Assembly (NCBI RefSeq): GCF_021401245.1
Contig: NZ_JACBFY010000004.1
Coordinates: 124,001-188,000 of the forward strand
DNA: 64,000 nt
Direction: 5' to 3'
Origin: Pseudacidovorax sp. NFM-22
GTDB lineage: Bacteria; Pseudomonadota; Gammaproteobacteria; Burkholderiales; Burkholderiaceae_C
Shown here: positions 1-64,000 of the stretch, piece after piece
Layout of the letters: each line of letters begins with the position of its first letter
How positions within the stretch are numbered: the first letter of the stretch is position 1
Notes under the pieces: generated by a model
Databases searched by the model: none
Told to the model about the DNA's origin: nothing
What the model saw: only the letters and a program-made list of their open reading frames with translations
Made by a program: the position numbers and the translations under genes

Positions 1-1306
1 TCTTGGCGACGCGGATGACGGCGCCGCGGCGGATGCGCACGTTGGGCGCCGCCTTGTCCGACAGGCCCGACTGGGCCGGGCGCAGGCCTTCGCCGGTGAT
101 CTGCAGTTCTTCGCCGCTGGCACGGATGGCGGTCACTTCCTTGGGACTGGCCTTGAGCACCACGGCCGACATCACGTCGCCGTTGTCGGGATGCTCGGCC
201 AGGACGTCGTCAACGGCCTCGTCGAGCTCCTTGGGGTCACTCGGCAGGTCGATGAACTTCTCGGGGCCGCGGTAGATCTGCCGCCGCTCGTAGTCCATGA
301 TGCCGCGGCGCAGGGCGCTGTAGGCCGCCGATTGCTGCGAGGCAACCAGCGAGGTGTAGACCTTGAGCCCGCGGGTGTAGGTGCTGTCGCCGTACTGCGC
401 GTACATCAGCTGGCGGACCGTCTCGGCCACGTATTCGGCATGCAGGCGGTCCGGGTCGTTGGCGTTGCGCAGGTGCAGCCGCTCGGCGCGGGCCTCCTTG
501 GCCTGTGCCTCGGTGATGAAGCCGGCCTCGACCATGCGGTCGACGACGTACAGCTGGCGCGCCCGCGCGCGGGAGGGGTTGTTGACCGGGTTGTTGGCGC
601 CCGGTGCCTTGGGCAGCCCGGCCAGCATGGCGGCCTCGGCGATGGTGATGTCCTGCAGCGGCTTGCCGAAGTACGACTCGGAGGCCGCCGCGAAGCCGTA
701 GGAGCGGTTGCCCAGGTAGATCTGGTTCAGGTAGATCTCGAGGATCTGGTCCTTGCTGAGCTGATGCTCCAGCTTGAAGGCCAGCAGGATCTCGTAGATC
801 TTGCGGGTGAGCGTCTTCTCGGAGCTGAGGTAGACGTTGCGCGCCACCTGCATGGAGATGGTCGATGCGCCCTGGCTCTTCACCCGGTTGAGGTTGGCCA
901 GGCCGGCGCGGATCACGCCCTTGTAGTCCACCCCGCCGTGGTCGTAGAAGCGGGCATCTTCCGCCGCCAGCACCGCCTCCTTCATCACCTTGGGCACGGT
1001 GGCGATGGGCGTGAGGTTGCGGCGCTCCTCGCCGAACTCGCCGATCTGGATGCCTTCCGCGGAGAAGACGCGCAGCGGCAGCTTGGGCCGGTAGTCGGCG
1101 AGCTCCGAGACGTCCGGCAGGTTGGGATAGGCGACGGCGAGGGCGACCGCCCCCACCAGCAGCGCGCTGGCGACGGCGGCACCCGCAATGCCCAGCATCC
1201 ACAGGAGGATGCGCGTGGTCCAACGCAGCCAGGCGGGCCCGGGCGGGCGCTTCTGGGCCTTGTCTTCTCGGGGGGAGGGCGCCGGCGCGCGTGAGGAGGG
1301 GGGCAT
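1..1306 (-). CDS. mrcA: Penicillin-binding protein 1A, N-terminal part (cut by window edge)
   Basis: Bifunctional peptidoglycan glycosyltransferase/transpeptidase of the inner membrane. I translated the minus strand from the ATG at 1306; 435 codons are visible and the C-terminal transpeptidase domain lies largely off the left edge. A proline-rich cytoplasmic tail is followed by one membrane anchor at about residues 31-60 and then the GT51 domain, with the catalytic-glutamate motif EDARFYDHGGVD (Glu116) and QGASTISMQVARN. It is divergent from pilM, an arrangement also known in gammaproteobacteria (mrcA next to pilM/hofM). Family assignment is very secure. Confidence 0.95.
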   Translation of the reverse strand, partial: MPPSSRAPAPSPREDKAQKRPPGPAWLRWTTRILLWMLGIAGAAVASALLVGAVALAVAYPNLPDVSELADYRPKLPLRVFSAEGIQIGEFGEERRNLTPIATVPKVMKEAVLAAEDARFYDHGGVDYKGVIRAGLANLNRVKSQGASTISMQVARNVYLSSEKTLTRKIYEILLAFKLEHQLSKDQILEIYLNQIYLGNRSYGFAAASESYFGKPLQDITIAEAAMLAGLPKAPGANNPVNNPSRARARQLYVVDRMVEAGFITEAQAKEARAERLHLRNANDPDRLHAEYVAETVRQLMYAQYGDSTYTRGLKVYTSLVASQQSAAYSALRRGIMDYERRQIYRGPEKFIDLPSDPKELDEAVDDVLAEHPDNGDVMSAVVLKASPKEVTAIRASGEELQITGEGLRPAQSGLSDKAAPNVRIRRGAVIRVAK

Positions 1307-1332
1307 GGGGCGAGAGGCTCTTGGGGCCGCGG

Positions 1333-1338
1333 ATTATA
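1333..1338 (-). promoter_or_regulatory. Candidate -10 element of mrcA
   Basis: On the minus strand this reads TATAAT, a perfect -10 hexamer, about 27 bases upstream of the mrcA start codon in an AT-rich patch. The hexamer 17 bases further upstream (GGGGTG) is a poor -35, so only the -10 is supported. The rest of the mrcA-pilM gap (1339-1551) holds an AT-rich stretch near 1415-1450 and no gene. Confidence 0.45.
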
Positions 1339-1551
1339 AAAACCGGGTCGCTTCTCACCCCTGGTTACACTGATCGTTACTTTGGGTTGAGGATGCGGGG
1401 GTCTGGCTTCGTATTCTTTTAACAACTAATGCAATTTCGTTAAAAAAAGCCGACGGCGGCTGTTGGTGCGGGGGGTGTTGCGCTGATAGCATCTATTCAC
1501 ACGCATTTCTTGCCAAGTGTTACAAGCACGTGAACGGCTGAGCGTCCTCCG

Positions 1552-2628
1552 ATGGCCCTTGGATCACTTTTTCGTCGACAGCCGCCGCCTCTTCTGGGTC
1601 TGGACGTCTCTTCGTCCAGCGTGAAGCTGGTGGAACTCGAGCGCAACCCCGCAGGCAAGCTGGTGCTTCTGCGATGCGCGATCGAGCCCCTGGAGCGTGG
1701 CTGGATCACTGACGGCAACGTCGAGAAGTTCGACGAGGTGGCCGAAGCCGTCCGTCGGGCCGTCCGCAAGAGCGGCGCCAGAACGAAGAACGCCGCCCTG
1801 GCGCTGCCGCCGTCGGCCGTGATCACCAAGAAGGTGATCCTGCCGGCCGGCCTGAGCGAAACGGAGCTCGAGGTCCAGGTCGAGTCCGAAGCCAACCAAT
1901 ACATCCCCTTCTCGCTGGACGAGGTCAGCCTCGACTTCTGCGTCATGGGCCCCAGCGCGGGCAGCCCCGAGGATGTGGAGGTGCTGATCGCCGCCTCCCG
2001 CAAGGAGAAGGTGCAGGATCGCCAGGGCCTGGCCGAGGCGGCCGGCCTGAAGGCGGTGATCCTGGACGTGGAGTCCTTCGCCTCCCGGCTCGCCGCGGCG
2101 CGGCTGATCGAGCAGCTGCCCGCCCAGGGCCGCGACGCCGTCGTCGCGCTGTTCGAGGTGGGAGCCAGCACCACCAGCATGCAGGTGCTGCGCAACGACG
2201 AAGTGCTGTACGACCGCGACCAGGCCTTCGGCGGCGCGCAGCTCACCCAGCTGATCGTCCGCCAGTACGGTTTCTCGGCCGAGGAGGCCGAGGCCAAGAA
2301 GCGCAGCGGCGACCTGCCCGAGGACTACGAATCCGCCGTGCTCAAGCCCTTCGTGGCCAGCATCGCGCAGGAGATCGCGCGGGCGCTGCAGTTCTTCTTC
2401 ACCAGCACGCCGCACAACCGCGTGGACTACGTGCTGCTGGCCGGCGGCTCCGCGGGGCTGCCCGGGCTCACCCATGCGGTGACGCGCCAGACCTCCTTCG
2501 CCTGCTCGCTGCTCAATCCTTTCGAGGGCATGGAGTTCGATTCGGGCGTGCGTGCCAAGCGGCTCCAGCGCGAGTCCGCCTCCTACCTCACGGCCTGCGG
2601 GCTGGCGATGCGGAGGTTCCTGCAGTGA
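1552..2628 (+). CDS. pilM: Type IV pilus inner-membrane assembly protein PilM
   Basis: Cytoplasmic actin-like ATPase-fold protein of the type IV pilus alignment complex; it binds the short cytoplasmic N-terminus of PilN. The 358-residue length is normal. The N-terminal LGLDVSSSSVKLVELE is the phosphate-1 loop of the FtsA/PilM fold, and LLAGGSAGLPGL near residue 290 is the second nucleotide-binding loop. It is the first gene of pilMNOPQ, with each following start overlapping or nearly overlapping the previous stop, which implies one transcript and translational coupling. Confidence 0.97.
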   Translation: MALGSLFRRQPPPLLGLDVSSSSVKLVELERNPAGKLVLLRCAIEPLERGWITDGNVEKFDEVAEAVRRAVRKSGARTKNAALALPPSAVITKKVILPAGLSETELEVQVESEANQYIPFSLDEVSLDFCVMGPSAGSPEDVEVLIAASRKEKVQDRQGLAEAAGLKAVILDVESFASRLAAARLIEQLPAQGRDAVVALFEVGASTTSMQVLRNDEVLYDRDQAFGGAQLTQLIVRQYGFSAEEAEAKKRSGDLPEDYESAVLKPFVASIAQEIARALQFFFTSTPHNRVDYVLLAGGSAGLPGLTHAVTRQTSFACSLLNPFEGMEFDSGVRAKRLQRESASYLTACGLAMRRFLQ

Positions 2629-3236
2629 TCCTGATCAACCTGCTGCCGCACCGCGAGGCGGCCCGCAAGCGCCGCAAGGAGAACTTCTACGCCTCGCTGG
2701 GCGCCGCGGCCCTGGCCGGCGGCCTGATCGCCGGCGTGGCCTTCCTGTACCTGCAGGCCCTGATCCTGGACCAGCAGACGCGCAACGCGCTGCTGAGTTC
2801 GGAGATCCAGAAGCTGGACACCGAGATCAAGGAGATCGCCACGCTGCAGGGCGAAATCGCCGGGCTGCGCGCGCGCCAGAAGTCGGTCGAAGACCTGCAG
2901 GCCGACCGCAACCTGCCGGTGCACCTGCTCAATGAGCTGGTCCGGCAACTGCCCGACGGCGTCTACCTGACCAGCATGCGCCAGGAAAACCAGACCGTGA
3001 CCTTGCAGGGCGCCGCCCAGTCCAACGAGCGGGTCTCGGAGTTGCTGCGCAACCTGGGCAACAGCAGCCCCTGGCTGGTCAAGCCCGAGCTGGTGGAAAT
3101 CACTGCGGGCGTGGTCACGCTCAGTCCCCGGGATCAGCGCCGGGTGTCGAATTTCACGATGCGCGTGGGCGTGCGCCGTCCGACGGAGGCCCAGAAGCCG
3201 ACGTCGCCGGCGCCCGCGGCATCGACCAAGGGTTGA
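2625..3236 (+). CDS. pilN: Type IV pilus assembly protein PilN
   Basis: Bitopic inner-membrane protein linking PilM to PilO. The start is a GTG at 2625 that overlaps the pilM stop (GTGA), and translation gives MILINLLPHREAARKRRK, the conserved PilN start that binds PilM. One membrane segment lies at about residues 22-46, followed by a coiled-coil region and a periplasmic ferredoxin-like domain. The 203-residue length fits the family. The last 20 residues are rich in Pro, Thr and Ala. Confidence 0.96.
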   Translation: MILINLLPHREAARKRRKENFYASLGAAALAGGLIAGVAFLYLQALILDQQTRNALLSSEIQKLDTEIKEIATLQGEIAGLRARQKSVEDLQADRNLPVHLLNELVRQLPDGVYLTSMRQENQTVTLQGAAQSNERVSELLRNLGNSSPWLVKPELVEITAGVVTLSPRDQRRVSNFTMRVGVRRPTEAQKPTSPAPAASTKG

Positions 3237-3250
3237 AAGGGCGAGCGGAG

Positions 3251-3928
3251 ATGGCGTCGCGCATTTCATTGCCACGCGCGGATGTGAGTGCCGCATTGCG
3301 TGCGGCCGCGCGGCAGTTCCGCGGTCTCGATCCCAACGATCCGTCCCGCTGGCCGGCCGTGCCGCGCTACGCCCTGTGCGCCGTCATCGCGGCGGCGGTG
3401 GTGGTGGTGCTGTGGTTCGTCTGGCTGGGGGGCGTGGACGAGGAGTACCAGGCCGACCTCGGCCGCGAGCAGTCGCTGCGCGAGGACTACCGGACCAAGG
3501 TGGCGCGGGCCGTCAACCTCGAGCAGCTGAAGAAGCAGCGCGAGCAGGTGCAGCAGTACGTGCTCGTGCTCGAGAAGCAACTGCCCAGCAAGGCCGAGAT
3601 GGATGCCTTGCTGTCCGACATCAACCAGGCCGGCCTGGGCCGCAGCCTGCAGTTCGAGCTCTTCCGCCCGGGCCAGGTCGAGGTGCGCGACTACTACGCC
3701 GAGCTGCCGATCGCCGTGCGCGTCACGGGGCGCTACCACGACATGGGTGCCTTCGCTGCCGACATTGCCAACCTGTCGCGCATCGTGACGCTCAACAACC
3801 TGTCCATCGTGCCCCAGAAGGACGGCGGCGGCTTGACCATGGACGCCACCGCCCGCACCTACCGCTACCTGGATGCCGACGAGCAGGCCGCGCAGCGCAA
3901 GGCGTCCGCCGCCCAGGCCAAGAAATGA
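3251..3928 (+). CDS. pilO: Type IV pilus assembly protein PilO
   Basis: Inner-membrane partner of PilN in the pilus alignment subcomplex. I chose the ATG at 3251 (225 residues). An in-frame TTG at 3233 overlaps the pilN stop and would add six residues. The conserved sequence includes LDPNDPSRWPAVPRYALC before the single membrane segment (about residues 38-58), a coiled coil at about 65-110, and then the periplasmic domain with the family's FELFRPGQ and ELPIAVRVTGRYHD motifs. Confidence 0.95.
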   Translation: MASRISLPRADVSAALRAAARQFRGLDPNDPSRWPAVPRYALCAVIAAAVVVVLWFVWLGGVDEEYQADLGREQSLREDYRTKVARAVNLEQLKKQREQVQQYVLVLEKQLPSKAEMDALLSDINQAGLGRSLQFELFRPGQVEVRDYYAELPIAVRVTGRYHDMGAFAADIANLSRIVTLNNLSIVPQKDGGGLTMDATARTYRYLDADEQAAQRKASAAQAKK

Positions 3929-4473
3929 TGAAGAAGACCGGCCTCCTGCTGCTGGCCTGTTCGGCAGCCATCCTGCTCACCGGCTGCCTGGGATCCGATC
4001 AGGACGACCTGGTGGAGTGGATGCGCCAGGAACGCGCCAACGCCAAGCCGCGCATCGAGCAGATTTCCGAGCCGAAGAAGTTCGTGCCCCAGGCCTACAC
4101 CGAAACCGGCGCCGTCGAGCCCTTCGACAACCAGCGGCTGCTGCAGGCCCTGCGACGGGACAGCACGAGCCCTGCCGTGCGCTCGGACCTGATCGCGCCC
4201 GAACTCAACCGGCCCAAGGAGCCCCTGGAGGCCTATCCGCTGGATTCGATGGCCATGGTGGGCAGCCTCAAGCGCGGAGGCCAGCAGGTGGCGCTGGTGA
4301 TGGTGGACAAGCTGCTCTACCAGGTGCGGGTGGGCAACCACCTTGGACAGAACTACGGGCGCGTGATGCGCATCGACGAGACGGAGCTGGCCTTGCGCGA
4401 GATCGTGCAGGACGCCGCGGGTGAATGGATCGAGCGCACGGCGACGCTGCAGCTGCAAGAGAGGTCGAAATGA
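3925..4473 (+). CDS. pilP: Type IV pilus lipoprotein PilP
   Basis: Inner-membrane lipoprotein connecting the PilN/PilO complex to the secretin PilQ. It starts with two adjacent ATG codons (3925 and 3928) overlapping the pilO stop. A lipoprotein signal ends in LLTGC, so lipidation is expected near residue 18. The rest has the PilP pattern: a disordered linker followed by a beta domain (MAMVGSLKRGGQQVALV, VGNHLGQNYGRV). The product is 182 residues, normal for PilP. Confidence 0.95.
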   Translation: MMKKTGLLLLACSAAILLTGCLGSDQDDLVEWMRQERANAKPRIEQISEPKKFVPQAYTETGAVEPFDNQRLLQALRRDSTSPAVRSDLIAPELNRPKEPLEAYPLDSMAMVGSLKRGGQQVALVMVDKLLYQVRVGNHLGQNYGRVMRIDETELALREIVQDAAGEWIERTATLQLQERSK

Positions 4474-6644
4474 AGTCATTGGTCAGCACTCCCGCACTGG
4501 GTTGGCTGCGGCGCGCGGGCATGGCGATGCTCTGCCTGGGAAGCATGGCGCTGGCGCAGGCGCAGAACGCGATCCAGGCCGTGACGGGCTCGGTGCAGTC
4601 GGGCTCGGAGGTCGTGCGCATCGACTTCGCCCGGCCGCTGGCCGCGCCGCCCACCGGTTTCACCGTCCAGAACCCGGCGCGCATCGCGCTGGACTTTCCG
4701 GCCACCACCAATGCCCTGGGCCGGTCTTCCGTCGACGTGAACCAGGGCAACCTGCGGTCGGTGAACGTGGTGCAGGCGGCCGATCGCACGCGGCTGGTGC
4801 TCAACCTGAAGCAGGCCACGGCCTATCGCACGGACATCCAGGGGAGTTCGCTGCTCGTGGTGCTCAGCCCCGCGCCCGGCCAGGCGCTGGCCGCGCCGGC
4901 CCAGCAGTCCTTTTCCGAGAACTTCAACCGCGACAGCCAGCCGCTGCGCGACATCGACTTCCGCCTGGGCCCGGACAACACGGGTCGCGTGATCGTCGAA
5001 CTCGCCAACAACCAGGTCGGCGTGGACGTGCGCCAGCAAGGCCGCGCGCTGGTGGCCGAATTCACCAAGTCGACCCTGCCCGAAGGCCTGCGCCGACGGC
5101 TGGACGTGACGGACTTCAACACGCCGGTGCAGTTCGTCAACGCCCAGCAGGTGGGCGATCGCGTGCGCCTGACCATCGACGCGCGTGGCGACTACGAGCA
5201 CAGCGCCTACCAGAGCGACAACCAGTTCGTGGTCGAGGTGCGCGCCCGCAAGGTCGACCCGACCAAGCTGACCCAGGGCGTGGGCTACACCGGCGAGAAG
5301 CTGTCGCTGAACTTCCAGAACATCGAGATCCGCTCGCTGCTGCAGGTGATCGCGGACTTCACCAACTTCAACATCGTCACCTCCGACTCGGTGACCGGCT
5401 CGCTGACGCTGCGCCTGAAGGATGTGCCCTGGGACCAGGCGCTGGACATCATCATGCAGGCCAAGAACCTGGGCATGCGCAAGAACGGCTCGGTGCTGTG
5501 GATCGCGCCCAAGGACGAGATCAACGCCAAGGAGAAGATGGAATACGAGGCCAAGGCGGCCATCGAGAACCTGGAGCCGCTGCGCACCCAGTCCTTCCAG
5601 CTCAACTACACCAAGGCGGTCGTCATCGCCCAGGGCCTGACCGGCACTGGCACGGCCGCCGGCGGCGGTGGCGGCACGGGGACTGCCACGCGCATCCTGA
5701 GCGCCCGCGGCAGCGTGATCGCCGAATCGCGCACCAACCAGCTGTTCGTCTCGGACGTGCCGTCCAAGCTGGCCCAGGTGGCCGAGCTGATCCAGAAGCT
5801 GGACGTGCCCGTGCGCCAGGTGATGATCGAGGCGCGCATCGTCGAGGCCACCGACACCTTCGGCAAGTCGCTGGGTGCGCGCCTGGGTGGCAGCGCCATC
5901 AACAGCCGCAGCTCCTTCGGCACCTATCCCTCGCTGTCCGGCGGCAGCTCGAGCTCCACGAGCACGACCACGGGCGGGGTCACCACCACCACATCCAACT
6001 ACACCAGCCCCACGCTGAGCTTCGGCTCGGCATCGCTCAGCAATTTCGTCAACCTGCCGGCCGGCGATGCCGGCGGCACGGGCAACGCGGCGGGTGCGTT
6101 CACGCTGGCGCTGTTCAACTCCAGCTTCTCCCGCATGCTGAACCTGGAGATCTCGGCGCTGGAGGCCGATGGCAAGGGCCGCGTGATCTCCAGCCCGCGC
6201 GTCATCACCGCCGACCAGACCAAGGCGCTGATCGAGCAGGGCGAAGAGATTCCCTACCAACAGGCCACCTCCAGCGGCGCGACCTCGATCTCCTTCCGCA
6301 AGGCGGTGCTGAAGCTCGAGGTGACGCCGCAGATCACGCCCGAGGGCAACATCATCCTGACGCTGGACGTGAACAAGGACTCCCGCGGCGTGAACACCTC
6401 GGCCGGCCCCGCCATCAACACCAAGCATGTGCAGACCGAAGTGCTGGTCGAGAACGGCGGCACGGTGGTGATCGGCGGCATCTTCGAGCTGACCGAGACC
6501 AACGACGAGTCGCGCATCCCGGTGCTGGGCGAGGTGCCGGTGGTCGGTGCCCTGTTCCGCAAGCGTGATCGCGTGTCGAACAAGACCGAGATGCTGGTGT
6601 TCATCACGCCGAAGATGATCACCGACCGCAACGCCGCGCGCTGA
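4470..6644 (+). CDS. pilQ: Type IV pilus secretin PilQ
   Basis: Outer-membrane multimeric channel for the type IV pilus and for DNA uptake where present. The ATG at 4470 overlaps the pilP stop (724 residues); an upstream in-frame ATG at 4425 lies inside pilP and is unlikely. In order: signal peptide, two AMIN domains (about 30-130 and 155-260), STN/secretin N0 domain (about 270-340), N1 domain, and a C-terminal secretin domain with the signature VPVVGALFRKRDRVSNKTEMLVF (quoted only in part: VPVVGALFRK). A Ser/Thr-rich insert sits at about residues 485-520. Confidence 0.97.
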   Translation: MKSLVSTPALGWLRRAGMAMLCLGSMALAQAQNAIQAVTGSVQSGSEVVRIDFARPLAAPPTGFTVQNPARIALDFPATTNALGRSSVDVNQGNLRSVNVVQAADRTRLVLNLKQATAYRTDIQGSSLLVVLSPAPGQALAAPAQQSFSENFNRDSQPLRDIDFRLGPDNTGRVIVELANNQVGVDVRQQGRALVAEFTKSTLPEGLRRRLDVTDFNTPVQFVNAQQVGDRVRLTIDARGDYEHSAYQSDNQFVVEVRARKVDPTKLTQGVGYTGEKLSLNFQNIEIRSLLQVIADFTNFNIVTSDSVTGSLTLRLKDVPWDQALDIIMQAKNLGMRKNGSVLWIAPKDEINAKEKMEYEAKAAIENLEPLRTQSFQLNYTKAVVIAQGLTGTGTAAGGGGGTGTATRILSARGSVIAESRTNQLFVSDVPSKLAQVAELIQKLDVPVRQVMIEARIVEATDTFGKSLGARLGGSAINSRSSFGTYPSLSGGSSSSTSTTTGGVTTTTSNYTSPTLSFGSASLSNFVNLPAGDAGGTGNAAGAFTLALFNSSFSRMLNLEISALEADGKGRVISSPRVITADQTKALIEQGEEIPYQQATSSGATSISFRKAVLKLEVTPQITPEGNIILTLDVNKDSRGVNTSAGPAINTKHVQTEVLVENGGTVVIGGIFELTETNDESRIPVLGEVPVVGALFRKRDRVSNKTEMLVFITPKMITDRNAAR

Positions 6645-6726
6645 GGGCTTGGCACGCCGCGCATTCGTGCCGAGCGGCGCGACGGCCGCTGAGGGGCCAC
6701 AAGAATTCTGTAGAGGGGAATCGTTA

Positions 6727-8316
6727 ATGGGAATGAAGAGTCTTCGGTCCGCGCTCTGGGCGGGTCTGGCCGCAATCGCGATGGCGACAAGTGGTTGCGG
6801 CGGTGGAGGCGGCGGCGGTGGGGGTGGCGGATTTGCGCTGCCGGCCGCCTGGGGAGGAGGTTCCTCCCCGAGTACGCCCGCGCCCGTGTCGGGCGGCGGT
6901 ACGACCACGCCCACTCCCACGCCCGCGACCGCGACGGCCACGCTCGACGTCCTGGGTGGTTCTGGCGCCTCCACCACCTCCATTTCGGCCCTGGAGATCG
7001 GGCAGGGCGTCGCGGTCATCAAGGACGCCAAGGGGCAGCCGGCCAGCGGGGTGATCGTGAAGTTCGCGGAGACCGGGGGCAGCCTGTTGACCATCTCTCC
7101 AGCCGCGGCGACGGCACTCACCGATGGTTCCGGCCGTGCTGTGGTCGAGGTTCGGGCTGCGTCCACGACGTCCCTGGGTGCCACCACGCTGACGGCCACT
7201 GCCACCGTCGGCGGCGCTACCGTGACCGGTCAGAAGTCCATCGCTGTCTCAAGCGCACCGACCACGTCGACGACCGACCCGCAGGCCATGGCGGCAGCGC
7301 TGAACTTCCTGGATGCGAACCCGGCGGACAAGTCGATCGTGATCAAGGGTGCCGGTGGCAACGGCCGCTCCGAATCCGCCACGCTGCGTTTCCGGGTAGT
7401 GGACAAGAACAACTCGCCGCTCCAGGGCGTCGTGGTCAATTTCTCGGTCAATCCCGAAGTGACGCTGAACATCGTCAGTGCCACCAGTGATTCCGATGGC
7501 GTGGTGCTCACGACGGTTTCCTCCGGCACCACGGCGACGGTGGCCATCGTGGTGGCGACCGTCAATGGCCGCTCCATTTCCACCCAGTCCGACCAGCTTA
7601 CCGTCACGACGGGCACCGCCACGCAGGCCGGCTTCGATCTGGCGGCCACGAAGTACAACCTCGATTCCCGCTTCTCTGGCGACAAGAGCACGATCACGGT
7701 GCGGATCGTGGATGCCAACGGCAATCCGGTGTCCGATGGCGTGCCGGTGGTTTTCACTTCCGACTTTCTCGCGGTCGGCAGCTCCTCGCGCGGCGGGTGC
7801 GTGACGAGCGGCGGTGCCTGCAGCGTGGATCTGGTCGTGCAGGATCCGCGGCCGGCCGACGGTCAATATGTCACCGTGACCGCTTCGACGCGGGTGGGAT
7901 CGAGCACGTCGATCAGCAAGTCGGTGCAATTCACGGCCGACGACGTTGCAAGGATTGCGCTTTATGACGGTCCTTCCAGCGGCGCGGCGCAGATCGGTGC
8001 GCTCAGCCTCGGCAGCGGCAAGTGCGGGGTTGCGCAGGTGGTCTCGCTGTTTGCCGGCACGCCGTCGGCCTTTCCGGCACCCTCGGGCAGTTCGGTGACG
8101 GTGCGGTCTTCGAGCACTGATCTGGCGGTAGCCCTGAACTCGCCGGCGACGATCGATGATCTGGTGGCCATCCCGCGGCAACGCAGCCGCGTCGATCTGC
8201 AATTCACGCCCAGTGCGAGTGCTTGTGCCGCGGGCACGGCCTTCGTCGATGTGACTTTCACCTCGCCTAACGGCGTCAAGCAAGTCAGCACGTTGACGAT
8301 CACCACCGTGCCTTGA
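6727..8316 (+). CDS. Putative lipoprotein with repeated bacterial Ig-like domains
   Basis: Unrecognised surface lipoprotein of 529 residues. The ATG at 6727 follows a good ribosome site (AGAGGGG). The signal peptide ends in ATSGC with lipidation at Cys24, followed at once by 11 glycines and then a Pro/Thr-rich stalk. After that come about three or four repeats resembling invasin/intimin Big-1-type Ig domains: GVIVKFAETGG, GVVVNFSVNPEV and GVPVVFTSDF each follow a conserved VxDxxGxP-type lead. No enzymatic motif is seen. It lies between pilQ and aroK, 82 bases after pilQ; a pilus-related or adhesive role is inference only. Confidence 0.8.
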   Translation: MGMKSLRSALWAGLAAIAMATSGCGGGGGGGGGGGFALPAAWGGGSSPSTPAPVSGGGTTTPTPTPATATATLDVLGGSGASTTSISALEIGQGVAVIKDAKGQPASGVIVKFAETGGSLLTISPAAATALTDGSGRAVVEVRAASTTSLGATTLTATATVGGATVTGQKSIAVSSAPTTSTTDPQAMAAALNFLDANPADKSIVIKGAGGNGRSESATLRFRVVDKNNSPLQGVVVNFSVNPEVTLNIVSATSDSDGVVLTTVSSGTTATVAIVVATVNGRSISTQSDQLTVTTGTATQAGFDLAATKYNLDSRFSGDKSTITVRIVDANGNPVSDGVPVVFTSDFLAVGSSSRGGCVTSGGACSVDLVVQDPRPADGQYVTVTASTRVGSSTSISKSVQFTADDVARIALYDGPSSGAAQIGALSLGSGKCGVAQVVSLFAGTPSAFPAPSGSSVTVRSSSTDLAVALNSPATIDDLVAIPRQRSRVDLQFTPSASACAAGTAFVDVTFTSPNGVKQVSTLTITTVP

Positions 8317-8359
8317 GGCTGGTGCGTCTTGTTAGACTGCTGACCCTTTTTTGTCGCGC

Positions 8360-8389
8360 GGACGGCCTCTTCCAAGGCCGTCCGTTTTG
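8360..8389 (+). terminator. Rho-independent terminator candidate before aroK
   Basis: A perfect 8-bp inverted repeat, GGACGGCC (8360-8367) and GGCCGTCC (8376-8383), has an 8-base loop and is followed by GTTTTGT. It ends 9 bases before the aroK start, so it would stop transcripts from pilQ and the Ig-like lipoprotein gene, and aroK would need its own promoter or readthrough. Confidence 0.6.
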
Positions 8390-8397
8390 TCTCAAGC

Positions 8398-8922
8398 GTG
8401 TCCATTTCTTCCATCGCCCTGGTCGGCATGCCCGGCGCCGGCAAGTCGGCGGTGGGCAAGGAACTCGGCCGCCGCCTGCAGCGTGCCTTTGCCGACAGCG
8501 ACGTGGTCATCGAGCAGCGCATCGGCTGCTCGATCCGCGAGTACTTCGAACGCGAGGGCGAGGCCGCCTTCCGTCAGCTCGAAGAGCAGGTGCTCGCCGA
8601 GCTGGGCGCGCAGGGCGCCGGCGTCGTGGCCACGGGGGGCGGCATCGTCATCCGGCCGGCCAACCGCGCCTGCCTGCAACAGTCCTTCCGAGTCGTCTAC
8701 CTGCATGCGGCGCCCGAGGACCTGTACCGCCGCCTGCGCCACGACACCAAGCGCCCGCTGCTGCAGGTGGCCGATCCGCTGGCCCGCCTGCGCGAGCTTT
8801 ACGCGGCGCGCGACGGGCTCTACCGCGAGGTGGCCCATGTCGTCGTCGAGACCGGCCGTGCCTCGGTCGGTGCCGTGGTGACGGACGTCCAGCGGCAGCT
8901 GCAAGCAGCCTCCCAAGGCTGA
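8398..8922 (+). CDS. aroK: Shikimate kinase
   Basis: Phosphorylates shikimate with ATP in chorismate synthesis. The GTG at 8398 is the only sensible start; translation begins MSISSIALVGMPGAGKS, with the Walker A loop GMPGAGKS at residues 10-17. The shikimate-binding aspartate (FADSD), the TGGGIV loop and the RPLLQ lid arginine are all present. At 174 residues it is a normal single-domain enzyme. aroB follows after 30 bases, the usual aroK-aroB pair. Confidence 0.96.
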   Translation: MSISSIALVGMPGAGKSAVGKELGRRLQRAFADSDVVIEQRIGCSIREYFEREGEAAFRQLEEQVLAELGAQGAGVVATGGGIVIRPANRACLQQSFRVVYLHAAPEDLYRRLRHDTKRPLLQVADPLARLRELYAARDGLYREVAHVVVETGRASVGAVVTDVQRQLQAASQG

Positions 8923-8952
8923 AGGACAGAGGCCGCCCTCTAAACTCGGGTC

Positions 8953-10065
8953 ATGGCCGCTACCCCCTCCCTTGCGCCGGCCGTCGAGCAAGTCCGCATC
9001 GACCTTGGCGAGCGCAGCTACCCCATCCTGATCGGCGCCGGCCTGCTGGCCGAGCCCGCCACCTATGCCGCGCTGCCGGCGGCATCGACCGCCGTGATCG
9101 TGACCAACACCACCGTCGCGCCGCTCTATGCGCAGCAACTGCGCGACACGCTGGCCGGCCGCTTCGCCACGGTGCGCGTGGTCGAGCTGCCCGATGGCGA
9201 GTCGCACAAGAACTGGGAGACGCTGCAGACCATCTTCGACGCACTGCTGGCCGCCCATTGCGACCGCCGCACGGTGCTGTTCGCGCTGGGCGGCGGCGTG
9301 GTGGGCGACATGACCGGCTTCGCCGCCGCCTGCTACATGCGCGGCGTGCCCTTCGTGCAGGTGCCGACCACGCTGCTGGCGCAGGTCGATTCGTCGGTGG
9401 GCGGCAAGACGGCCATCAACCATCCGCTGGGCAAGAACATGATCGGCGCCTTCTACCAGCCGCAACTGGTGGTCTGCGACCTGGAAACGCTGCGCACATT
9501 GCCGCCGCGCGAGGTATCGGCGGGGCTGGCCGAGATCATCAAGTACGGGCCCATCTACGACATGGCCTTCTTCGACTGGATCGAGGCGAACATCGACACA
9601 CTGGTGGCGCGCGAACCTGCCGCCCTGGCCCATGCGGTGCGCCGCAGCTGCGAGATCAAGGCGGCCGTGGTGGGCCAGGACGAGCGCGAGTCGGGCCTGC
9701 GCGCCATCCTCAACTTCGGCCACACCTTCGGCCATGCCATCGAATCCGGCCTGGGCTATGGCGAATGGTTGCATGGCGAGGCGGTGGGCTGCGGCATGGT
9801 GATGGCGGCCCACCTGTCGCAGAAGCTCGGCGGCGTGGACAAGGCCTTCGTCGAGCGGCTGACCGCGCTGGTGCGCCGCGCCGGCCTGCCGGTCGTGGCG
9901 CCGGCGCTGGGCGCGCAGCGCTACCTCGACCTGATGCGCGTGGACAAGAAGGCCGAGGCCGGCGAGATCCGCTTCGTGGTCATCGACCGGCCCGGCAGCG
10001 CCGTGATGCGCCCGGCGCCCGATGCCCTGGTGCGCGAGGTGCTGGCCGAATGCGTGGCGGCCTGA
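8953..10065 (+). CDS. aroB: 3-dehydroquinate synthase
   Basis: Second step of the shikimate pathway: DAHP to 3-dehydroquinate, NAD- and metal-dependent. The 370-residue protein shows the NAD-binding [15 protein letters not shown], the [20 protein letters not shown] substrate loop, the metal-ligand glutamate in [10 protein letters not shown] and the histidines in [11 protein letters not shown] and LHGEAV. Length and motif order match the family, so the start at 8953 is sound. It forms one unit with aroK. Confidence 0.97.
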
Positions 10066-10084
10066 GCGTGCGCGCCGGCAGGGC

Positions 10085-11224
10085 ATGGCGATGAGCGCGC
10101 CGGCTTGGGCCAGCGACCCCGCCCGCAGCCGCGGACGCCGCTTCGCCGAGCCGCCCGCGCCCACGCGCGACGACTTCCAGCGCGACCGCGACCGCATCGT
10201 CCATTCGACGGCCTTCCGCCGACTGGTCTACAAGACGCAGGTCTTCCTCAACCACGAGGGCGACCTGTTCCGCACCCGGCTCACGCATTCGCTGGAGGTG
10301 GCGCAGCTCGGCCGCTCGGTGGCGCGATCCCTGGGGCTCAACGAGGATCTGGTCGAGGCCATCGCCCTGGCGCACGACCTGGGCCACACGCCGTTCGGCC
10401 ACGCGGGGCAGGATGCGCTCAACGGCTGCATGGCCGAGCACGGTGGCTTCGAGCACAACCTGCAGAGCCTGCGCGTGGTCGACGCGCTGGAGCACCGCTA
10501 CCCCGGCTTCGACGGCCTGAACCTCTGCTTCGAGACGCGCGAGGGCATCCTCAAGCACTGCTCGCGCGCCAATGCCGAGCGGCTGGAGGCGCAGGAGCCG
10601 GGCGGCATCGCACGGCGTTTCCTCGATGGCACGCAGCCCGGCCTCGAGGCGCAGCTCACCAACCTGGCCGACGAGATCGCCTACAACGCCCACGACATCG
10701 ACGATGGCGTGCGCTCGGGGCTGTTGCGGCTGGAGGCGCTGCAGGAGGTGCCGCTGTTCGAGCGCCACCGCCGCCAGACGCTGGCCGAGCACCCGGCGCT
10801 GGACGACCGCCGCCTGCTCTACGAGGCCATCCGCCGCATGCTGAGCGAGCAGGTCTACGACCTGATCGACACCACGCGCGCCGCGCTCGCGCAGGCCGAC
10901 CCGCGGGATGCGGAGGCGGTGCGCCGGCTGCCGCCGCTGGTGCGCTTCAGCGAGGACATGCGCGGCCAGTCGGTGGCACTCAAGCGCTTTCTCTTTGCCA
11001 ACCTGTACCGCCATCCGCAGGTCACCCGCACGACGGGGCGGGCGCAGGACGTGGTGCGCGACCTGTTCGCGGCCTATGTGCAGGGCGACCTGAGCCTGCC
11101 CGAGCGGCACGCGCGGCGCCCCGACCGCCGCCGTGCCGTGGCCGACTACATCGCCGGCATGACCGATCGCTTCGCCGTGCGCGAACACGAGCGGCTGACG
11201 GGCCGGCCGTGGACGGACGAATGA
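10085..11224 (+). CDS. dgt: dGTP triphosphohydrolase-like HD protein
   Basis: Deoxyguanosinetriphosphate triphosphohydrolase-like protein of the bacterial Dgt type 2 group (379 residues). The HD-domain metal ligands are visible in RLTHSLEVAQ and AHDLGHTPFGHAGQDAL, with the later aspartate in NLADEIAYNAHDIDDG. The N-terminus has the family's RDDFQRDRDRIVHSTAFRRL. The start could be the ATG at 10085 or at 10091. It is close behind aroB and overlaps the next gene by 4 bases. Substrate specificity cannot be read from sequence. Confidence 0.9.
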   Translation: MAMSAPAWASDPARSRGRRFAEPPAPTRDDFQRDRDRIVHSTAFRRLVYKTQVFLNHEGDLFRTRLTHSLEVAQLGRSVARSLGLNEDLVEAIALAHDLGHTPFGHAGQDALNGCMAEHGGFEHNLQSLRVVDALEHRYPGFDGLNLCFETREGILKHCSRANAERLEAQEPGGIARRFLDGTQPGLEAQLTNLADEIAYNAHDIDDGVRSGLLRLEALQEVPLFERHRRQTLAEHPALDDRRLLYEAIRRMLSEQVYDLIDTTRAALAQADPRDAEAVRRLPPLVRFSEDMRGQSVALKRFLFANLYRHPQVTRTTGRAQDVVRDLFAAYVQGDLSLPERHARRPDRRRAVADYIAGMTDRFAVREHERLTGRPWTDE

Positions 11225-12441
11225 GCACGGCCACGCCCGTGTCCCGCCACGCCGCCTTCTTCGTGGTTTTTGGTGGTGTGAGCGCCGCCATCCATCTGGG
11301 CAAGCTGCCGCCTGCGTTGCCGGCGCTGCACGACGAGCTGGGGCTGTCGCTGGTTCAGGCCGGCTTCCTGCTGTCGGTGCTGCAGTTCGCGGGCATGGGA
11401 TTCGGCCTGCTGGCGGGCGTGCTGGCCGACGGCCTGGGCGCGCGGCGCTGCATGCTCATCGGACTCGGGCTGCTCACCGGCGCGTCGGCGGCGGCGGGTG
11501 CCTGGGGACAGATGGGCATCGGCTTCGGGGCCATGCTCGCGCTGCGCGTGGTGGAAGGGGCGGGCTTTCTGCTGGCGGTGATGCCCGGCCCGGCGCTGGT
11601 GCGGCGGCTGGCGGTGACCGGCACCGAGAAGGCGGCGCTGGGCTGGTGGGGCGCCTACATGCCCCTGGGGGTGTCGCTCGCGTTGCTGGCGGGGCCCGTG
11701 TTCCTGCACGTCGCGGGCTGGACGGGCTGGTGGCAGGGTGCCGCGCTGGTGTCCGCCATGGCCATGCTGGGGCTGATCCATGCCGTGCCGGCCGATGGGG
11801 GGCGCGCCGCATCCGCTGGCGCGGGCTGGTCGTCGCGCCTGGGTCTGACGCTGCGCGAGCCGGACGCCTGGCTGGTGGCGGGCGCCTTCTGCGTCTATGC
11901 GGCGCAGTGGATGGCCGTGATCGGTTTCCTGCCGACCATCTACGCGTCGGCCGGTATGCCGGCCGCCTGGACGGCGCTGCTCACCGCGGTGGCGGCCGCC
12001 GTCAACATCGTCGGCAACGTGAGCGGCGGCCGCCTGCTGCAGCGCGGGCACGCGCCGCAACGCCTGCTGATGCGCGGTTTTCTGGCGATGGCGCTGATGG
12101 CTGCCCTGGCCTTCGCCCAGATCGGCAGCGGCGATCAGGTCTGGGCGCTGCCCATGCCCGTCCGCTACCTTGCTGTCTGCGTGTTCTCGCTGGCGGGCGG
12201 CATGGTCCCCGCCACGCTCTTCCTGCTGGCGGGGCGCGTGGTGCCGCAGGCGGCCTCCACCACGGTGGGGCTGATGCAGCAGGCCTCGTCGTTCGGCCAG
12301 TTCCTGGCGCCGCCCGTGGTGGGCTGGCTGGCCCAGCGCGTCGGAGGCTGGCACTGGACCTGGGTGTTCGCACTCGGCTGTTCGCTGGCCGGCATGCAGA
12401 TGGCCCGCTGGCTGGGGCGTCGCACGCAGGCCGGCGATTGA
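11221..12441 (+). CDS. MFS transporter, CynX/NimT-like
   Basis: Twelve-helix major facilitator of 406 residues whose ATG at 11221 overlaps the dgt stop (ATGA). The start of the protein (VFGGVSAAIHLGKLPPALPALHDELG) and the loop GVLADGLGARRCMLIGLGLL carry the MFS loop 2-3 motif in a form typical of the cyanate/nitroimidazole transporter branch. Substrate unknown; the overlap with dgt suggests co-transcription but gives no functional clue. Confidence 0.8.
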   Translation: MSTATPVSRHAAFFVVFGGVSAAIHLGKLPPALPALHDELGLSLVQAGFLLSVLQFAGMGFGLLAGVLADGLGARRCMLIGLGLLTGASAAAGAWGQMGIGFGAMLALRVVEGAGFLLAVMPGPALVRRLAVTGTEKAALGWWGAYMPLGVSLALLAGPVFLHVAGWTGWWQGAALVSAMAMLGLIHAVPADGGRAASAGAGWSSRLGLTLREPDAWLVAGAFCVYAAQWMAVIGFLPTIYASAGMPAAWTALLTAVAAAVNIVGNVSGGRLLQRGHAPQRLLMRGFLAMALMAALAFAQIGSGDQVWALPMPVRYLAVCVFSLAGGMVPATLFLLAGRVVPQAASTTVGLMQQASSFGQFLAPPVVGWLAQRVGGWHWTWVFALGCSLAGMQMARWLGRRTQAGD

Positions 12442-12505
12442 GAAGGACGGGACAATCGGCGGACGCTGGGCCCGCCGCGGCTCCTGCACACCCAAGGAAT
12501 TCTTC

Positions 12506-13072
12506 ATGACCATCGATGCCACCCAGGCCATCGCCGACACGCGCCGCTGGGTCGACCGGGCGGTCATCGGCCTGCAGCTGTGCCCCTTTGCCAAGGCCGT
12601 GCAGGCCAAGGGCCAGGTGCACTACGCCGTCCATGCCGGCGACGACCTGGACCAGCTGGCCGAGCGCCTGCTGGCCGAGGCACAGGCGCTGCGCGAGACA
12701 CCGGCCGACACCCGCGACACCACCTTGCTGATCGTTCCCCACGCCTTGCACGACTTCTACGACTTCCACGATTTCACCGGCCGCTGCGAGCGCCTGATGC
12801 GCCGCGCCGGGCACGAGGGCGAGCTTCAGCTGGCCAGCTTCCATCCGCGCTTCCAGTTCGCCGGCGAGGACGAGGACGCGCTGGGCAACTTCAGCAACCG
12901 TTCGCCCCATCCCACGCTGCACCTGCTGCGCGAGGCGAGCATCGACCGCGCGGTCGAGGCCTTTCCGGATGCGGCGGACATCTTCGAGCGCAACATCGAC
13001 ACGCTCGACACCCTGGGGGCGGCGGGCTGGGCGGCCCTGGACGTGGGCGCCGGGGCAGGGGGGCGGCCATGA
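12506..13072 (+). CDS. DUF1415 family protein
   Basis: Conserved protein of 188 residues with the DUF1415 pattern: an N-terminal WVDRAVIGLQLCPFAKAV, a central DFYDFHDFTG segment and FHPRFQFAGE followed by NRSPHPTLHLLRE. Function is unknown. The ATG at 12506 has the ribosome site AAGGAA. The stop overlaps the start of the methyltransferase gene by 4 bases, so the two products are likely made together. Confidence 0.88.
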   Translation: MTIDATQAIADTRRWVDRAVIGLQLCPFAKAVQAKGQVHYAVHAGDDLDQLAERLLAEAQALRETPADTRDTTLLIVPHALHDFYDFHDFTGRCERLMRRAGHEGELQLASFHPRFQFAGEDEDALGNFSNRSPHPTLHLLREASIDRAVEAFPDAADIFERNIDTLDTLGAAGWAALDVGAGAGGRP

Positions 13073-13989
13073 AACGCCAGGCAGACAAGGGGCCGCGCGC
13101 GGGCGCACCGGCCGTGGCAGACGCAGCGCTGGCCGAGGAGCTGCGGCCCGGCCAGTCGGTCGAGTTGCTCAAGGAACTGCACATCCTGACCCGCGAGGGC
13201 CGGCTCAACCAGGATTCGCGGCGCAAGCTCAAGCAGGTCTACCACCTCTACCAGTTCATCGAGAAGCTGCTGCTGGAGCTGCCGGAGGAGGGCGCCGCCG
13301 CGACCGTGGCGGATCACGGCGCCGGCAAGTCCTACCTGGGCTTCATCCTGCACGACCTGTTCTTCAAGGCCCGAGGCGGCGGGCACATCTACGGCATCGA
13401 GACCCGGGCCGAGCTGGTCGAGCGCTCGCGGGCGCTGGCCGACCGGCTGGGCTTTGCGCGCATGCATTTCCTGGCCCTGTCGGTGGCCGAGTCGGCCACT
13501 GCCACCGAGCTGCCGGCGCAGATCGACATGGTCACCGCGCTGCATGCCTGCGACACCGCCACCGACGACGCCATCGCCTTCGGCCTGGCCAAGCAGGCGC
13601 GCTTCATGGTGCTGGTGCCCTGCTGCCAGGCCGAGGTGGCGGCCAGCCTGCGGCACAACAAGGCGCTGTCGCTGGCGCGCACGCCGCTGGCCGAGCTGTG
13701 GCGGCATCCGCTGCACACGCGCGAGATCGGCAGCCAGCTCACCAATGTGCTGCGCTGCCTGTACCTGGAAGCCTGTGGCTACCAGGTGACGGTGACCGAA
13801 CTGGTCGGCTGGGAGCACAGCATGAAGAACGAGCTCATCCTGGCCCGCCGCACCGGTCATCGCAAGACCAGCGCGGCGCAGCGGCTGCGTGCGCTGCTGG
13901 CCGAGTTCGGGCTGGACGAGCTGGCCGGGCGCCGCTTTCCGGCACTGCCGCCCGCGGCGTCGGCGACCGAGGCCGTGCACGAGGCCTGA
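13069..13989 (+). CDS. Class I SAM-dependent methyltransferase (Methyltransf_32-like)
   Basis: Predicted methyltransferase of 306 residues. The SAM-binding region reads VADHGAGKSYLGFIL, with the acidic strand-2 end at YGIETR and the strand-4 motif TALHACDTATDDAI. Near residue 180 is the VPCCQAE motif seen in the group that includes TRM13-like and other RNA-modifying enzymes. Substrate is unknown. The start overlaps the DUF1415 gene stop (ATGA), and the transposase gene follows 3 bases after its stop. Confidence 0.82.
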   Translation: MKRQADKGPRAGAPAVADAALAEELRPGQSVELLKELHILTREGRLNQDSRRKLKQVYHLYQFIEKLLLELPEEGAAATVADHGAGKSYLGFILHDLFFKARGGGHIYGIETRAELVERSRALADRLGFARMHFLALSVAESATATELPAQIDMVTALHACDTATDDAIAFGLAKQARFMVLVPCCQAEVAASLRHNKALSLARTPLAELWRHPLHTREIGSQLTNVLRCLYLEACGYQVTVTELVGWEHSMKNELILARRTGHRKTSAAQRLRALLAEFGLDELAGRRFPALPPAASATEAVHEA

Positions 13990-13991
13990 AC

Positions 13992-14696
13992 ATGGCCAGG
14001 CAGCCCCGGCTGGCGCTGGCCGGTCATCCGCACCACCTGATCCAGCGCGGCAACAACGACCAGGCGGTGGTGGTCGACACCACCGACCGGCAGATGCTGC
14101 TGGATACGCTGGGCGAGCAGGCCCAGCGCGCGGGCGTGGCCCTGCATGCCTACGTGATCCTGGAGGACCATTTCCACGTCCTGGCGACGCCGCCGACGGC
14201 CGAGGCGCTGTCGCTGTGGATGCAGGCTGTGGGGCGGCGCTATGTGCGCCACTTCAACGACCGCCATGGACGGCGCGGCACGCTGTGGGAAGGCCGCTAC
14301 CGTGGCACGGTGCTGCAGGCCGAGCGCTACTTCCTGCCTTGCATGGCCTACATCGACCTGCATCCGGTGCGGGCGGGCTTGGTGGAGCAGGCGCGCGACT
14401 ACGCGTGGTCCAGTCATGGCCATTACGTGGGGCTGCGCACGGATCGCTTCCTCACGCCCCATGCGCTGTACTGGGCCCTGGGCAACACGCCCTTCGCGCG
14501 CGAGGCCGCGTACGCCGAAATGGTGCATGTGGGGCCGACGCGCGCTGAACAGCTCATGCTGACCGAAGCCACCCGCAAAGGATGGGCCGCGGGCGAGGCA
14601 GCCTTCGTCGAGCAACTGCAGGCCGATACGCCGCGCCGACTGGCGGTCGGGCGTGCGGGGCGTAAGCCGAAAGATCCCAGCCTCAGCGGGGGCTGA
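13992..14696 (+). CDS. REP-associated-type Y1 (HUH) transposase
   Basis: IS200/IS605-like single-strand transposase of the domesticated Y1 group (234 residues). Visible are the N-terminal [12 protein letters not shown], the HUH metal site as HFH (His60-Phe-His62), the helix with the likely nucleophile [16 protein letters not shown], and the group's [11 protein letters not shown] and WSSH motifs. The reading frame is intact. There is no partner gene and no clear terminal inverted repeat, which fits REP-associated tyrosine transposases rather than a full insertion sequence. A 13-bp motif occurs twice just downstream. Confidence 0.88.
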
Positions 14697-14743
14697 TGCC
14701 TCGCAAGCAGCGCGTAAGACCGCTTGTTCCCGTCGATTTTTGA

Positions 14744-14805
14744 TCTGTCCCCAATTCTGGAGCAGTAAGAAATGGCCGACGTCGAAATGGAGTCTGACCC
14801 CAATT
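14744..14805. repeat. Two direct copies of a 13-bp motif downstream of the Y1 transposase
   Basis: TCTGTCCCCAATT at 14744-14756 and TCTGACCCCAATT at 14793-14805 differ by one base and begin 49 bases apart. From memory, motifs of the form GGGGTCAGA (here on the minus strand) are common beside Y1 transposase genes in proteobacteria; I cannot check that here. They may be target or recognition elements of the transposase. Confidence 0.6.
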
Positions 14806-14812
14806 AAAACGT

Positions 14813-14841
14813 TTGGCATTCTTCGTGCAAGTCCCTATGCT
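14813..14841 (+). promoter_or_regulatory. Sigma70 promoter of gltBD
   Basis: TTGGCA (14813-14818), a 17-base spacer and TATGCT (14836-14841) form a good sigma70 promoter. Transcription would begin near 14848, leaving a leader of about 30 bases with the ribosome site GAGGAG before the ATG at 14878. The -35 lies 7 bases after the second transposase-associated repeat. Confidence 0.7.
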
Positions 14842-14877
14842 CCCCGCATTCCCCACGATATCTCCGAGGAGCGTGCC

Positions 14878-19614
<4,737 letters not shown>

Positions 19615-19649
19615 GCCGCCGCGCCACGAACCAGAACGAGGAACACACG

Positions 19650-21128
<1,479 letters not shown>

Positions 21129-21192
21129 ACCAAAGGGCAGCCGTAAGGTCGAAAACCGGCCTACGTGCTTTCCCTTATCATCGGCCGCCGCC

Positions 21193-21230
21193 AAGCCGGG
21201 ATGCCGCACAGGCGCCCCGGCTTTGTGTTT
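21193..21230 (+). terminator. Rho-independent terminator of gltBD
   Basis: AAGCCGGG (21193-21200) pairs with CCCGGCTT (21216-21223), with a further inner GCC/GGC pairing, and TGTGTTTT follows. It sits between gltD and mlaF on the same strand, so it probably separates the two operons. Confidence 0.7.
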
Positions 21231-21269
21231 TCTTGAGACTGTCCGTCCTTCCCACCCTCCCTCCCGGCC

Positions 21270-22094
21270 TTGTCCCCCGTCGATTCCGCTCCTTTCGTCG
21301 AGTTTCGTGACGTGCGCTTCGGCTACGGCGAGCGCGCCATCCTCGATGGCGTGTCCTTCTCCGTGCCCCGCGGGCGCGTGACGGCGCTGATGGGCGCATC
21401 GGGCGGCGGCAAGACGACGGTGCTGCGGCTGATCGGCGGGCAGGTGCGTGCCAACGCCGGCGAGGTGCGCTTCGACGGCCAGGACGTGGGTCGCATGGCA
21501 CCCCCTGCGCTCTATGCCGCCCGGCGCCGCATGGGCATGCTGTTCCAGTTCGGCGCGCTGTTCACCGACATGACGGTGTTCGATAACGTGGCCTTTCCGC
21601 TGCGCGAGCACACCCAGCTGCCCGAGCCGCTGGTGCGCGACATCGTGCTCATGAAGCTGGACGCCGTGGGCCTGCGCGGGGCCCGGGGGCTGATGCCCAG
21701 CGAGGTCTCCGGTGGCATGGCGCGCCGCGTGGCGCTGGCCCGGGCCATCGCGCTCGACCCCGAACTGGTCATGTACGACGAGCCCTTCGCCGGGCTCGAT
21801 CCGATTTCGCTGGGCACGTCCGCCCGACTGATCCGCCGGCTGAACGACACGCTCGGGCTGACCAGCGTGATCGTCTCCCACGACCTCGACGAAACCTTCC
21901 GCATCGCCGATCACGTGGTGATCCTGGCCAACGGCAAGGTTGCGGCGCAGGGCACGCCGGACGAGGTGCGGGCCAGCACCGATCCGCTGGTGCACCAGTT
22001 CGTCAATGCCGAAGCGGAGGGGCCGGTGCGCTTCCACTATCCCGGTCCGACGGTCGACGAGGATTTCGGCCACATGCAGGGAGGCCGGCCATGA
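21270..22094 (+). CDS. mlaF: Mla phospholipid transport ATP-binding protein MlaF
   Basis: ATPase of the MlaFEDB complex, which moves phospholipids between the inner membrane and periplasmic MlaC. The start is a TTG at 21270: the frame closes at a stop codon 36 bases upstream and no ATG or GTG lies between, so it is the only start that keeps the conserved strand [12 protein letters not shown]. Walker A is [12 protein letters not shown], the signature is [13 protein letters not shown] and Walker B is [13 protein letters not shown]. 274 residues. It heads mlaFEDACB. Confidence 0.94.
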
Positions 22095-22873
22095 GGTGGT
22101 GGCATCCCTCCGACGTGGGTTTTGCCGCACGGCGCAAGCTGGCGGATCTGGGCCATGGCGCCCGGCTGTTCGTGCGTCTGGTGGCCGACCTGGGGCCGTG
22201 CGTGCGCCGTTTCGGCCTCGTGCGTGACCAGATCCACTTCCTGGGCAACTACTCGCTGGCGATCATCGCGGTCTCGGGGCTGTTCGTGGGTTTCGTGCTG
22301 GGGCTGCAGGGCTACTACACCCTGCAGCGCTACGGTGCCTCGGAGGCGCTGGGCCTGCTGGTCACGCTCTCGCTGGTGCGCGAGCTGGGCCCGGTGGTCG
22401 CGGCGCTGCTCTTCGCGGGCCGGGCCGGCACCTCGCTCACCGCAGAAGTCGGCCTGATGAAGGCGGGCGAGCAGCTCAGTGCCATGGAGATGATGGCGGT
22501 CGATCCGGTCCGCCGGGTGCTGGCGCCACGCTTCTGGGCGGGCGTGATCACCCTGCCGCTGCTGTCCGCCGTGTTCAGCGCCGTGGGCGTGCTCGGAGGC
22601 TGGGTGGTGGGCGTGCTGATGCTGGGCGTGGATTCCGGCGCCTTCTGGGGGCAGATGCAAAGCGGGGTGGATGTCCTGCAGGATGTCGGCAACGGCATCG
22701 TCAAGAGCGTGGTGTTCGGCTTCACCGTCAGCTTCGTCGCGCTGCTCCAGGGCTTCGAGGCCCAGCCGACGCCCGAGGGTGTCTCCCGCGCCACCACGCG
22801 CACGGTGGTGGTGGCTTCGCTGGCGGTGCTGGGGCTGGACTTCCTCCTCACCGCCATGATGTTCAGCCTCTGA
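22091..22873 (+). CDS. mlaE: Mla phospholipid transport permease MlaE
   Basis: Inner-membrane permease of the Mla complex (260 residues), overlapping mlaF by 4 bases. It has about five to six hydrophobic segments and the MlaE signature with [38 protein letters not shown] and [22 protein letters not shown]. The C-terminal helix [20 protein letters not shown] is typical. Length and start agree with the family. Confidence 0.95.
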
Positions 22874-22882
22874 GGTAAACCA

Positions 22883-23389
22883 ATGCAACGTTCCCGCAGC
22901 GATCTCTGGGTTGGCCTGTTCGTGCTCATCGGCGCGGCGGCGCTGCTCTTCCTGGCCCTGCAATCGGCCAACCTGCTCAGCCTGAATTTCCAGAAGACCT
23001 ACAAGGTCACGGCCCGCTTCGACAACATCGGCGGGCTCAAGCCCCAGACGGCGGTCAAGAGCGCCGGCGTGGTGGTGGGGCGCGTGGAATCCATCGGCTT
23101 CGACGACAAGACCTTCCAGGCCAGCGTGACGCTGGCGCTGCAGGACCGCTACCGCTTCCCCAAGGACAGCTCATTGAAGATCCTCACCAGCGGTCTGCTG
23201 GGCGAGCAGTACATCGGCATCGAGGCCGGCGCCGACGACAAGAACCTGCAGGCCGGCGACACCATCTCGTCGACCCAGTCCGCGGTCGTGCTCGAAAACC
23301 TGATCAGCCAGTTTCTCTACAGCAAGGCGGCCGACGGAAGCTCCTCCGGCGATGCCAACAACAAGACCGGAGAGGGTGCGAAGAAATGA
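22883..23389 (+). CDS. mlaD: Mla substrate-binding MCE protein MlaD
   Basis: Membrane-anchored MCE-domain protein that forms the periplasmic hexameric ring on MlaE. An N-terminal helix (about residues 8-28) is followed by a single MCE domain with FDNIGGLKPQTAVKSAGVVVGRV and the pore region SGLLGEQYIGIEAG. It is 168 residues long, close to the E. coli protein. The hydrophilic C-terminal tail is likely flexible. It starts 9 bases after mlaE and overlaps mlaA by 4 bases. Confidence 0.95.
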   Translation: MQRSRSDLWVGLFVLIGAAALLFLALQSANLLSLNFQKTYKVTARFDNIGGLKPQTAVKSAGVVVGRVESIGFDDKTFQASVTLALQDRYRFPKDSSLKILTSGLLGEQYIGIEAGADDKNLQAGDTISSTQSAVVLENLISQFLYSKAADGSSSGDANNKTGEGAKK

Positions 23390-24174
23390 CGACGAGAAGA
23401 ACCCCCGTTGCGGCCCCGTGGCGCGGCGTGCGCGCCGTGGCCCTGGGCATGGCGCTCGCAGGCTGCGGCCTGGCGTGGGCCCAGGCGCCGCAGCCGGCTG
23501 CTGCGCCGGCCACTGAGGACGCGACCGCGGCGCCTGCCGACCTGCGCAATCCCGCGGATCCCTTCGAGCCCTTCAACCGCCGCATGTTCCGCTTCAACAA
23601 GGCCTTGGACGACGCGGTGCTCAAGCCGGTGGCCACCACCTACCGTGACGTGCTGCCGTCGATGGTGCGAAGCGGTGTCACGAACTTCTTCAACAACCTG
23701 GGCGACATCTGGAATTTCGCCAACAACGTCCTGCAATTGAAGGCGCAGAACAGTGCCGAGACCTTCATGCGCCTGAACGTGAACACGGTGTTCGGGTTGG
23801 GCGGCATCCTGGATGTGGCCTCCGACCTCGGCATCGAGCGGCACAGCGCGGACTTCGGCCAGACGCTGGGCTACTGGGGCGTGCCGTCCGGGCCGTACCT
23901 GATGTTGCCGCTCCTGGGCCCTTCGACCGTACGCGACACCGCCGCGCTGCCCATCGACTGGCAGGGCGACCCGGTGCCCTCCATCGACGACAAGACGGTG
24001 CGCTGGAGTCTGACTGGCCTGTGGCTGGTGGACCGGCGCGCGCGGTTGCTGCGGACCACCAGTCTCCTGGAGGACGCGGCACTCGACCCGTACAGCTTCT
24101 CCCGCGACGCCTACCTCCAGCGGCGCCGCGCAGAAGTGAACGACGGACGCACGCGTCAAGACGACGACCAGTGA
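23386..24174 (+). CDS. mlaA: Outer-membrane lipoprotein MlaA (VacJ)
   Basis: Outer-membrane ring lipoprotein that removes misplaced phospholipids from the outer leaflet and hands them to MlaC. The signal peptide ends in ALAGC. The mature part shows DPFEPFNRRMFRFNKALDD, FFNNLGDIWNFANN and the later GVPSGPYLMLPLLGPSTVRD, all diagnostic for VacJ. 262 residues. In E. coli mlaA lies elsewhere; here it is inside the mla operon between mlaD and mlaC, so the whole pathway is encoded together. Confidence 0.95.
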   Translation: MTTRRTPVAAPWRGVRAVALGMALAGCGLAWAQAPQPAAAPATEDATAAPADLRNPADPFEPFNRRMFRFNKALDDAVLKPVATTYRDVLPSMVRSGVTNFFNNLGDIWNFANNVLQLKAQNSAETFMRLNVNTVFGLGGILDVASDLGIERHSADFGQTLGYWGVPSGPYLMLPLLGPSTVRDTAALPIDWQGDPVPSIDDKTVRWSLTGLWLVDRRARLLRTTSLLEDAALDPYSFSRDAYLQRRRAEVNDGRTRQDDDQ

Positions 24175-24295
24175 TCAAGCGGGGCCCTTGCAGTTGGTTG
24201 CAAGTGCCGCCGACTCGACGGAAACCCGCGCCGGACGGAGCCGCTCGAAAGGGCAGGCAGCGTCGCCACACACAACGATAGAAGGGATACCCACC

Positions 24296-24949
24296 ATGAA
24301 CTTCGCCATCCAACGACGCACCATCGGCCGCTGGGCCGGAATGGGCGCGATCCTCGTGGCGCTGGGCAGCGCCTCGCTGTCGGCAATGGCCGCCGATGAA
24401 GCCCCCGATGCGCTGGTCAAGCGGCTGTCCAGCGAAGTGCTGGACACCATCAAGGCCGACAAGTCGATCAAGGCCGGGGACATCCCGAAGATCATGGCGC
24501 TCGTGGACGCCAAGATCATGCCCAACGTGAATTTCCAGCGCATGACCTCCTCGGCCGTGGGCCCCGCTTGGCGTCAGGCCACGCCGGAGCAGCGCACCCA
24601 GCTGCAGCAGGAATTCAAGACGCTGCTGGTGCGCACCTACGCCGGCGCCCTGGACCAGGTCAGCGACCAGACCGTGACCATCAAGCCCTTCCGTGGCTCG
24701 CCTGACGACAAGGAAGTGCTGGTGCGCACAGAGGTCCGCGGCGGCTCCGGTGACCCGGTGCAGATCGATTACCGGCTCGAAAAGACCCCGGGCGACGGCT
24801 ATGGCTGGAAGGTCTTCAACTTCAACGTGATGGGCGTTTGGCTGGTCGATACCTATCGCACCCAGTTCGCCCAGGAGATCAACGCCAAGGGCATCGACGG
24901 CCTGATCGCGACGCTCGCGGCCCGCAACAAGGCCAACGCCCGCAGCTGA
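24296..24949 (+). CDS. mlaC: Periplasmic phospholipid-binding protein MlaC
   Basis: Shuttles phospholipids between MlaA and MlaFEDB. The ATG at 24296 has the strong ribosome site GAAGGGA; longer in-frame starts would destroy the signal peptide. The signal runs to about residue 32 (SLSAMAADEAP). The domain has FQRMTSSAVGPAWRQATPEQ, FKTLLVRTYAGAL and the C-terminal YGWKVFNFNVMGVWLVDTYR, typical of MlaC. 217 residues. The 121-base gap from mlaA contains a small perfect hairpin (24187-24204). Confidence 0.95.
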   Translation: MNFAIQRRTIGRWAGMGAILVALGSASLSAMAADEAPDALVKRLSSEVLDTIKADKSIKAGDIPKIMALVDAKIMPNVNFQRMTSSAVGPAWRQATPEQRTQLQQEFKTLLVRTYAGALDQVSDQTVTIKPFRGSPDDKEVLVRTEVRGGSGDPVQIDYRLEKTPGDGYGWKVFNFNVMGVWLVDTYRTQFAQEINAKGIDGLIATLAARNKANARS

Positions 24950-24962
24950 CCGAGGTGACCGC

Positions 24963-25253
24963 ATGGCGCTCGATGCCCTGACGCTGATGCTGCCGCCTCG
25001 TCTGACGCACGACGAGGCACCGGCCTGCATGCGCATGCTCCAGCAGGGGCTGACGGCGCAGCCGGGGTCCTCGGCCGTGGTCGACGCGAGCGCCCTGAAC
25101 CAGTTCGATTCCTCGGCCATCGCCGTGCTGCTCGAATGCCGCCGGGAGGCGGCGGCGCTGGGCCGGGGCTTTGCCGTCAAGGGCCTGCCCGCGCGCCTGC
25201 GCGAATTGGCCATGCTCTACGGCGTGGCCGGCCTGCTGCCTTCCGCGCCCTGA
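24963..25253 (+). CDS. mlaB: STAS-domain protein MlaB
   Basis: Small cytoplasmic STAS protein (96 residues) that binds MlaF and activates the complex. The conserved loop is DASALNQFDSSAIAVLLECRR, in which the serine pair replaces the aspartate-threonine of E. coli MlaB, and the C-terminal ARLRELAMLYGVAGLL is typical. It lies 13 bases after mlaC and closes the mla set. Confidence 0.88.
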   Translation: MALDALTLMLPPRLTHDEAPACMRMLQQGLTAQPGSSAVVDASALNQFDSSAIAVLLECRREAAALGRGFAVKGLPARLRELAMLYGVAGLLPSAP

Positions 25254-25304
25254 TCTCCCGCCAGGGGCGGGGCCAAGGGGAACGACCTAGAATCCCCACC
25301 CCCT

Positions 25305-26252
25305 ATGGCCGCCGTCTCCTTCCAGTCCGTCTCCAAGACCTATACTCCATCCCGCGCACAGCGGGCCCATGGCAACCCCGGTCTTCGAGCATTGGAAGAC
25401 GTCAGCTTCGACATCGAGGAAGGCGAGTTCTTCGGCCTCCTGGGCCCGAACGGTGCGGGCAAGACCACCCTCATCAGCATCCTCGCCGGGCTGTCGCGGC
25501 CCACATCAGGTCATGTGAGCGTGCATGGCTTCGACGTGCAGACCCACTTCGCCGATGCCCGTCGCCAGTTGGGCATCGTGCCGCAGGAGCTGGTCTTCGA
25601 TCCCTTCTTCAACGTGCGCGAGACGCTGCGGCTGCAGTCCGGCTACTTCGGCATTGCGCGCAACGACGACTGGATCGACGAGCTGCTCACCAGCCTGGGT
25701 CTGGCCGACAAGGCCGATGCCAACATGCGCCAGCTCTCCGGCGGCATGAAGCGCCGCGTGCTGGTGGCGCAGGCACTGGTCCACAAGCCGCAGGTGATCG
25801 TGCTCGACGAGCCGACGGCGGGTGTCGACGTCGAACTGCGGCAGACCCTCTGGCAGTTCGTCGCCCGACTCAACCGCGAAGGCAGCACCGTGCTGCTGAC
25901 CACCCACTACCTCGAAGAGGCCGAGGCGCTGTGCAACCGAATCGCCATGCTCAAGAAGGGCAGGGTGGTGGCGCTGGACCGCACCAGCGAGCTGCTGAAA
26001 TCGGCCGCCAGCAACGTGCTGCGCTTCAAGACCGATGCCGAACTGCCTTGGGAACTGGCCCGCAATGCGCGCATCACGGGCCGCATCGTCCAGCTGCCGG
26101 CGCAGAACGCGCTGGAGGTGGAACAGCTGCTGTCCAACCTGCGCCAGGCCGGCGTGCCGGTCGAGGACGTGGAGATGCGCAAGGCCGACCTGGAGGACGT
26201 CTTCATCGACCTGATGGCCGGCGAACAGACGCCGCTGGAGGTGGCGCGATGA
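25305..26252 (+). CDS. ABC exporter ATP-binding protein, YadG-like
   Basis: ABC-2-type ATPase of 315 residues. Walker A is LGPNGAGKTTLI, the Q-loop follows in GIVPQELVFDPFFNVRETLR, the signature is LSGGMKRRVLVAQAL and Walker B is VIVLDEPTAGVDVE, with the switch histidine in TTHYLEEAE. It overlaps the permease gene by 4 bases, so both form one exporter. Substrate unknown. It lies between mlaB and the ibaG-like gene, where E. coli has mlaB and ibaG adjacent. Confidence 0.92.
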   Translation: MAAVSFQSVSKTYTPSRAQRAHGNPGLRALEDVSFDIEEGEFFGLLGPNGAGKTTLISILAGLSRPTSGHVSVHGFDVQTHFADARRQLGIVPQELVFDPFFNVRETLRLQSGYFGIARNDDWIDELLTSLGLADKADANMRQLSGGMKRRVLVAQALVHKPQVIVLDEPTAGVDVELRQTLWQFVARLNREGSTVLLTTHYLEEAEALCNRIAMLKKGRVVALDRTSELLKSAASNVLRFKTDAELPWELARNARITGRIVQLPAQNALEVEQLLSNLRQAGVPVEDVEMRKADLEDVFIDLMAGEQTPLEVAR

Positions 26253-27028
26253 GGGAGATGCTGCTGTCGCGTGCCATGGGCTGGCGCGCCCTGCTGGCCA
26301 AGGAAGTGCTGCGCTTCTGGAAGGTCGCCGGCCAGACCGTCGGCGCGCCGGTGCTGACCTCGGTGCTCTACCTGATGGTCTTCGGCCATGTGCTGGAGGA
26401 TCACGTCCAGGTCTACGGCCGCTTCAGCTACACCGCCTTCCTGATCCCCGGTCTGGTGATGATGAGCGTGCTGCAGAACGCCTTCGCCAACAGTTCGTCG
26501 TCCATCATCCAGAGCAAGATCATGGGCAACCTGGTCTTCGTGCTGCTCACGCCGCTGTCGCACTGGGGCTGGTTCTTCGCCTATGTGGGCTCGTCGGTGG
26601 TGCGTGGCCTGGTGGTGGGCACCGGCGTGTTGCTGGTGACGATGTTCTTCGCGGTGCCGCCTTTCGCGCAGCCGCTGTGGATCGTGCTGTTTGCCCTGCT
26701 TGGGGCCGCGCTGCTCGGCACGCTGGGCCTGATCGCCGGCCTGTGGGCCGAGAAGTTCGACCAGATGGCGGTGTTCCAGAACTTCCTGATCATGCCCATG
26801 ACCTTCCTGTCGGGCGTGTTCTATTCCATCGGTTCGCTGCCGCCGTTCTGGCAGGCGGTGAGCCACCTCAATCCCTTCTTCTACATGATCGACGGCTTCC
26901 GCTACGGCTTCTTCGGCATGTCGGACGTGTCTCCCTGGCTGAGCCTGGGCGTCGTGGCCGGCGCGCTGGCCGTGGTGAGTACCGTGGCGGTGCACCTGCT
27001 GCGTACCGGCTACAAGATCCGAGGCTGA
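26249..27028 (+). CDS. ABC exporter permease, YadH-like (ABC-2 type)
   Basis: Permease partner of the preceding ATPase (259 residues, start overlapping its stop). About six membrane segments are seen, with the ABC-2 motifs YTAFLIPGLVMMSVLQNAFA near residue 70 and MTFLSGVFYSIGSLPPFWQ near 190. This sequence type matches the YadH/NodJ group. Substrate is not predictable. Confidence 0.92.
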   Translation: MREMLLSRAMGWRALLAKEVLRFWKVAGQTVGAPVLTSVLYLMVFGHVLEDHVQVYGRFSYTAFLIPGLVMMSVLQNAFANSSSSIIQSKIMGNLVFVLLTPLSHWGWFFAYVGSSVVRGLVVGTGVLLVTMFFAVPPFAQPLWIVLFALLGAALLGTLGLIAGLWAEKFDQMAVFQNFLIMPMTFLSGVFYSIGSLPPFWQAVSHLNPFFYMIDGFRYGFFGMSDVSPWLSLGVVAGALAVVSTVAVHLLRTGYKIRG

Positions 27029-27103
27029 AGAAGGCCCGCCACTTCGCGGCCACGACTGCCTCGCCGGCCGTCGCCGCACCCAACGACCGCCCCGCGCATC
27101 ACC

Positions 27104-27346
27104 ATGACCGCCCAAGAACTCCAGGCCCTGATCGAGGCCGGCCTGCCCTGCCAGCACATCACGCTGGAGGGCGACGGCCGCCACTGGTTCGCCACCATCG
27201 TCTCGGCCGAGTTCGAGGGCAAGCGTCTCATCCAGCGCCATCAGCGGGTCTACGCCACCCTCGGTGAGAAAATGCACACCGACGAGGTGCATGCGCTGTC
27301 GATGAAGACCTACACGCCTGCCGAGTGGGCCAAGCAGAGCGCCTGA
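27104..27346 (+). CDS. ibaG: BolA family protein, IbaG-like
   Basis: BolA-fold protein of 80 residues. Motifs CQHITLEGDGRHWFATIVS and KRLIQRHQRVYATLGEKM match the IbaG/YrbA branch, where the conserved histidine and cysteine can bind a [2Fe-2S] cluster with monothiol glutaredoxins. It lies 42 bases before murA, the same pair as in E. coli, where ibaG is acid-responsive. The symbol is assigned by context and similarity. Confidence 0.85.
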   Translation: MTAQELQALIEAGLPCQHITLEGDGRHWFATIVSAEFEGKRLIQRHQRVYATLGEKMHTDEVHALSMKTYTPAEWAKQSA

Positions 27347-27388
27347 CCCGTTGACCGAACGGCGAGGCCGCCGTTCCAAGGAATCCTG

Positions 27389-28669
27389 ATGGACAAACTC
27401 CTCATTCGCGGCGGGCGTCAGCTCGGCGGCGAAGTCACCATTTCCGGCGCCAAGAACGCGGCGCTGCCCCAGCTGTGCGCGGCGTTGCTGACCACCGACC
27501 CGGTGGTCGTGCACAACGTGCCGCGCCTGCAGGACGTCTCGACCATGCTCAAGCTGGTGCGCCACATGGGCGTGACCGCCGAGCGTGACGACAACGGCAC
27601 GGTGCGCCTCAATGCCGCCGACCTGACGCAGCCCGAGGCGCCCTACGAGCTGGTCAAGACCATGCGGGCCTCCGTGCTGGCGCTGGGCCCGCTGGTGGCG
27701 CGCTTCGGCCATGCCAAGGTGTCGCTGCCGGGCGGCTGCGGCATCGGGTCGCGGCCGGTCGACCAGCACATCAAGGGCCTGCGGGCCATGGGCGCCGAGA
27801 TCGACGTCGAGCACGGCTACATGATGGCCCGGCTGCAGCCCGGCCTCACGCGGCTGCGCGGCGCGCGCATCACGACCGACATGGTCACCGTGACCGGCAC
27901 CGAGAACCTGCTGATGGCCGCCACGCTGGCCGAAGGCGAGACGGTGCTGGAGAACGCGGCCCAGGAGCCGGAGATCCCCGACCTGGCCGAGATGCTCATC
28001 AAGATGGGTGCGAAGATCGAAGGCCATGGCACCAGCCGCATCCGCATCCAGGGCGTGGAGCGCCTGCACGGCTGCGAGCATGCGACGGTGGCCGACCGCA
28101 TCGAGGCCGGCACCTTCCTGTGCGCCGTGGCGGCCACCGGGGGCGACGTGCTGCTTCGCGGTGCCCGCGCCGACCATCTGGACGCCGTGGTCGAGAAGCT
28201 GCGCGACGCCGGTGCGCAGATCACCGAGGAGCCTGCCGGCCTGCGCATCCGCTCCCAGGGCCGCCTCAAGGGCCAGAGCTTCCGCACCACCGAATACCCG
28301 GGCTTCCCGACCGACATGCAGGCGCAGTTCATGGCGCTGAACGTGATCTCGGAGGGTGCGTCGACGGTGACCGAGACCATCTTCGAGAACCGCATGATGC
28401 ACGTCAACGAGCTGCTGCGGCTCGGCGCCCGCATCCAGACCGACGGCCGCACGGCCGTGATCGAGGGCGTGCCGCGCCTGTCGGGCGCCTCGGTGATGGC
28501 CACCGACCTGCGCGCCTCCGCCTGCCTGGTCATCGCCGGCCTGGTGGCCGAGGGCGAGACGCTGGTGGACCGCATCTACCACCTGGACCGCGGCTACGAC
28601 CGCATCGAACGCAAGCTCGGCAGCCTGGGCGCCGACATCGAACGCATTTCCACCGGAGCCGCCGCGTGA
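27389..28669 (+). CDS. murA: UDP-N-acetylglucosamine 1-carboxyvinyltransferase
   Basis: First committed step of peptidoglycan precursor synthesis. The 426-residue chain begins [20 protein letters not shown] and carries KNAALP for UDP-GlcNAc binding. The active-site loop is [15 protein letters not shown] with Cys117, the residue attacked by fosfomycin. The C-terminal half shows [12 protein letters not shown] and the final [19 protein letters not shown]. The ATG at 27389 has AAGGAA upstream. The stop overlaps hisG by 4 bases. Confidence 0.98.
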
Positions 28670-29307
28670 TCACGCTCGCCTTGTCCAAGGGACGCATCTT
28701 CGAAGAGACCCTGCCGCTGCTGGCCGCCGCCGGCATCGAGGTGACCGAGGACCCCGAGAAGTCGCGCAAGCTGATCCTGCCCACGACCCGGCCCGATGTT
28801 CGCGTGGTGCTGGTGCGTGCGTCGGACGTGCCCACCTATGTGCAGTACGGCGGCGCCGACCTCGGCGTGACCGGCCTGGACGTGCTGCTGGAGCATGGCA
28901 GCGAAGGCCTGTACCAGCCGCTGGACCTGCGCATCGCCCAGTGCCGCCTGAGCGTTGCCGTGCGCGCCGACTACGACTATGCCCACGCGGTGCGCCAGGG
29001 CGCGCGCCTGGCCGTGGCCACCAAGTACGTGGGTCTGGCCCGAGAGTTCTTCGCCCGCAAGGGCGTGCACGTGGACCTGATCAAGCTCTACGGCAGCATG
29101 GAGCTGGCGCCGCTCACCGGGCTGGCCGATGCCATCGTCGACCTGGTCTCCACCGGCAACACGCTGCGTGCCAACCACCTGGTGGAGGTCGAGCGCATCA
29201 TGGACATCAGCGCCCGCCTGGTCGTCAACCAGGCCGCGCTCAAGCTCAAGCGCGAGCCCATCCGCCGCATCATCGACGCCTTCGCGTCGGCCCTTCCGCA
29301 GAACTGA
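28666..29307 (+). CDS. hisG: ATP phosphoribosyltransferase, short form
   Basis: First step of histidine synthesis: ATP plus PRPP to phosphoribosyl-ATP. The start is a GTG at 28666 overlapping the murA stop (GTGA), giving [19 protein letters not shown]. Diagnostic sequence includes [12 protein letters not shown] and the PRPP loop [16 protein letters not shown]. At 213 residues it is the short form that lacks the regulatory domain and works with HisZ; no hisZ is seen in this window. It is the first of the his genes. Confidence 0.97.
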
Positions 29308-29330
29308 TTCCTTCCACCCCTGCCGTTGCC

Positions 29331-30656
29331 ATGACCCTGCAAGCCACCCCCCTGCGTCTCGCCACCTCCGCGCCCGATTTCGAGGCCGCGTTCAAGGCGC
29401 GTCTGCATTGGGCGGCGGACACCGACGCGGCCATCGAGCAGCGCGTTGCGGACATCCTGGCCGACGTGCAGCAGCGCGGCGATGCGGCGGTGCTGGAGTA
29501 CACGCGCCGCTTCGACGGCCTGGAGGCGGACTCGCTGGCCGCGCTGGCGCTGGACCCTGCCGAGCTCAAGGCCGCCTTCGACGCGCTGCCGGATGCGCAG
29601 CGCCAAGCCCTCGAAGCCGCCGCCCGCCGGGTGCGCAGCTACCACGAGGCCCAGAAGAAGGCCAGCGGCGAGAGCTGGACCTACCGCGACGAGGACGGCA
29701 CGCTGCTGGGCCAGAAGGTCACGCCGCTGGACCGCGTCGGCATCTACGTGCCCGGCGGCAAGGCGGCCTATCCGTCGAGCGTGCTGATGAACGCCATTCC
29801 CGCCCATGTGGCCGGCGTCGGCGAGATCGTGATGGTGGTGCCCACCCCGCGCGGCGAAAAGAACCCGCTGGTGCTGGCCGCCGCGCACGTGGCCGGCGTC
29901 ACGCGCGCCTTCACCATCGGCGGCGCGCAGGCCGTGGCCGCGCTGGCCTACGGCACGGCCACCGTGCCGGCGGTGGACAAGATCACCGGCCCCGGCAATG
30001 CCTACGTGGCCGCCGCCAAGCGCCGCGTGTTCGGCGCGGTGGGCATCGACATGATCGCCGGTCCCAGCGAGATCCTGGTGCTGGCCGACGGCACCACGCC
30101 GCCCGACTGGGTGGCCATGGACCTGTTCAGTCAGGCCGAGCACGACGAGCTGGCCCAGAGCATCCTGCTGTGCCCCGACGCCGCCTACATCGACGCCGTG
30201 CAGCGCGAGATCGACCGCCTGCTGCCCGCCATGCCGCGGCGCGAGATCATTGCCGCGAGCCTGAACGGCCGCGGCGCGCTGATCCACACGCGCGACATGG
30301 AAGAGGCCTGCGCCATCAGCAACCGCATCGCGCCCGAGCACCTGGAGGTCTCCAGCCGCGAGCCGCAGCGCTGGGAGCCGCTGCTGAAGCATGCCGGCGC
30401 GATCTTCCTGGGCGCCTTCACCAGCGAGAGCCTGGGCGACTACTGCGCCGGGCCCAACCATGTGCTGCCCACCTCGGGCACGGCCCGTTTCTCCTCGCCG
30501 CTGGGCGTGTACGACTTCCAGAAGCGCAGCAGCCTGATCGAGGTGAGCGAGGCCGGTGCGCGCACCCTGGGACCCATCGCCGCCGAACTGGCCTATGGCG
30601 AGGGCCTGCAGGCCCATGCCCGCGCGGCCGAGCTGCGACTGGAAGGCCGACCGTGA
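29331..30656 (+). CDS. hisD: Histidinol dehydrogenase
   Basis: NAD- and zinc-dependent conversion of histidinol to histidine (441 residues). Motifs include [44 protein letters not shown] and [10 protein letters not shown]. The zinc and catalytic residues are in [12 protein letters not shown] and the C-terminal [23 protein letters not shown] (quoted to GDYCAGPNH). ATG at 29331. Its stop overlaps the start of the next, non-his gene by 4 bases. Confidence 0.97.
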
Positions 30657-31009
30657 CCGCGCTGCGGCGGCCATTGATCGCGCTGGCGCTGCTGGCCGCG
30701 GCCACGGCGGCCCCAGCCATGAGCCTGCGCGAGTTCCGCACGCTGGAGGCCGCCGGCAAAGAGGGCCCCAATTACGCCAGCTATTACCTGGTCGGCGTGG
30801 TCGAGGGCCTGCGCGAATCCGCCGAGGCGACGCAGCGCAGCGGCCAGAAACCGCCCTTCTGCGTGGCAGGCCGCCGGCTGGAGCCTTCGATGGCGCGCTC
30901 GCTGTTCCAGGGCGAGCTGGCGCGTAACGGGCAGCTCTACGAGGCCGACATGCCGGTGCAGCTGGTGCTGTCGGCGGCGCTTCAGAGCGCCTACCGCTGC
31001 GCGCCCTGA
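30653..31009 (+). CDS. Secreted Rap1a/Tai-like small protein
   Basis: A 118-residue exported protein starting at a GTG (30653) that overlaps the hisD stop. A signal peptide (about residues 1-22, cleaving after APAM or nearby) is followed by [21 protein letters not shown] (Cys70), and [13 protein letters not shown] (Cys116). This spacing resembles the Rap1a/Tai immunity-protein family, in which the two cysteines form a disulfide. There is no secretion system or amidase gene nearby. The family call is by eye. It sits between hisD and hisC in the same operon. Confidence 0.7.
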
Positions 31010-31030
31010 GCGACGAAAGGCGCCCTACCC

Positions 31031-32143
31031 ATGACCATGCCCCCGATGTCCGACCTCACCCGCCGCGCGCTCGAACGCATCCGCCCCGACGTGCGCGACA
31101 TGCATGCCTACGTCGTGCAGTCCGCCGAAGGCCTGCTCAAGCTCGACGCGATGGAGAACCCCTACGGCCTGCCGCCCGCGCTGCATGCCGAGCTGGGCGC
31201 CCGCCTGGGGGCGCTGGCCGTCAACCGCTATCCCGGCGACGAGGCGCAGCGGCTCAAGACCGCCATCGCCGCCCACGTGGACCTGCCCGCGGGCCAGTCG
31301 CTGGTGCTGGGCAACGGCTCCGACGAACTGATCTCGCTGCTGGCCATCGCCTGCGACCAGCCGGGCGCCACCATCCTGGCGCCGCTGCCCGGCTTCGTGA
31401 TGTACGCGCTGAGCGCGCAGTTGCAGGGGCTGAAGTTCGTCGGCGTGCCGCTGGATGCCGATTTCCAGCTCGACGAGGCCGCCATGCTGGCCGCCATCGC
31501 CGAGCACAAGCCGGCGCTGCTGTACCTGGCCTATCCCAACAACCCGACCGCCAACCTGTTCGACGCCGCCGTCATGCGCCGGCTCATCGCCGCCCAGGGC
31601 GAGCAGGGCGGCCTGGTGGTGATCGACGAGGCCTACCAGCCCTTCGCCGCCCACAGCTGGCTGGACGAGATCCGCCGTGACCCGGCCGCGCATGGCCATG
31701 TCGTGCTGATGCGCACCCTCAGCAAGTTCGGCCTGGCCGGCGTGCGCCTGGGCTACCTGCTGGCGCCCGAGGCGCTGGCCGCCGAGATCGACAAGGTGCG
31801 CCCGCCCTACAACATCAGCGTACTCAATGCCGAATGTGCGCTCTTCGCGCTCGAGCATGCCGGGGTCTTCGAGGCGCAGGCCCGCGCGATCCGTGACGAG
31901 CGCAGCCGGCTGGTCGATGCACTGAAGGCGCTGCCCGGCGTCACCGTCTGGCCCAGCGAGGCCAACATGGTCCTGTTGCGCGTGCCCGATGCCGATGCCG
32001 CCTTCGCCGGCATGAAGGCGCGCGGGGTCCTGATCAAGAACGTTTCTAGAATGCACCCGCTGCTGGCGAACTGCCTGCGCCTGACGGTCGGCACCCCCGA
32101 CGACAACGCGCGCATGCTGGCGGCCCTCCAAGCCTCCCTATGA
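31031..32143 (+). CDS. hisC: Histidinol-phosphate aminotransferase
   Basis: PLP-dependent aminotransferase (370 residues) that converts imidazole acetol phosphate to histidinol phosphate. The PLP lysine is in [30 protein letters not shown] and [11 protein letters not shown] are the aspartate/asparagine cofactor contacts. The start could be the ATG at 31031, 31037 or 31046; the family N-terminus varies. Its stop overlaps hisB. Confidence 0.96.
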
Positions 32144-32787
32144 ACACCCCCACGGCTCCCAACGCCATCGTTGCCGCCGCCGGCGGCGCCACGCCCACGG
32201 CGCGCATTGCCGAGGTCGCCCGCAACACGGCCGAGACGAAGATCCGCGTGCGCGTCGACCTCGACGGCAGCGGCAAGGCCCAACTGGCCACCGGCATCGG
32301 CTTCTTCGACCACATGCTCGACCAGATCGCCCGCCATGGCCTGATCGACCTGGACGTGCACTGCGAGGGCGACCTGCACATCGACGGCCATCACACGGTG
32401 GAAGACGTCGGCATCACCCTGGGCCAGGCCGTCGCCCGCGCGGTGGGCGACAAGAAGGGCATCCGCCGCTACGGCCATGCCTACGTGCCGCTGGACGAGG
32501 CGCTGTCGCGCGTGGTGGTCGACTTCTCGGGCCGTCCGGGCCTGCACATGGACGTGCGTTTTACCAGCGGCATGATCGGCGGCTTCGACACCCAACTGGC
32601 CTTCGAGTTCTTCCAGGGCTTCGTCAACCATGCCGGCGTGACGCTGCACATCGACAACCTGAAGGGCGTCAACGCGCATCACCAGTGCGAGACGATCTTC
32701 AAGGCCTTCGCTCGCGCCGTGCGCGCCGCGCTCGAGCTCGACCCGCGCTCGGCGGGCGTGATCCCCTCCACCAAGGGTTCCCTGTAA
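32140..32787 (+). CDS. hisB: Imidazoleglycerol-phosphate dehydratase
   Basis: Manganese-dependent dehydration of imidazoleglycerol phosphate. The 215-residue protein has only the dehydratase domain, with no phosphatase half. Metal-binding motifs are [34 protein letters not shown] and [17 protein letters not shown] 20-residue Ala-rich N-terminal extension precedes the usual start of the domain; the ATG at 32140 overlaps the hisC stop, which favours it. Confidence 0.97.
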
Positions 32788-32830
32788 ACCTCCCGGCGCA
32801 CCGTCGCCCGACCGGTCCTATCCGACCCGA

Positions 32831-33487
32831 ATGACTCCGATGAAGAACAGCGTCGCCGTGGTGGACTACGGCATGGGCAACCTCTGGTCCGTGTCCCAGG
32901 CCGTGCGCCATGCGGCCGATGCCGCCGGCGTGGAGGTGCATGTGACGGCCGACCCCGAGGTCGTGCGTGCCGCCACCCGTGTGGTGCTGCCCGGCCAGGG
33001 CGCCATGCCCGACTGCATGCGCGAGCTGCGCGAGTCGGGCCTGCTCGCCTCGGTGCTCGAAGCCGCGGCCAGCAAGCCGCTGTTCGGTGTGTGTGTGGGC
33101 ATGCAGATGCTGCTGGGCCGCAGCGAGGAAGGGCCCAGCGAGGGCCTGGACCTGATCCCCGGCGAGGTGCTGCGCTTCCAGCTGGCCGGTCGCCTGCAGC
33201 CCGACGGCAGCCATTTCAAGGTGCCGCAGATGGGCTGGAACCAGGTCTCGCAGGCCCGGCCGCATGCCATGTGGCAGGGCATTCCCGACGATGCGTGGTT
33301 CTATTTCGTCCACAGCTTCTACGCCCGGCCGCAGGATGCGGCGCACAGCGTGGGCGAGGCGGACTATGGGGGCCGCTTTACCGCTGCGGTGGCCCGCGAT
33401 AACATTTTTGCGACCCAATTTCACCCGGAGAAGAGCGCGGACCATGGTCTGCAGCTCTACCGGAACTTCCTCCACTGGACTCCCTGA
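32831..33487 (+). CDS. hisH: Imidazole glycerol phosphate synthase glutaminase subunit
   Basis: Class I glutamine amidotransferase that supplies ammonia to HisF (218 residues). It has [16 protein letters not shown], the nucleophile in [10 protein letters not shown] and the catalytic histidine-glutamate in [13 protein letters not shown]. Start either ATG 32831 or 32840. The 129-base gap before hisA holds no recognisable gene. Confidence 0.96.
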
Positions 33488-33616
33488 ATCGGCCAAGCCG
33501 ATCACCGCGGCTGCGGTGGGTGCCCGCGTGCCCCGCTTGCAGCCCTCGGCGGCCGGTTGGGAACCGATCGTTTCGCCTTCTTCTCCTTCGTTCCCGGCAC
33601 TCTTCAGCGCCTCATC

Positions 33617-34363
33617 ATGCTCCTCATTCCCGCCATCGATCTCAAGGACGGCCATTGCGTTCGGCTCAAGCAGGGCGACATGGACCAATCGACCGTCTTC
33701 AGCGAAGACCCCGCGGCCATGGCGCGCAAGTGGGTGGAGGCCGGCGCCCGCCGCCTGCACCTGGTGGATCTGAACGGCGCCTTCGCCGGCAAGCCGCAGA
33801 ACCATGCGGCCATCAAGGCGATCCTGCGCGAGGTGGGTGATGACATCCCCGTGCAGCTGGGCGGCGGCATCCGCGACCTGGACACCATCGAGCGCTACAT
33901 CGACGACGGCCTGCGCTACGTGATCATCGGCACGGCGGCGGTGAAGAATCCCGGTTTCCTGAAGGACGCCTGCGTGGCCTTCGGCGGCCACATCATCGTG
34001 GGCCTGGACGCCAAGGACGGCAAGGTCGCCACCGATGGCTGGAGCAAGCTCACCGGCCACGAGGTGGTGGATCTGGGCAAGAAGTTCGAGGACTACGGCG
34101 TCGAGTCCATCATCTACACCGACATCGGCCGCGACGGCATGCTCTCGGGCATCAACATCGACGCCACCGTGCGGCTGGCGCAGGCGCTGACCATCCCGGT
34201 GATCGCGTCGGGCGGCCTGTCCAACATGGCCGACATCGAGCAGCTGTGCGCGGTCGAAGGCGAGGGCGTCGAGGGTGTGATCTGCGGCCGCGCGATCTAC
34301 TCGGGCGACCTGGACTTCGGCAAGGCGCAGGCCCGGGCCGACGAGCTGGCCAATGCGGCCTGA
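33617..34363 (+). CDS. hisA: ProFAR isomerase
   Basis: Phosphoribosylformimino-5-aminoimidazole carboxamide ribotide isomerase, a TIM barrel of 248 residues. It starts [20 protein letters not shown] with the catalytic Asp8; the second catalytic aspartate is in [12 protein letters not shown]. Phosphate loops VQLGGGIRD and VIASGGLSN are intact. I chose ATG 33617 because it gives the conserved N-terminus; a start at 33557 would add 20 unrelated residues. Confidence 0.97.
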
Positions 34364-34414
34364 CGCCGCAGCACTTTCCGTTCCCGCATTCACGGCCTGC
34401 CTCAGGATCTTCGG

Positions 34415-35278
34415 ATGAGCCTGCGCGAGATCACCGTCCAGGGCCAGCCGGCCGTCGAACTTTGGGCCACCACGGGCGACCAGGTCACGGTGGCGTTGCA
34501 TGGCGGCCATGTGCTGTCCTGGCGCAGCGCGGACGGCACGGAGCGGCTCTACCTCAGCCCCAAGGCGGTGTTCGATGGACGAGCGGCCATCCGCGGTGGC
34601 GTCCCGGTCTGCTTTCCCCAGTTCAACCAGCGCGGCCCGCTCGTCAAGCACGGCTTTGCGCGCAACCTGCCCTGGCAGGTGATTCCCGACGCGGCTGCCG
34701 ACACCGTCATCCTGGGCCTGACGGCCAGCGACGAAACCCTGGCGGTCTGGCCGGAGCACTTTCAGCTTCGCCTGAGCGTGCACGTGCCCGAGGCGAATGT
34801 GCTGCGCATCGATTTGGAAGTGCGCAACACGGGCACGACGCCCTGGTCCTTCACTGCGGCGCTTCACAGCTACCTGCGGGTCGACGACCTGGCGGACGTG
34901 CAACTCCAGGGGCTGCAGGGCGCCGCCCGCTGGGACGCGGTGCGCGACGAGCGTTCGACCGAAGGCCGCGAAGTGCTGCGCTTCGGCGAGGAGTTCGACA
35001 GCGTCTATGCCGCGCCCGCCCATCCTCTGGTGCTTGGCGCGACGGCTGGCGAACTGCGCATCACCGCCGCGCCCACCTGCCCGGAGACGGTGGTGTGGAA
35101 TCCCGGTCTCGCGCTGTGCGCGCGCCTGGCCGACATGCCGGCCGATGGCTGGCGCCACATGCTCTGCGTCGAGGCTGCGGCCATCGATACCCCCGTCGAA
35201 CTGGCGCCGGGCAGTGAAGTGCGCCTGTGGCAGCAGCTCGATGCCCGGCCTTCCTCCTCCTCCTCCTCGACTTCCTGA
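34415..35278 (+). CDS. D-hexose-6-phosphate mutarotase (YeaD-like)
   Basis: Aldose 1-epimerase-superfamily protein of 287 residues. [34 protein letters not shown] and the later histidine in [11 protein letters not shown] plus PETVVWNPG match the glucose-6-phosphate epimerase (YeaD) branch. It lies between hisA (51 bases upstream) and hisF (7 bases downstream) and has no obvious role in histidine synthesis. It ends with a run of serines, encoded by repeated tcc triplets, just before the hisF start. Confidence 0.9.
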
Positions 35279-35285
35279 TCCTGCC

Positions 35286-36065
35286 ATGCTCGCCAAACGC
35301 ATCATTCCCTGCCTCGACGTCACCGGAGGACGGGTGGTCAAGGGCGTCAACTTCCTGGAACTGCGCGACGCGGGCGATCCGGTGGAAATCGCTGCCCGCT
35401 ACAACGCGCAGGGCGCGGACGAACTGACCTTCCTGGACATCACGGCCACCAGCGACGACCGTGACCTGATCCTGCCGATCATCGAGGCCGTGGCCTCGCA
35501 GGTCTTCATCCCGCTGACGGTGGGCGGCGGCGTGCGCACGGTGGAAGACGTGCGCCGGCTGCTCAATGCCGGCGCCGACAAGACCAGCTTCAATTCCGCC
35601 GCGATCGCCAATCCGCAGGTGATCGAGGACGCCTCGTCCAAGTACGGCGCCCAGTGCATCGTGGTGGCCATCGACGCCAAGCGGCGCACGCCCGAGGAAG
35701 CGGCGACGCGGGGCGAAGGCTGGGACGTCTACAGCCACGGTGGCCGCAAGAACACCGGCCTGGATGCCGTCCAGTGGGCCAGCGAGATGGCACGCCGGGG
35801 CGCCGGCGAGATCCTGCTGACCAGCATGGACCGCGACGGCACCCGAAGTGGCTTCGATCTTGCTCTCACCCGTGCCGTGAGCGATGCGGTGAGCGTGCCG
35901 GTGATCGCCTCGGGCGGCGTCGGCTCGCTGGCCGACCTGGCGGATGGCGTGCAGCAGGGCGGAGCAGACGCCGTGCTGGCCGCCAGCATCTTCCATTACG
36001 GCCAGCACACGGTGGGCGAAGCCAAGGCCCACATGGCTAAACGCGGCATAGTGGTGCGTACCTGA
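35286..36065 (+). CDS. hisF: Imidazole glycerol phosphate synthase cyclase subunit
   Basis: TIM-barrel cyclase partner of HisH (259 residues), starting [20 protein letters not shown] with the catalytic aspartate at residue 11. The second catalytic aspartate is in [31 protein letters not shown] and [10 protein letters not shown] form the phosphate sites. In relatives hisI normally follows directly; here it is 8.4 kb away, behind polysaccharide genes. Confidence 0.98.
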
Positions 36066-36190
36066 CAGACTTATACAAAGCCGCATCCAAAGCCGAATAT
36101 CATCAACATAGCGTTGACCTTTTTGGCCACCGCTGCGCGCAGGGCCGTTGCTGCAGCAGTGCGTGATCCACGATCTGACAGGTATTTGAT

Positions 36191-37351
36191 TTGAAACTCC
36201 CAGTGAATTTGCCGGCGTGGACGGCGTTGGCGACTGCAGCGCTTCTACAGGGTTGCACCGTGGTTCCCGGCATGGGACCTGTCGGTCCTTATTCGGATCA
36301 GGCCGAATTACCACCTAAGTTTCAATATGTGCCGGATGAGGCGCCAGAAGGGCGCATTACTCCCATCACTCAGGCGCTGGTGCGCACATTGCAGGAAGTC
36401 GCGCCGCGTGGTGTTCCGCCTGAAGTGCAGGCCCTGTTCGGCAAACCGGAGCCCTATTCCATCGGGCCCGGCGATGTGGTCGGCGTCATCGTGTACGACC
36501 ACCCCGAGTTGCTGCCCAACGCGGGCGCCGTGATTTCGCAACAGACCGATCCGACGGGCGTCAGCGTGGCCCCCGGCTTCATCGTCGGTGGCAATGGCGA
36601 GATCTACTTCCCCTATGTGGGCCGCGTCAAGCTTGAAGGGCTGACCGAGGCGGAAGCGTCGGACCTGATCGCACGCCGCCTGGAGCGCACCATCCAGAGC
36701 CCGCAGGTTTCGGTGCGCATCCAGTCCTTCCGCAGCCGCCGGGCTTATGTGGAAGGGCAGGTGCGCACGCCGGGCATGCAGATCTTCACCGACGTGCCCA
36801 TGACTTTGGCCGAGGCCATCAATCGGGCCGGTGGCATCACGGATGCGGGTGACCGCTCCTCGATCATGCTGATGCGTGGTGGACGGTCGGTGCGCATCGA
36901 CCTGACCTCACTGCGCGAAGCCGGCCACGATCTCAACGACATCCCGCTGCGCAGCAGCGACACCATCACCGTCGGCACGCGCGAAGACACCAAGATCTAC
37001 GTGATGGGCGAGGTGCTGCGTCCCACCGCACTTGCGTTGCGGGGCTCGGGTCGCCTGACCCTCAACGAGGCGCTGGGCGAAGCGGGCGGTCCGTCGCTGG
37101 ACACTTCCAATCCCGGACAGATCTATGTGATCCGCAAGGGAGCGACGGGCTCGCCGGCGATCTTCCAGCTCGACGCCAAGAACCCCGCGGCCTTTGCCCT
37201 GGCCACGCAGTTCCCGTTGCGTCCCCAGGACGTGGTGTACATCGATCCGGTGCCGCTCGTTCGCTGGAACCGCGTCATCAGCCTGATCCTGCCGTCCGCC
37301 TCCGCTGTGAATTACGGCTCGGAGGTGGTCGACCGCGCCCGAGGCTGGTAA
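36191..37351 (+). CDS. wza: Wza-type polysaccharide export lipoprotein
   Basis: Outer-membrane octameric polysaccharide channel (386 residues). A TTG at 36191 is taken as start because it gives a full lipoprotein signal ending in LLQGC (Cys22). Next are the poly-export domain (YSIGPGDVVGVIVYDHPEL), SLBB-type repeats (RRAYVEGQVRTPG and KIYVMGEVLRPT) and the C-terminal amphipathic helix that crosses the outer membrane (RWNRVISLILPSAS). The first 200 bases are noticeably less GC-rich than neighbouring genes. It is convergent with the kinase gene. Confidence 0.94.
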   Translation: MKLPVNLPAWTALATAALLQGCTVVPGMGPVGPYSDQAELPPKFQYVPDEAPEGRITPITQALVRTLQEVAPRGVPPEVQALFGKPEPYSIGPGDVVGVIVYDHPELLPNAGAVISQQTDPTGVSVAPGFIVGGNGEIYFPYVGRVKLEGLTEAEASDLIARRLERTIQSPQVSVRIQSFRSRRAYVEGQVRTPGMQIFTDVPMTLAEAINRAGGITDAGDRSSIMLMRGGRSVRIDLTSLREAGHDLNDIPLRSSDTITVGTREDTKIYVMGEVLRPTALALRGSGRLTLNEALGEAGGPSLDTSNPGQIYVIRKGATGSPAIFQLDAKNPAAFALATQFPLRPQDVVYIDPVPLVRWNRVISLILPSASAVNYGSEVVDRARGW

Positions 37352-37355
37352 GGGC

Positions 37356-37382
37356 GGCACGGCCTGCCTTGCAGGCCGTGCC
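37356..37382 (+). terminator. Hairpin directly after wza
   Basis: A perfect 12-bp stem, GGCACGGCCTGC (37356-37367) and GCAGGCCGTGCC (37371-37382), has a 3-base loop and begins 5 bases after the wza stop. No T-run follows directly, but the bidirectional terminator lies 4 bases further on. Confidence 0.55.
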
Positions 37383-37386
37383 CGCG

Positions 37387-37421
37387 AAAAAAATGGCCGC
37401 CCGGGAGGCGGCCATTTTTTT
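37387..37421. terminator. Bidirectional terminator between wza and the kinase gene
   Basis: ATGGCCGCC (37393-37401) pairs with GGCGGCCAT (37407-37415). Six or more A residues lie on the left and a T-run on the right, so the hairpin works on both strands. It fits the convergent ends of wza (plus) and the tyrosine kinase gene (minus). Confidence 0.88.
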
Positions 37422-37478
37422 CGTGCATTGATCGCCGGGCCGCAGCCTCCCGCCGAGGAGAGGCCAGGGCCGGAGAAC

Positions 37479-39710
37479 TCAGCGCTTGTACTTGTACTCG
37501 GTGTAGCGGTAGCCGCCGTAGCGGTAGCCATAGCTGCCGTAGTGGCGGCGCGTCATGTCCATGGCGTTGAACACCACGCCCGTCGGCGTGACGTTGCCTT
37601 GGCGCAGGCGCTTGACGCTTTCGACGAGCTCTCCCATCTGCGTCTGGTCGGCACGCGCCACCAGCAGCACCACGGCCGAATGCGTGCCTGCCGCGGCGGC
37701 ATCGGCTGCCACCAGCACCGGCGGGGCATCCATCACCACCAGGTCGTATTGGGCCGACAGGGTGTCCAGCAGCCGGGCGAAGGTGTCGGACATCAGCATG
37801 TCCGCGGGATTGGGCGGATAGCGGCCGCTGGTCAGGACGTCCAGGTTGGGCACCACCTCACGATGGATCGCCTGCTCCGTGGTGACCTCGCCCACCAGCA
37901 GTTCGGACAGGCCGCCCTCGCGCGCGAGCCCGAACTGCTTGTTGATGTAGCCCTTGCGCATGTCGGCGTCGAGCAGCAACACCCGCTTGCCCGCCGCCGC
38001 CATGATGGCCGCGAAGTTGGCGGAGACGAAGCTCTTGCCGATGCCAGGTGTCGGGCCAGTGATCAGCACGCGGTTGTTGGCGCCTTCGAGCATGGCGAAC
38101 TGCAGCGCGATGCGCAGGCTGCGCACGCTTTCCACCGTTGTGCTCTCGGGGTTGGTGACGGTCAGCACATGCACGCCCTGCTGGCCGGACTCCATGCGCA
38201 CTTCCAGCACCCCTTGCTCCTGCGTGTACGGGATGACCGACATCACGCTCATGCCGGTGTGGCTCTCGATCTCCTGCGGATTGCGGATGCCGCTGAAGAA
38301 CATGCTGCGCACGAAGGCGACCGCGACGCCGGCGAGCAGGCCCAGCACGGCGGCCAGTGCCACCACCAGGGCCTTTTGCGGCTTCACGGGCAGGCGCGGC
38401 GAGACCGCGGAGTCGAGCAGGCGCACGTTGCCGGTCTTGCCTTCCTTGACAAGGCGAAGCTGCAGCGAGTTGGTCAGCAGCGACTGATACAGCTCGCTGT
38501 TGACGCGCACGTCGCGCTCGTAGCGGAAGGCGTCCTGCTGGATCGTCGGCATACGCCCAACGCGGGCGTTGATGGCATCGATGTCGCGTTGGACCAAGCT
38601 GATCTGCTGGTCGATGGTCTGCACGCGTGGATGATTGGCGGTGAACAATGCGATGAGCTCACGGCGTTTCTGCTGCGCCTCCAGCAACTTGGTCTGAAGA
38701 TCGACGATTTGCGTGAGCGCCGCCTTTGCCTCGTCGCTAAAAGCGACGGTGTTGTTCTGATTTCTGAAACGCGTGTAGGCCTCTTCGGAGCGTTCAAGCT
38801 GGCGTTTGAACTCAGGCAGCTGCTCGTCGAGGAAGGTCAGCGTGCGTTCGGCCTCCGCGGCCTTGCGCTCCCTGTTCTGATCGACGTATTTGGTGCCCAG
38901 TGCGTTCAGGATGGAGATCAGGCGGGCACGGTCACTTCCTTCCAGTTCCACGCTGATCACGTTCGATTGCCTGCCCTGCTCACTGATCTGCAATTTCTTC
39001 TGCAGGTCCTCGACGCTGAGTAACCAAGAGGTGCGGCTCACGAAGAACTTGGCACCAGGGAGGCCCTCCAGGCTGTCGATGCGGATGGCGAAGTCGCCGT
39101 CGGCCGTCTTGGTTCGGAGGTCTTCGCCGACCCGGCCTTCAAGGCTCGAGTCGAGTTCCGGATGTTCCACCCGGAACCGGCCTTCCCCCAGCGCCGTCAC
39201 GATGAACGGCTTCTGATCCAACAGGCTGGGAGGAACGTCGAAGCGGCGCACCTCGATTTTTTCGGTGCCGGACACTCGTCCATCCAAGCCGGGCAAGGAA
39301 GTCGGCGTGGACAGCGAGTCGGCCCGGCGCGACAGCCACTCGCCGATCAGCGGGATGTAGGCCGGCCTGGCGTCGATGTAGTACCGGGTGGCGTCCACGG
39401 CGCCCCCCACGACCAGTCGCGAGCCCAGCACCTGTATTTCGCCCGTGGCGGGCGTCTTGACTTCGAACAGGCTGGAGACATCGCCCAGGAAGTTCTTGGC
39501 GTCCGGTGCCGCATCCTCGACCTGGATCAGCAGGTTCGAGCGGTAGATCGGCGTGGCCAGCAGCGCGTAGGCGGCGCCGACGATCAGTGCCAGTGCCGTG
39601 ATGCCGGCCACCAGCCATTTGTTGTCGACCAGGATGTCGAAATACTCGGCCAGGTGGATTTCGTCATCGTCGTTCTCCAGGGACGCAGCGGGAGCGGGTG
39701 GTGTTTGCAT
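37479..39710 (-). CDS. wzc: Wzc/Etk-type tyrosine autokinase and chain-length regulator
   Basis: Polysaccharide co-polymerase fused to a BY-kinase (743 residues). A first membrane segment lies at about 32-52, then a large periplasmic Wzz domain with coiled coils, a second membrane segment near 420-450, and the cytoplasmic kinase with Walker A GPTPGIGKS (552-560), Walker A' VLLLDADMR (577-585) and Walker B LVVMDAPP (657-664). The C-terminus holds eight tyrosines in 18 residues (724-741), the autophosphorylation cluster. Start ATG at 39710; a longer reading frame upstream overlaps the phosphatase gene. Confidence 0.95.
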   Translation of the reverse strand: MQTPPAPAASLENDDDEIHLAEYFDILVDNKWLVAGITALALIVGAAYALLATPIYRSNLLIQVEDAAPDAKNFLGDVSSLFEVKTPATGEIQVLGSRLVVGGAVDATRYYIDARPAYIPLIGEWLSRRADSLSTPTSLPGLDGRVSGTEKIEVRRFDVPPSLLDQKPFIVTALGEGRFRVEHPELDSSLEGRVGEDLRTKTADGDFAIRIDSLEGLPGAKFFVSRTSWLLSVEDLQKKLQISEQGRQSNVISVELEGSDRARLISILNALGTKYVDQNRERKAAEAERTLTFLDEQLPEFKRQLERSEEAYTRFRNQNNTVAFSDEAKAALTQIVDLQTKLLEAQQKRRELIALFTANHPRVQTIDQQISLVQRDIDAINARVGRMPTIQQDAFRYERDVRVNSELYQSLLTNSLQLRLVKEGKTGNVRLLDSAVSPRLPVKPQKALVVALAAVLGLLAGVAVAFVRSMFFSGIRNPQEIESHTGMSVMSVIPYTQEQGVLEVRMESGQQGVHVLTVTNPESTTVESVRSLRIALQFAMLEGANNRVLITGPTPGIGKSFVSANFAAIMAAAGKRVLLLDADMRKGYINKQFGLAREGGLSELLVGEVTTEQAIHREVVPNLDVLTSGRYPPNPADMLMSDTFARLLDTLSAQYDLVVMDAPPVLVAADAAAAGTHSAVVLLVARADQTQMGELVESVKRLRQGNVTPTGVVFNAMDMTRRHYGSYGYRYGGYRYTEYKYKR

Positions 39711-39736
39711 GGGGCTTGCCGGAATGGCGGAGGACT

Positions 39737-40171
39737 TCAGGAGAGTTTGCGGATGCGTTCGGTCCAGGTCTGGACGCCGGCATCGATCAGCTGCAGTGCG
39801 TTCTCGAAGGCTTCGCGGCCGAGCTTGTACGGGTCGGGCACGTTCAGCCGGGCGGCGTCGCCGAGCCGGTAGACCTTGCCGCGCACGAAGGGATAGCTCT
39901 GTTCGACGAAGCGCTTCTGCGCATCGTCCATGGTCAGGATCAGGTCCGTCTCCTGGCACATGGCCAGGCTCACCTGACGCGCGCGGTGCGCGCCGATGTC
40001 GATGCCACGTTCGCTCATGAGGGCGAGCGCCGTGGGATCGGCACCGTGGCCGATGAGCGCGCCGATGCCGGCGGAGCTCACGGCGACGCCGGGAAGCTGC
40101 TGTGCGAACAGGGCCTCGGCCATCGGGCTGCGGCAGATGTTCCCGACGCAGAGGACGAGGAGGGAATTCAT
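39737..40171 (-). CDS. wzb: Low-molecular-weight protein tyrosine phosphatase (Wzb/Etp-type)
   Basis: Dephosphorylates the neighbouring tyrosine kinase. The 144-residue protein begins MNSLLVLCVGNICRSPMAEAL, with the P-loop nucleophile Cys8 and Arg14, and carries the general acid in NVPDPYKLG. The ATG at 40171 is chosen; an upstream in-frame start would add 24 residues before the P-loop strand, unlike the family. It lies 26 bases upstream of the kinase gene on the minus strand. Confidence 0.95.
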   Translation of the reverse strand: MNSLLVLCVGNICRSPMAEALFAQQLPGVAVSSAGIGALIGHGADPTALALMSERGIDIGAHRARQVSLAMCQETDLILTMDDAQKRFVEQSYPFVRGKVYRLGDAARLNVPDPYKLGREAFENALQLIDAGVQTWTERIRKLS

Positions 40172-40279
40172 GGACGAACGCAAAGAGAAAGGGCGCAGCG
40201 CGCACGGGGCGCGGCTGCAGCGGGCGCTGCGAGGATTACGCACACACCGGTCGCCCGGATGCTAACCGGCACGATGAAT

Positions 40280-43246
40280 TCAGCGTTGGACATCGAAGTC
40301 GAGAATGTTGTCTCCCGCACGCGGGCGTGTATCGGGTGGCGGGCCGAAGCTGCGCGAATCCGGGTCACGGGCGTAGGTGAGGTCGTACAGCGTCACGGCG
40401 CGGCCCAGGCGGGCGCCGCCGTCGCGGGTCAGCGGCGACCAGTTGAAGCCGATGACGGAGCGGCTGGACCGGGGCAGCAGCGCGTCCAGCGGGATCGAGA
40501 GGAAGATGCCCTTGTCGAAGCTGCCTTCGCCGAACTGGGCGGACGAGACGTTGGTCTTGGTGGCGTAGGCGCCCATGGTCAGGCCGTTGTCGAAGCGCTT
40601 GGCGATGTCGATCGACACGCCGCGGTCGCCAGCGAGGTACTGGCCGGCGCTCAGCCGCACGAGCACGCCGTTCCAGCCGGTGTTCCAGTACAGCGAAGCA
40701 TGGCCCGTGTTGACCTGGTAGTCGCGCAGCGAGAAGTGCTGTGCGTACTCGCGCTGGCGCACGTGGTTGATGTCGATGCCGAAGGCCAGGCGGCTGCCCC
40801 ACGGGCGGTACAGCCATTCGCCGCCCACGCCCGCGAACATCGATTCGAGGTAGCCGCCATAGACGCTGTAGTACTGGTCGCTGGCCAGCTGGCCCACATG
40901 CGTCAGCTGCAGGTTCGGGACCGTCACCCGGCTGGTCGTCAGATAGAGCCGCTGGTCCGTGCGCACGCGGGGCAGGTTGCTGGGCGCGTCGTAGGTGAAG
41001 CTGCCGTAGTTGTCGGCCAGCCGCAGGTTGACCTGGCCCTGCAGCCATGTCTGTTGCGTGAAGCGGTACTGGGCATTGGCCTTCGCGCCCAGTTCGACGA
41101 GCGCGAAGTTGTTGGGGCCGCCCACCACCTGGCTGAAGTTCGGCGAGATGCTGAAGTTGAAGCGGTCCGCGGGCCGCTCCCAGGCCGTGGCCGTCTCGGC
41201 AGGGCCGCCCGAGCCCGTGGCGGGGGGCAACTGTGCCTCGGTGAGTTCGTCCGGCACCGGCGCGTAGTCGCGCTGCGTCACGTCGCGCGCCAGGTGCGGC
41301 GGCAGGGGCTGCGCATGCGCCGCGACCCACTCCTCGCGCTGGAAGGCCTGGGCCTGGATCGCGATGCCGCGCTCTTCGTAATGGATGACGAAGGTGCGGA
41401 TCCCGGCCGGCGCGCTGTGATGCAGCACGGCCACGGCGCGGTCCGAGCGCACCTCCCGGTAGACGGCATCGCTGTCGCTCACCCAGAGGTGCAGCACGTC
41501 GTCCTTGGGCGCGATGCGCAGCACGCGCCAGCCCGTCTGCGCCTCGACCTGCTCGGCCGTGCTCGCCCAGCCGGGCGGCTTCGCCGGGGCCTCGGGCATG
41601 AAGCGGGGCAACGGTGGATCGAGCAGCTTGGGCGTCTGGGCTTCCGCCGCGTTGCCGGACAGGGTGAGGCCGATCATGAACTTGTCGCCCCGCTCGAAGC
41701 CGGCGGCGAGAGTGACGTTCTTGTTGAGCTTGTAGGCCAGTCCCACGTTGATGGGGGAGCGGCGCGGCAGCGCGTTGCTGAAGGGTTCGCTCTGGTAGTT
41801 GTTGCCGTCGTATTCGATCTTCAGGGTCAGCGGATCCCAGGGCGTGCGCCATTGCACGCCGCCGAACAGGGCGGCCGGGCCGCGGAAGTAGCTGCTCAGG
41901 TTGGCCTCGCCGGCCGTGCTGGCCGCGGGCCGCGTCTTGAAGCGATCGCTCAGCAGCGTGAAGGGATTGCTGATGTTGCCGCTCGAGCCCATGTAGCCCC
42001 AGCCGATGCCCAGGCTGAAATCCAGGTCGCCCCAGCGCTTGTTGCCGACCAGGTATTCGCTGGAGAACAGGCCCGTACCGCCGATGTCCCGGAAACCGAG
42101 CGACACCTCGGGCAGGTACGCCGATTCACGCATGAGCCTGAACTTGACGTCGATGCTCTTGTCCTTGTAGCTCAGCGTGCTGATGTTGGGACCGTATTCG
42201 CGGTTGGAGATGCTCGTGTAGCGGAAGCCCGCCTCCATCCAGTCGAAGGGCTGGAACATGATGTTCAACCGGCTGTAGGGCCACACGGAGTTGTACGACG
42301 CGCGGATCTCGCCCGCAGACCCCATGCGTGCCGTGGGCGTCTGCAGCAGGCCGGTCTCGCCCCAGTCGTTGGCGCTGACGTCCAGCGGGCGGGGCAGCGC
42401 ACTCACCACCGCGGGCAGGCTGCCGTCGGCGACGAAGGCGCTCGATGGCGTGGCAGCACTGGCGGGCGGCACCACGGGGCCCTGCCGCGCGGGGGCCGGT
42501 CCCTGGGTGGCCAGGAACTTGATGAGCCCTTCAGACGCAGCAACCAGGTCGGCCATCGTGCGCGGAGGGGCCCAGAGCCAGGCGCCGGGCGCCGGCTCCA
42601 CGCCGGCTTCCGCATTCCAGCCGGCGACGCCGATGCGCGTGGTGCGGCCATCGGGCTGCGCCAGCCAGGCCCAGTCCGCGGCGCCCATCCGTCCGCAGGC
42701 CTGCAGGTAATCGCCCACCCAGCGGCCGCTGGCGTGCGGCACATGGCACAGGGTGCCGTCCGGCTGGACCACCACCACATCGGCCGTGCGGCCCGTGGGC
42801 AGCGCAAAGCGGGCGCGGTCACGCGCCACCGGGTCCTGCCCGGGATTCACTTCAAGCCAGCGTGGGTCGGTGATGCTCAGTGCCACCCGGCCCGTGGCCG
42901 GCAGGCTGTGCAGCCAGGCCAGCAGGCGCTGGCGGATCTCCCGGTCCTGCCCCGACAACTGGGCGGCGGACCGCTCCAGGTGGACCAGCAGGACATTGCG
43001 CAGGTATTGCTGCGGCAGCTTCTCCTGCGGCACCAGCCAGGCCAACGCCGGATCGGCAGGCTGGGGCGACTGGCGCAGCAGCCAGTGGCTCAGCCGCTCG
43101 CCTTCCAGGGTGGGCAGGGGGGCAGGATCCTCGGCCGGTGGCGCCGCAGGCTGCGCCTGCGCCGCCACGGCGGCGCCGAGCCCGAACGCGGCAAGCAGAT
43201 GGATCCTGAGGGGATGGAGGCGGAAAGTGCGTTCGCGCGTCTTCAT
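40280..43246 (-). CDS. GfcC-GfcD (YjbG-YjbH) fusion, capsule/exopolysaccharide outer-membrane protein
   Basis: A 988-residue exported protein with signal peptide to about residue 32. Residues about 45-245 resemble GfcC/YjbG, ending WAWLAQPDGRTTRIGVAGWN and PGAWLWAPP, the family's C-terminal pattern. Residues about 290-988 resemble the YjbH/GfcD beta-barrel (DWGETGLLQTPTARM, FRYTSISNREYGP, LSIPLDALLPRSSR). In E. coli these are two separate proteins of the gfc and yjb operons. The start (ATG 43246) overlaps the gfcB-like stop by 4 bases. Role: late steps of polysaccharide export, by context. Confidence 0.85.
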   Translation of the reverse strand: MKTRERTFRLHPLRIHLLAAFGLGAAVAAQAQPAAPPAEDPAPLPTLEGERLSHWLLRQSPQPADPALAWLVPQEKLPQQYLRNVLLVHLERSAAQLSGQDREIRQRLLAWLHSLPATGRVALSITDPRWLEVNPGQDPVARDRARFALPTGRTADVVVVQPDGTLCHVPHASGRWVGDYLQACGRMGAADWAWLAQPDGRTTRIGVAGWNAEAGVEPAPGAWLWAPPRTMADLVAASEGLIKFLATQGPAPARQGPVVPPASAATPSSAFVADGSLPAVVSALPRPLDVSANDWGETGLLQTPTARMGSAGEIRASYNSVWPYSRLNIMFQPFDWMEAGFRYTSISNREYGPNISTLSYKDKSIDVKFRLMRESAYLPEVSLGFRDIGGTGLFSSEYLVGNKRWGDLDFSLGIGWGYMGSSGNISNPFTLLSDRFKTRPAASTAGEANLSSYFRGPAALFGGVQWRTPWDPLTLKIEYDGNNYQSEPFSNALPRRSPINVGLAYKLNKNVTLAAGFERGDKFMIGLTLSGNAAEAQTPKLLDPPLPRFMPEAPAKPPGWASTAEQVEAQTGWRVLRIAPKDDVLHLWVSDSDAVYREVRSDRAVAVLHHSAPAGIRTFVIHYEERGIAIQAQAFQREEWVAAHAQPLPPHLARDVTQRDYAPVPDELTEAQLPPATGSGGPAETATAWERPADRFNFSISPNFSQVVGGPNNFALVELGAKANAQYRFTQQTWLQGQVNLRLADNYGSFTYDAPSNLPRVRTDQRLYLTTSRVTVPNLQLTHVGQLASDQYYSVYGGYLESMFAGVGGEWLYRPWGSRLAFGIDINHVRQREYAQHFSLRDYQVNTGHASLYWNTGWNGVLVRLSAGQYLAGDRGVSIDIAKRFDNGLTMGAYATKTNVSSAQFGEGSFDKGIFLSIPLDALLPRSSRSVIGFNWSPLTRDGGARLGRAVTLYDLTYARDPDSRSFGPPPDTRPRAGDNILDFDVQR

Positions 43247-43956
43247 GAGCCGGCAGATGTCGGCGTGGCTGTCGCTGAGGGCGCGCTCCACCGCTCGAAG
43301 GTGTAGCAGGCCTCGGCACTCAGGCATTGCTCCGAGTACACGACCGACGGCGAACCGTTCGCCGTCATGGCAATCCCGAATCTGGCGGGAGGCAGCATAG
43401 GGCCGGGGGATGTTGATTCGGTGACTTGTTCTTCGAACCACCTCAGCGAAGCGGCGCGCGCGCCCTGCAGGGCCGCGGGCGTGTAGCTTGCCAGCGGCGT
43501 GACGCGCACGGTTTCGCGGATGTTCAAGTGGTAGCCCGGCATGACGTCGCGCACGCGCAGATAGCTGCCGGAGGTCTGTGCCTGTGCCCCGACCGGCCAG
43601 AGCGGGAGCCGCTCCACCTGGGCGCGCCGCCAGTCCGGATTCAACCCGGTGGTGCCGACGACCCTGCCATCCAGGAGGCGAACGACTTCGCCCTCTCCCC
43701 TGTACCACACCTCGACCGTGCCTTCCGGCGTGGGATCGAGGTAACCCAGCACCATGTAGATGGCGGTGCCGGCATGCGTCACGCGCAGGTAGCGGAAGGA
43801 CGGATTGAAGACCGAGGGCTGCTGGTCCCGGATGCCGCCTGCCGTGCGGTCATACAAAAGCCGGGCACTGTCGCCCAACGCTGCACTGCCGGTGCTACAG
43901 CCTCCCACCAAAGCCGTTGCCAGAACGCAACAAAGCAGCCTCAGATGGAGATGCAT
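43243..43956 (-). CDS. GfcB/YjbF-like lipoprotein
   Basis: Lipoprotein of 237 residues. The signal ends LVGGC (lipidation near Cys19). [33 protein letters not shown] and [11 protein letters not shown] are the YjbF pattern. The ATG at 43956 is used because an upstream in-frame start would move the lipobox too far from the N-terminus. It is second in the minus-strand set gfcA-gfcB-gfcCD, which matches the E. coli order yjbE-yjbF-yjbG-yjbH. Confidence 0.87.
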
Positions 43957-44012
43957 CGAAGGCTGCCGCCGCGTGGAAGAGCGCACCCCTCGGCCACGAA
44001 GGGTGCTGGATC

Positions 44013-44372
44013 TCACCGGCTCGTGGTGCCGGTGGTGCCCGTCGTGCCAGTGGTGCCCGTGCCGGGGAAGACGCCGGCGTTACCGCCGTCGCTGCCGCCG
44101 CCGGCCGCTGCGCCAATGGCCAAGGCGCCAGCCAGGCCAGCCACGGCGAGACCCGCAGCGCCCAGGCCACCTGCAGCCGCGCCCGTAGCGCCGGCCGCAC
44201 CAGCGGTCCCGCCGCCGGCCGCGCCACCGGCGCCACCTGCCCCACCGCCAGCGCCGGGCGTCGCCTCGGTGGGCGTCGAAGACGGCGGAGGAGGCGTCTG
44301 CGCGGAGGCGATCATGGGTGCGGACACCAGAGCGGCCGCAGCGACCATCGAAACGAAACGAGCAAAGTTCAT
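44013..44372 (-). CDS. GfcA/YjbE-like small exported protein
   Basis: Low-complexity secreted protein of 119 residues. A signal peptide (to ASAQ, about residue 25) is followed by a Pro/Thr stretch, a long Gly/Ala-rich segment and a Gly/Thr tail ending [15 protein letters not shown]. coli YjbE has the same plan, including the GGGDGSNTG-type segment before a Thr-rich end. ATG 44372 has GGGGAAG upstream. It is the first gene of the minus-strand polysaccharide set and is divergent from hisI. Confidence 0.75.
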
Positions 44373-44461
44373 GGCACTTCCCCAAAAAGCCTGTGTGGCC
44401 AACATGCCAGCCGCGCCCAAGGCGCACCTGACCCAAAATGTTTCCCGAAGTTTAACGGCCG

Positions 44462-44483
44462 TGGCCGCGGAAGGCCATTTTTT
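44462..44483 (+). terminator. Terminator-like hairpin just upstream of hisI
   Basis: TGGCC (44462-44466), a 6-base loop and GGCCA (44473-44477) are followed by six T residues, 31 bases before the hisI ATG. No plus-strand gene lies upstream for 7 kb. It may be a remnant terminator, an attenuator, or chance; the 5-bp stem is short. Confidence 0.4.
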
Positions 44484-44514
44484 GTTGCAGTGCAGCTGGG
44501 TAACAATCTGTCCC

Positions 44515-44907
44515 ATGACCACATGGATCGATGAAGTGAGCTGGGACGCAGCGGGGCTGGTGCCCGTGATCGCCCAGGAGCACGGTTCCAAGGACATTTT
44601 GATGTTCGCCTGGATGAACCGGGAGGCCCTCGCCAAGACCGTGGAGACGGGGCGGGCGGTCTATTTCAGTCGCTCGCGCGGCAGGCTCTGGTTCAAGGGC
44701 GAGGAGTCCGGGCATGTCCAGCGTGTGCACGAGATCCGGCTGGACTGCGACAACGATGTCGTCCTGCTCTCGGTGACACAGGAGGGGCATGATCCCGGCA
44801 TTGCCTGCCACACGGGCCGTCATAGTTGTTTCTTCCAAAAGTATTCTGATGGCCGGTGGGTCGCCGTCGAACCGGTGTTGAAGGACCCGACCTCGATCTA
44901 CAAATGA
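44515..44907 (+). CDS. hisI: Phosphoribosyl-AMP cyclohydrolase
   Basis: Opens the adenine ring of phosphoribosyl-AMP (130 residues, single domain). [32 protein letters not shown] (partly quoted: [10 protein letters not shown]), the zinc/magnesium ligands LDCDND and the cysteines in [10 protein letters not shown] are all present. The ATG at 44515 begins right after the polysaccharide block, and the stop overlaps hisE by 4 bases. Confidence 0.97.
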
Positions 44908-45308
44908 CAGTTCCCGATTCCTCCGACCCGATGCCTGCCTCCCCGACGCTCGACATCCTAGAGCGCCTTGCCGGGGTGATCGAAAGCCGCCGGCCCGCCG
45001 CGGGCGGTGATCCGAGCAGCAGCTATGTCGCCCGACTGCTTCACAAGGGGCCCGATGGCTTCCTCAAGAAGGTGGGCGAAGAGGCCACGGAGGTGGTCAT
45101 GGCCTGCAAGGATGCCGATCACGGCGCACCGCGGGAAAAAATAGTGAACGAAGTGGCCGACCTGTGGTTCCACTGCATGGTGGCGCTGGCCCATTACGGG
45201 CTCTCGCCCCGGGACGTGGCGGCCGAACTGGCGCGCCGCGAAGGGATGAGCGGCATCGAGGAAAAGGCCCTGCGCAAGGCGCAGGCGCGCGAGGCGGCGG
45301 GTGATTGA
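44904..45308 (+). CDS. hisE: Phosphoribosyl-ATP pyrophosphatase
   Basis: Hydrolyses phosphoribosyl-ATP to phosphoribosyl-AMP (134 residues). The MazG-like metal-binding helices show [15 protein letters not shown] and [14 protein letters not shown]. It is separate from hisI here, not fused as in enterics, but translationally coupled to it. An N-terminal tail of about 15 residues precedes the domain. Confidence 0.96.
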
Positions 45309-45356
45309 CGCCTCGGCCCGCGCCGCGGGCGCTTCGACATTCAGCTGGAGGAAGCC

Positions 45357-45746
45357 ATGAGCAAGGACATCATCGACGTGGGAGGCAGCGATTCGCTGCG
45401 CGCCGTGGGCTGGGTGAGCTATGTGCTGCACCTCATCGTCGCCATCGCGGCCGTGGTGCCGGGCGCCCAGGTGTCGGTGCTGCTGCTGCTCATTGCCCTG
45501 CTGATCGACTTTGTCAAACGCGACGATGCGGCTGGCACCTGGCAGGCCTCGCACTTCACGTGGCGCATCCGGTCGGTGCTGTGGGCGGGACTGCTCTACG
45601 TCCTGACCTCGTGGCTCTGGCTGCTCTTTCTCGTGCCCGGATGGATCGCGTGGAGCCTGATCTCGCTGTGGTTCCTGTACCGCATCGTCAAGGGCATGGT
45701 CCGGATGAATGCCGGCCGCCCCATGGACACTGCGGCTGCCGCGTGA
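45357..45746 (+). CDS. DUF4870-type membrane protein
   Basis: Predicted inner-membrane protein of 129 residues with three to four hydrophobic segments. HFTWRIRSVLWAGL and the final FLYRIVKGMVRMNAGRPM match the TIM21-like/DUF4870 small membrane family, in which the aromatic ends are conserved. Function unknown. It lies between hisE and the HIT gene. Confidence 0.75.
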   Translation: MSKDIIDVGGSDSLRAVGWVSYVLHLIVAIAAVVPGAQVSVLLLLIALLIDFVKRDDAAGTWQASHFTWRIRSVLWAGLLYVLTSWLWLLFLVPGWIAWSLISLWFLYRIVKGMVRMNAGRPMDTAAAA

Positions 45747-45794
45747 CCGCCAGCCCGTCTTCCTGCCTTCCCCTCCATAAAAAGACCCTATCGA

Positions 45795-46151
45795 ATGGCT
45801 GAGCCCGACTGCATCTTCTGCAAGATCGTCGAAGGAAAGATTCCTTCGCGGAAGGTGTATGAAGACGACGACCTGTATGCTTTCCACGACATCGCGCCGT
45901 GGGCACCCGTGCATTTCCTGATCGTGCCGAAGCGGCACATCGCCTCGATGGCGCACCTCACGCCCGAGCACGAGTCGTTGATGGGCCGCATCATGACCCT
46001 GGCGCCCCGTCTGGCCCTGGAGCAGGGTTGTGGCGCCTATCCCGAGGGTGGCTTCCGCGTGGTGGTGAACACCGGCAAGGAAGGCGGGCAGGAGGTGCAC
46101 CATCTCCATGTCCACGTCATGGGCGGTCCGCGTCCCTGGCTCAAGGGCTGA
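45795..46151 (+). CDS. HIT family nucleotide-binding protein (HinT-like)
   Basis: Histidine-triad purine nucleoside phosphoramidase-like protein of 118 residues. CIFCKIVEGKIPSRKVYEDD at the N-terminus and the triad HHLHVHVMGG at the C-terminus are diagnostic; the final GGPRPWLKG is typical of HinT. It lies immediately upstream of tatA, a common order in betaproteobacteria. Confidence 0.93.
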   Translation: MAEPDCIFCKIVEGKIPSRKVYEDDDLYAFHDIAPWAPVHFLIVPKRHIASMAHLTPEHESLMGRIMTLAPRLALEQGCGAYPEGGFRVVVNTGKEGGQEVHHLHVHVMGGPRPWLKG

Positions 46152-46194
46152 GCCCGTCCGCAGTCTAAAATTTGAACATTGTTAGGAGTCTTCC

Positions 46195-46434
46195 ATGGGT
46201 TCGTTTTCCATCTGGCACTGGCTGATCGTGCTGCTCATCGTGGTCATGGTCTTCGGCACCAAGAAGCTGAAGAACATCGGTTCGGACCTCGGCGGTGCCG
46301 TCAAGGGCTTCAAGGACGGCATGAAGGACGGATCGTCCGACGCGCCCGCCGCAGGGACGCCCACGCAGCAGGTGACCGGCCAGCCTTCGGCCGACAAGTC
46401 CACCATCGACGTCGAGGCGCGTCAGAAGTCCTGA
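46195..46434 (+). CDS. tatA: Twin-arginine translocase subunit TatA
   Basis: Pore-forming component of the Tat system (79 residues). One N-terminal membrane helix ([17 protein letters not shown]) is followed by the hinge [20 protein letters not shown] and an amphipathic helix, then a polar tail. Ribosome site TTAGGAG. A possible -10 (TAAAAT, 46165-46170) lies upstream. First gene of tatABC. Confidence 0.96.
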
Positions 46435-46469
46435 GTGCTGCGCGCAATTCCTGAGCGAGGGGCACGCCG

Positions 46470-46931
46470 GTGATCGATCTGGGCATTTCGAAGATGGCGC
46501 TGATCGGCGCCGTTGCACTGGTCGTGATCGGCCCCGAGAAGCTGCCGCGCGTGGCGCGGACGGTTGGTACGCTGCTGGGCAAGGCGCAGCGCTACGTCAA
46601 CGACGTCAAGGCGGAGGTCAACCGCTCCATGGAGCTGGATGAGCTGCGCAAGATGAAGGACAGCGTCGAAGGCGCGGCGCGCGACGTGGAGCAGAGCATC
46701 CGCGAAGGCGCGCAGGACGTGCACAACGACCTCTCCGGCCTGGACACCGTCACGCCGGCCACCTCGTACGACGCCGCGCCGGTCTACCCCGTCTACCGCC
46801 ATCCGAAGAAGAACTGGCGCCTCAAGCAGGGCGCCGTTCCAAGCTGGTACAAGGCGCGCAACAAGGTTCGCACCCGCGCGCAGTCCGGAGCCGCTCGCGT
46901 GGCCCGTCATCGGCCACGGCCCGGCGCCTGA
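46470..46931 (+). CDS. tatB: Sec-independent translocase protein TatB
   Basis: Receptor-complex partner of TatC (153 residues), starting at a GTG (46470) that gives [21 protein letters not shown]. The single helix is followed by [35 protein letters not shown] (partly quoted: [13 protein letters not shown]), the TatB hinge and amphipathic helix. The C-terminal third is basic and disordered. Confidence 0.95.
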
Positions 46932-46976
46932 GCCGCGGAAGCCTGCACGGTACATCCCGGCTCCGCGGCTTTTTTC
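46931..46976 (+). terminator. Terminator-like hairpin between tatB and tatC
   Basis: AGCCGCGGA (46931-46939) pairs with TCCGCGGCT (46962-46970), a perfect 9-bp stem with a 22-base loop, followed by TTTTT. It begins at the last base of the tatB stop and lies inside the tatABC operon. Confidence 0.6.
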
Positions 46977-47023
46977 CTTTCCGTTCATTTGTGCGCCCGA
47001 ATCCGGCCACGCGGTGACCTCTG

Positions 47024-47839
47024 ATGGCTGACTCTCCCTCCCACGACAAAGAAGACGAGCTTGCAGGCACGGAGCAGCCGTTCGTTGCCCACCTGACCGA
47101 GCTGCGTGACCGGCTCCTCTACTGCATCTACGGCATCGCACTGGCGGCGGCATTGCTGGCCGTCTGGCCGGGGCCCGGGGGCCTGATCGACTGGATCGCC
47201 ATGCCCATCAAGGCGCACATGCCGCCCGATGCCAAGCTGATCGCCGTTGGTGTGTTCTCGCCCTTCTTCGTGCCGCTGAAGGTGCTGGCCATGGCGGCCG
47301 TGCTGCTGGCGCTGCCTTGGCTCATGTACCAGGTCTGGGCCTTCGTGGCGCCGGGCCTCTACAGCCATGAGAAGCGCTTTGCCCTGCCGCTGATCATCTT
47401 CGGCAGCTTCCTGGCCTATGCGGGCATTGCCTTCGTGCAGTTCTTCGTGCTGGACAAGATGTTCGCCTTCATCCAGCGCTTCACACCGGCCTCGGTGGCG
47501 GCCACGCCCGACATTTCGTCGTACGTGGAGTCCATCCTCTCGCTGTACATCGCCTTCGGCCTCGCGTTCCAGGTGCCGATCGTGGTGATGCTGCTGGTGC
47601 GGTTCGAGATGGTGACCATCGAGAAGCTGCGCAGCTTCCGTGGCTACTTCATCGTGCTGTCCTTCGTGGTGGCGGCGGTGGTCACGCCGCCCGACGTCAT
47701 TTCGCAACTTGCGCTGGCCGTGCCGATGTGCGTGCTGTACGAAATCGGCATCGTCGCCGCGCGGTACTTCGCCAACGCCACGCGGGCGCCCGAAGAGACC
47801 GAGGCCGCGAGCGAAGAAGCGAAGTCGGCGGGACAGTAA
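47024..47839 (+). CDS. tatC: Sec-independent translocase protein TatC
   Basis: Six-helix inner-membrane protein that recognises twin-arginine signal peptides (271 residues). FVAHLTELRDRLLYCIYG is the conserved cytoplasmic start. FVAPGLYSHEKR and FGLAFQVPIVVMLLVR are typical. A charged C-terminal tail of about 25 residues follows the last helix. The ATG at 47024 is the natural start. Confidence 0.97.
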   Translation: MADSPSHDKEDELAGTEQPFVAHLTELRDRLLYCIYGIALAAALLAVWPGPGGLIDWIAMPIKAHMPPDAKLIAVGVFSPFFVPLKVLAMAAVLLALPWLMYQVWAFVAPGLYSHEKRFALPLIIFGSFLAYAGIAFVQFFVLDKMFAFIQRFTPASVAATPDISSYVESILSLYIAFGLAFQVPIVVMLLVRFEMVTIEKLRSFRGYFIVLSFVVAAVVTPPDVISQLALAVPMCVLYEIGIVAARYFANATRAPEETEAASEEAKSAGQ

Positions 47840-47959
47840 ACAAGCGCGGACCCGGCGCCGCGCACGCCTGTTGTCCAGGCGAGGCGTTTCTCGCTCAGGC
47901 GACCCAGGGGCCGGCACGCATGCGCTGCGGCCCCATCGTCCGGACAGGATTCGCCTGCG

Positions 47960-49117
47960 CTACTCGGCCTGGCGCCGCTGCACCGGCGTGGCCGGCCTTG
48001 TTCCGGCGGTGACGTCGACCTCGATCCGGTCGTTGCCGCGCTGAACCTGGAAGCGGCTGGCCGTGCCCGGCTTGAGCCCGGCCACGGCAGTCAGCAGTTC
48101 CTGCACATTGCCGATGGCCTTGTCGCCCACACCGGTGATCACGTCGCCCGGCCGGATGCCGGCCTGCGCGGCGGGCGCGTTCTGCAGCACGCCCGTGATG
48201 ATCACGCCCTGGGTCGCCTTGACGCCGAAGGTCTCGGCCATCTCGGGCGTGAGCGTGGCGGGCTCCACGCCGATCCATCCGCGGGTGACGCGGCCATCCT
48301 TCACGATGCCTTCGAGCACCTGCTTGGCCGTGGACACGGGAATGGCGAAGCCGATGCCCATGCTGCCGCCCGAGCGCGAATAGATGGCGGTGTTGATGCC
48401 CTGCAGATTGCCCTCGGTGTCGATCAGCGCGCCGCCGGAGTTGCCGGGGTTGATGGCGGCATCCGTCTGGATGAAGTTCTCGAAGGTGTTGATGCCGAGC
48501 TGGTTGCGGCCCAGCGCCGAGACGATGCCGCTGGTCACCGTCTGTCCGACGCCGAAGGGATTGCCGATGGCCAGCACCTGGTCGCCCACCAGCAGTGCGT
48601 CGGAATTGCCGAGCACGATCACCGGCAGCTTGTCCAGGGCGATGCGGATGACCGCCAGGTCGGTGTCGGGGTCGGTGCCGATCAGGCGGCCGCTGGCATG
48701 CCGGCCGTCGTTCAGGGTGACCTCGATCTCGTCGGCGCCCTCGACCACATGGTTGTTGGTCAGGATGTAGCCGTCCGCGCTGACGATCACGCCGCTGCCC
48801 AGGCCGACCTGGGGCTGTTCGTTGTCCTGGTCGCCGAAGAAGAAGCGGAACCAGGGATCGTTCGAGCGCGGATGCCGCGGCGCTGCCTTGCTGGTGTTGA
48901 TGCTGACGACCGCGGGCGCCGCCTTCTGCGCGGCGGCCGCAAAGCTGCCGGGCGCCGGCGCGGCCGGCGCCGAGGCGGGCGCCTCGATGATGGAGACGAC
49001 GCCGCCCAGGGAGGTGCTGCCTCGCCGGACCCATTCGGGCTTGAGGGTGGCGACGACGAAATAGCCCGCGAGCAGGACGGTCACGGCCTGGGCAAAGAGC
49101 AGCCAGATGCGCTTCAT
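47960..49117 (-). CDS. HtrA/DegS-type periplasmic serine protease with one PDZ domain
   Basis: Membrane-anchored trypsin-like protease of 385 residues. One N-terminal helix (about 4-24) is followed by the protease domain with the triad histidine in LTNNHVVEGADE, aspartate in TDPDTDLAVIRI and serine in INPGNSGGALID, then a single PDZ domain (GVIITGVLQNAPAAQAGIRPGD, quoted to GVLQNAPAA). One PDZ and the anchor make it DegS/MucD-like rather than DegP. It is convergent with tatC; the 120-base gap between them holds no terminator that I can see. Confidence 0.93.
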   Translation of the reverse strand: MKRIWLLFAQAVTVLLAGYFVVATLKPEWVRRGSTSLGGVVSIIEAPASAPAAPAPGSFAAAAQKAAPAVVSINTSKAAPRHPRSNDPWFRFFFGDQDNEQPQVGLGSGVIVSADGYILTNNHVVEGADEIEVTLNDGRHASGRLIGTDPDTDLAVIRIALDKLPVIVLGNSDALLVGDQVLAIGNPFGVGQTVTSGIVSALGRNQLGINTFENFIQTDAAINPGNSGGALIDTEGNLQGINTAIYSRSGGSMGIGFAIPVSTAKQVLEGIVKDGRVTRGWIGVEPATLTPEMAETFGVKATQGVIITGVLQNAPAAQAGIRPGDVITGVGDKAIGNVQELLTAVAGLKPGTASRFQVQRGNDRIEVDVTAGTRPATPVQRRQAE

Positions 49118-49418
49118 GAGGAGAGAGGAGGGGTGCTGTGGCAGAGGGAAGGCGGAGGGTTCCGCCGGCCCGGAATTGTCTCCCAACGGTCGGAACCGAC
49201 TTTTGATTCGACGTCGGACAAGACCCCGTTGCGGCTCGAAGCCAGGGGTAAACCCTAAAATCTCCGACCTCGGCCTATCCGGCCGCCACGACAGTGGCCC
49301 GCGCAACCCAACCGGTTGTTGCGTCTCATGCCTGTCGACGCCCCTCGCTGTCTTCTCACCTTCCGTGTCCCGTGTCGGACGCGCCGGCCGGCGGCCGTCT
49401 CCGCTGCATTGCTCTGCC
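49118..49418. other. Divergent intergenic region, protease gene / MFS transporter gene
   Basis: About 300 bases hold the promoters of both divergent genes but no recognisable gene. A TAAAAT hexamer at 49256-49261 is a possible plus-strand -10; the nearest TTGCGG (49229) is 21 bases away, too far for a standard promoter. A small GGCGGA/TCCGCC hairpin lies near 49151-49166. Nothing else stands out. Confidence 0.4.
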
Positions 49419-50732
49419 ATGTCCTCTGCATCCTCCTCCGCCGGCCCACGCTCGCTTACCGCGCGCGATTACAAGACGCTCGCCCTCTCGGCGCTGGGCG
49501 GCACGCTCGAGTTCTACGACTTCGTCATCTATGTCTTCTTCGCCACGGTGATCGGGGCGTTGTTCTTCCCCGCAGAGATGCCCGACTGGTTGCGCCAGTT
49601 GCAGACCTTCGGCATCTTCGCAGCGGGCTACCTGGCCCGGCCGGTCGGCGGCATCGTCATCGCCCACTTCGGCGATCTGCTGGGCCGCAAGCGCATGTTC
49701 TCGCTGTCGATCTTCCTGATGGCGGTGCCGACGCTGGTGATCGGCCTGCTGCCCACCTACGCGGCGATCGGCGTGGCCGCCCCGTTGCTGCTGCTGCTCA
49801 TGCGTGTGCTGCAGGGCGCCGCGATCGGCGGCGAGATGCCGGGCGCCTGGGTCTTCATCGGCGAGCATGTGCCGGCCCAGCGCTACGGGTTGGGCGTGGG
49901 CACGCTCACGGCCGGGATCACCGGCGGCATCCTGCTCGGGTCTCTGGTGGCCGTGGCCATCAACACCCATTACGTCCCGACCGAGGTGAGCGACTTCGCC
50001 TGGCGCATTCCCTTCATCCTGGGTGGCGTGTTCGGCCTGGTGTCGGTGTACCTGCGGCGCTTCCTGCACGAGACGCCGGTGTTTCAGGAGCTGGCCCAGC
50101 GGCGCAATGTGGCGGCCGAATTGCCCCTCAAGACCATCGTGCGCGACCACCGCGGCCCCGTCTTCTTCGTGGCACTCCTGACCTGGGTGCTGTCCGCCGC
50201 CATCGTGGTGGTGGTGCTGTACACGCCCACCTACCTGCAGAAGGTGCACCACATCCCTGCGGCCATCGCGCTGGAGGCCAATGCCCTGGCCACGCTGACG
50301 CTGACCCTCGGCTGCGTGATCGTCGGCTGGGCCTGCGACCGCTTTGGCACGCGACCGACCATGCTGGTGGGCTGGGCGGGTCTCTTCATCACGGCCTATC
50401 TTTTCTACAAGGGGCTGCCGGGCACCACCGCCTCGCTCTTCTGGCACTACGGGCTGGTCGGCCTGTTCGTCGGCACCATCGCCACGGTGCCGATCGCCGG
50501 GGTGCGCGCCTTTCCGGCGCCGGTGCGCTTCTCCGGTCTGTCGTTTGCCTACAACATGTCGTACGCCATCTTCGGCGGGCTGACGCCTGTGATCCTGACG
50601 CTCTGGCTGCAGCGCGACCTGATGGCGCCCGCCCACTATGTCGGTGCGCTCGCAGTGCTGGGCTTCGTGCTGGCCTGGTTGCCGCTGGCTGCGCGCGGCC
50701 ATGCCATGCGGCCCGCGACAATGCACGCATGA
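49419..50732 (+). CDS. MFS transporter, metabolite:H+ symporter (MHS) family
   Basis: Twelve-helix permease of 437 residues. The start YKTLALSALGGTLEFYDFVIY is the MHS (ProP/ShiA/KgtP-like) helix-1 motif. ARPVGGIVIAHFGDLLGRKRM and the LQGAAIGGEMPGAWVFIGEH stretch are typical. Substrate cannot be assigned. The ATG at 49419 is chosen because it gives the family N-terminus. Its stop overlaps the next gene by 4 bases. Confidence 0.88.
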   Translation: MSSASSSAGPRSLTARDYKTLALSALGGTLEFYDFVIYVFFATVIGALFFPAEMPDWLRQLQTFGIFAAGYLARPVGGIVIAHFGDLLGRKRMFSLSIFLMAVPTLVIGLLPTYAAIGVAAPLLLLLMRVLQGAAIGGEMPGAWVFIGEHVPAQRYGLGVGTLTAGITGGILLGSLVAVAINTHYVPTEVSDFAWRIPFILGGVFGLVSVYLRRFLHETPVFQELAQRRNVAAELPLKTIVRDHRGPVFFVALLTWVLSAAIVVVVLYTPTYLQKVHHIPAAIALEANALATLTLTLGCVIVGWACDRFGTRPTMLVGWAGLFITAYLFYKGLPGTTASLFWHYGLVGLFVGTIATVPIAGVRAFPAPVRFSGLSFAYNMSYAIFGGLTPVILTLWLQRDLMAPAHYVGALAVLGFVLAWLPLAARGHAMRPATMHA

Positions 50733-51493
50733 GCATCACGCGATCCGCCCTGCTGCACGCCTTCGACGAGCTGCTGTCGCCCGAACGGTTCAAGGACTAC
50801 GGGCCCAACGGCCTCCAGGTGGAAGGGCGAGGCGAGATCCGCAAGATCGTCTCCGGCGTGACCGCCAGTCGCGCCTTCATCGAAGCGGCCATCGCCGCGG
50901 GCGCGGATGCCTTGTTCGTCCACCACGGTCTGTTCTGGCGCGGCCAGGACGGGCGGGTGACTGGCTGGATGCGCCAGCGCCTGGGCCTGCTGATCGGCCA
51001 TGACGTCAATCTCTTTGCCTATCACCTGCCGCTGGACGCCCATGCCGAACTGGGCAACAACGCGCAGTTGGGCAGGCAACTGGGGCTGATCCCCCGGGCC
51101 CCGCGATTCGGCGACCAGGACCTGGGCTGGCTCGGCGCGCCGGGCGCGGGGCTGCAGTTCGAGAGCGCGCAGCAACTGGCCCTGCACATCGAGGCGCGGC
51201 TGGAGCGGCGCGTCACTGCCGTTCCCGGCGACGGCCGGCCGTTGCGGCGCATCGCATGGTGCACGGGTGGCGCGCAGGGCTTCTTCGAGGCCGCCATCGC
51301 CGCCGGGGCCGATGCCTTCATCACCGGCGAGATCTCCGAGCCGCAGGCGCACTACGCCCGGGAGTCGGGAGTGGCCTTCCTCGCCTGCGGCCACCATGCC
51401 ACCGAGCGCTATGGCGCCCCCGCTGTCGCCGCGCATGTCGCGGCACAACTTGGACTGGCGCACGAGTTCATCGACATCGACAACCCTGCCTGA
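50729..51493 (+). CDS. Nif3-like dinuclear metal-centre protein (YbgI family)
   Basis: NGG1p-interacting-factor-3-like protein of 254 residues. DYGPNGLQVEGRGEI, the metal site ALFVHHGLFWRG, YHLPLDAHAELGNN, and the C-terminal metal ligands GEISEPQAHYARE and ACGHHATERYG are all present. Role: probably a GTP cyclohydrolase-like fold of unclear activity. The ATG at 50729 overlaps the transporter stop. Confidence 0.93.
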   Translation: MSITRSALLHAFDELLSPERFKDYGPNGLQVEGRGEIRKIVSGVTASRAFIEAAIAAGADALFVHHGLFWRGQDGRVTGWMRQRLGLLIGHDVNLFAYHLPLDAHAELGNNAQLGRQLGLIPRAPRFGDQDLGWLGAPGAGLQFESAQQLALHIEARLERRVTAVPGDGRPLRRIAWCTGGAQGFFEAAIAAGADAFITGEISEPQAHYARESGVAFLACGHHATERYGAPAVAAHVAAQLGLAHEFIDIDNPA

Positions 51494-51503
51494 GCCGTTC
51501 GCC

Positions 51504-52556
51504 ATGCTTGCCCCTGATGCTTCTTCCGTCCTGGCACTCACCCAGGGAGACCCGGCGGGCATCGGTCCGGAGATCATCGTGCGTGCCTGGCAGGAGGCGC
51601 CGGATGCGCTGCGGCATTGCTTCGTCGCCGGCGATGTCGCCGTGATGCGCCGTGCTGCCCGATTGATGGCCGGTCCGCAGGGCCTGGCCTGGCCCGTCGC
51701 GCAGATTGAGCAACCGGCCGATGCGCTGGCCGTGCCGCCTCGATGCATTCCCGTGCTGCAGGTCGGCGCTCCGCTGGTGCCGCCAGACTATGGCCGTATC
51801 ACGGCCGAAGCGGGCCGCAGCGCGGGCACGGCCGTCGAATGGGCGGCGCGCGCCGCGCTGCGCCAGGAGATCGCGGCCATGGTGACGGCCCCCCTGCACA
51901 AGGAGGCGTTGTCTGCGGCCGGCTACGGTTTTCCGGGCCACACCGAACTGCTCCAGGCCGAGGCGGCGGCCTTCCGGGGCGTGGGCATCGATGAGGTTCC
52001 GGTGCGGATGATGCTGGCCAACGACGAACTGCGCACCGTGCTGGTCAGCATCCATGTGTCGCTGAGGGAGGCCATCGATCGCCTGAGCCGCAGCGGCGTG
52101 CTGCAGACGCTGCGCATCACGCATGCCTCGCTGGCCCGTATGCTGGGCCGCGTGCCACGCATCGCCGTGGCGGGCCTCAATCCGCATGCGGGGGAGGGCG
52201 GCCTGTTCGGCCGGGAGGAAATCGAGCAGATCGCCCCGGCGGTGGCCGACGCGCGCGCCGAGGGCATCGAGGCCTTCGGCCCCTTCGCGCCGGACACGGT
52301 GTTCATGCGGGCTCGACGCCAGCCGGGCCAGGCCGGAGGCGAATTCGACGCCGTGATCGCGATGTACCACGACCAGGGGCTCATCCCGGTGAAGTACCTG
52401 GGTGTGGAGACCGGTGTCAACGTGACGCTGGGCCTGCCCTTCGTGCGCACCAGCCCAGACCACGGCACCGCCTTCGACATTGCCGGTCAGGGCATCGCGA
52501 AGGCCGACAGCCTGATCGCCGCCGTGCGGATGGCGCGCAGCCTGGCCGGCTGCTGA
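51504..52556 (+). CDS. pdxA: 4-hydroxythreonine-4-phosphate dehydrogenase
   Basis: Pyridoxal phosphate synthesis enzyme (350 residues). LTQGDPAGIGPEI is the conserved N-terminus. Metal-binding histidines are in GFPGHTELL, VSIHVSLREAI and MYHDQGLIPVKYL, and GLNPHAGEGGLFG is a family block. The related D-threonate-4-phosphate dehydrogenase (PdxA2) cannot be excluded. It lies 10 bases after the Nif3-like gene. Confidence 0.92.
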   Translation: MLAPDASSVLALTQGDPAGIGPEIIVRAWQEAPDALRHCFVAGDVAVMRRAARLMAGPQGLAWPVAQIEQPADALAVPPRCIPVLQVGAPLVPPDYGRITAEAGRSAGTAVEWAARAALRQEIAAMVTAPLHKEALSAAGYGFPGHTELLQAEAAAFRGVGIDEVPVRMMLANDELRTVLVSIHVSLREAIDRLSRSGVLQTLRITHASLARMLGRVPRIAVAGLNPHAGEGGLFGREEIEQIAPAVADARAEGIEAFGPFAPDTVFMRARRQPGQAGGEFDAVIAMYHDQGLIPVKYLGVETGVNVTLGLPFVRTSPDHGTAFDIAGQGIAKADSLIAAVRMARSLAGC

Positions 52557-52628
52557 GCGCGCTGCCGGCGAACAGCGTGCTGCGCCGACGGCCCCTGCGC
52601 CGTACGGGTGACAGGGGCGGCTGGATGT

Positions 52629-53063
52629 TCAGTGGCGTGCGAGGCTGTCGCGGATCTCGCGCAGCAGCACGATGTCTTCCGGCGGCGCGGCAGGCGCGGC
52701 AGCGGCCGGCTCCGCCTTTTCGCGGCGCAGCCGGTTGATCTGCTTGACCATCATGAAGATCACGAAGGCCAGGATCAGGAAGTTGACGACGATCGTCAGG
52801 AAGTTGCCGTAGGCCAGGACGGGAACACCGGCTTTCTTGAGATCGGCCAAGGTATTGGCCACGCCCGCAGGTATCGTGCCGAGCACGACGTAGAGGTTGG
52901 AGAAATCGAGTCGGCCGAAGACCAGTCCCACCAGCGGCATGATGACGTCGCCGACCAGCGAGTCGACGATCTTTCCGAATGCGCCGCCGATGATCACGCC
53001 CACGGCCAGATCGACCACATTGCCCTTGACCGCAAATTCGCGGAACTCGCTGAAAAAGCTCAT
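52629..53063 (-). CDS. mscL: Large-conductance mechanosensitive channel
   Basis: Homopentameric emergency-release channel (144 residues). It starts [23 protein letters not shown], with the pore-helix glycines [22 protein letters not shown] (partly quoted: [12 protein letters not shown]), a second helix [19 protein letters not shown] and the cytoplasmic helix ending [12 protein letters not shown] 53063 has a good ribosome site (AAAGGAGA); upstream in-frame starts precede it by a non-family extension. Convergent with pdxA. Confidence 0.97.
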
Positions 53064-53106
53064 GAAAAGTTTCTCCTTTCCCATGTGTGTTAACACTTTA
53101 GAGGAA

Positions 53107-53112
53107 AGTATA
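53107..53112 (-). promoter_or_regulatory. Candidate -10 element of mscL
   Basis: On the minus strand this reads TATACT, one mismatch from consensus, about 45 bases upstream of the mscL ATG. A TTCGAC hexamer lies 15 bases further upstream. The leader contains the 10-bp palindrome GTGTTAACAC (53087-53096). Confidence 0.45.
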
Positions 53113-53148
53113 GAGAGTCGAAGGGGCGTCGAACCCGAAGGCATGACG

Positions 53149-53178
53149 GCCCCCATTCCGTGGTTCGCGGGCCTTTTT
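53149..53178 (+). terminator. Terminator-like hairpin upstream of petA
   Basis: GGCCC (53149-53153) pairs with GGGCC (53169-53173), followed by TTTTT. No gene on the plus strand lies just upstream, since mscL runs the other way, so its purpose is unclear. The stem is only 5 bp. Confidence 0.35.
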
Positions 53179-53229
53179 CTGCCCCTCGGCGGCCGGCCGC
53201 GGGGGCTTGGATATCGGGGGTGTCCCGCG

Positions 53230-53259
53230 TTGAAGCAGCGAAAACCCCTCCGCTAAAAT
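53230..53259 (+). promoter_or_regulatory. Sigma70 promoter of petABC
   Basis: TTGAAG (53230-53235), an 18-base spacer and TAAAAT (53254-53259) form a good sigma70 promoter. Transcription would begin near 53266, about 40 bases before the petA ATG. Confidence 0.68.
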
Positions 53260-53304
53260 TGTTTGTTGACCCGGCACAGCCCACAAGTACATCGAGGAAC
53301 CCCC

Positions 53305-53925
53305 ATGAGTGATATCCCGGTCGGCCCGAAACGGGTCGACGCCAGCAAGCGGACCTGGCTGATTGCATCCGGCTGTGCCGGCGCTGTGGGTGGGGTTGCC
53401 ACAGCGATTCCCTTCGTGAGCACCTTCCAGCCGTCCGAAAAGGCCAAGGCGGCCGGCGCGCCGGTCGAGGTCGACATCGGCGGCCTGCAGGTCGGCGAAA
53501 AGATCACGGTCGAATGGCGTGGCAAGCCCGTCTGGATCCTCAAGCGCTCGCCCGCGCAGATCGCGGAGCTGCCCAAGCTGGATCCGCTGCTCGCCGATCC
53601 ACTGTCCAAGCGCAATCCTTCCGAGTTCACGCCGAAGTACGCCCAGAACGAGAACCGCTCGATCAAGCCGGAGGTGCTGGTCGTGGTCGGCATCTGCACC
53701 CACCTGGGCTGCTCGCCCACCGACAAGCTGCAGGCCGGTCCGCAGCCTTCGTTGCCCGACGACTGGCAGGGCGGCTTCCTCTGCCCCTGCCACGGCTCGA
53801 CCTTCGACCTGGCCGGCCGCGTGTTCAAGAACAAGCCCGCGCCCGACAACCTGCCCGTTCCTCCGCACAAGTACCTGTCGGACACGCGCCTGTTGATCGG
53901 CGAAGACGGCAACGCCAACGCCTGA
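53305..53925 (+). CDS. petA: Ubiquinol-cytochrome c reductase, Rieske iron-sulfur subunit
   Basis: Rieske protein of the cytochrome bc1 complex (206 residues). A signal-anchor (about residues 17-38, preceded by SKRTWL) is followed by the [2Fe-2S] domain with CTHLGC (Cys131/His133) and CPCHGS (Cys160/His163); Cys136 and Cys162 form the disulfide. Rieske proteins of this type are usually Tat substrates, and tatABC lies 6 kb upstream. ATG 53305 has GAGGAA. First gene of petABC. Confidence 0.97.
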   Translation: MSDIPVGPKRVDASKRTWLIASGCAGAVGGVATAIPFVSTFQPSEKAKAAGAPVEVDIGGLQVGEKITVEWRGKPVWILKRSPAQIAELPKLDPLLADPLSKRNPSEFTPKYAQNENRSIKPEVLVVVGICTHLGCSPTDKLQAGPQPSLPDDWQGGFLCPCHGSTFDLAGRVFKNKPAPDNLPVPPHKYLSDTRLLIGEDGNANA

Positions 53926-53941
53926 GCGGGAGGAGACACCC

Positions 53942-55345
53942 ATGGCCGAATTCAAGGACATCTCGCCTAACGCGCCTGCGGGCGCCAAGCTGGGCAACTG
54001 GCTGCACAACCGCTTCCCGACCGCCTTCGACGCCTACCGCGTCCACATGTCGGAGTACTACGCGCCGAAGAACTTCAACTTCTGGTACATCTTCGGCTCG
54101 CTGGCGCTGCTGGTGCTGGTCATCCAGATCGTCACCGGCATCTTCCTGGTGATGCACTACAAGCCGGATGCGACGCAGGCCTTCGCCTCGGTCGAGTACA
54201 TCATGCGCGACGTGCCCTGGGGCTGGCTGATCCGCTACATGCACTCGACCGGCGCCTCGGCCTTCTTCGTGGTGGTGTATCTGCACATGTTCCGCGGACT
54301 GCTCTACGGCAGCTACCGCAAGCCGCGCGAGCTGGTCTGGATCTTCGGCTGCGCGATCTTCCTGTGCCTGATGGCCGAGGCCTTCATGGGCTACCTGCTG
54401 CCCTGGGGCCAGATGTCGTATTGGGGCGCGCAGGTGATCGTGAACCTGTTCTCCGCGATTCCCTTCATTGGTCCCGACCTGGCGCTGCTGATCCGTGGCG
54501 ACTATGTGGTGAGCGACGCCACCCTCAACCGCTTCTTCAGCTTCCACGTGATCGCGGTGCCGCTGGTGCTGCTGGGGCTGGTGGTGGCGCACCTGCTGGC
54601 GCTGCACGACGTGGGTTCCAACAACCCCGACGGCATCGAGATCAAGGCCAACAAGGACGCGCAGGGCCGGCCGCTGGACGGCATCCCCTTCCACCCGTAC
54701 TACACGGTGCACGACATCTTCGCGGTCGTGATGTTCCTGATCGTGTTCACGGCGGTCATCTTCTTTGCGCCGGAAATGGGCGGCTACTTCCTGGAGTACA
54801 ACAACTTCATCCCGGCCGACCCGCTCAAGACGCCCAACCACATCGCCCCGGTCTGGTACTTCACGCCCTTCTATTCGATGCTGCGCGCCATCACCAGCGA
54901 GATGATGTATGCGCTCATCGCCTGCGTCGTCGGTGCCGCGGTGTTCGGCGTCTGGAAGACGCGCATGGCCAGCGTCGCCAAGATCGCCGTGGTGGTGGCC
55001 GCCGTCATCGCCTGCGCGATGATGCTGTCCATCGACGCCAAGTTCTGGGGCGTGGTCGTCATGGGCGGCGCCGTGATCATCCTGTTCTTCCTGCCCTGGC
55101 TGGACAAGAGCCCGGTCAAGTCGATCCGCTACCGTCCTTCCTGGCACAAGTACCTCTACGGCGTGTTCGTCGTCGTCTTCGTGGTGCTGGCCTACCTGGG
55201 CGTGCAGCCGCCGTCGCCCATCGGCGAGCGCGTGTCGCAGGTCGGTACCCTGTTCTATTTCGGCTTCTTCCTGCTCATGCCGTGGTGGACCCGCCTGGGC
55301 GAGTTCAAGCCCGTGCCCGAGCGCGTGACCTTTGCCGCGCACTGA
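53942..55345 (+). CDS. petB: Ubiquinol-cytochrome c reductase, cytochrome b subunit
   Basis: Eight-helix dihaem subunit with the quinone sites (467 residues). Haem histidines are in RYMHSTGASAFFVVVYLHMFRG and RFFSFHVIAVPLVLLGLVVAHLLALH (both partly quoted), and the GYLLPWGQMSYWGAQV and PADPLKTPNHIAPVWYF blocks are diagnostic; the conserved PEWY position reads APVWY here. It lies 16 bases after petA. Confidence 0.97.
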   Translation: MAEFKDISPNAPAGAKLGNWLHNRFPTAFDAYRVHMSEYYAPKNFNFWYIFGSLALLVLVIQIVTGIFLVMHYKPDATQAFASVEYIMRDVPWGWLIRYMHSTGASAFFVVVYLHMFRGLLYGSYRKPRELVWIFGCAIFLCLMAEAFMGYLLPWGQMSYWGAQVIVNLFSAIPFIGPDLALLIRGDYVVSDATLNRFFSFHVIAVPLVLLGLVVAHLLALHDVGSNNPDGIEIKANKDAQGRPLDGIPFHPYYTVHDIFAVVMFLIVFTAVIFFAPEMGGYFLEYNNFIPADPLKTPNHIAPVWYFTPFYSMLRAITSEMMYALIACVVGAAVFGVWKTRMASVAKIAVVVAAVIACAMMLSIDAKFWGVVVMGGAVIILFFLPWLDKSPVKSIRYRPSWHKYLYGVFVVVFVVLAYLGVQPPSPIGERVSQVGTLFYFGFFLLMPWWTRLGEFKPVPERVTFAAH

Positions 55346-55369
55346 CCGAGCCGCCGGAGAAGCATCCCC

Positions 55370-56125
55370 ATGAAGAAACTGATCCTCTCGCTGATGATGG
55401 CGCTGGGCCTTGCCACGGGCGCCCTGGCGGCCGAAGGCGGCATCGCCTGGGACAAGGCGCCGGTGCGCACCAACGACCTCGCGTCGCTGCAGAACGGCGC
55501 CAAGCTCTTCGTCAATTACTGCCTCAACTGCCACTCGGCCGCCTTCATGCGCTACAACCGCCTGCAGGACATCGGCCTCTCCGAACAGCAGATCAAGGAC
55601 AATCTGCTGTTCACCACCGAAAAGGTGGGTGACACGATGAAGGCCAACATCGATGCCCGACAGGCCAAGGAATGGTTCGGCGGCACCCCGCCCGACCTCA
55701 CTTTGGTGGCGCGTTCGCGCGCAGGTCACAATGGCACCGGTGCCGACTACCTCTACACCTACCTGCGCACCTACTACCGCGACGACACCAAGGCAACCGG
55801 CTGGAACAACCTGGCCTTCCCGAGCGTGGGCATGCCCAACGTGCTGTGGGAACTCCAGGGCGAGCGCCGCCCGGTCTATGACAAGGTGGAGCAGCACGGC
55901 CACGAAACCGAGGTGCTCAAGGGCTGGGAGCAGGTCAAGCCGGGCAAGATGACGCCCCTGCAGTTCGACCAGGCCGTTGGCGACCTGGTCAATTACCTGC
56001 AGTGGATGGCAGAGCCCGCGCAGAACACCCGCGTGCGCGTCGGCGTTTGGGTGTTGCTGTTCCTGGCGGTGTCGCTGGTCTTCGTCTGGCGTCTCAATGC
56101 CGCGTTCTGGAAGGACGTGAAGTAG
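55370..56125 (+). CDS. petC: Ubiquinol-cytochrome c reductase, cytochrome c1 subunit
   Basis: Membrane-anchored c-type cytochrome that takes electrons from the Rieske protein (251 residues). A signal peptide (1-20) is followed by the haem site CLNCH (Cys51, Cys54, His55) and the axial-ligand region after GWNNLAFPSVGMPNVLWEL (Met at the end of the GMPN block). The C-terminal helix VGVWVLLFLAVSLVFVW anchors it. The terminator follows 50 bases after the stop. Confidence 0.96.
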   Translation: MKKLILSLMMALGLATGALAAEGGIAWDKAPVRTNDLASLQNGAKLFVNYCLNCHSAAFMRYNRLQDIGLSEQQIKDNLLFTTEKVGDTMKANIDARQAKEWFGGTPPDLTLVARSRAGHNGTGADYLYTYLRTYYRDDTKATGWNNLAFPSVGMPNVLWELQGERRPVYDKVEQHGHETEVLKGWEQVKPGKMTPLQFDQAVGDLVNYLQWMAEPAQNTRVRVGVWVLLFLAVSLVFVWRLNAAFWKDVK

Positions 56126-56175
56126 AGAGAAAACGCGGACGGCGTGGCCCGGGCTTGCCGGGTGCGTGAACGTAC

Positions 56176-56208
56176 AGAGTGGGCTGCTCAAGCGGCCCAC
56201 TCTTTTTT
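56176..56208 (+). terminator. Rho-independent terminator of petABC
   Basis: AGAGTGGGC (56176-56184) pairs with GCCCACTCT (56195-56203), with a 10-base loop and a T-run behind it. It separates petC from sspA. Confidence 0.85.
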
Positions 56209-56229
56209 GATTTTTTGGAGCCTTTCGCC

Positions 56230-56841
56230 ATGATGGTGCTGTATTCCGGAACGACCTGCCCTTTCTCCCACCGCTGCCGCTTCGTGCTGTTCGAAAAGGG
56301 CATGGACTTCGAAATCCGTGACGTCGACCTCTACAACAAGCCCGAGGACATCAGCGTGATGAATCCGTACGGGCAGGTGCCGATCCTGGTCGAGCGCGAC
56401 CTGATCCTGTACGAGTCGAACATCATCAACGAGTACATCGACGAGCGCTTCCCGCATCCGCAGCTGATGCCCGGCGATCCGGTCGACCGCGCCCGCGTGC
56501 GCCTGTTCCTGCTGAACTTCGAGAAGGAACTGTTCGTCCACGTCTCCACGCTCGAGAACCGCGGCGCCAAGGGCAACGACAAGGCCATCGAGAAGGCCCG
56601 CTCGCACATCCGCGACCGCCTGACGCAACTGGCCCCGGTGTTCCTCAAGAACAAGTACATGCTGGGCGAGAACTTCTCCATGCTCGACGTGGCCATCGCC
56701 CCGCTGCTGTGGCGCCTGGACTACTACGGCATCGACCTGAGCAAGAACGCCGCGCCGCTGCTGAAGTACGCCGAGCGCATCTTTTCGCGCCCCGCCTACA
56801 TCGAGGCGCTGACGCCTTCCGAGAAGGTGATGCGCAAGTAA
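56230..56841 (+). CDS. sspA: Stringent starvation protein A homologue (GST fold)
   Basis: RNA-polymerase-associated GST-like protein (203 residues). The thioredoxin-like start VLYSGTTCPFSHRCRFVLFE and the NPYGQVPILVERDLILYESN block match SspA; the C-terminal helical domain is GST-like. It is expected to bind RNA polymerase rather than act as a transferase. Two ATG codons (56230, 56233) are possible starts. sspB follows after 37 bases. Confidence 0.93.
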   Translation: MMVLYSGTTCPFSHRCRFVLFEKGMDFEIRDVDLYNKPEDISVMNPYGQVPILVERDLILYESNIINEYIDERFPHPQLMPGDPVDRARVRLFLLNFEKELFVHVSTLENRGAKGNDKAIEKARSHIRDRLTQLAPVFLKNKYMLGENFSMLDVAIAPLLWRLDYYGIDLSKNAAPLLKYAERIFSRPAYIEALTPSEKVMRK

Positions 56842-56878
56842 GCGCGCGGCGACGGCAAGAGAGAACGACGCGCCATTC

Positions 56879-57400
56879 ATGATCAGCGCCCTCGAATCCA
56901 CATCGTTGCGGCCGTACCTGTTGCGTGCGCTCTACGAATGGTGCACCGACCACGGCTTCACACCGTACATCGCGGTCGTGGTGGACGAGACCGTCCAGGT
57001 CCCGCGCGAGTACGTCAAGAACGGCGAGATCGTGCTGAACATCAGCTACGACGCGACCAGCGCGCTGAAGATCGGCAACGACTTCATCGAGTTCAAGGCC
57101 CGCTTCGCCGGCACCGCGCGCGACATCATCGTCCCCATCGGACGGGTGGTGGCCATCTATGCGCGCGAGAACGGTCAGGGCATGGCCTTCCCGCCGCTCG
57201 ACGCGCAGGCGTCCGAGGCGGGCGAGGTCATCGCGCCCGGCATGGCTCAGGCCACGCCGGATCCCCGGCCGGGCATGCATCTGGTGGGCGAAGCCGCCGA
57301 GTCCCAACCGGGCGGGTCGGCCGCCGCCATCGAGCCGCCGCCGGACGAGCCGCCGCGGCCCCCCAGCGGAGGCCGGCCAGCGCTCAAGCGCGTGAAGTGA
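56879..57400 (+). CDS. sspB: Stringent starvation protein B (ClpXP adaptor)
   Basis: Delivers ssrA-tagged proteins to ClpXP (173 residues). SLRPYLLRALYEWCTDHGFTPYIAV and the NGEIVLNISYDATSALKIGND block are the folded substrate-binding domain. A disordered Pro-rich linker leads to the basic C-terminal RPALKRVK, the ClpX-binding tail. ATG 56879. Confidence 0.94.
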   Translation: MISALESTSLRPYLLRALYEWCTDHGFTPYIAVVVDETVQVPREYVKNGEIVLNISYDATSALKIGNDFIEFKARFAGTARDIIVPIGRVVAIYARENGQGMAFPPLDAQASEAGEVIAPGMAQATPDPRPGMHLVGEAAESQPGGSAAAIEPPPDEPPRPPSGGRPALKRVK

Positions 57401-57436
57401 TCGGCCCGCGACCCTTTCGATAGAATCGCGGGCTTT

Positions 57437-57512
57437 GCCGCTTTAGCTCAGTTGGTAGAGCACCCGCCTTGTAAGCGGTAGGTCGTCAGTTCGATTCCGA
57501 CAAGCGGCACCA
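57437..57512 (+). tRNA. tRNA-Thr (UGU)
   Basis: A 76-base cloverleaf. The acceptor is GCCGCTT with AAGCGGC, the D arm is GCTC with GAGC, the anticodon loop CTTGTAA has anticodon TGT, the T arm is GTCAG-TTCGATT-CCGAC, and the CCA end is encoded (57510-57512). The anticodon stem has one C:U mismatch at the 27:43 position. A TAGAAT hexamer (57421-57426) just upstream is a possible -10. Confidence 0.95.
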
Positions 57513-57553
57513 AATCAGAGTCGGCGTCCCGTCCCCGGGCCGCTTGCCACCCG

Positions 57554-57588
57554 AAGCCCCTGCACCGTTTCTGCGGTCAGGGGCTTTC
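57554..57588 (+). terminator. Rho-independent terminator downstream of tRNA-Thr
   Basis: AAGCCCCTG (57554-57562) pairs with CAGGGGCTT (57578-57586), with inner ACCG/CGGT pairing, followed by a T-rich stretch. It ends the tRNA transcript about 75 bases after the CCA. Confidence 0.75.
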
Positions 57589-57877
57589 TTCATCGTGCGT
57601 CTGCATCCGCCTGCCCGATTAATGGGCAATCTGTCGCGAAGGCACGGCGGAGCATGGCTTGGCGCCGTCCTCCCCGATCTATGCCCAGGCTTATCCACAG
57701 AAAGCCGGGACAACCTGTACTCGGAGGGCATCCGTCGTTCTTTGGACGACCTGTCGTTCGATGTGCGTAAACGCACCGACGGCGGCGGCCGCGAGGCGGA
57801 GACTCGTCCCATCGATCGCTGCACGGCATGGCCCGCGGGGATCGACCTCTCTCTCCCGACCCTCGAAAGGATTCGCC
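57589..57877. other. Intergenic region before the small exported protein
   Basis: About 290 bases without a supported gene. Reading frames here have no family resemblance and overlap each other. A perfect DnaA-box 9-mer lies at 57691-57699 but is single. No clear promoter was found for the downstream gene. Confidence 0.35.
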
Positions 57878-58261
57878 ATGAACAAGACCGCTCTCCTCGC
57901 CGCCGCCCTGCTGACGCTTGCTGCCGGTGCAGCCTCCGCCGAAACGCAGGAGGACTACATCCAGCAGAACCGCACGCCGGTGCACAGCACCCTGTCGCGT
58001 GCCGAGGTGCAGCAGCAACTGGCTGCCGCCGAGCGCAGCGGCGACGTGGCCGCCATCGGCGAAGCGAGCAGCTTCGGCCAGCAGCCCGTGTTCGTCAGCG
58101 CCCGCACCCGCGCCCAGGTGCAGGCCGAGGCAGTGGCCGCCGCCCATGCCCCCAACCAGAACCTGGACCCGCGCGCCTTCGTCGACAGCCGCCTGCCCGC
58201 CAACATGCAGCGTGAGCCGCAGCGTCAGCAGGCCTCCGGCACCGCCCAACAACCCCTGTGA
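57878..58261 (+). CDS. Small exported protein, DUF4148-like
   Basis: Predicted periplasmic protein of 127 residues. The signal peptide (MNKTALLAAALLTLAAGAASA) is clear and AAAGGA lies upstream of the ATG at 57878. The mature part has LSRAEVQQQLAAAERSGD, which resembles the DUF4148 pattern common in Burkholderiales, then a Gln-rich C-terminus. No cysteine or catalytic motif. Function unknown. Confidence 0.72.
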   Translation: MNKTALLAAALLTLAAGAASAETQEDYIQQNRTPVHSTLSRAEVQQQLAAAERSGDVAAIGEASSFGQQPVFVSARTRAQVQAEAVAAAHAPNQNLDPRAFVDSRLPANMQREPQRQQASGTAQQPL

Positions 58262-58269
58262 GGCCCGCC

Positions 58270-58710
58270 ATGTCCTACGCTTCTTCCGAGACGGGCGCCG
58301 CGCTGGTCCCCCGCCATGACGATGCCGGCAAGCTGGTGCTGCGCCTGGCGGTCGGCGTGCTGGTGCTGCTGCACGGCATCTTCAAGCTGGGCACGGGCCC
58401 GGGCTTCATCGTGAAGATGCTGGCCGCCCACGGCCTTCCCGGGGCCATCGGCTACCTCGTCTATGTGGGCGAAGTGCTGGCGCCGGCGCTGATGATCCTG
58501 GGTCTGTGGACGCGCCCGGCCGCGGCGGTGGTCGTGATCAACATGATCGTGGCCTTCCTGCTGGTGCACACCAGCCAGTTCTTCTCGCTGACCGGCCAGG
58601 GCGGCTGGGCGCTGGAACTGCAGGGGCTGTACCTCTTCGGTGCCCTGGCGGTGATGCTGCTGGGGGCGGGCCGCTATGCCGTGGCCGGCGGCCAGCGCGG
58701 GCTGAACTGA
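58270..58710 (+). CDS. DoxX family membrane protein
   Basis: Four-helix membrane protein of 146 residues. LRLAVGVLVLLHGIFKLGTG, GYLVYVGEVLAPALMILGLW and the final LYLFGALAVMLLGAGRYAV are the DoxX pattern. These proteins are often linked to redox or sulfur metabolism, but nothing here fixes a role. The ATG at 58270 follows the preceding stop by 8 bases, so the two genes may be co-transcribed. Confidence 0.88.
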   Translation: MSYASSETGAALVPRHDDAGKLVLRLAVGVLVLLHGIFKLGTGPGFIVKMLAAHGLPGAIGYLVYVGEVLAPALMILGLWTRPAAAVVVINMIVAFLLVHTSQFFSLTGQGGWALELQGLYLFGALAVMLLGAGRYAVAGGQRGLN

Positions 58711-58728
58711 ACTGAGCGCGACGCGCCT

Positions 58729-59445
58729 TCAGGCGCCGCCGTCGCCCATCACCTCGGCGACCACGCGGGCCAGGCGCGCCACGTCGGTGACGACGAGGGC
58801 GTCGCCCTCCTTGCGCAGCAGGCCGCTGCGCACCAGCGCATTGAGTTCGCGGGTGACCTGCTCACGGTTGGTGCTGATGCGGCTGGCGAGTTCGGCATGG
58901 CGGGGCGCTGGCGACAGCCGCACCTCGCCGGTGGTGGCATCCGGGCTGGCGGTGCGGGCCAGCCGGAGCAATTCGGCGTGAAGCCGGTTCTGCACGCCCA
59001 GCGTGCTCAGCTCGATCACCCGTTCCGACAACTGGCGCACCAGGGTGGTCAGGCGCTGCATCTGGCGCCGCGCCACCGTCGGTTCTTCCTGCAGCAGCTC
59101 CAGGAAGGCCTCGCGGTCGAGCACCGCCACCAGGCTGTCCTCCACGGTCATCACGTCCGCCGAGCGCGGCTGGCCGTCCAGGGCGGCCAGGTCGCCGACG
59201 ATCTCGCCGGCGCCCAGATCGCGGAAGGTGACCTGCCGGCCGTTGGCGCCGTAGGTGGTCACGCGCACGGCGCCGTCGATCACCAGGTAGACGTCGGCGC
59301 GCCGCTGGCGCCGCAGCAGCAGGGGCTGGCCCGCGGCCACCCGGCGCCAGGCGCAGCGGCCCGCCAGTGCGTCCAGGCGCGCCGGGGGCAGGTCGTCGAA
59401 GAGGGCAAAGCGCCGAAGCGCAAGACTGGAAGGCCGGTCGCTCAT
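58729..59445 (-). CDS. Crp/Fnr-family transcription regulator with cyclic-nucleotide signature
   Basis: DNA-binding regulator of 238 residues. The N-terminal beta-roll keeps the phosphate-binding cassette GEIVGDLAALDGQPRSADV (Gly80, Glu81, Arg94, Ser95), the residues that bind cAMP in E. coli Crp. The dimer helix follows at about 121-155, and the winged helix has RHAELASRISTNREQVTRE (182-200). Only one cysteine (Cys31) is present, so it is not an FNR-type iron-sulfur sensor. It is divergent from the cyclase gene, with 26 bases between start codons. Confidence 0.9.
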   Translation of the reverse strand: MSDRPSSLALRRFALFDDLPPARLDALAGRCAWRRVAAGQPLLLRRQRRADVYLVIDGAVRVTTYGANGRQVTFRDLGAGEIVGDLAALDGQPRSADVMTVEDSLVAVLDREAFLELLQEEPTVARRQMQRLTTLVRQLSERVIELSTLGVQNRLHAELLRLARTASPDATTGEVRLSPAPRHAELASRISTNREQVTRELNALVRSGLLRKEGDALVVTDVARLARVVAEVMGDGGA

Positions 59446-59454
59446 GGGCGCGCG

Positions 59455-59460
59455 ATTATG
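59455..59460 (-). promoter_or_regulatory. Candidate -10 of the Crp-type gene, close to its start codon
   Basis: On the minus strand this reads CATAAT and lies 9 bases upstream of the ATG at 59445, which would give a transcript with a leader of only a few bases. No ribosome site precedes that ATG. The same AT-rich patch in otherwise GC-rich sequence may also serve the plus-strand cyclase gene. Confidence 0.35.
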
Positions 59461-59471
59461 CTCAGCCGCCC

Positions 59472-61169
59472 ATGAGCCCGCCTCCGCCGGTCGCCGCACC
59501 GGCCGCCCCCGCCCCCTTCTCCTTGCGTTCGCGCCGCGATCTGCGCTGGGCCAGCGGCCTGGTGCTGATGGCCTACGTGACGCTGCACCTGCTCAACCAT
59601 GCGCTGGGGCTGGTCTCGCTCCGGGTGGCCGAAGGGGCGCTGGGGCCGCTTCGCGCCTTCTGGCATTCCTGGCCGGGCACGCTGCTGCTCTATGGCGCGG
59701 TCGCCGTCCACCTGGCCCTCGCCTTCGTGGCGCTGTGGGAGCGGCGCAGCCTGCGCATGCCGCCGTCGCAGGGGCTGCGCATCGTGCTGGGCTTCGCCCT
59801 GCCGCTGCTGCTGGCCTCGCACCTGGCGTCGATGCGCGGCGGCTACACCCTCTTCGGACTAAACGGCAGCTATGCACGGGTGGTCGAGGGCCTGTGGGGG
59901 TCGGCCGGCGGTGTCTTCCAGGTCATCGCCCTGGCCGCGGCCTGGACGCACGGCTGCATGGGCCTGCACTTCGCCCTGCGGGCGGACCCGCGCTGGCGGC
60001 GGGCGCAGCCGCTGTTGCTCGCGGCGGCCGTGTTGCTGCCCACGCTGGCGGCGCTGGGCTTCGTGGCGATGGGGCGCGAGTGGCAGTTCGCGCCAGGGCC
60101 GGTGAACGCGCCCGACGCCGTCCAGGGACACCGGCTGGGCATGCTCGCCGAGCACGGCCAGGACCTCTACGTGACGCTGCTGACGGCGTGCCTGCTCGCG
60201 CGGCTGGCCCGAGGGCGCCTGCACCGGCTCTCCGGCGCACGCATGCTGACGCTGCGCTATCCGGATCGCAGCGTGCAGGTGCCCGTCGGCTGGAGCGTGC
60301 TGGAGGCCAGCCGGGCCCATGGCATCGCCCACCTGTCGCTGTGCGGCGGCCGGGCGCGCTGCTCCACCTGCCGCGTGCGGGTGGCGGGGCCCGCCGGGCA
60401 CTGCCCGCCGCCCGGCCCCGACGAGCAACGCACGCTGGCCCGCGTGCGTGCCGGCGCCCAGGTCAGGCTCGCCTGCCAATTGAGGCCGACGGGCGACCTG
60501 GAGGTCTCCCCGCTGCTGGGCGCCGGCGCGGCCGCCGAAGGCCACCGTCCGCGGCTGGACGGCGAGCGGGAGGTGGCCGTGCTCTTCGTCGACCTGCGCC
60601 GCTGGTCCGGCCTGGCCGAGCGCCAGTGGCCCTTCGACCTCGTCTATGTGCTCGACCGCTACTTCGCGCTGGTCGGCCAGGCCGTGCGGGAGGCAGGTGG
60701 CGTGCCCAACCAGTTCATCGGCGACAGCGTGATGGCCCTTTTCGGCCTGGAGGAAGGCCTGGATCTCGCCTGCCGGCGTGCCTTCCGCGCGGCGGCGCTC
60801 ATCAGCGCGCGGCTGCGCGCGTGGAGCGCCGAGTTCGAGTGCGAATTCGGCCAGCCCCTCGATTTCGGCATGGGCCTGCATGCGGGCACGGCCGCCGTGG
60901 GCGAGGTCGGCCATCTGGACGTGCAGAGCTTCACCGCCGTGGGCGAGGTCGTGAACACCGCCAGCCGGCTGCAGGAGCAGACCAAGGCGGCTGGCGCGGC
61001 GCTGGTGGCCTCGCGCTTCGCGGTGCGGCATGCCGGCCTGTCGCCGGCGGCCGGGGAAATGCGGCGCATCGAGGTGCGGGGCCGCCGCGAGCCCATCGAG
61101 GTGGTCGCCTGGTCGGCCGAGGTGCTGGCCGTGGCCGTGCAGGGCCAGGGTGCATCGCCGCTTTTGTAG
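59472..61169 (+). CDS. Membrane ferredoxin-domain class III nucleotidyl cyclase
   Basis: Three-part signalling protein of 565 residues. Residues about 25-250 form five to six membrane helices with histidines at 39, 43, 80, 117, 160 and 166, resembling succinate-dehydrogenase-type cytochrome b anchors. Residues about 256-348 form a plant-type [2Fe-2S] ferredoxin domain (Cys291, Cys297, Cys300, Cys335). Residues about 365-550 are the cyclase domain: metal-binding Asp374 and Asp418, transition-state Asn495 and Arg499. The usual purine-selecting lysine is Gln414, with Thr488 as in class IIIb. The product could be cAMP or cGMP. Its divergent neighbour is a Crp-type regulator. Confidence 0.9.
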   Translation: MSPPPPVAAPAAPAPFSLRSRRDLRWASGLVLMAYVTLHLLNHALGLVSLRVAEGALGPLRAFWHSWPGTLLLYGAVAVHLALAFVALWERRSLRMPPSQGLRIVLGFALPLLLASHLASMRGGYTLFGLNGSYARVVEGLWGSAGGVFQVIALAAAWTHGCMGLHFALRADPRWRRAQPLLLAAAVLLPTLAALGFVAMGREWQFAPGPVNAPDAVQGHRLGMLAEHGQDLYVTLLTACLLARLARGRLHRLSGARMLTLRYPDRSVQVPVGWSVLEASRAHGIAHLSLCGGRARCSTCRVRVAGPAGHCPPPGPDEQRTLARVRAGAQVRLACQLRPTGDLEVSPLLGAGAAAEGHRPRLDGEREVAVLFVDLRRWSGLAERQWPFDLVYVLDRYFALVGQAVREAGGVPNQFIGDSVMALFGLEEGLDLACRRAFRAAALISARLRAWSAEFECEFGQPLDFGMGLHAGTAAVGEVGHLDVQSFTAVGEVVNTASRLQEQTKAAGAALVASRFAVRHAGLSPAAGEMRRIEVRGRREPIEVVAWSAEVLAVAVQGQGASPLL

Positions 61170-61172
61170 AAT
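61167..61172 (+). promoter_or_regulatory. Candidate -10 element of the ahcY transcript
   Basis: TAGAAT lies 11 bases upstream of the SAH riboswitch and overlaps the end of the cyclase gene (its stop codon is 61167-61169). No good -35 is seen, which is common upstream of activated promoters. Confidence 0.4.
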
Positions 61173-61182
61173 CCGCCCCCAA

Positions 61183-61245
61183 CCGAGGAGCGTTGCAGCG
61201 CCGTCAGGCGTGAGGCTCGGAATTCATACGCAACCACGCTCACCC
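61183..61245 (+). ncRNA. SAH riboswitch (ahcY motif)
   Basis: Binds S-adenosylhomocysteine and switches on ahcY. CCGAG (61183-61187) pairs with CTCGG (61216-61220). An internal GCGCC/GGCGT hairpin follows. GAGCG and GTTGC of the conserved GGAGCGTTGC segment pair with CGCTC (61237-61241) and GCAAC (61230-61234), which forms the pseudoknot that defines this class. It lies 80 bases upstream of the ahcY ATG. Confidence 0.93.
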
Positions 61246-61325
61246 GCATCGCGCCGTGGTGAGTGCTTTCTCTCCCTCTCCCGACGTGCAGCGGAAACCC
61301 TGAAACCCGTGTTCTGGAGCATTGC

Positions 61326-62759
<1,434 letters not shown>

Positions 62760-62882
62760 GCATCCGCCGGGCTTCGTGCCGCCACCTTGGGCGCCCGTGC
62801 AGGGCGCGCGCAAGGCGGCGCGCCGGAGCCGGTGGCCGCGGCGCCTCGCACGGGGCGGCCCGGCCTGCTCCTGTTTGCTCCC

Positions 62883-63656
62883 ATGCGCGCTGACCAGCTG
62901 CTCGTCGAACGCGGCCTGGCCGCTTCACGCTCGCAGGCGGCGCGCCTGATCGCGGGCGGCCTGCGCTGGCGCCTGCATGCCGGCCAGCCCTGGCGTTCGG
63001 CCGCCAAGAACGGCGACGAGGTGCCGCCCACCGCCGAGCTCGAACTGGCGGACGCGGCCGAGGCCCGCTACGTCTCGCGCGGTGGCCTCAAGCTCGAAGG
63101 CGCGCTCGATGCGGCGGGGCTCGATGTCGCCGGCCTGCGCTGCCTGGACGTGGGCCAGTCCACCGGCGGCTTCACCGATTGCCTGCTGCAGCGCGGCGCC
63201 GCCGCCGTGGTGGGCGTGGACGTCGGCCATGGGCAGTTGCATGAACGGCTGCGGGCCGATGCGCGCGTGCAGGCGCTGGAGAAGGTCAACGCGCGCCATC
63301 TGCAGCCGGCGCAGTTCGCGCCGGTGGGCGGCGCGGATTTCGGCCTCGTCGTCGGCGACCTGTCCTTCATCTCGCTCACGCTGGTGCTGCCGGCGCTGGT
63401 CCCGCTGATGGCGCCGACGGGGCGCCTGCTGATGCTGGTCAAGCCGCAGTTCGAGCTGCAGCCGGCGCAGATCGGCAAGGGCGGCATCGTCCGCGATCCG
63501 GCGCTGTACGCCGAGGTCGAGGCCCGGCTGCGGCAGGGCTGCGCCGATGCCGGCCTGCGGCTGCTCCAATGGCTGGACAGCCCCATTGCCGGTGGCGATG
63601 GCAACCGCGAGTTCTTCATCCACGCGGCGCCTTCGGCGGCCGTGCACGACAACTAA
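62883..63656 (+). CDS. TlyA-family rRNA methyltransferase / haemolysin-like protein
   Basis: S4 domain (about residues 1-60, MRADQLLVERGLAASRSQAARLI) joined to a SAM-dependent RrmJ-fold methyltransferase (257 residues). The SAM loop is LDVGQSTGGFTDCLLQRGAA with VGVDVGHGQL. The K-D-K-E-type residues fit a 2'-O-methyltransferase on rRNA (GDLSFISL, VKPQFEL). It lies between ahcY and metF, so SAH made by methyltransferases and its removal are encoded together. ATG 62883; longer frames lose the S4 start. Confidence 0.9.
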   Translation: MRADQLLVERGLAASRSQAARLIAGGLRWRLHAGQPWRSAAKNGDEVPPTAELELADAAEARYVSRGGLKLEGALDAAGLDVAGLRCLDVGQSTGGFTDCLLQRGAAAVVGVDVGHGQLHERLRADARVQALEKVNARHLQPAQFAPVGGADFGLVVGDLSFISLTLVLPALVPLMAPTGRLLMLVKPQFELQPAQIGKGGIVRDPALYAEVEARLRQGCADAGLRLLQWLDSPIAGGDGNREFFIHAAPSAAVHDN

Positions 63657-63676
63657 CGACAAGAAAAGGGTTCCCC

Positions 63677-64000
63677 ATGGCGCTGCCGATCAGTTTCGAG
63701 TTCTTCCCGCCCAAGACGCCCGAAGGCGCGGTCAAGCTGCGGGCCGTGCGGGCGCAGCTGCGTGCCCGCGCGCCGCAGTTCTGCTCGGTGACCTATGGCG
63801 CGGGCGGCTCCACCCAGGCGGGCACCTTCGCCACGGTGAAGGAGATCCTGGAAGAAGGCACCGATGCCGCCTCGCACTTCTCGTGCATCGGCGCCACGCG
63901 CGAGACGGTGCGCGATCAACTGCATCAGCTCAAGGCCATGGGCGTGCGTCGCCTCGTGGCGCTGCGCGGCGACCTGCCCAGCGGCTACGGCATCGGCGGC
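63677..64000 (+). CDS. metF: Methylenetetrahydrofolate reductase, N-terminal part (cut by window edge)
   Basis: Reduces methylene-THF to methyl-THF for methionine synthesis. The first 108 codons are visible from ATG 63677: MALPISFEFFPPKTPEG, VTYGAGGST and HFSCIGATRE plus LKAMGVRRLVALRGDLP are diagnostic. The rest lies beyond the right edge. It follows tlyA by 20 bases and completes an ahcY-tlyA-metF methyl-cycle cluster. Confidence 0.96.
   Translation, partial: MALPISFEFFPPKTPEGAVKLRAVRAQLRARAPQFCSVTYGAGGSTQAGTFATVKEILEEGTDAASHFSCIGATRETVRDQLHQLKAMGVRRLVALRGDLPSGYGIGG

Follow-up and report, generated by a model that had tools for sequence, protein, structure and literature searches.

What signal would be read, and what second messenger made, by a single polypeptide that joins a membrane domain, a [2Fe-2S] ferredoxin domain and a nucleotidyl cyclase domain? 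The question is raised by a gene in a 64,000-nucleotide stretch of the Pseudacidovorax sp. NFM-22 genome (hereafter the window), the features of which are collected in Table 1. An earlier note on this DNA had suggested that second-messenger synthesis is controlled by the redox or oxygen state of the quinone pool or of the ferredoxin. This interpretation is partly supported: its direction is right, yet the literature on cyclases of the CyaC kind already largely explains it. The note takes no account of two features treated below, a Crp-type neighbor and a Gln at the base-selecting position of the cyclase. The 565-residue protein belongs to the CyaC kind, i.e., to the ferredoxin-linked 6TM class IIIb cyclases, and represents a beta-proteobacterial form of it, of Pseudacidovorax type. 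The best explanation of the whole, to which we assign a probability of roughly 75%, is a diheme quinone sensor that acts, together with the [2Fe-2S] domain, on a class IIIb cyclase whose product is read by a Crp-type regulator.

Table 1. Features of the cyaC-type locus (window coordinates)
Feature	Position	Strand	Remarks
cyaC-type gene	59472..61169	+	565 aa; putative start codon; diheme-type membrane domain, [2Fe-2S] ferredoxin and class III cyclase in one chain
Six-helix membrane domain, aa 20-252	59529..60227	+	model pLDDT 94.8; FRD/SDH-like structural matches
His39, predicted haem ligand	59586..59588	+	64/64 rows
His80, predicted haem ligand	59709..59711	+	64/64 rows
His117, predicted haem ligand	59820..59822	+	63/64 rows
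His160, predicted haem ligand	59949..59951	+	64/64 rows
[2Fe-2S] ferredoxin domain, aa 258-347, Cys 291/297/300/335	60243..60512	+	Pfam Fer2
Class IIIb nucleotidyl cyclase domain, aa 362-548	60555..61115	+	Asp374, Asp418, Thr488, Asn495, Arg499
Gln414, base-selecting position (Lys410 in S. meliloti CyaC)	60711..60713	+	alignment
Crp-type regulator (cNMP-binding domain + Crp helix-turn-helix)	58729..59445	-	238 aa from likely ATG; Pfam PF00027, PF13545
GAGCATAAT	59455..59463	-	between two divergent start codons; sole copy in window (0.11 expected)

Translation yields a single open frame, in which Pfam recognizes Fer2 (residues 266-340, E 4.5e-8) and Guanylate_cyc (366-537, E 4.2e-10), both over cut-off; the proposed union of membrane part, ferredoxin and cyclase in one polypeptide is thus borne out. 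Relatives keep the fusion frame over its length at 33-98% identity, the closest being found in a Pseudacidovorax genome bin (98%) and in P. intermedius DSM 21352 (97%). The dN/dS ratios against Pseudacidovorax sp. RU35E are 0.11 for the membrane part, 0.03 for the ferredoxin and 0.14 for the cyclase. Full-length conservation and these low ratios exclude a chance open frame. In the host genome (6.4 Mb), two further places match the cyclase domain, and the membrane domain has no second match (threshold E 0.001). The alignment used below comprises 64 rows, 56 of which have the ferredoxin domain and 52 of which are fusion proteins (27 from beta- and 25 from alpha-proteobacteria).

No Pfam family was matched by residues 1-252 (E up to 1). 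The model of this region shows six long helices and two short ones (50-64 and 134-141), eight in all, lying within residues 18-251. Structural search with the model, a comparison that the earlier note had itself proposed, returned fumarate reductase or succinate dehydrogenase subunits as the six best matches; the anchor is thus predicted to fold like the cytochrome b of these enzymes, as is characteristic of the CyaC kind. The region is also rich in histidines, as claimed: there are nine (39, 43, 65, 80, 117, 160, 166, 220, and 228), of which the four intramembrane ones typical of the CyaC kind (39, 80, 117, and 160) are near-invariant, His43 is kept in 59/64 rows, and the other four vary. The four conserved histidines probably hold two haems b. 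A search for diheme SdhC proteins (profile TIGR02046), meant to help locate the haem-binding histidines, gave matches in 3/200 genomes of the phylum, none over cut-off.

The four ferredoxin cysteines, all of which the note had listed, are present and are kept in all fusions (52/52) and in all rows having the domain (56/56). The domain lies between the anchor and the cyclase, as in the CyaC kind, and probably carries a [2Fe-2S] cluster. A distinctly improbable alternative makes this domain the input, taking electrons from a soluble reductase or sensing O2 or NO, with the haem domain serving only as a sink or anchor. The strength of conservation speaks for it, since the ferredoxin is the most conserved part of the protein by dN/dS and reaches 72-80% identity in L103-L109, versus 51-61% for the membrane domain; in addition, the best NCBIfam match is NqrF over the ferredoxin domain, although far below the model cut-off. 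Two observations weigh on the other side. The haems of S. meliloti CyaC are oxidized and reduced by ubiquinone, which gives redox-sensitive activity (PMC10463352). Furthermore, in 10 of the 18 loci where a Crp-type gene adjoins the fusion gene (L010-L013 and L106-L111), conservation does not extend from the pair to other window genes: none of eight such genes was found in flanks of ~6 kb on each side (only ~1 kb downstream in L011), these loci being fewer than 10 independent cases because L010-L012 are close Delftia relatives.

In the cyclase domain, the set of class IIIb residues (two metal aspartates, threonine, asparagine, and arginine) is complete in the studied protein. Both metal aspartates had been noticed earlier, and their presence is confirmed, with Asp374 kept in 51/52 and Asp418 in 52/52 fusions. 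The base-selecting position departs from both familiar types, since Gln414 replaces the Lys of adenylate cyclases and is not the Glu of guanylate cyclases, while its partner Thr488 is kept. Gln occupies this position in 25/27 beta fusions, whereas Lys prevails in the alpha fusions (15/25) and in other aligned class III cyclases (13/18). In S. meliloti CyaC the corresponding residues are Lys410 and Thr484, and the two members of the pair are 74 residues apart in both proteins; the double replacement K410A T484A inactivates CyaC (PMC10463352). The change from Lys to Gln at one of these two residues puts the product of this branch in question. It weakens the case for cAMP as the product, which is likely but not assured, and leaves membership in the CyaC kind unaffected. 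Among the matches listed in a literature search on Gln at the base-selecting position nothing usable was found, PMC10745434 and PMC2447327 being of no help.

Two alternatives concern this residue. In the first, which we consider unlikely, the sensor is the same but the Gln414-Thr488 pair relaxes or switches base selectivity, so that cGMP, or cAMP together with cGMP, would be made and read by the Crp-type neighbor. The prevalence of Gln in the beta fusions points in this direction, as does the nearest PDB chain by sequence, 2w01, with Glu in the base column, compared with Lys in 6fht and 1wc0. The naming of 2w01 differs within the entry (the molecule is called adenylate cyclase, the title guanylyl cyclase Cya2), and the cyclase part of 6fht has nearly the same sequence. 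Rv0386 of M. tuberculosis, which has a Gln-Asn pair, takes both ATP and GTP. The Crp-type protein Clr of S. meliloti is activated by cAMP as well as by cGMP (PMC10127613). Nevertheless, Thr488 matches Thr484 of CyaC, Gln may be neutral, being also found in 8/25 alpha fusions and 4/18 non-fusion cyclases, and the usual residue of guanylate cyclases is Glu rather than Gln (PMC4886424). In the second alternative, which is highly improbable, the output has decayed: Gln414 would leave the cyclase largely inactive and the protein a plain electron carrier. The inactivation of CyaC by the double replacement would agree with such decay, and so would two related beta-proteobacterial fusions, L114 (5813-7552) and L116 (5431-8367), in which the cyclase sites are degraded although both the membrane part and the ferredoxin part are retained. 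On the other hand, the remaining catalytic residues checked in the studied protein are kept, and its cyclase domain is under purifying selection.

The divergent neighbor encodes a protein with a cNMP-binding domain (E 1.9e-20) and a Crp helix-turn-helix (E 8.2e-11). The putative start codons of the two genes are separated by 26 bases, and GAGCATAAT within this interval may be the -10 element for the Crp-type gene; it occurs as the sole locus copy, near the same place, in 9/19 related loci tested, four of which are from close Pseudacidovorax. A Crp-type homolog (49-97% identity) divergently adjoins the fusion gene in 18/26 beta loci, a count that omits the window and the duplicate L115, and is absent from L008, L112-L114, and L116-L119. 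In the 64-row tree, the window belongs to a clade of 20 rows (support 100/99), 19 of which have the Crp-type neighbor, whereas no full Crp-type neighbor was found in the 25 alpha fusion loci (E 1e-4). In two alpha loci, L134 (5392-5904) and L137 (5490-5954), the gene immediately upstream of, and co-oriented with, the CyaC-type gene encodes a small cNMP-binding protein without helix-turn-helix, assigned by Pfam for the L134 protein. Beyond the Crp-type gene of the window lies a DoxX-like gene (58258-58710, + strand); in the Variovorax locus L008, where the search revealed no Crp-type gene, the cyclase gene is directly adjoined by a DoxX gene (Pfam).

The neighbor is one of 13 places in the host genome with a Crp-type gene and would be the first candidate for the cyclic nucleotide receptor. 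The pocket positions are occupied by G, D, R, and S in the 19 distinct neighbors of the clade (that of the window included), with E for D in L107 and L110; at the positions of Clr T140 and T141, Leu is followed by Ser or Thr. Conservation of the gene pair argues, on genomic grounds, for a partnership of cyclase and Crp-type protein, the basis for which in S. meliloti is protein-interaction data. A further proposal, quite unlikely in our estimate, is a private redox circuit of the Comamonadaceae branch, in which the divergent pair would combine a diheme/[2Fe-2S] quinone sensor, its Lys-to-Gln cyclase making cGMP or a cAMP/cGMP mix, with its own co-inherited Crp-type receptor. If true, it would amount to a respiratory-redox-controlled route of cGMP (or dual) signaling in proteobacteria.

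The reading preferred here, the diheme quinone sensor with cyclase and Crp-type regulator, is supported by the domains, the histidines and cysteines, the catalytic residues except the base-selecting Lys, the membrane fold match, and the conserved Crp pair. By this mechanism, the fumarate-reductase-like cytochrome b domain would hold two haems through the four histidines and trade electrons with the ubiquinone pool, and the redox state of the haems, together with the [2Fe-2S] domain between the membrane and catalytic parts, would set the activity of the cyclase. In CyaC, quinone oxidizes the haems and the cyclase is then active (PMC10463352); by analogy, oxidized quinones would oxidize the haems and make the cyclase more active, and the cyclic nucleotide, most likely cAMP, would be read by the Crp-type regulator. 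Redox control of second-messenger synthesis by the quinone pool is, by this analogy, the best-supported reading. The bc1 genes nearby (petB, 53942-55345; petC1, 55370-56125) were considered as evidence for the quinone link and rejected: only L006 and L007 of the 26 beta loci, both from Pseudacidovorax, show them, the fetched flanks falling short of that distance in some loci.

Several related loci lack the cyclase. Four of them, which form one clade (support 100/100), encode the four-His membrane and [2Fe-2S] domains only: L091 (1623-4810, - strand), L092 (7958-11046, + strand), L093 (4819-8321, - strand), and L102 (4362-7435, - strand). In all four, an overlapping frame for an MscS-type mechanosensitive channel follows on the same strand; the overlap is 4 bases in L091 and L093, the starts in L092 and L102 being putative. 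These loci suggest that the diheme/[2Fe-2S] module serves without a cyclase beside mechanosensitive-type channels, the pair possibly forming a redox-linked channel; judged by title, no paper related to a redox-linked mechanosensitive channel was found. In eight other loci (L094-L101), frames of 242-358 aa encode nothing but the membrane domain; in the tree these loci form a group (support 95/74) next to L114 and L116. No common partner was seen among six proteins beside L094 and L099-L101, namely an acyl-CoA dehydrogenase, a chromate transporter, SIMPL, MdoG, and two without a family. On rhizobial plasmids, an FkbM-family methyltransferase gene (L045, 7692-8570) is overlapped by one base by the CyaC-type gene, and an FkbM gene was named under the match in 33/40 among the matches listed.

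The fusion was matched near full length in at least 14 of 200 same-family genomes (own genome included), with at most six candidates scored per genome and with G139, whose fusion is L114 with its degraded cyclase, counted. The membrane-plus-ferredoxin part was matched in 91/297 genomes of the order of L014, in some via one domain only. Among the matches listed from the open-licence literature, titles and abstract openings revealed no work on a CyaC-type protein from beta-proteobacteria. The kind itself is already described, S. meliloti CyaC being the one studied quinone-responsive cyclase found in the literature covered; the present locus extends this type of cyclase from a plant symbiont, the root-nodule bacterium, to other beta-proteobacteria. 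The remaining interest lies in the product question posed by Gln414, in the Crp-type neighbor, and in the channel-linked relatives.

The view that the sensed signal and the membrane part are poorly characterized does not hold, since this type of anchor was recognized in 2016 (PMC4821796) and S. meliloti CyaC has been studied (PMC10463352). The 2016 eLife paper likened the anchor to the cytochrome b of fumarate reductase and succinate dehydrogenase, with four histidines and two predicted haems, and described a cluster 1 of 30 alpha- and beta-proteobacterial class IIIb cyclases, e.g., Q132R4 of Rhodopseudomonas palustris, that combine a ferredoxin with a four-His anchor (PMC4821796). The cluster 1 6TM cyclases have the same ferredoxin between the cytochrome-b-like four-His anchor and the cyclase, and no difference from the studied protein was found in that text. 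For S. meliloti CyaC (SMc01818), the published description is that of an adenylate cyclase with diheme-B and [2Fe-2S] cofactors that responds to ubiquinone (PMC10463352, citing Wissig 2019; likewise PMC9552081 and PMC13259868). Compared by this published description rather than by alignment, it shares with the Pseudacidovorax protein the six-helix diheme-type anchor, the [2Fe-2S] domain and the class III cyclase, and differs in having Lys rather than Gln at the base-selecting position.

The gene order of the CyaC-CycR-Clr unit differs as well. The TetR-type gene cycR precedes cyaC in S. meliloti (PMC10463352), whereas the upstream neighbor here is the divergent Crp-type gene; among the 25 alpha loci, no TetR-like upstream gene was recognized when the upstream frames were judged by eye. 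S. meliloti Clr (7pza) is the best PDB sequence match of the neighbor (E 1.8e-20), and its pocket, formed by G85, E86, R95, and S96 and responsive to cAMP and cGMP (PMC10127613), appears to be largely kept: Gly85, Arg95, and Ser96 are retained, while Glu86 is replaced by Asp, Thr140 by Leu, and Thr141 by Ser. Orthology comparison did not support the neighbor as an ortholog of Clr, and, unlike Clr, it is encoded adjacent to the cyclase gene. Finally, subunit C of quinol:fumarate reductase (1qlb_C of Wolinella succinogenes, 5xmj_C of Desulfovibrio gigas) appears, by the predicted model, to share the fold of the membrane part at 13-15% identity; there the anchor belongs to an enzyme complex, whereas here it is joined to a signaling output.
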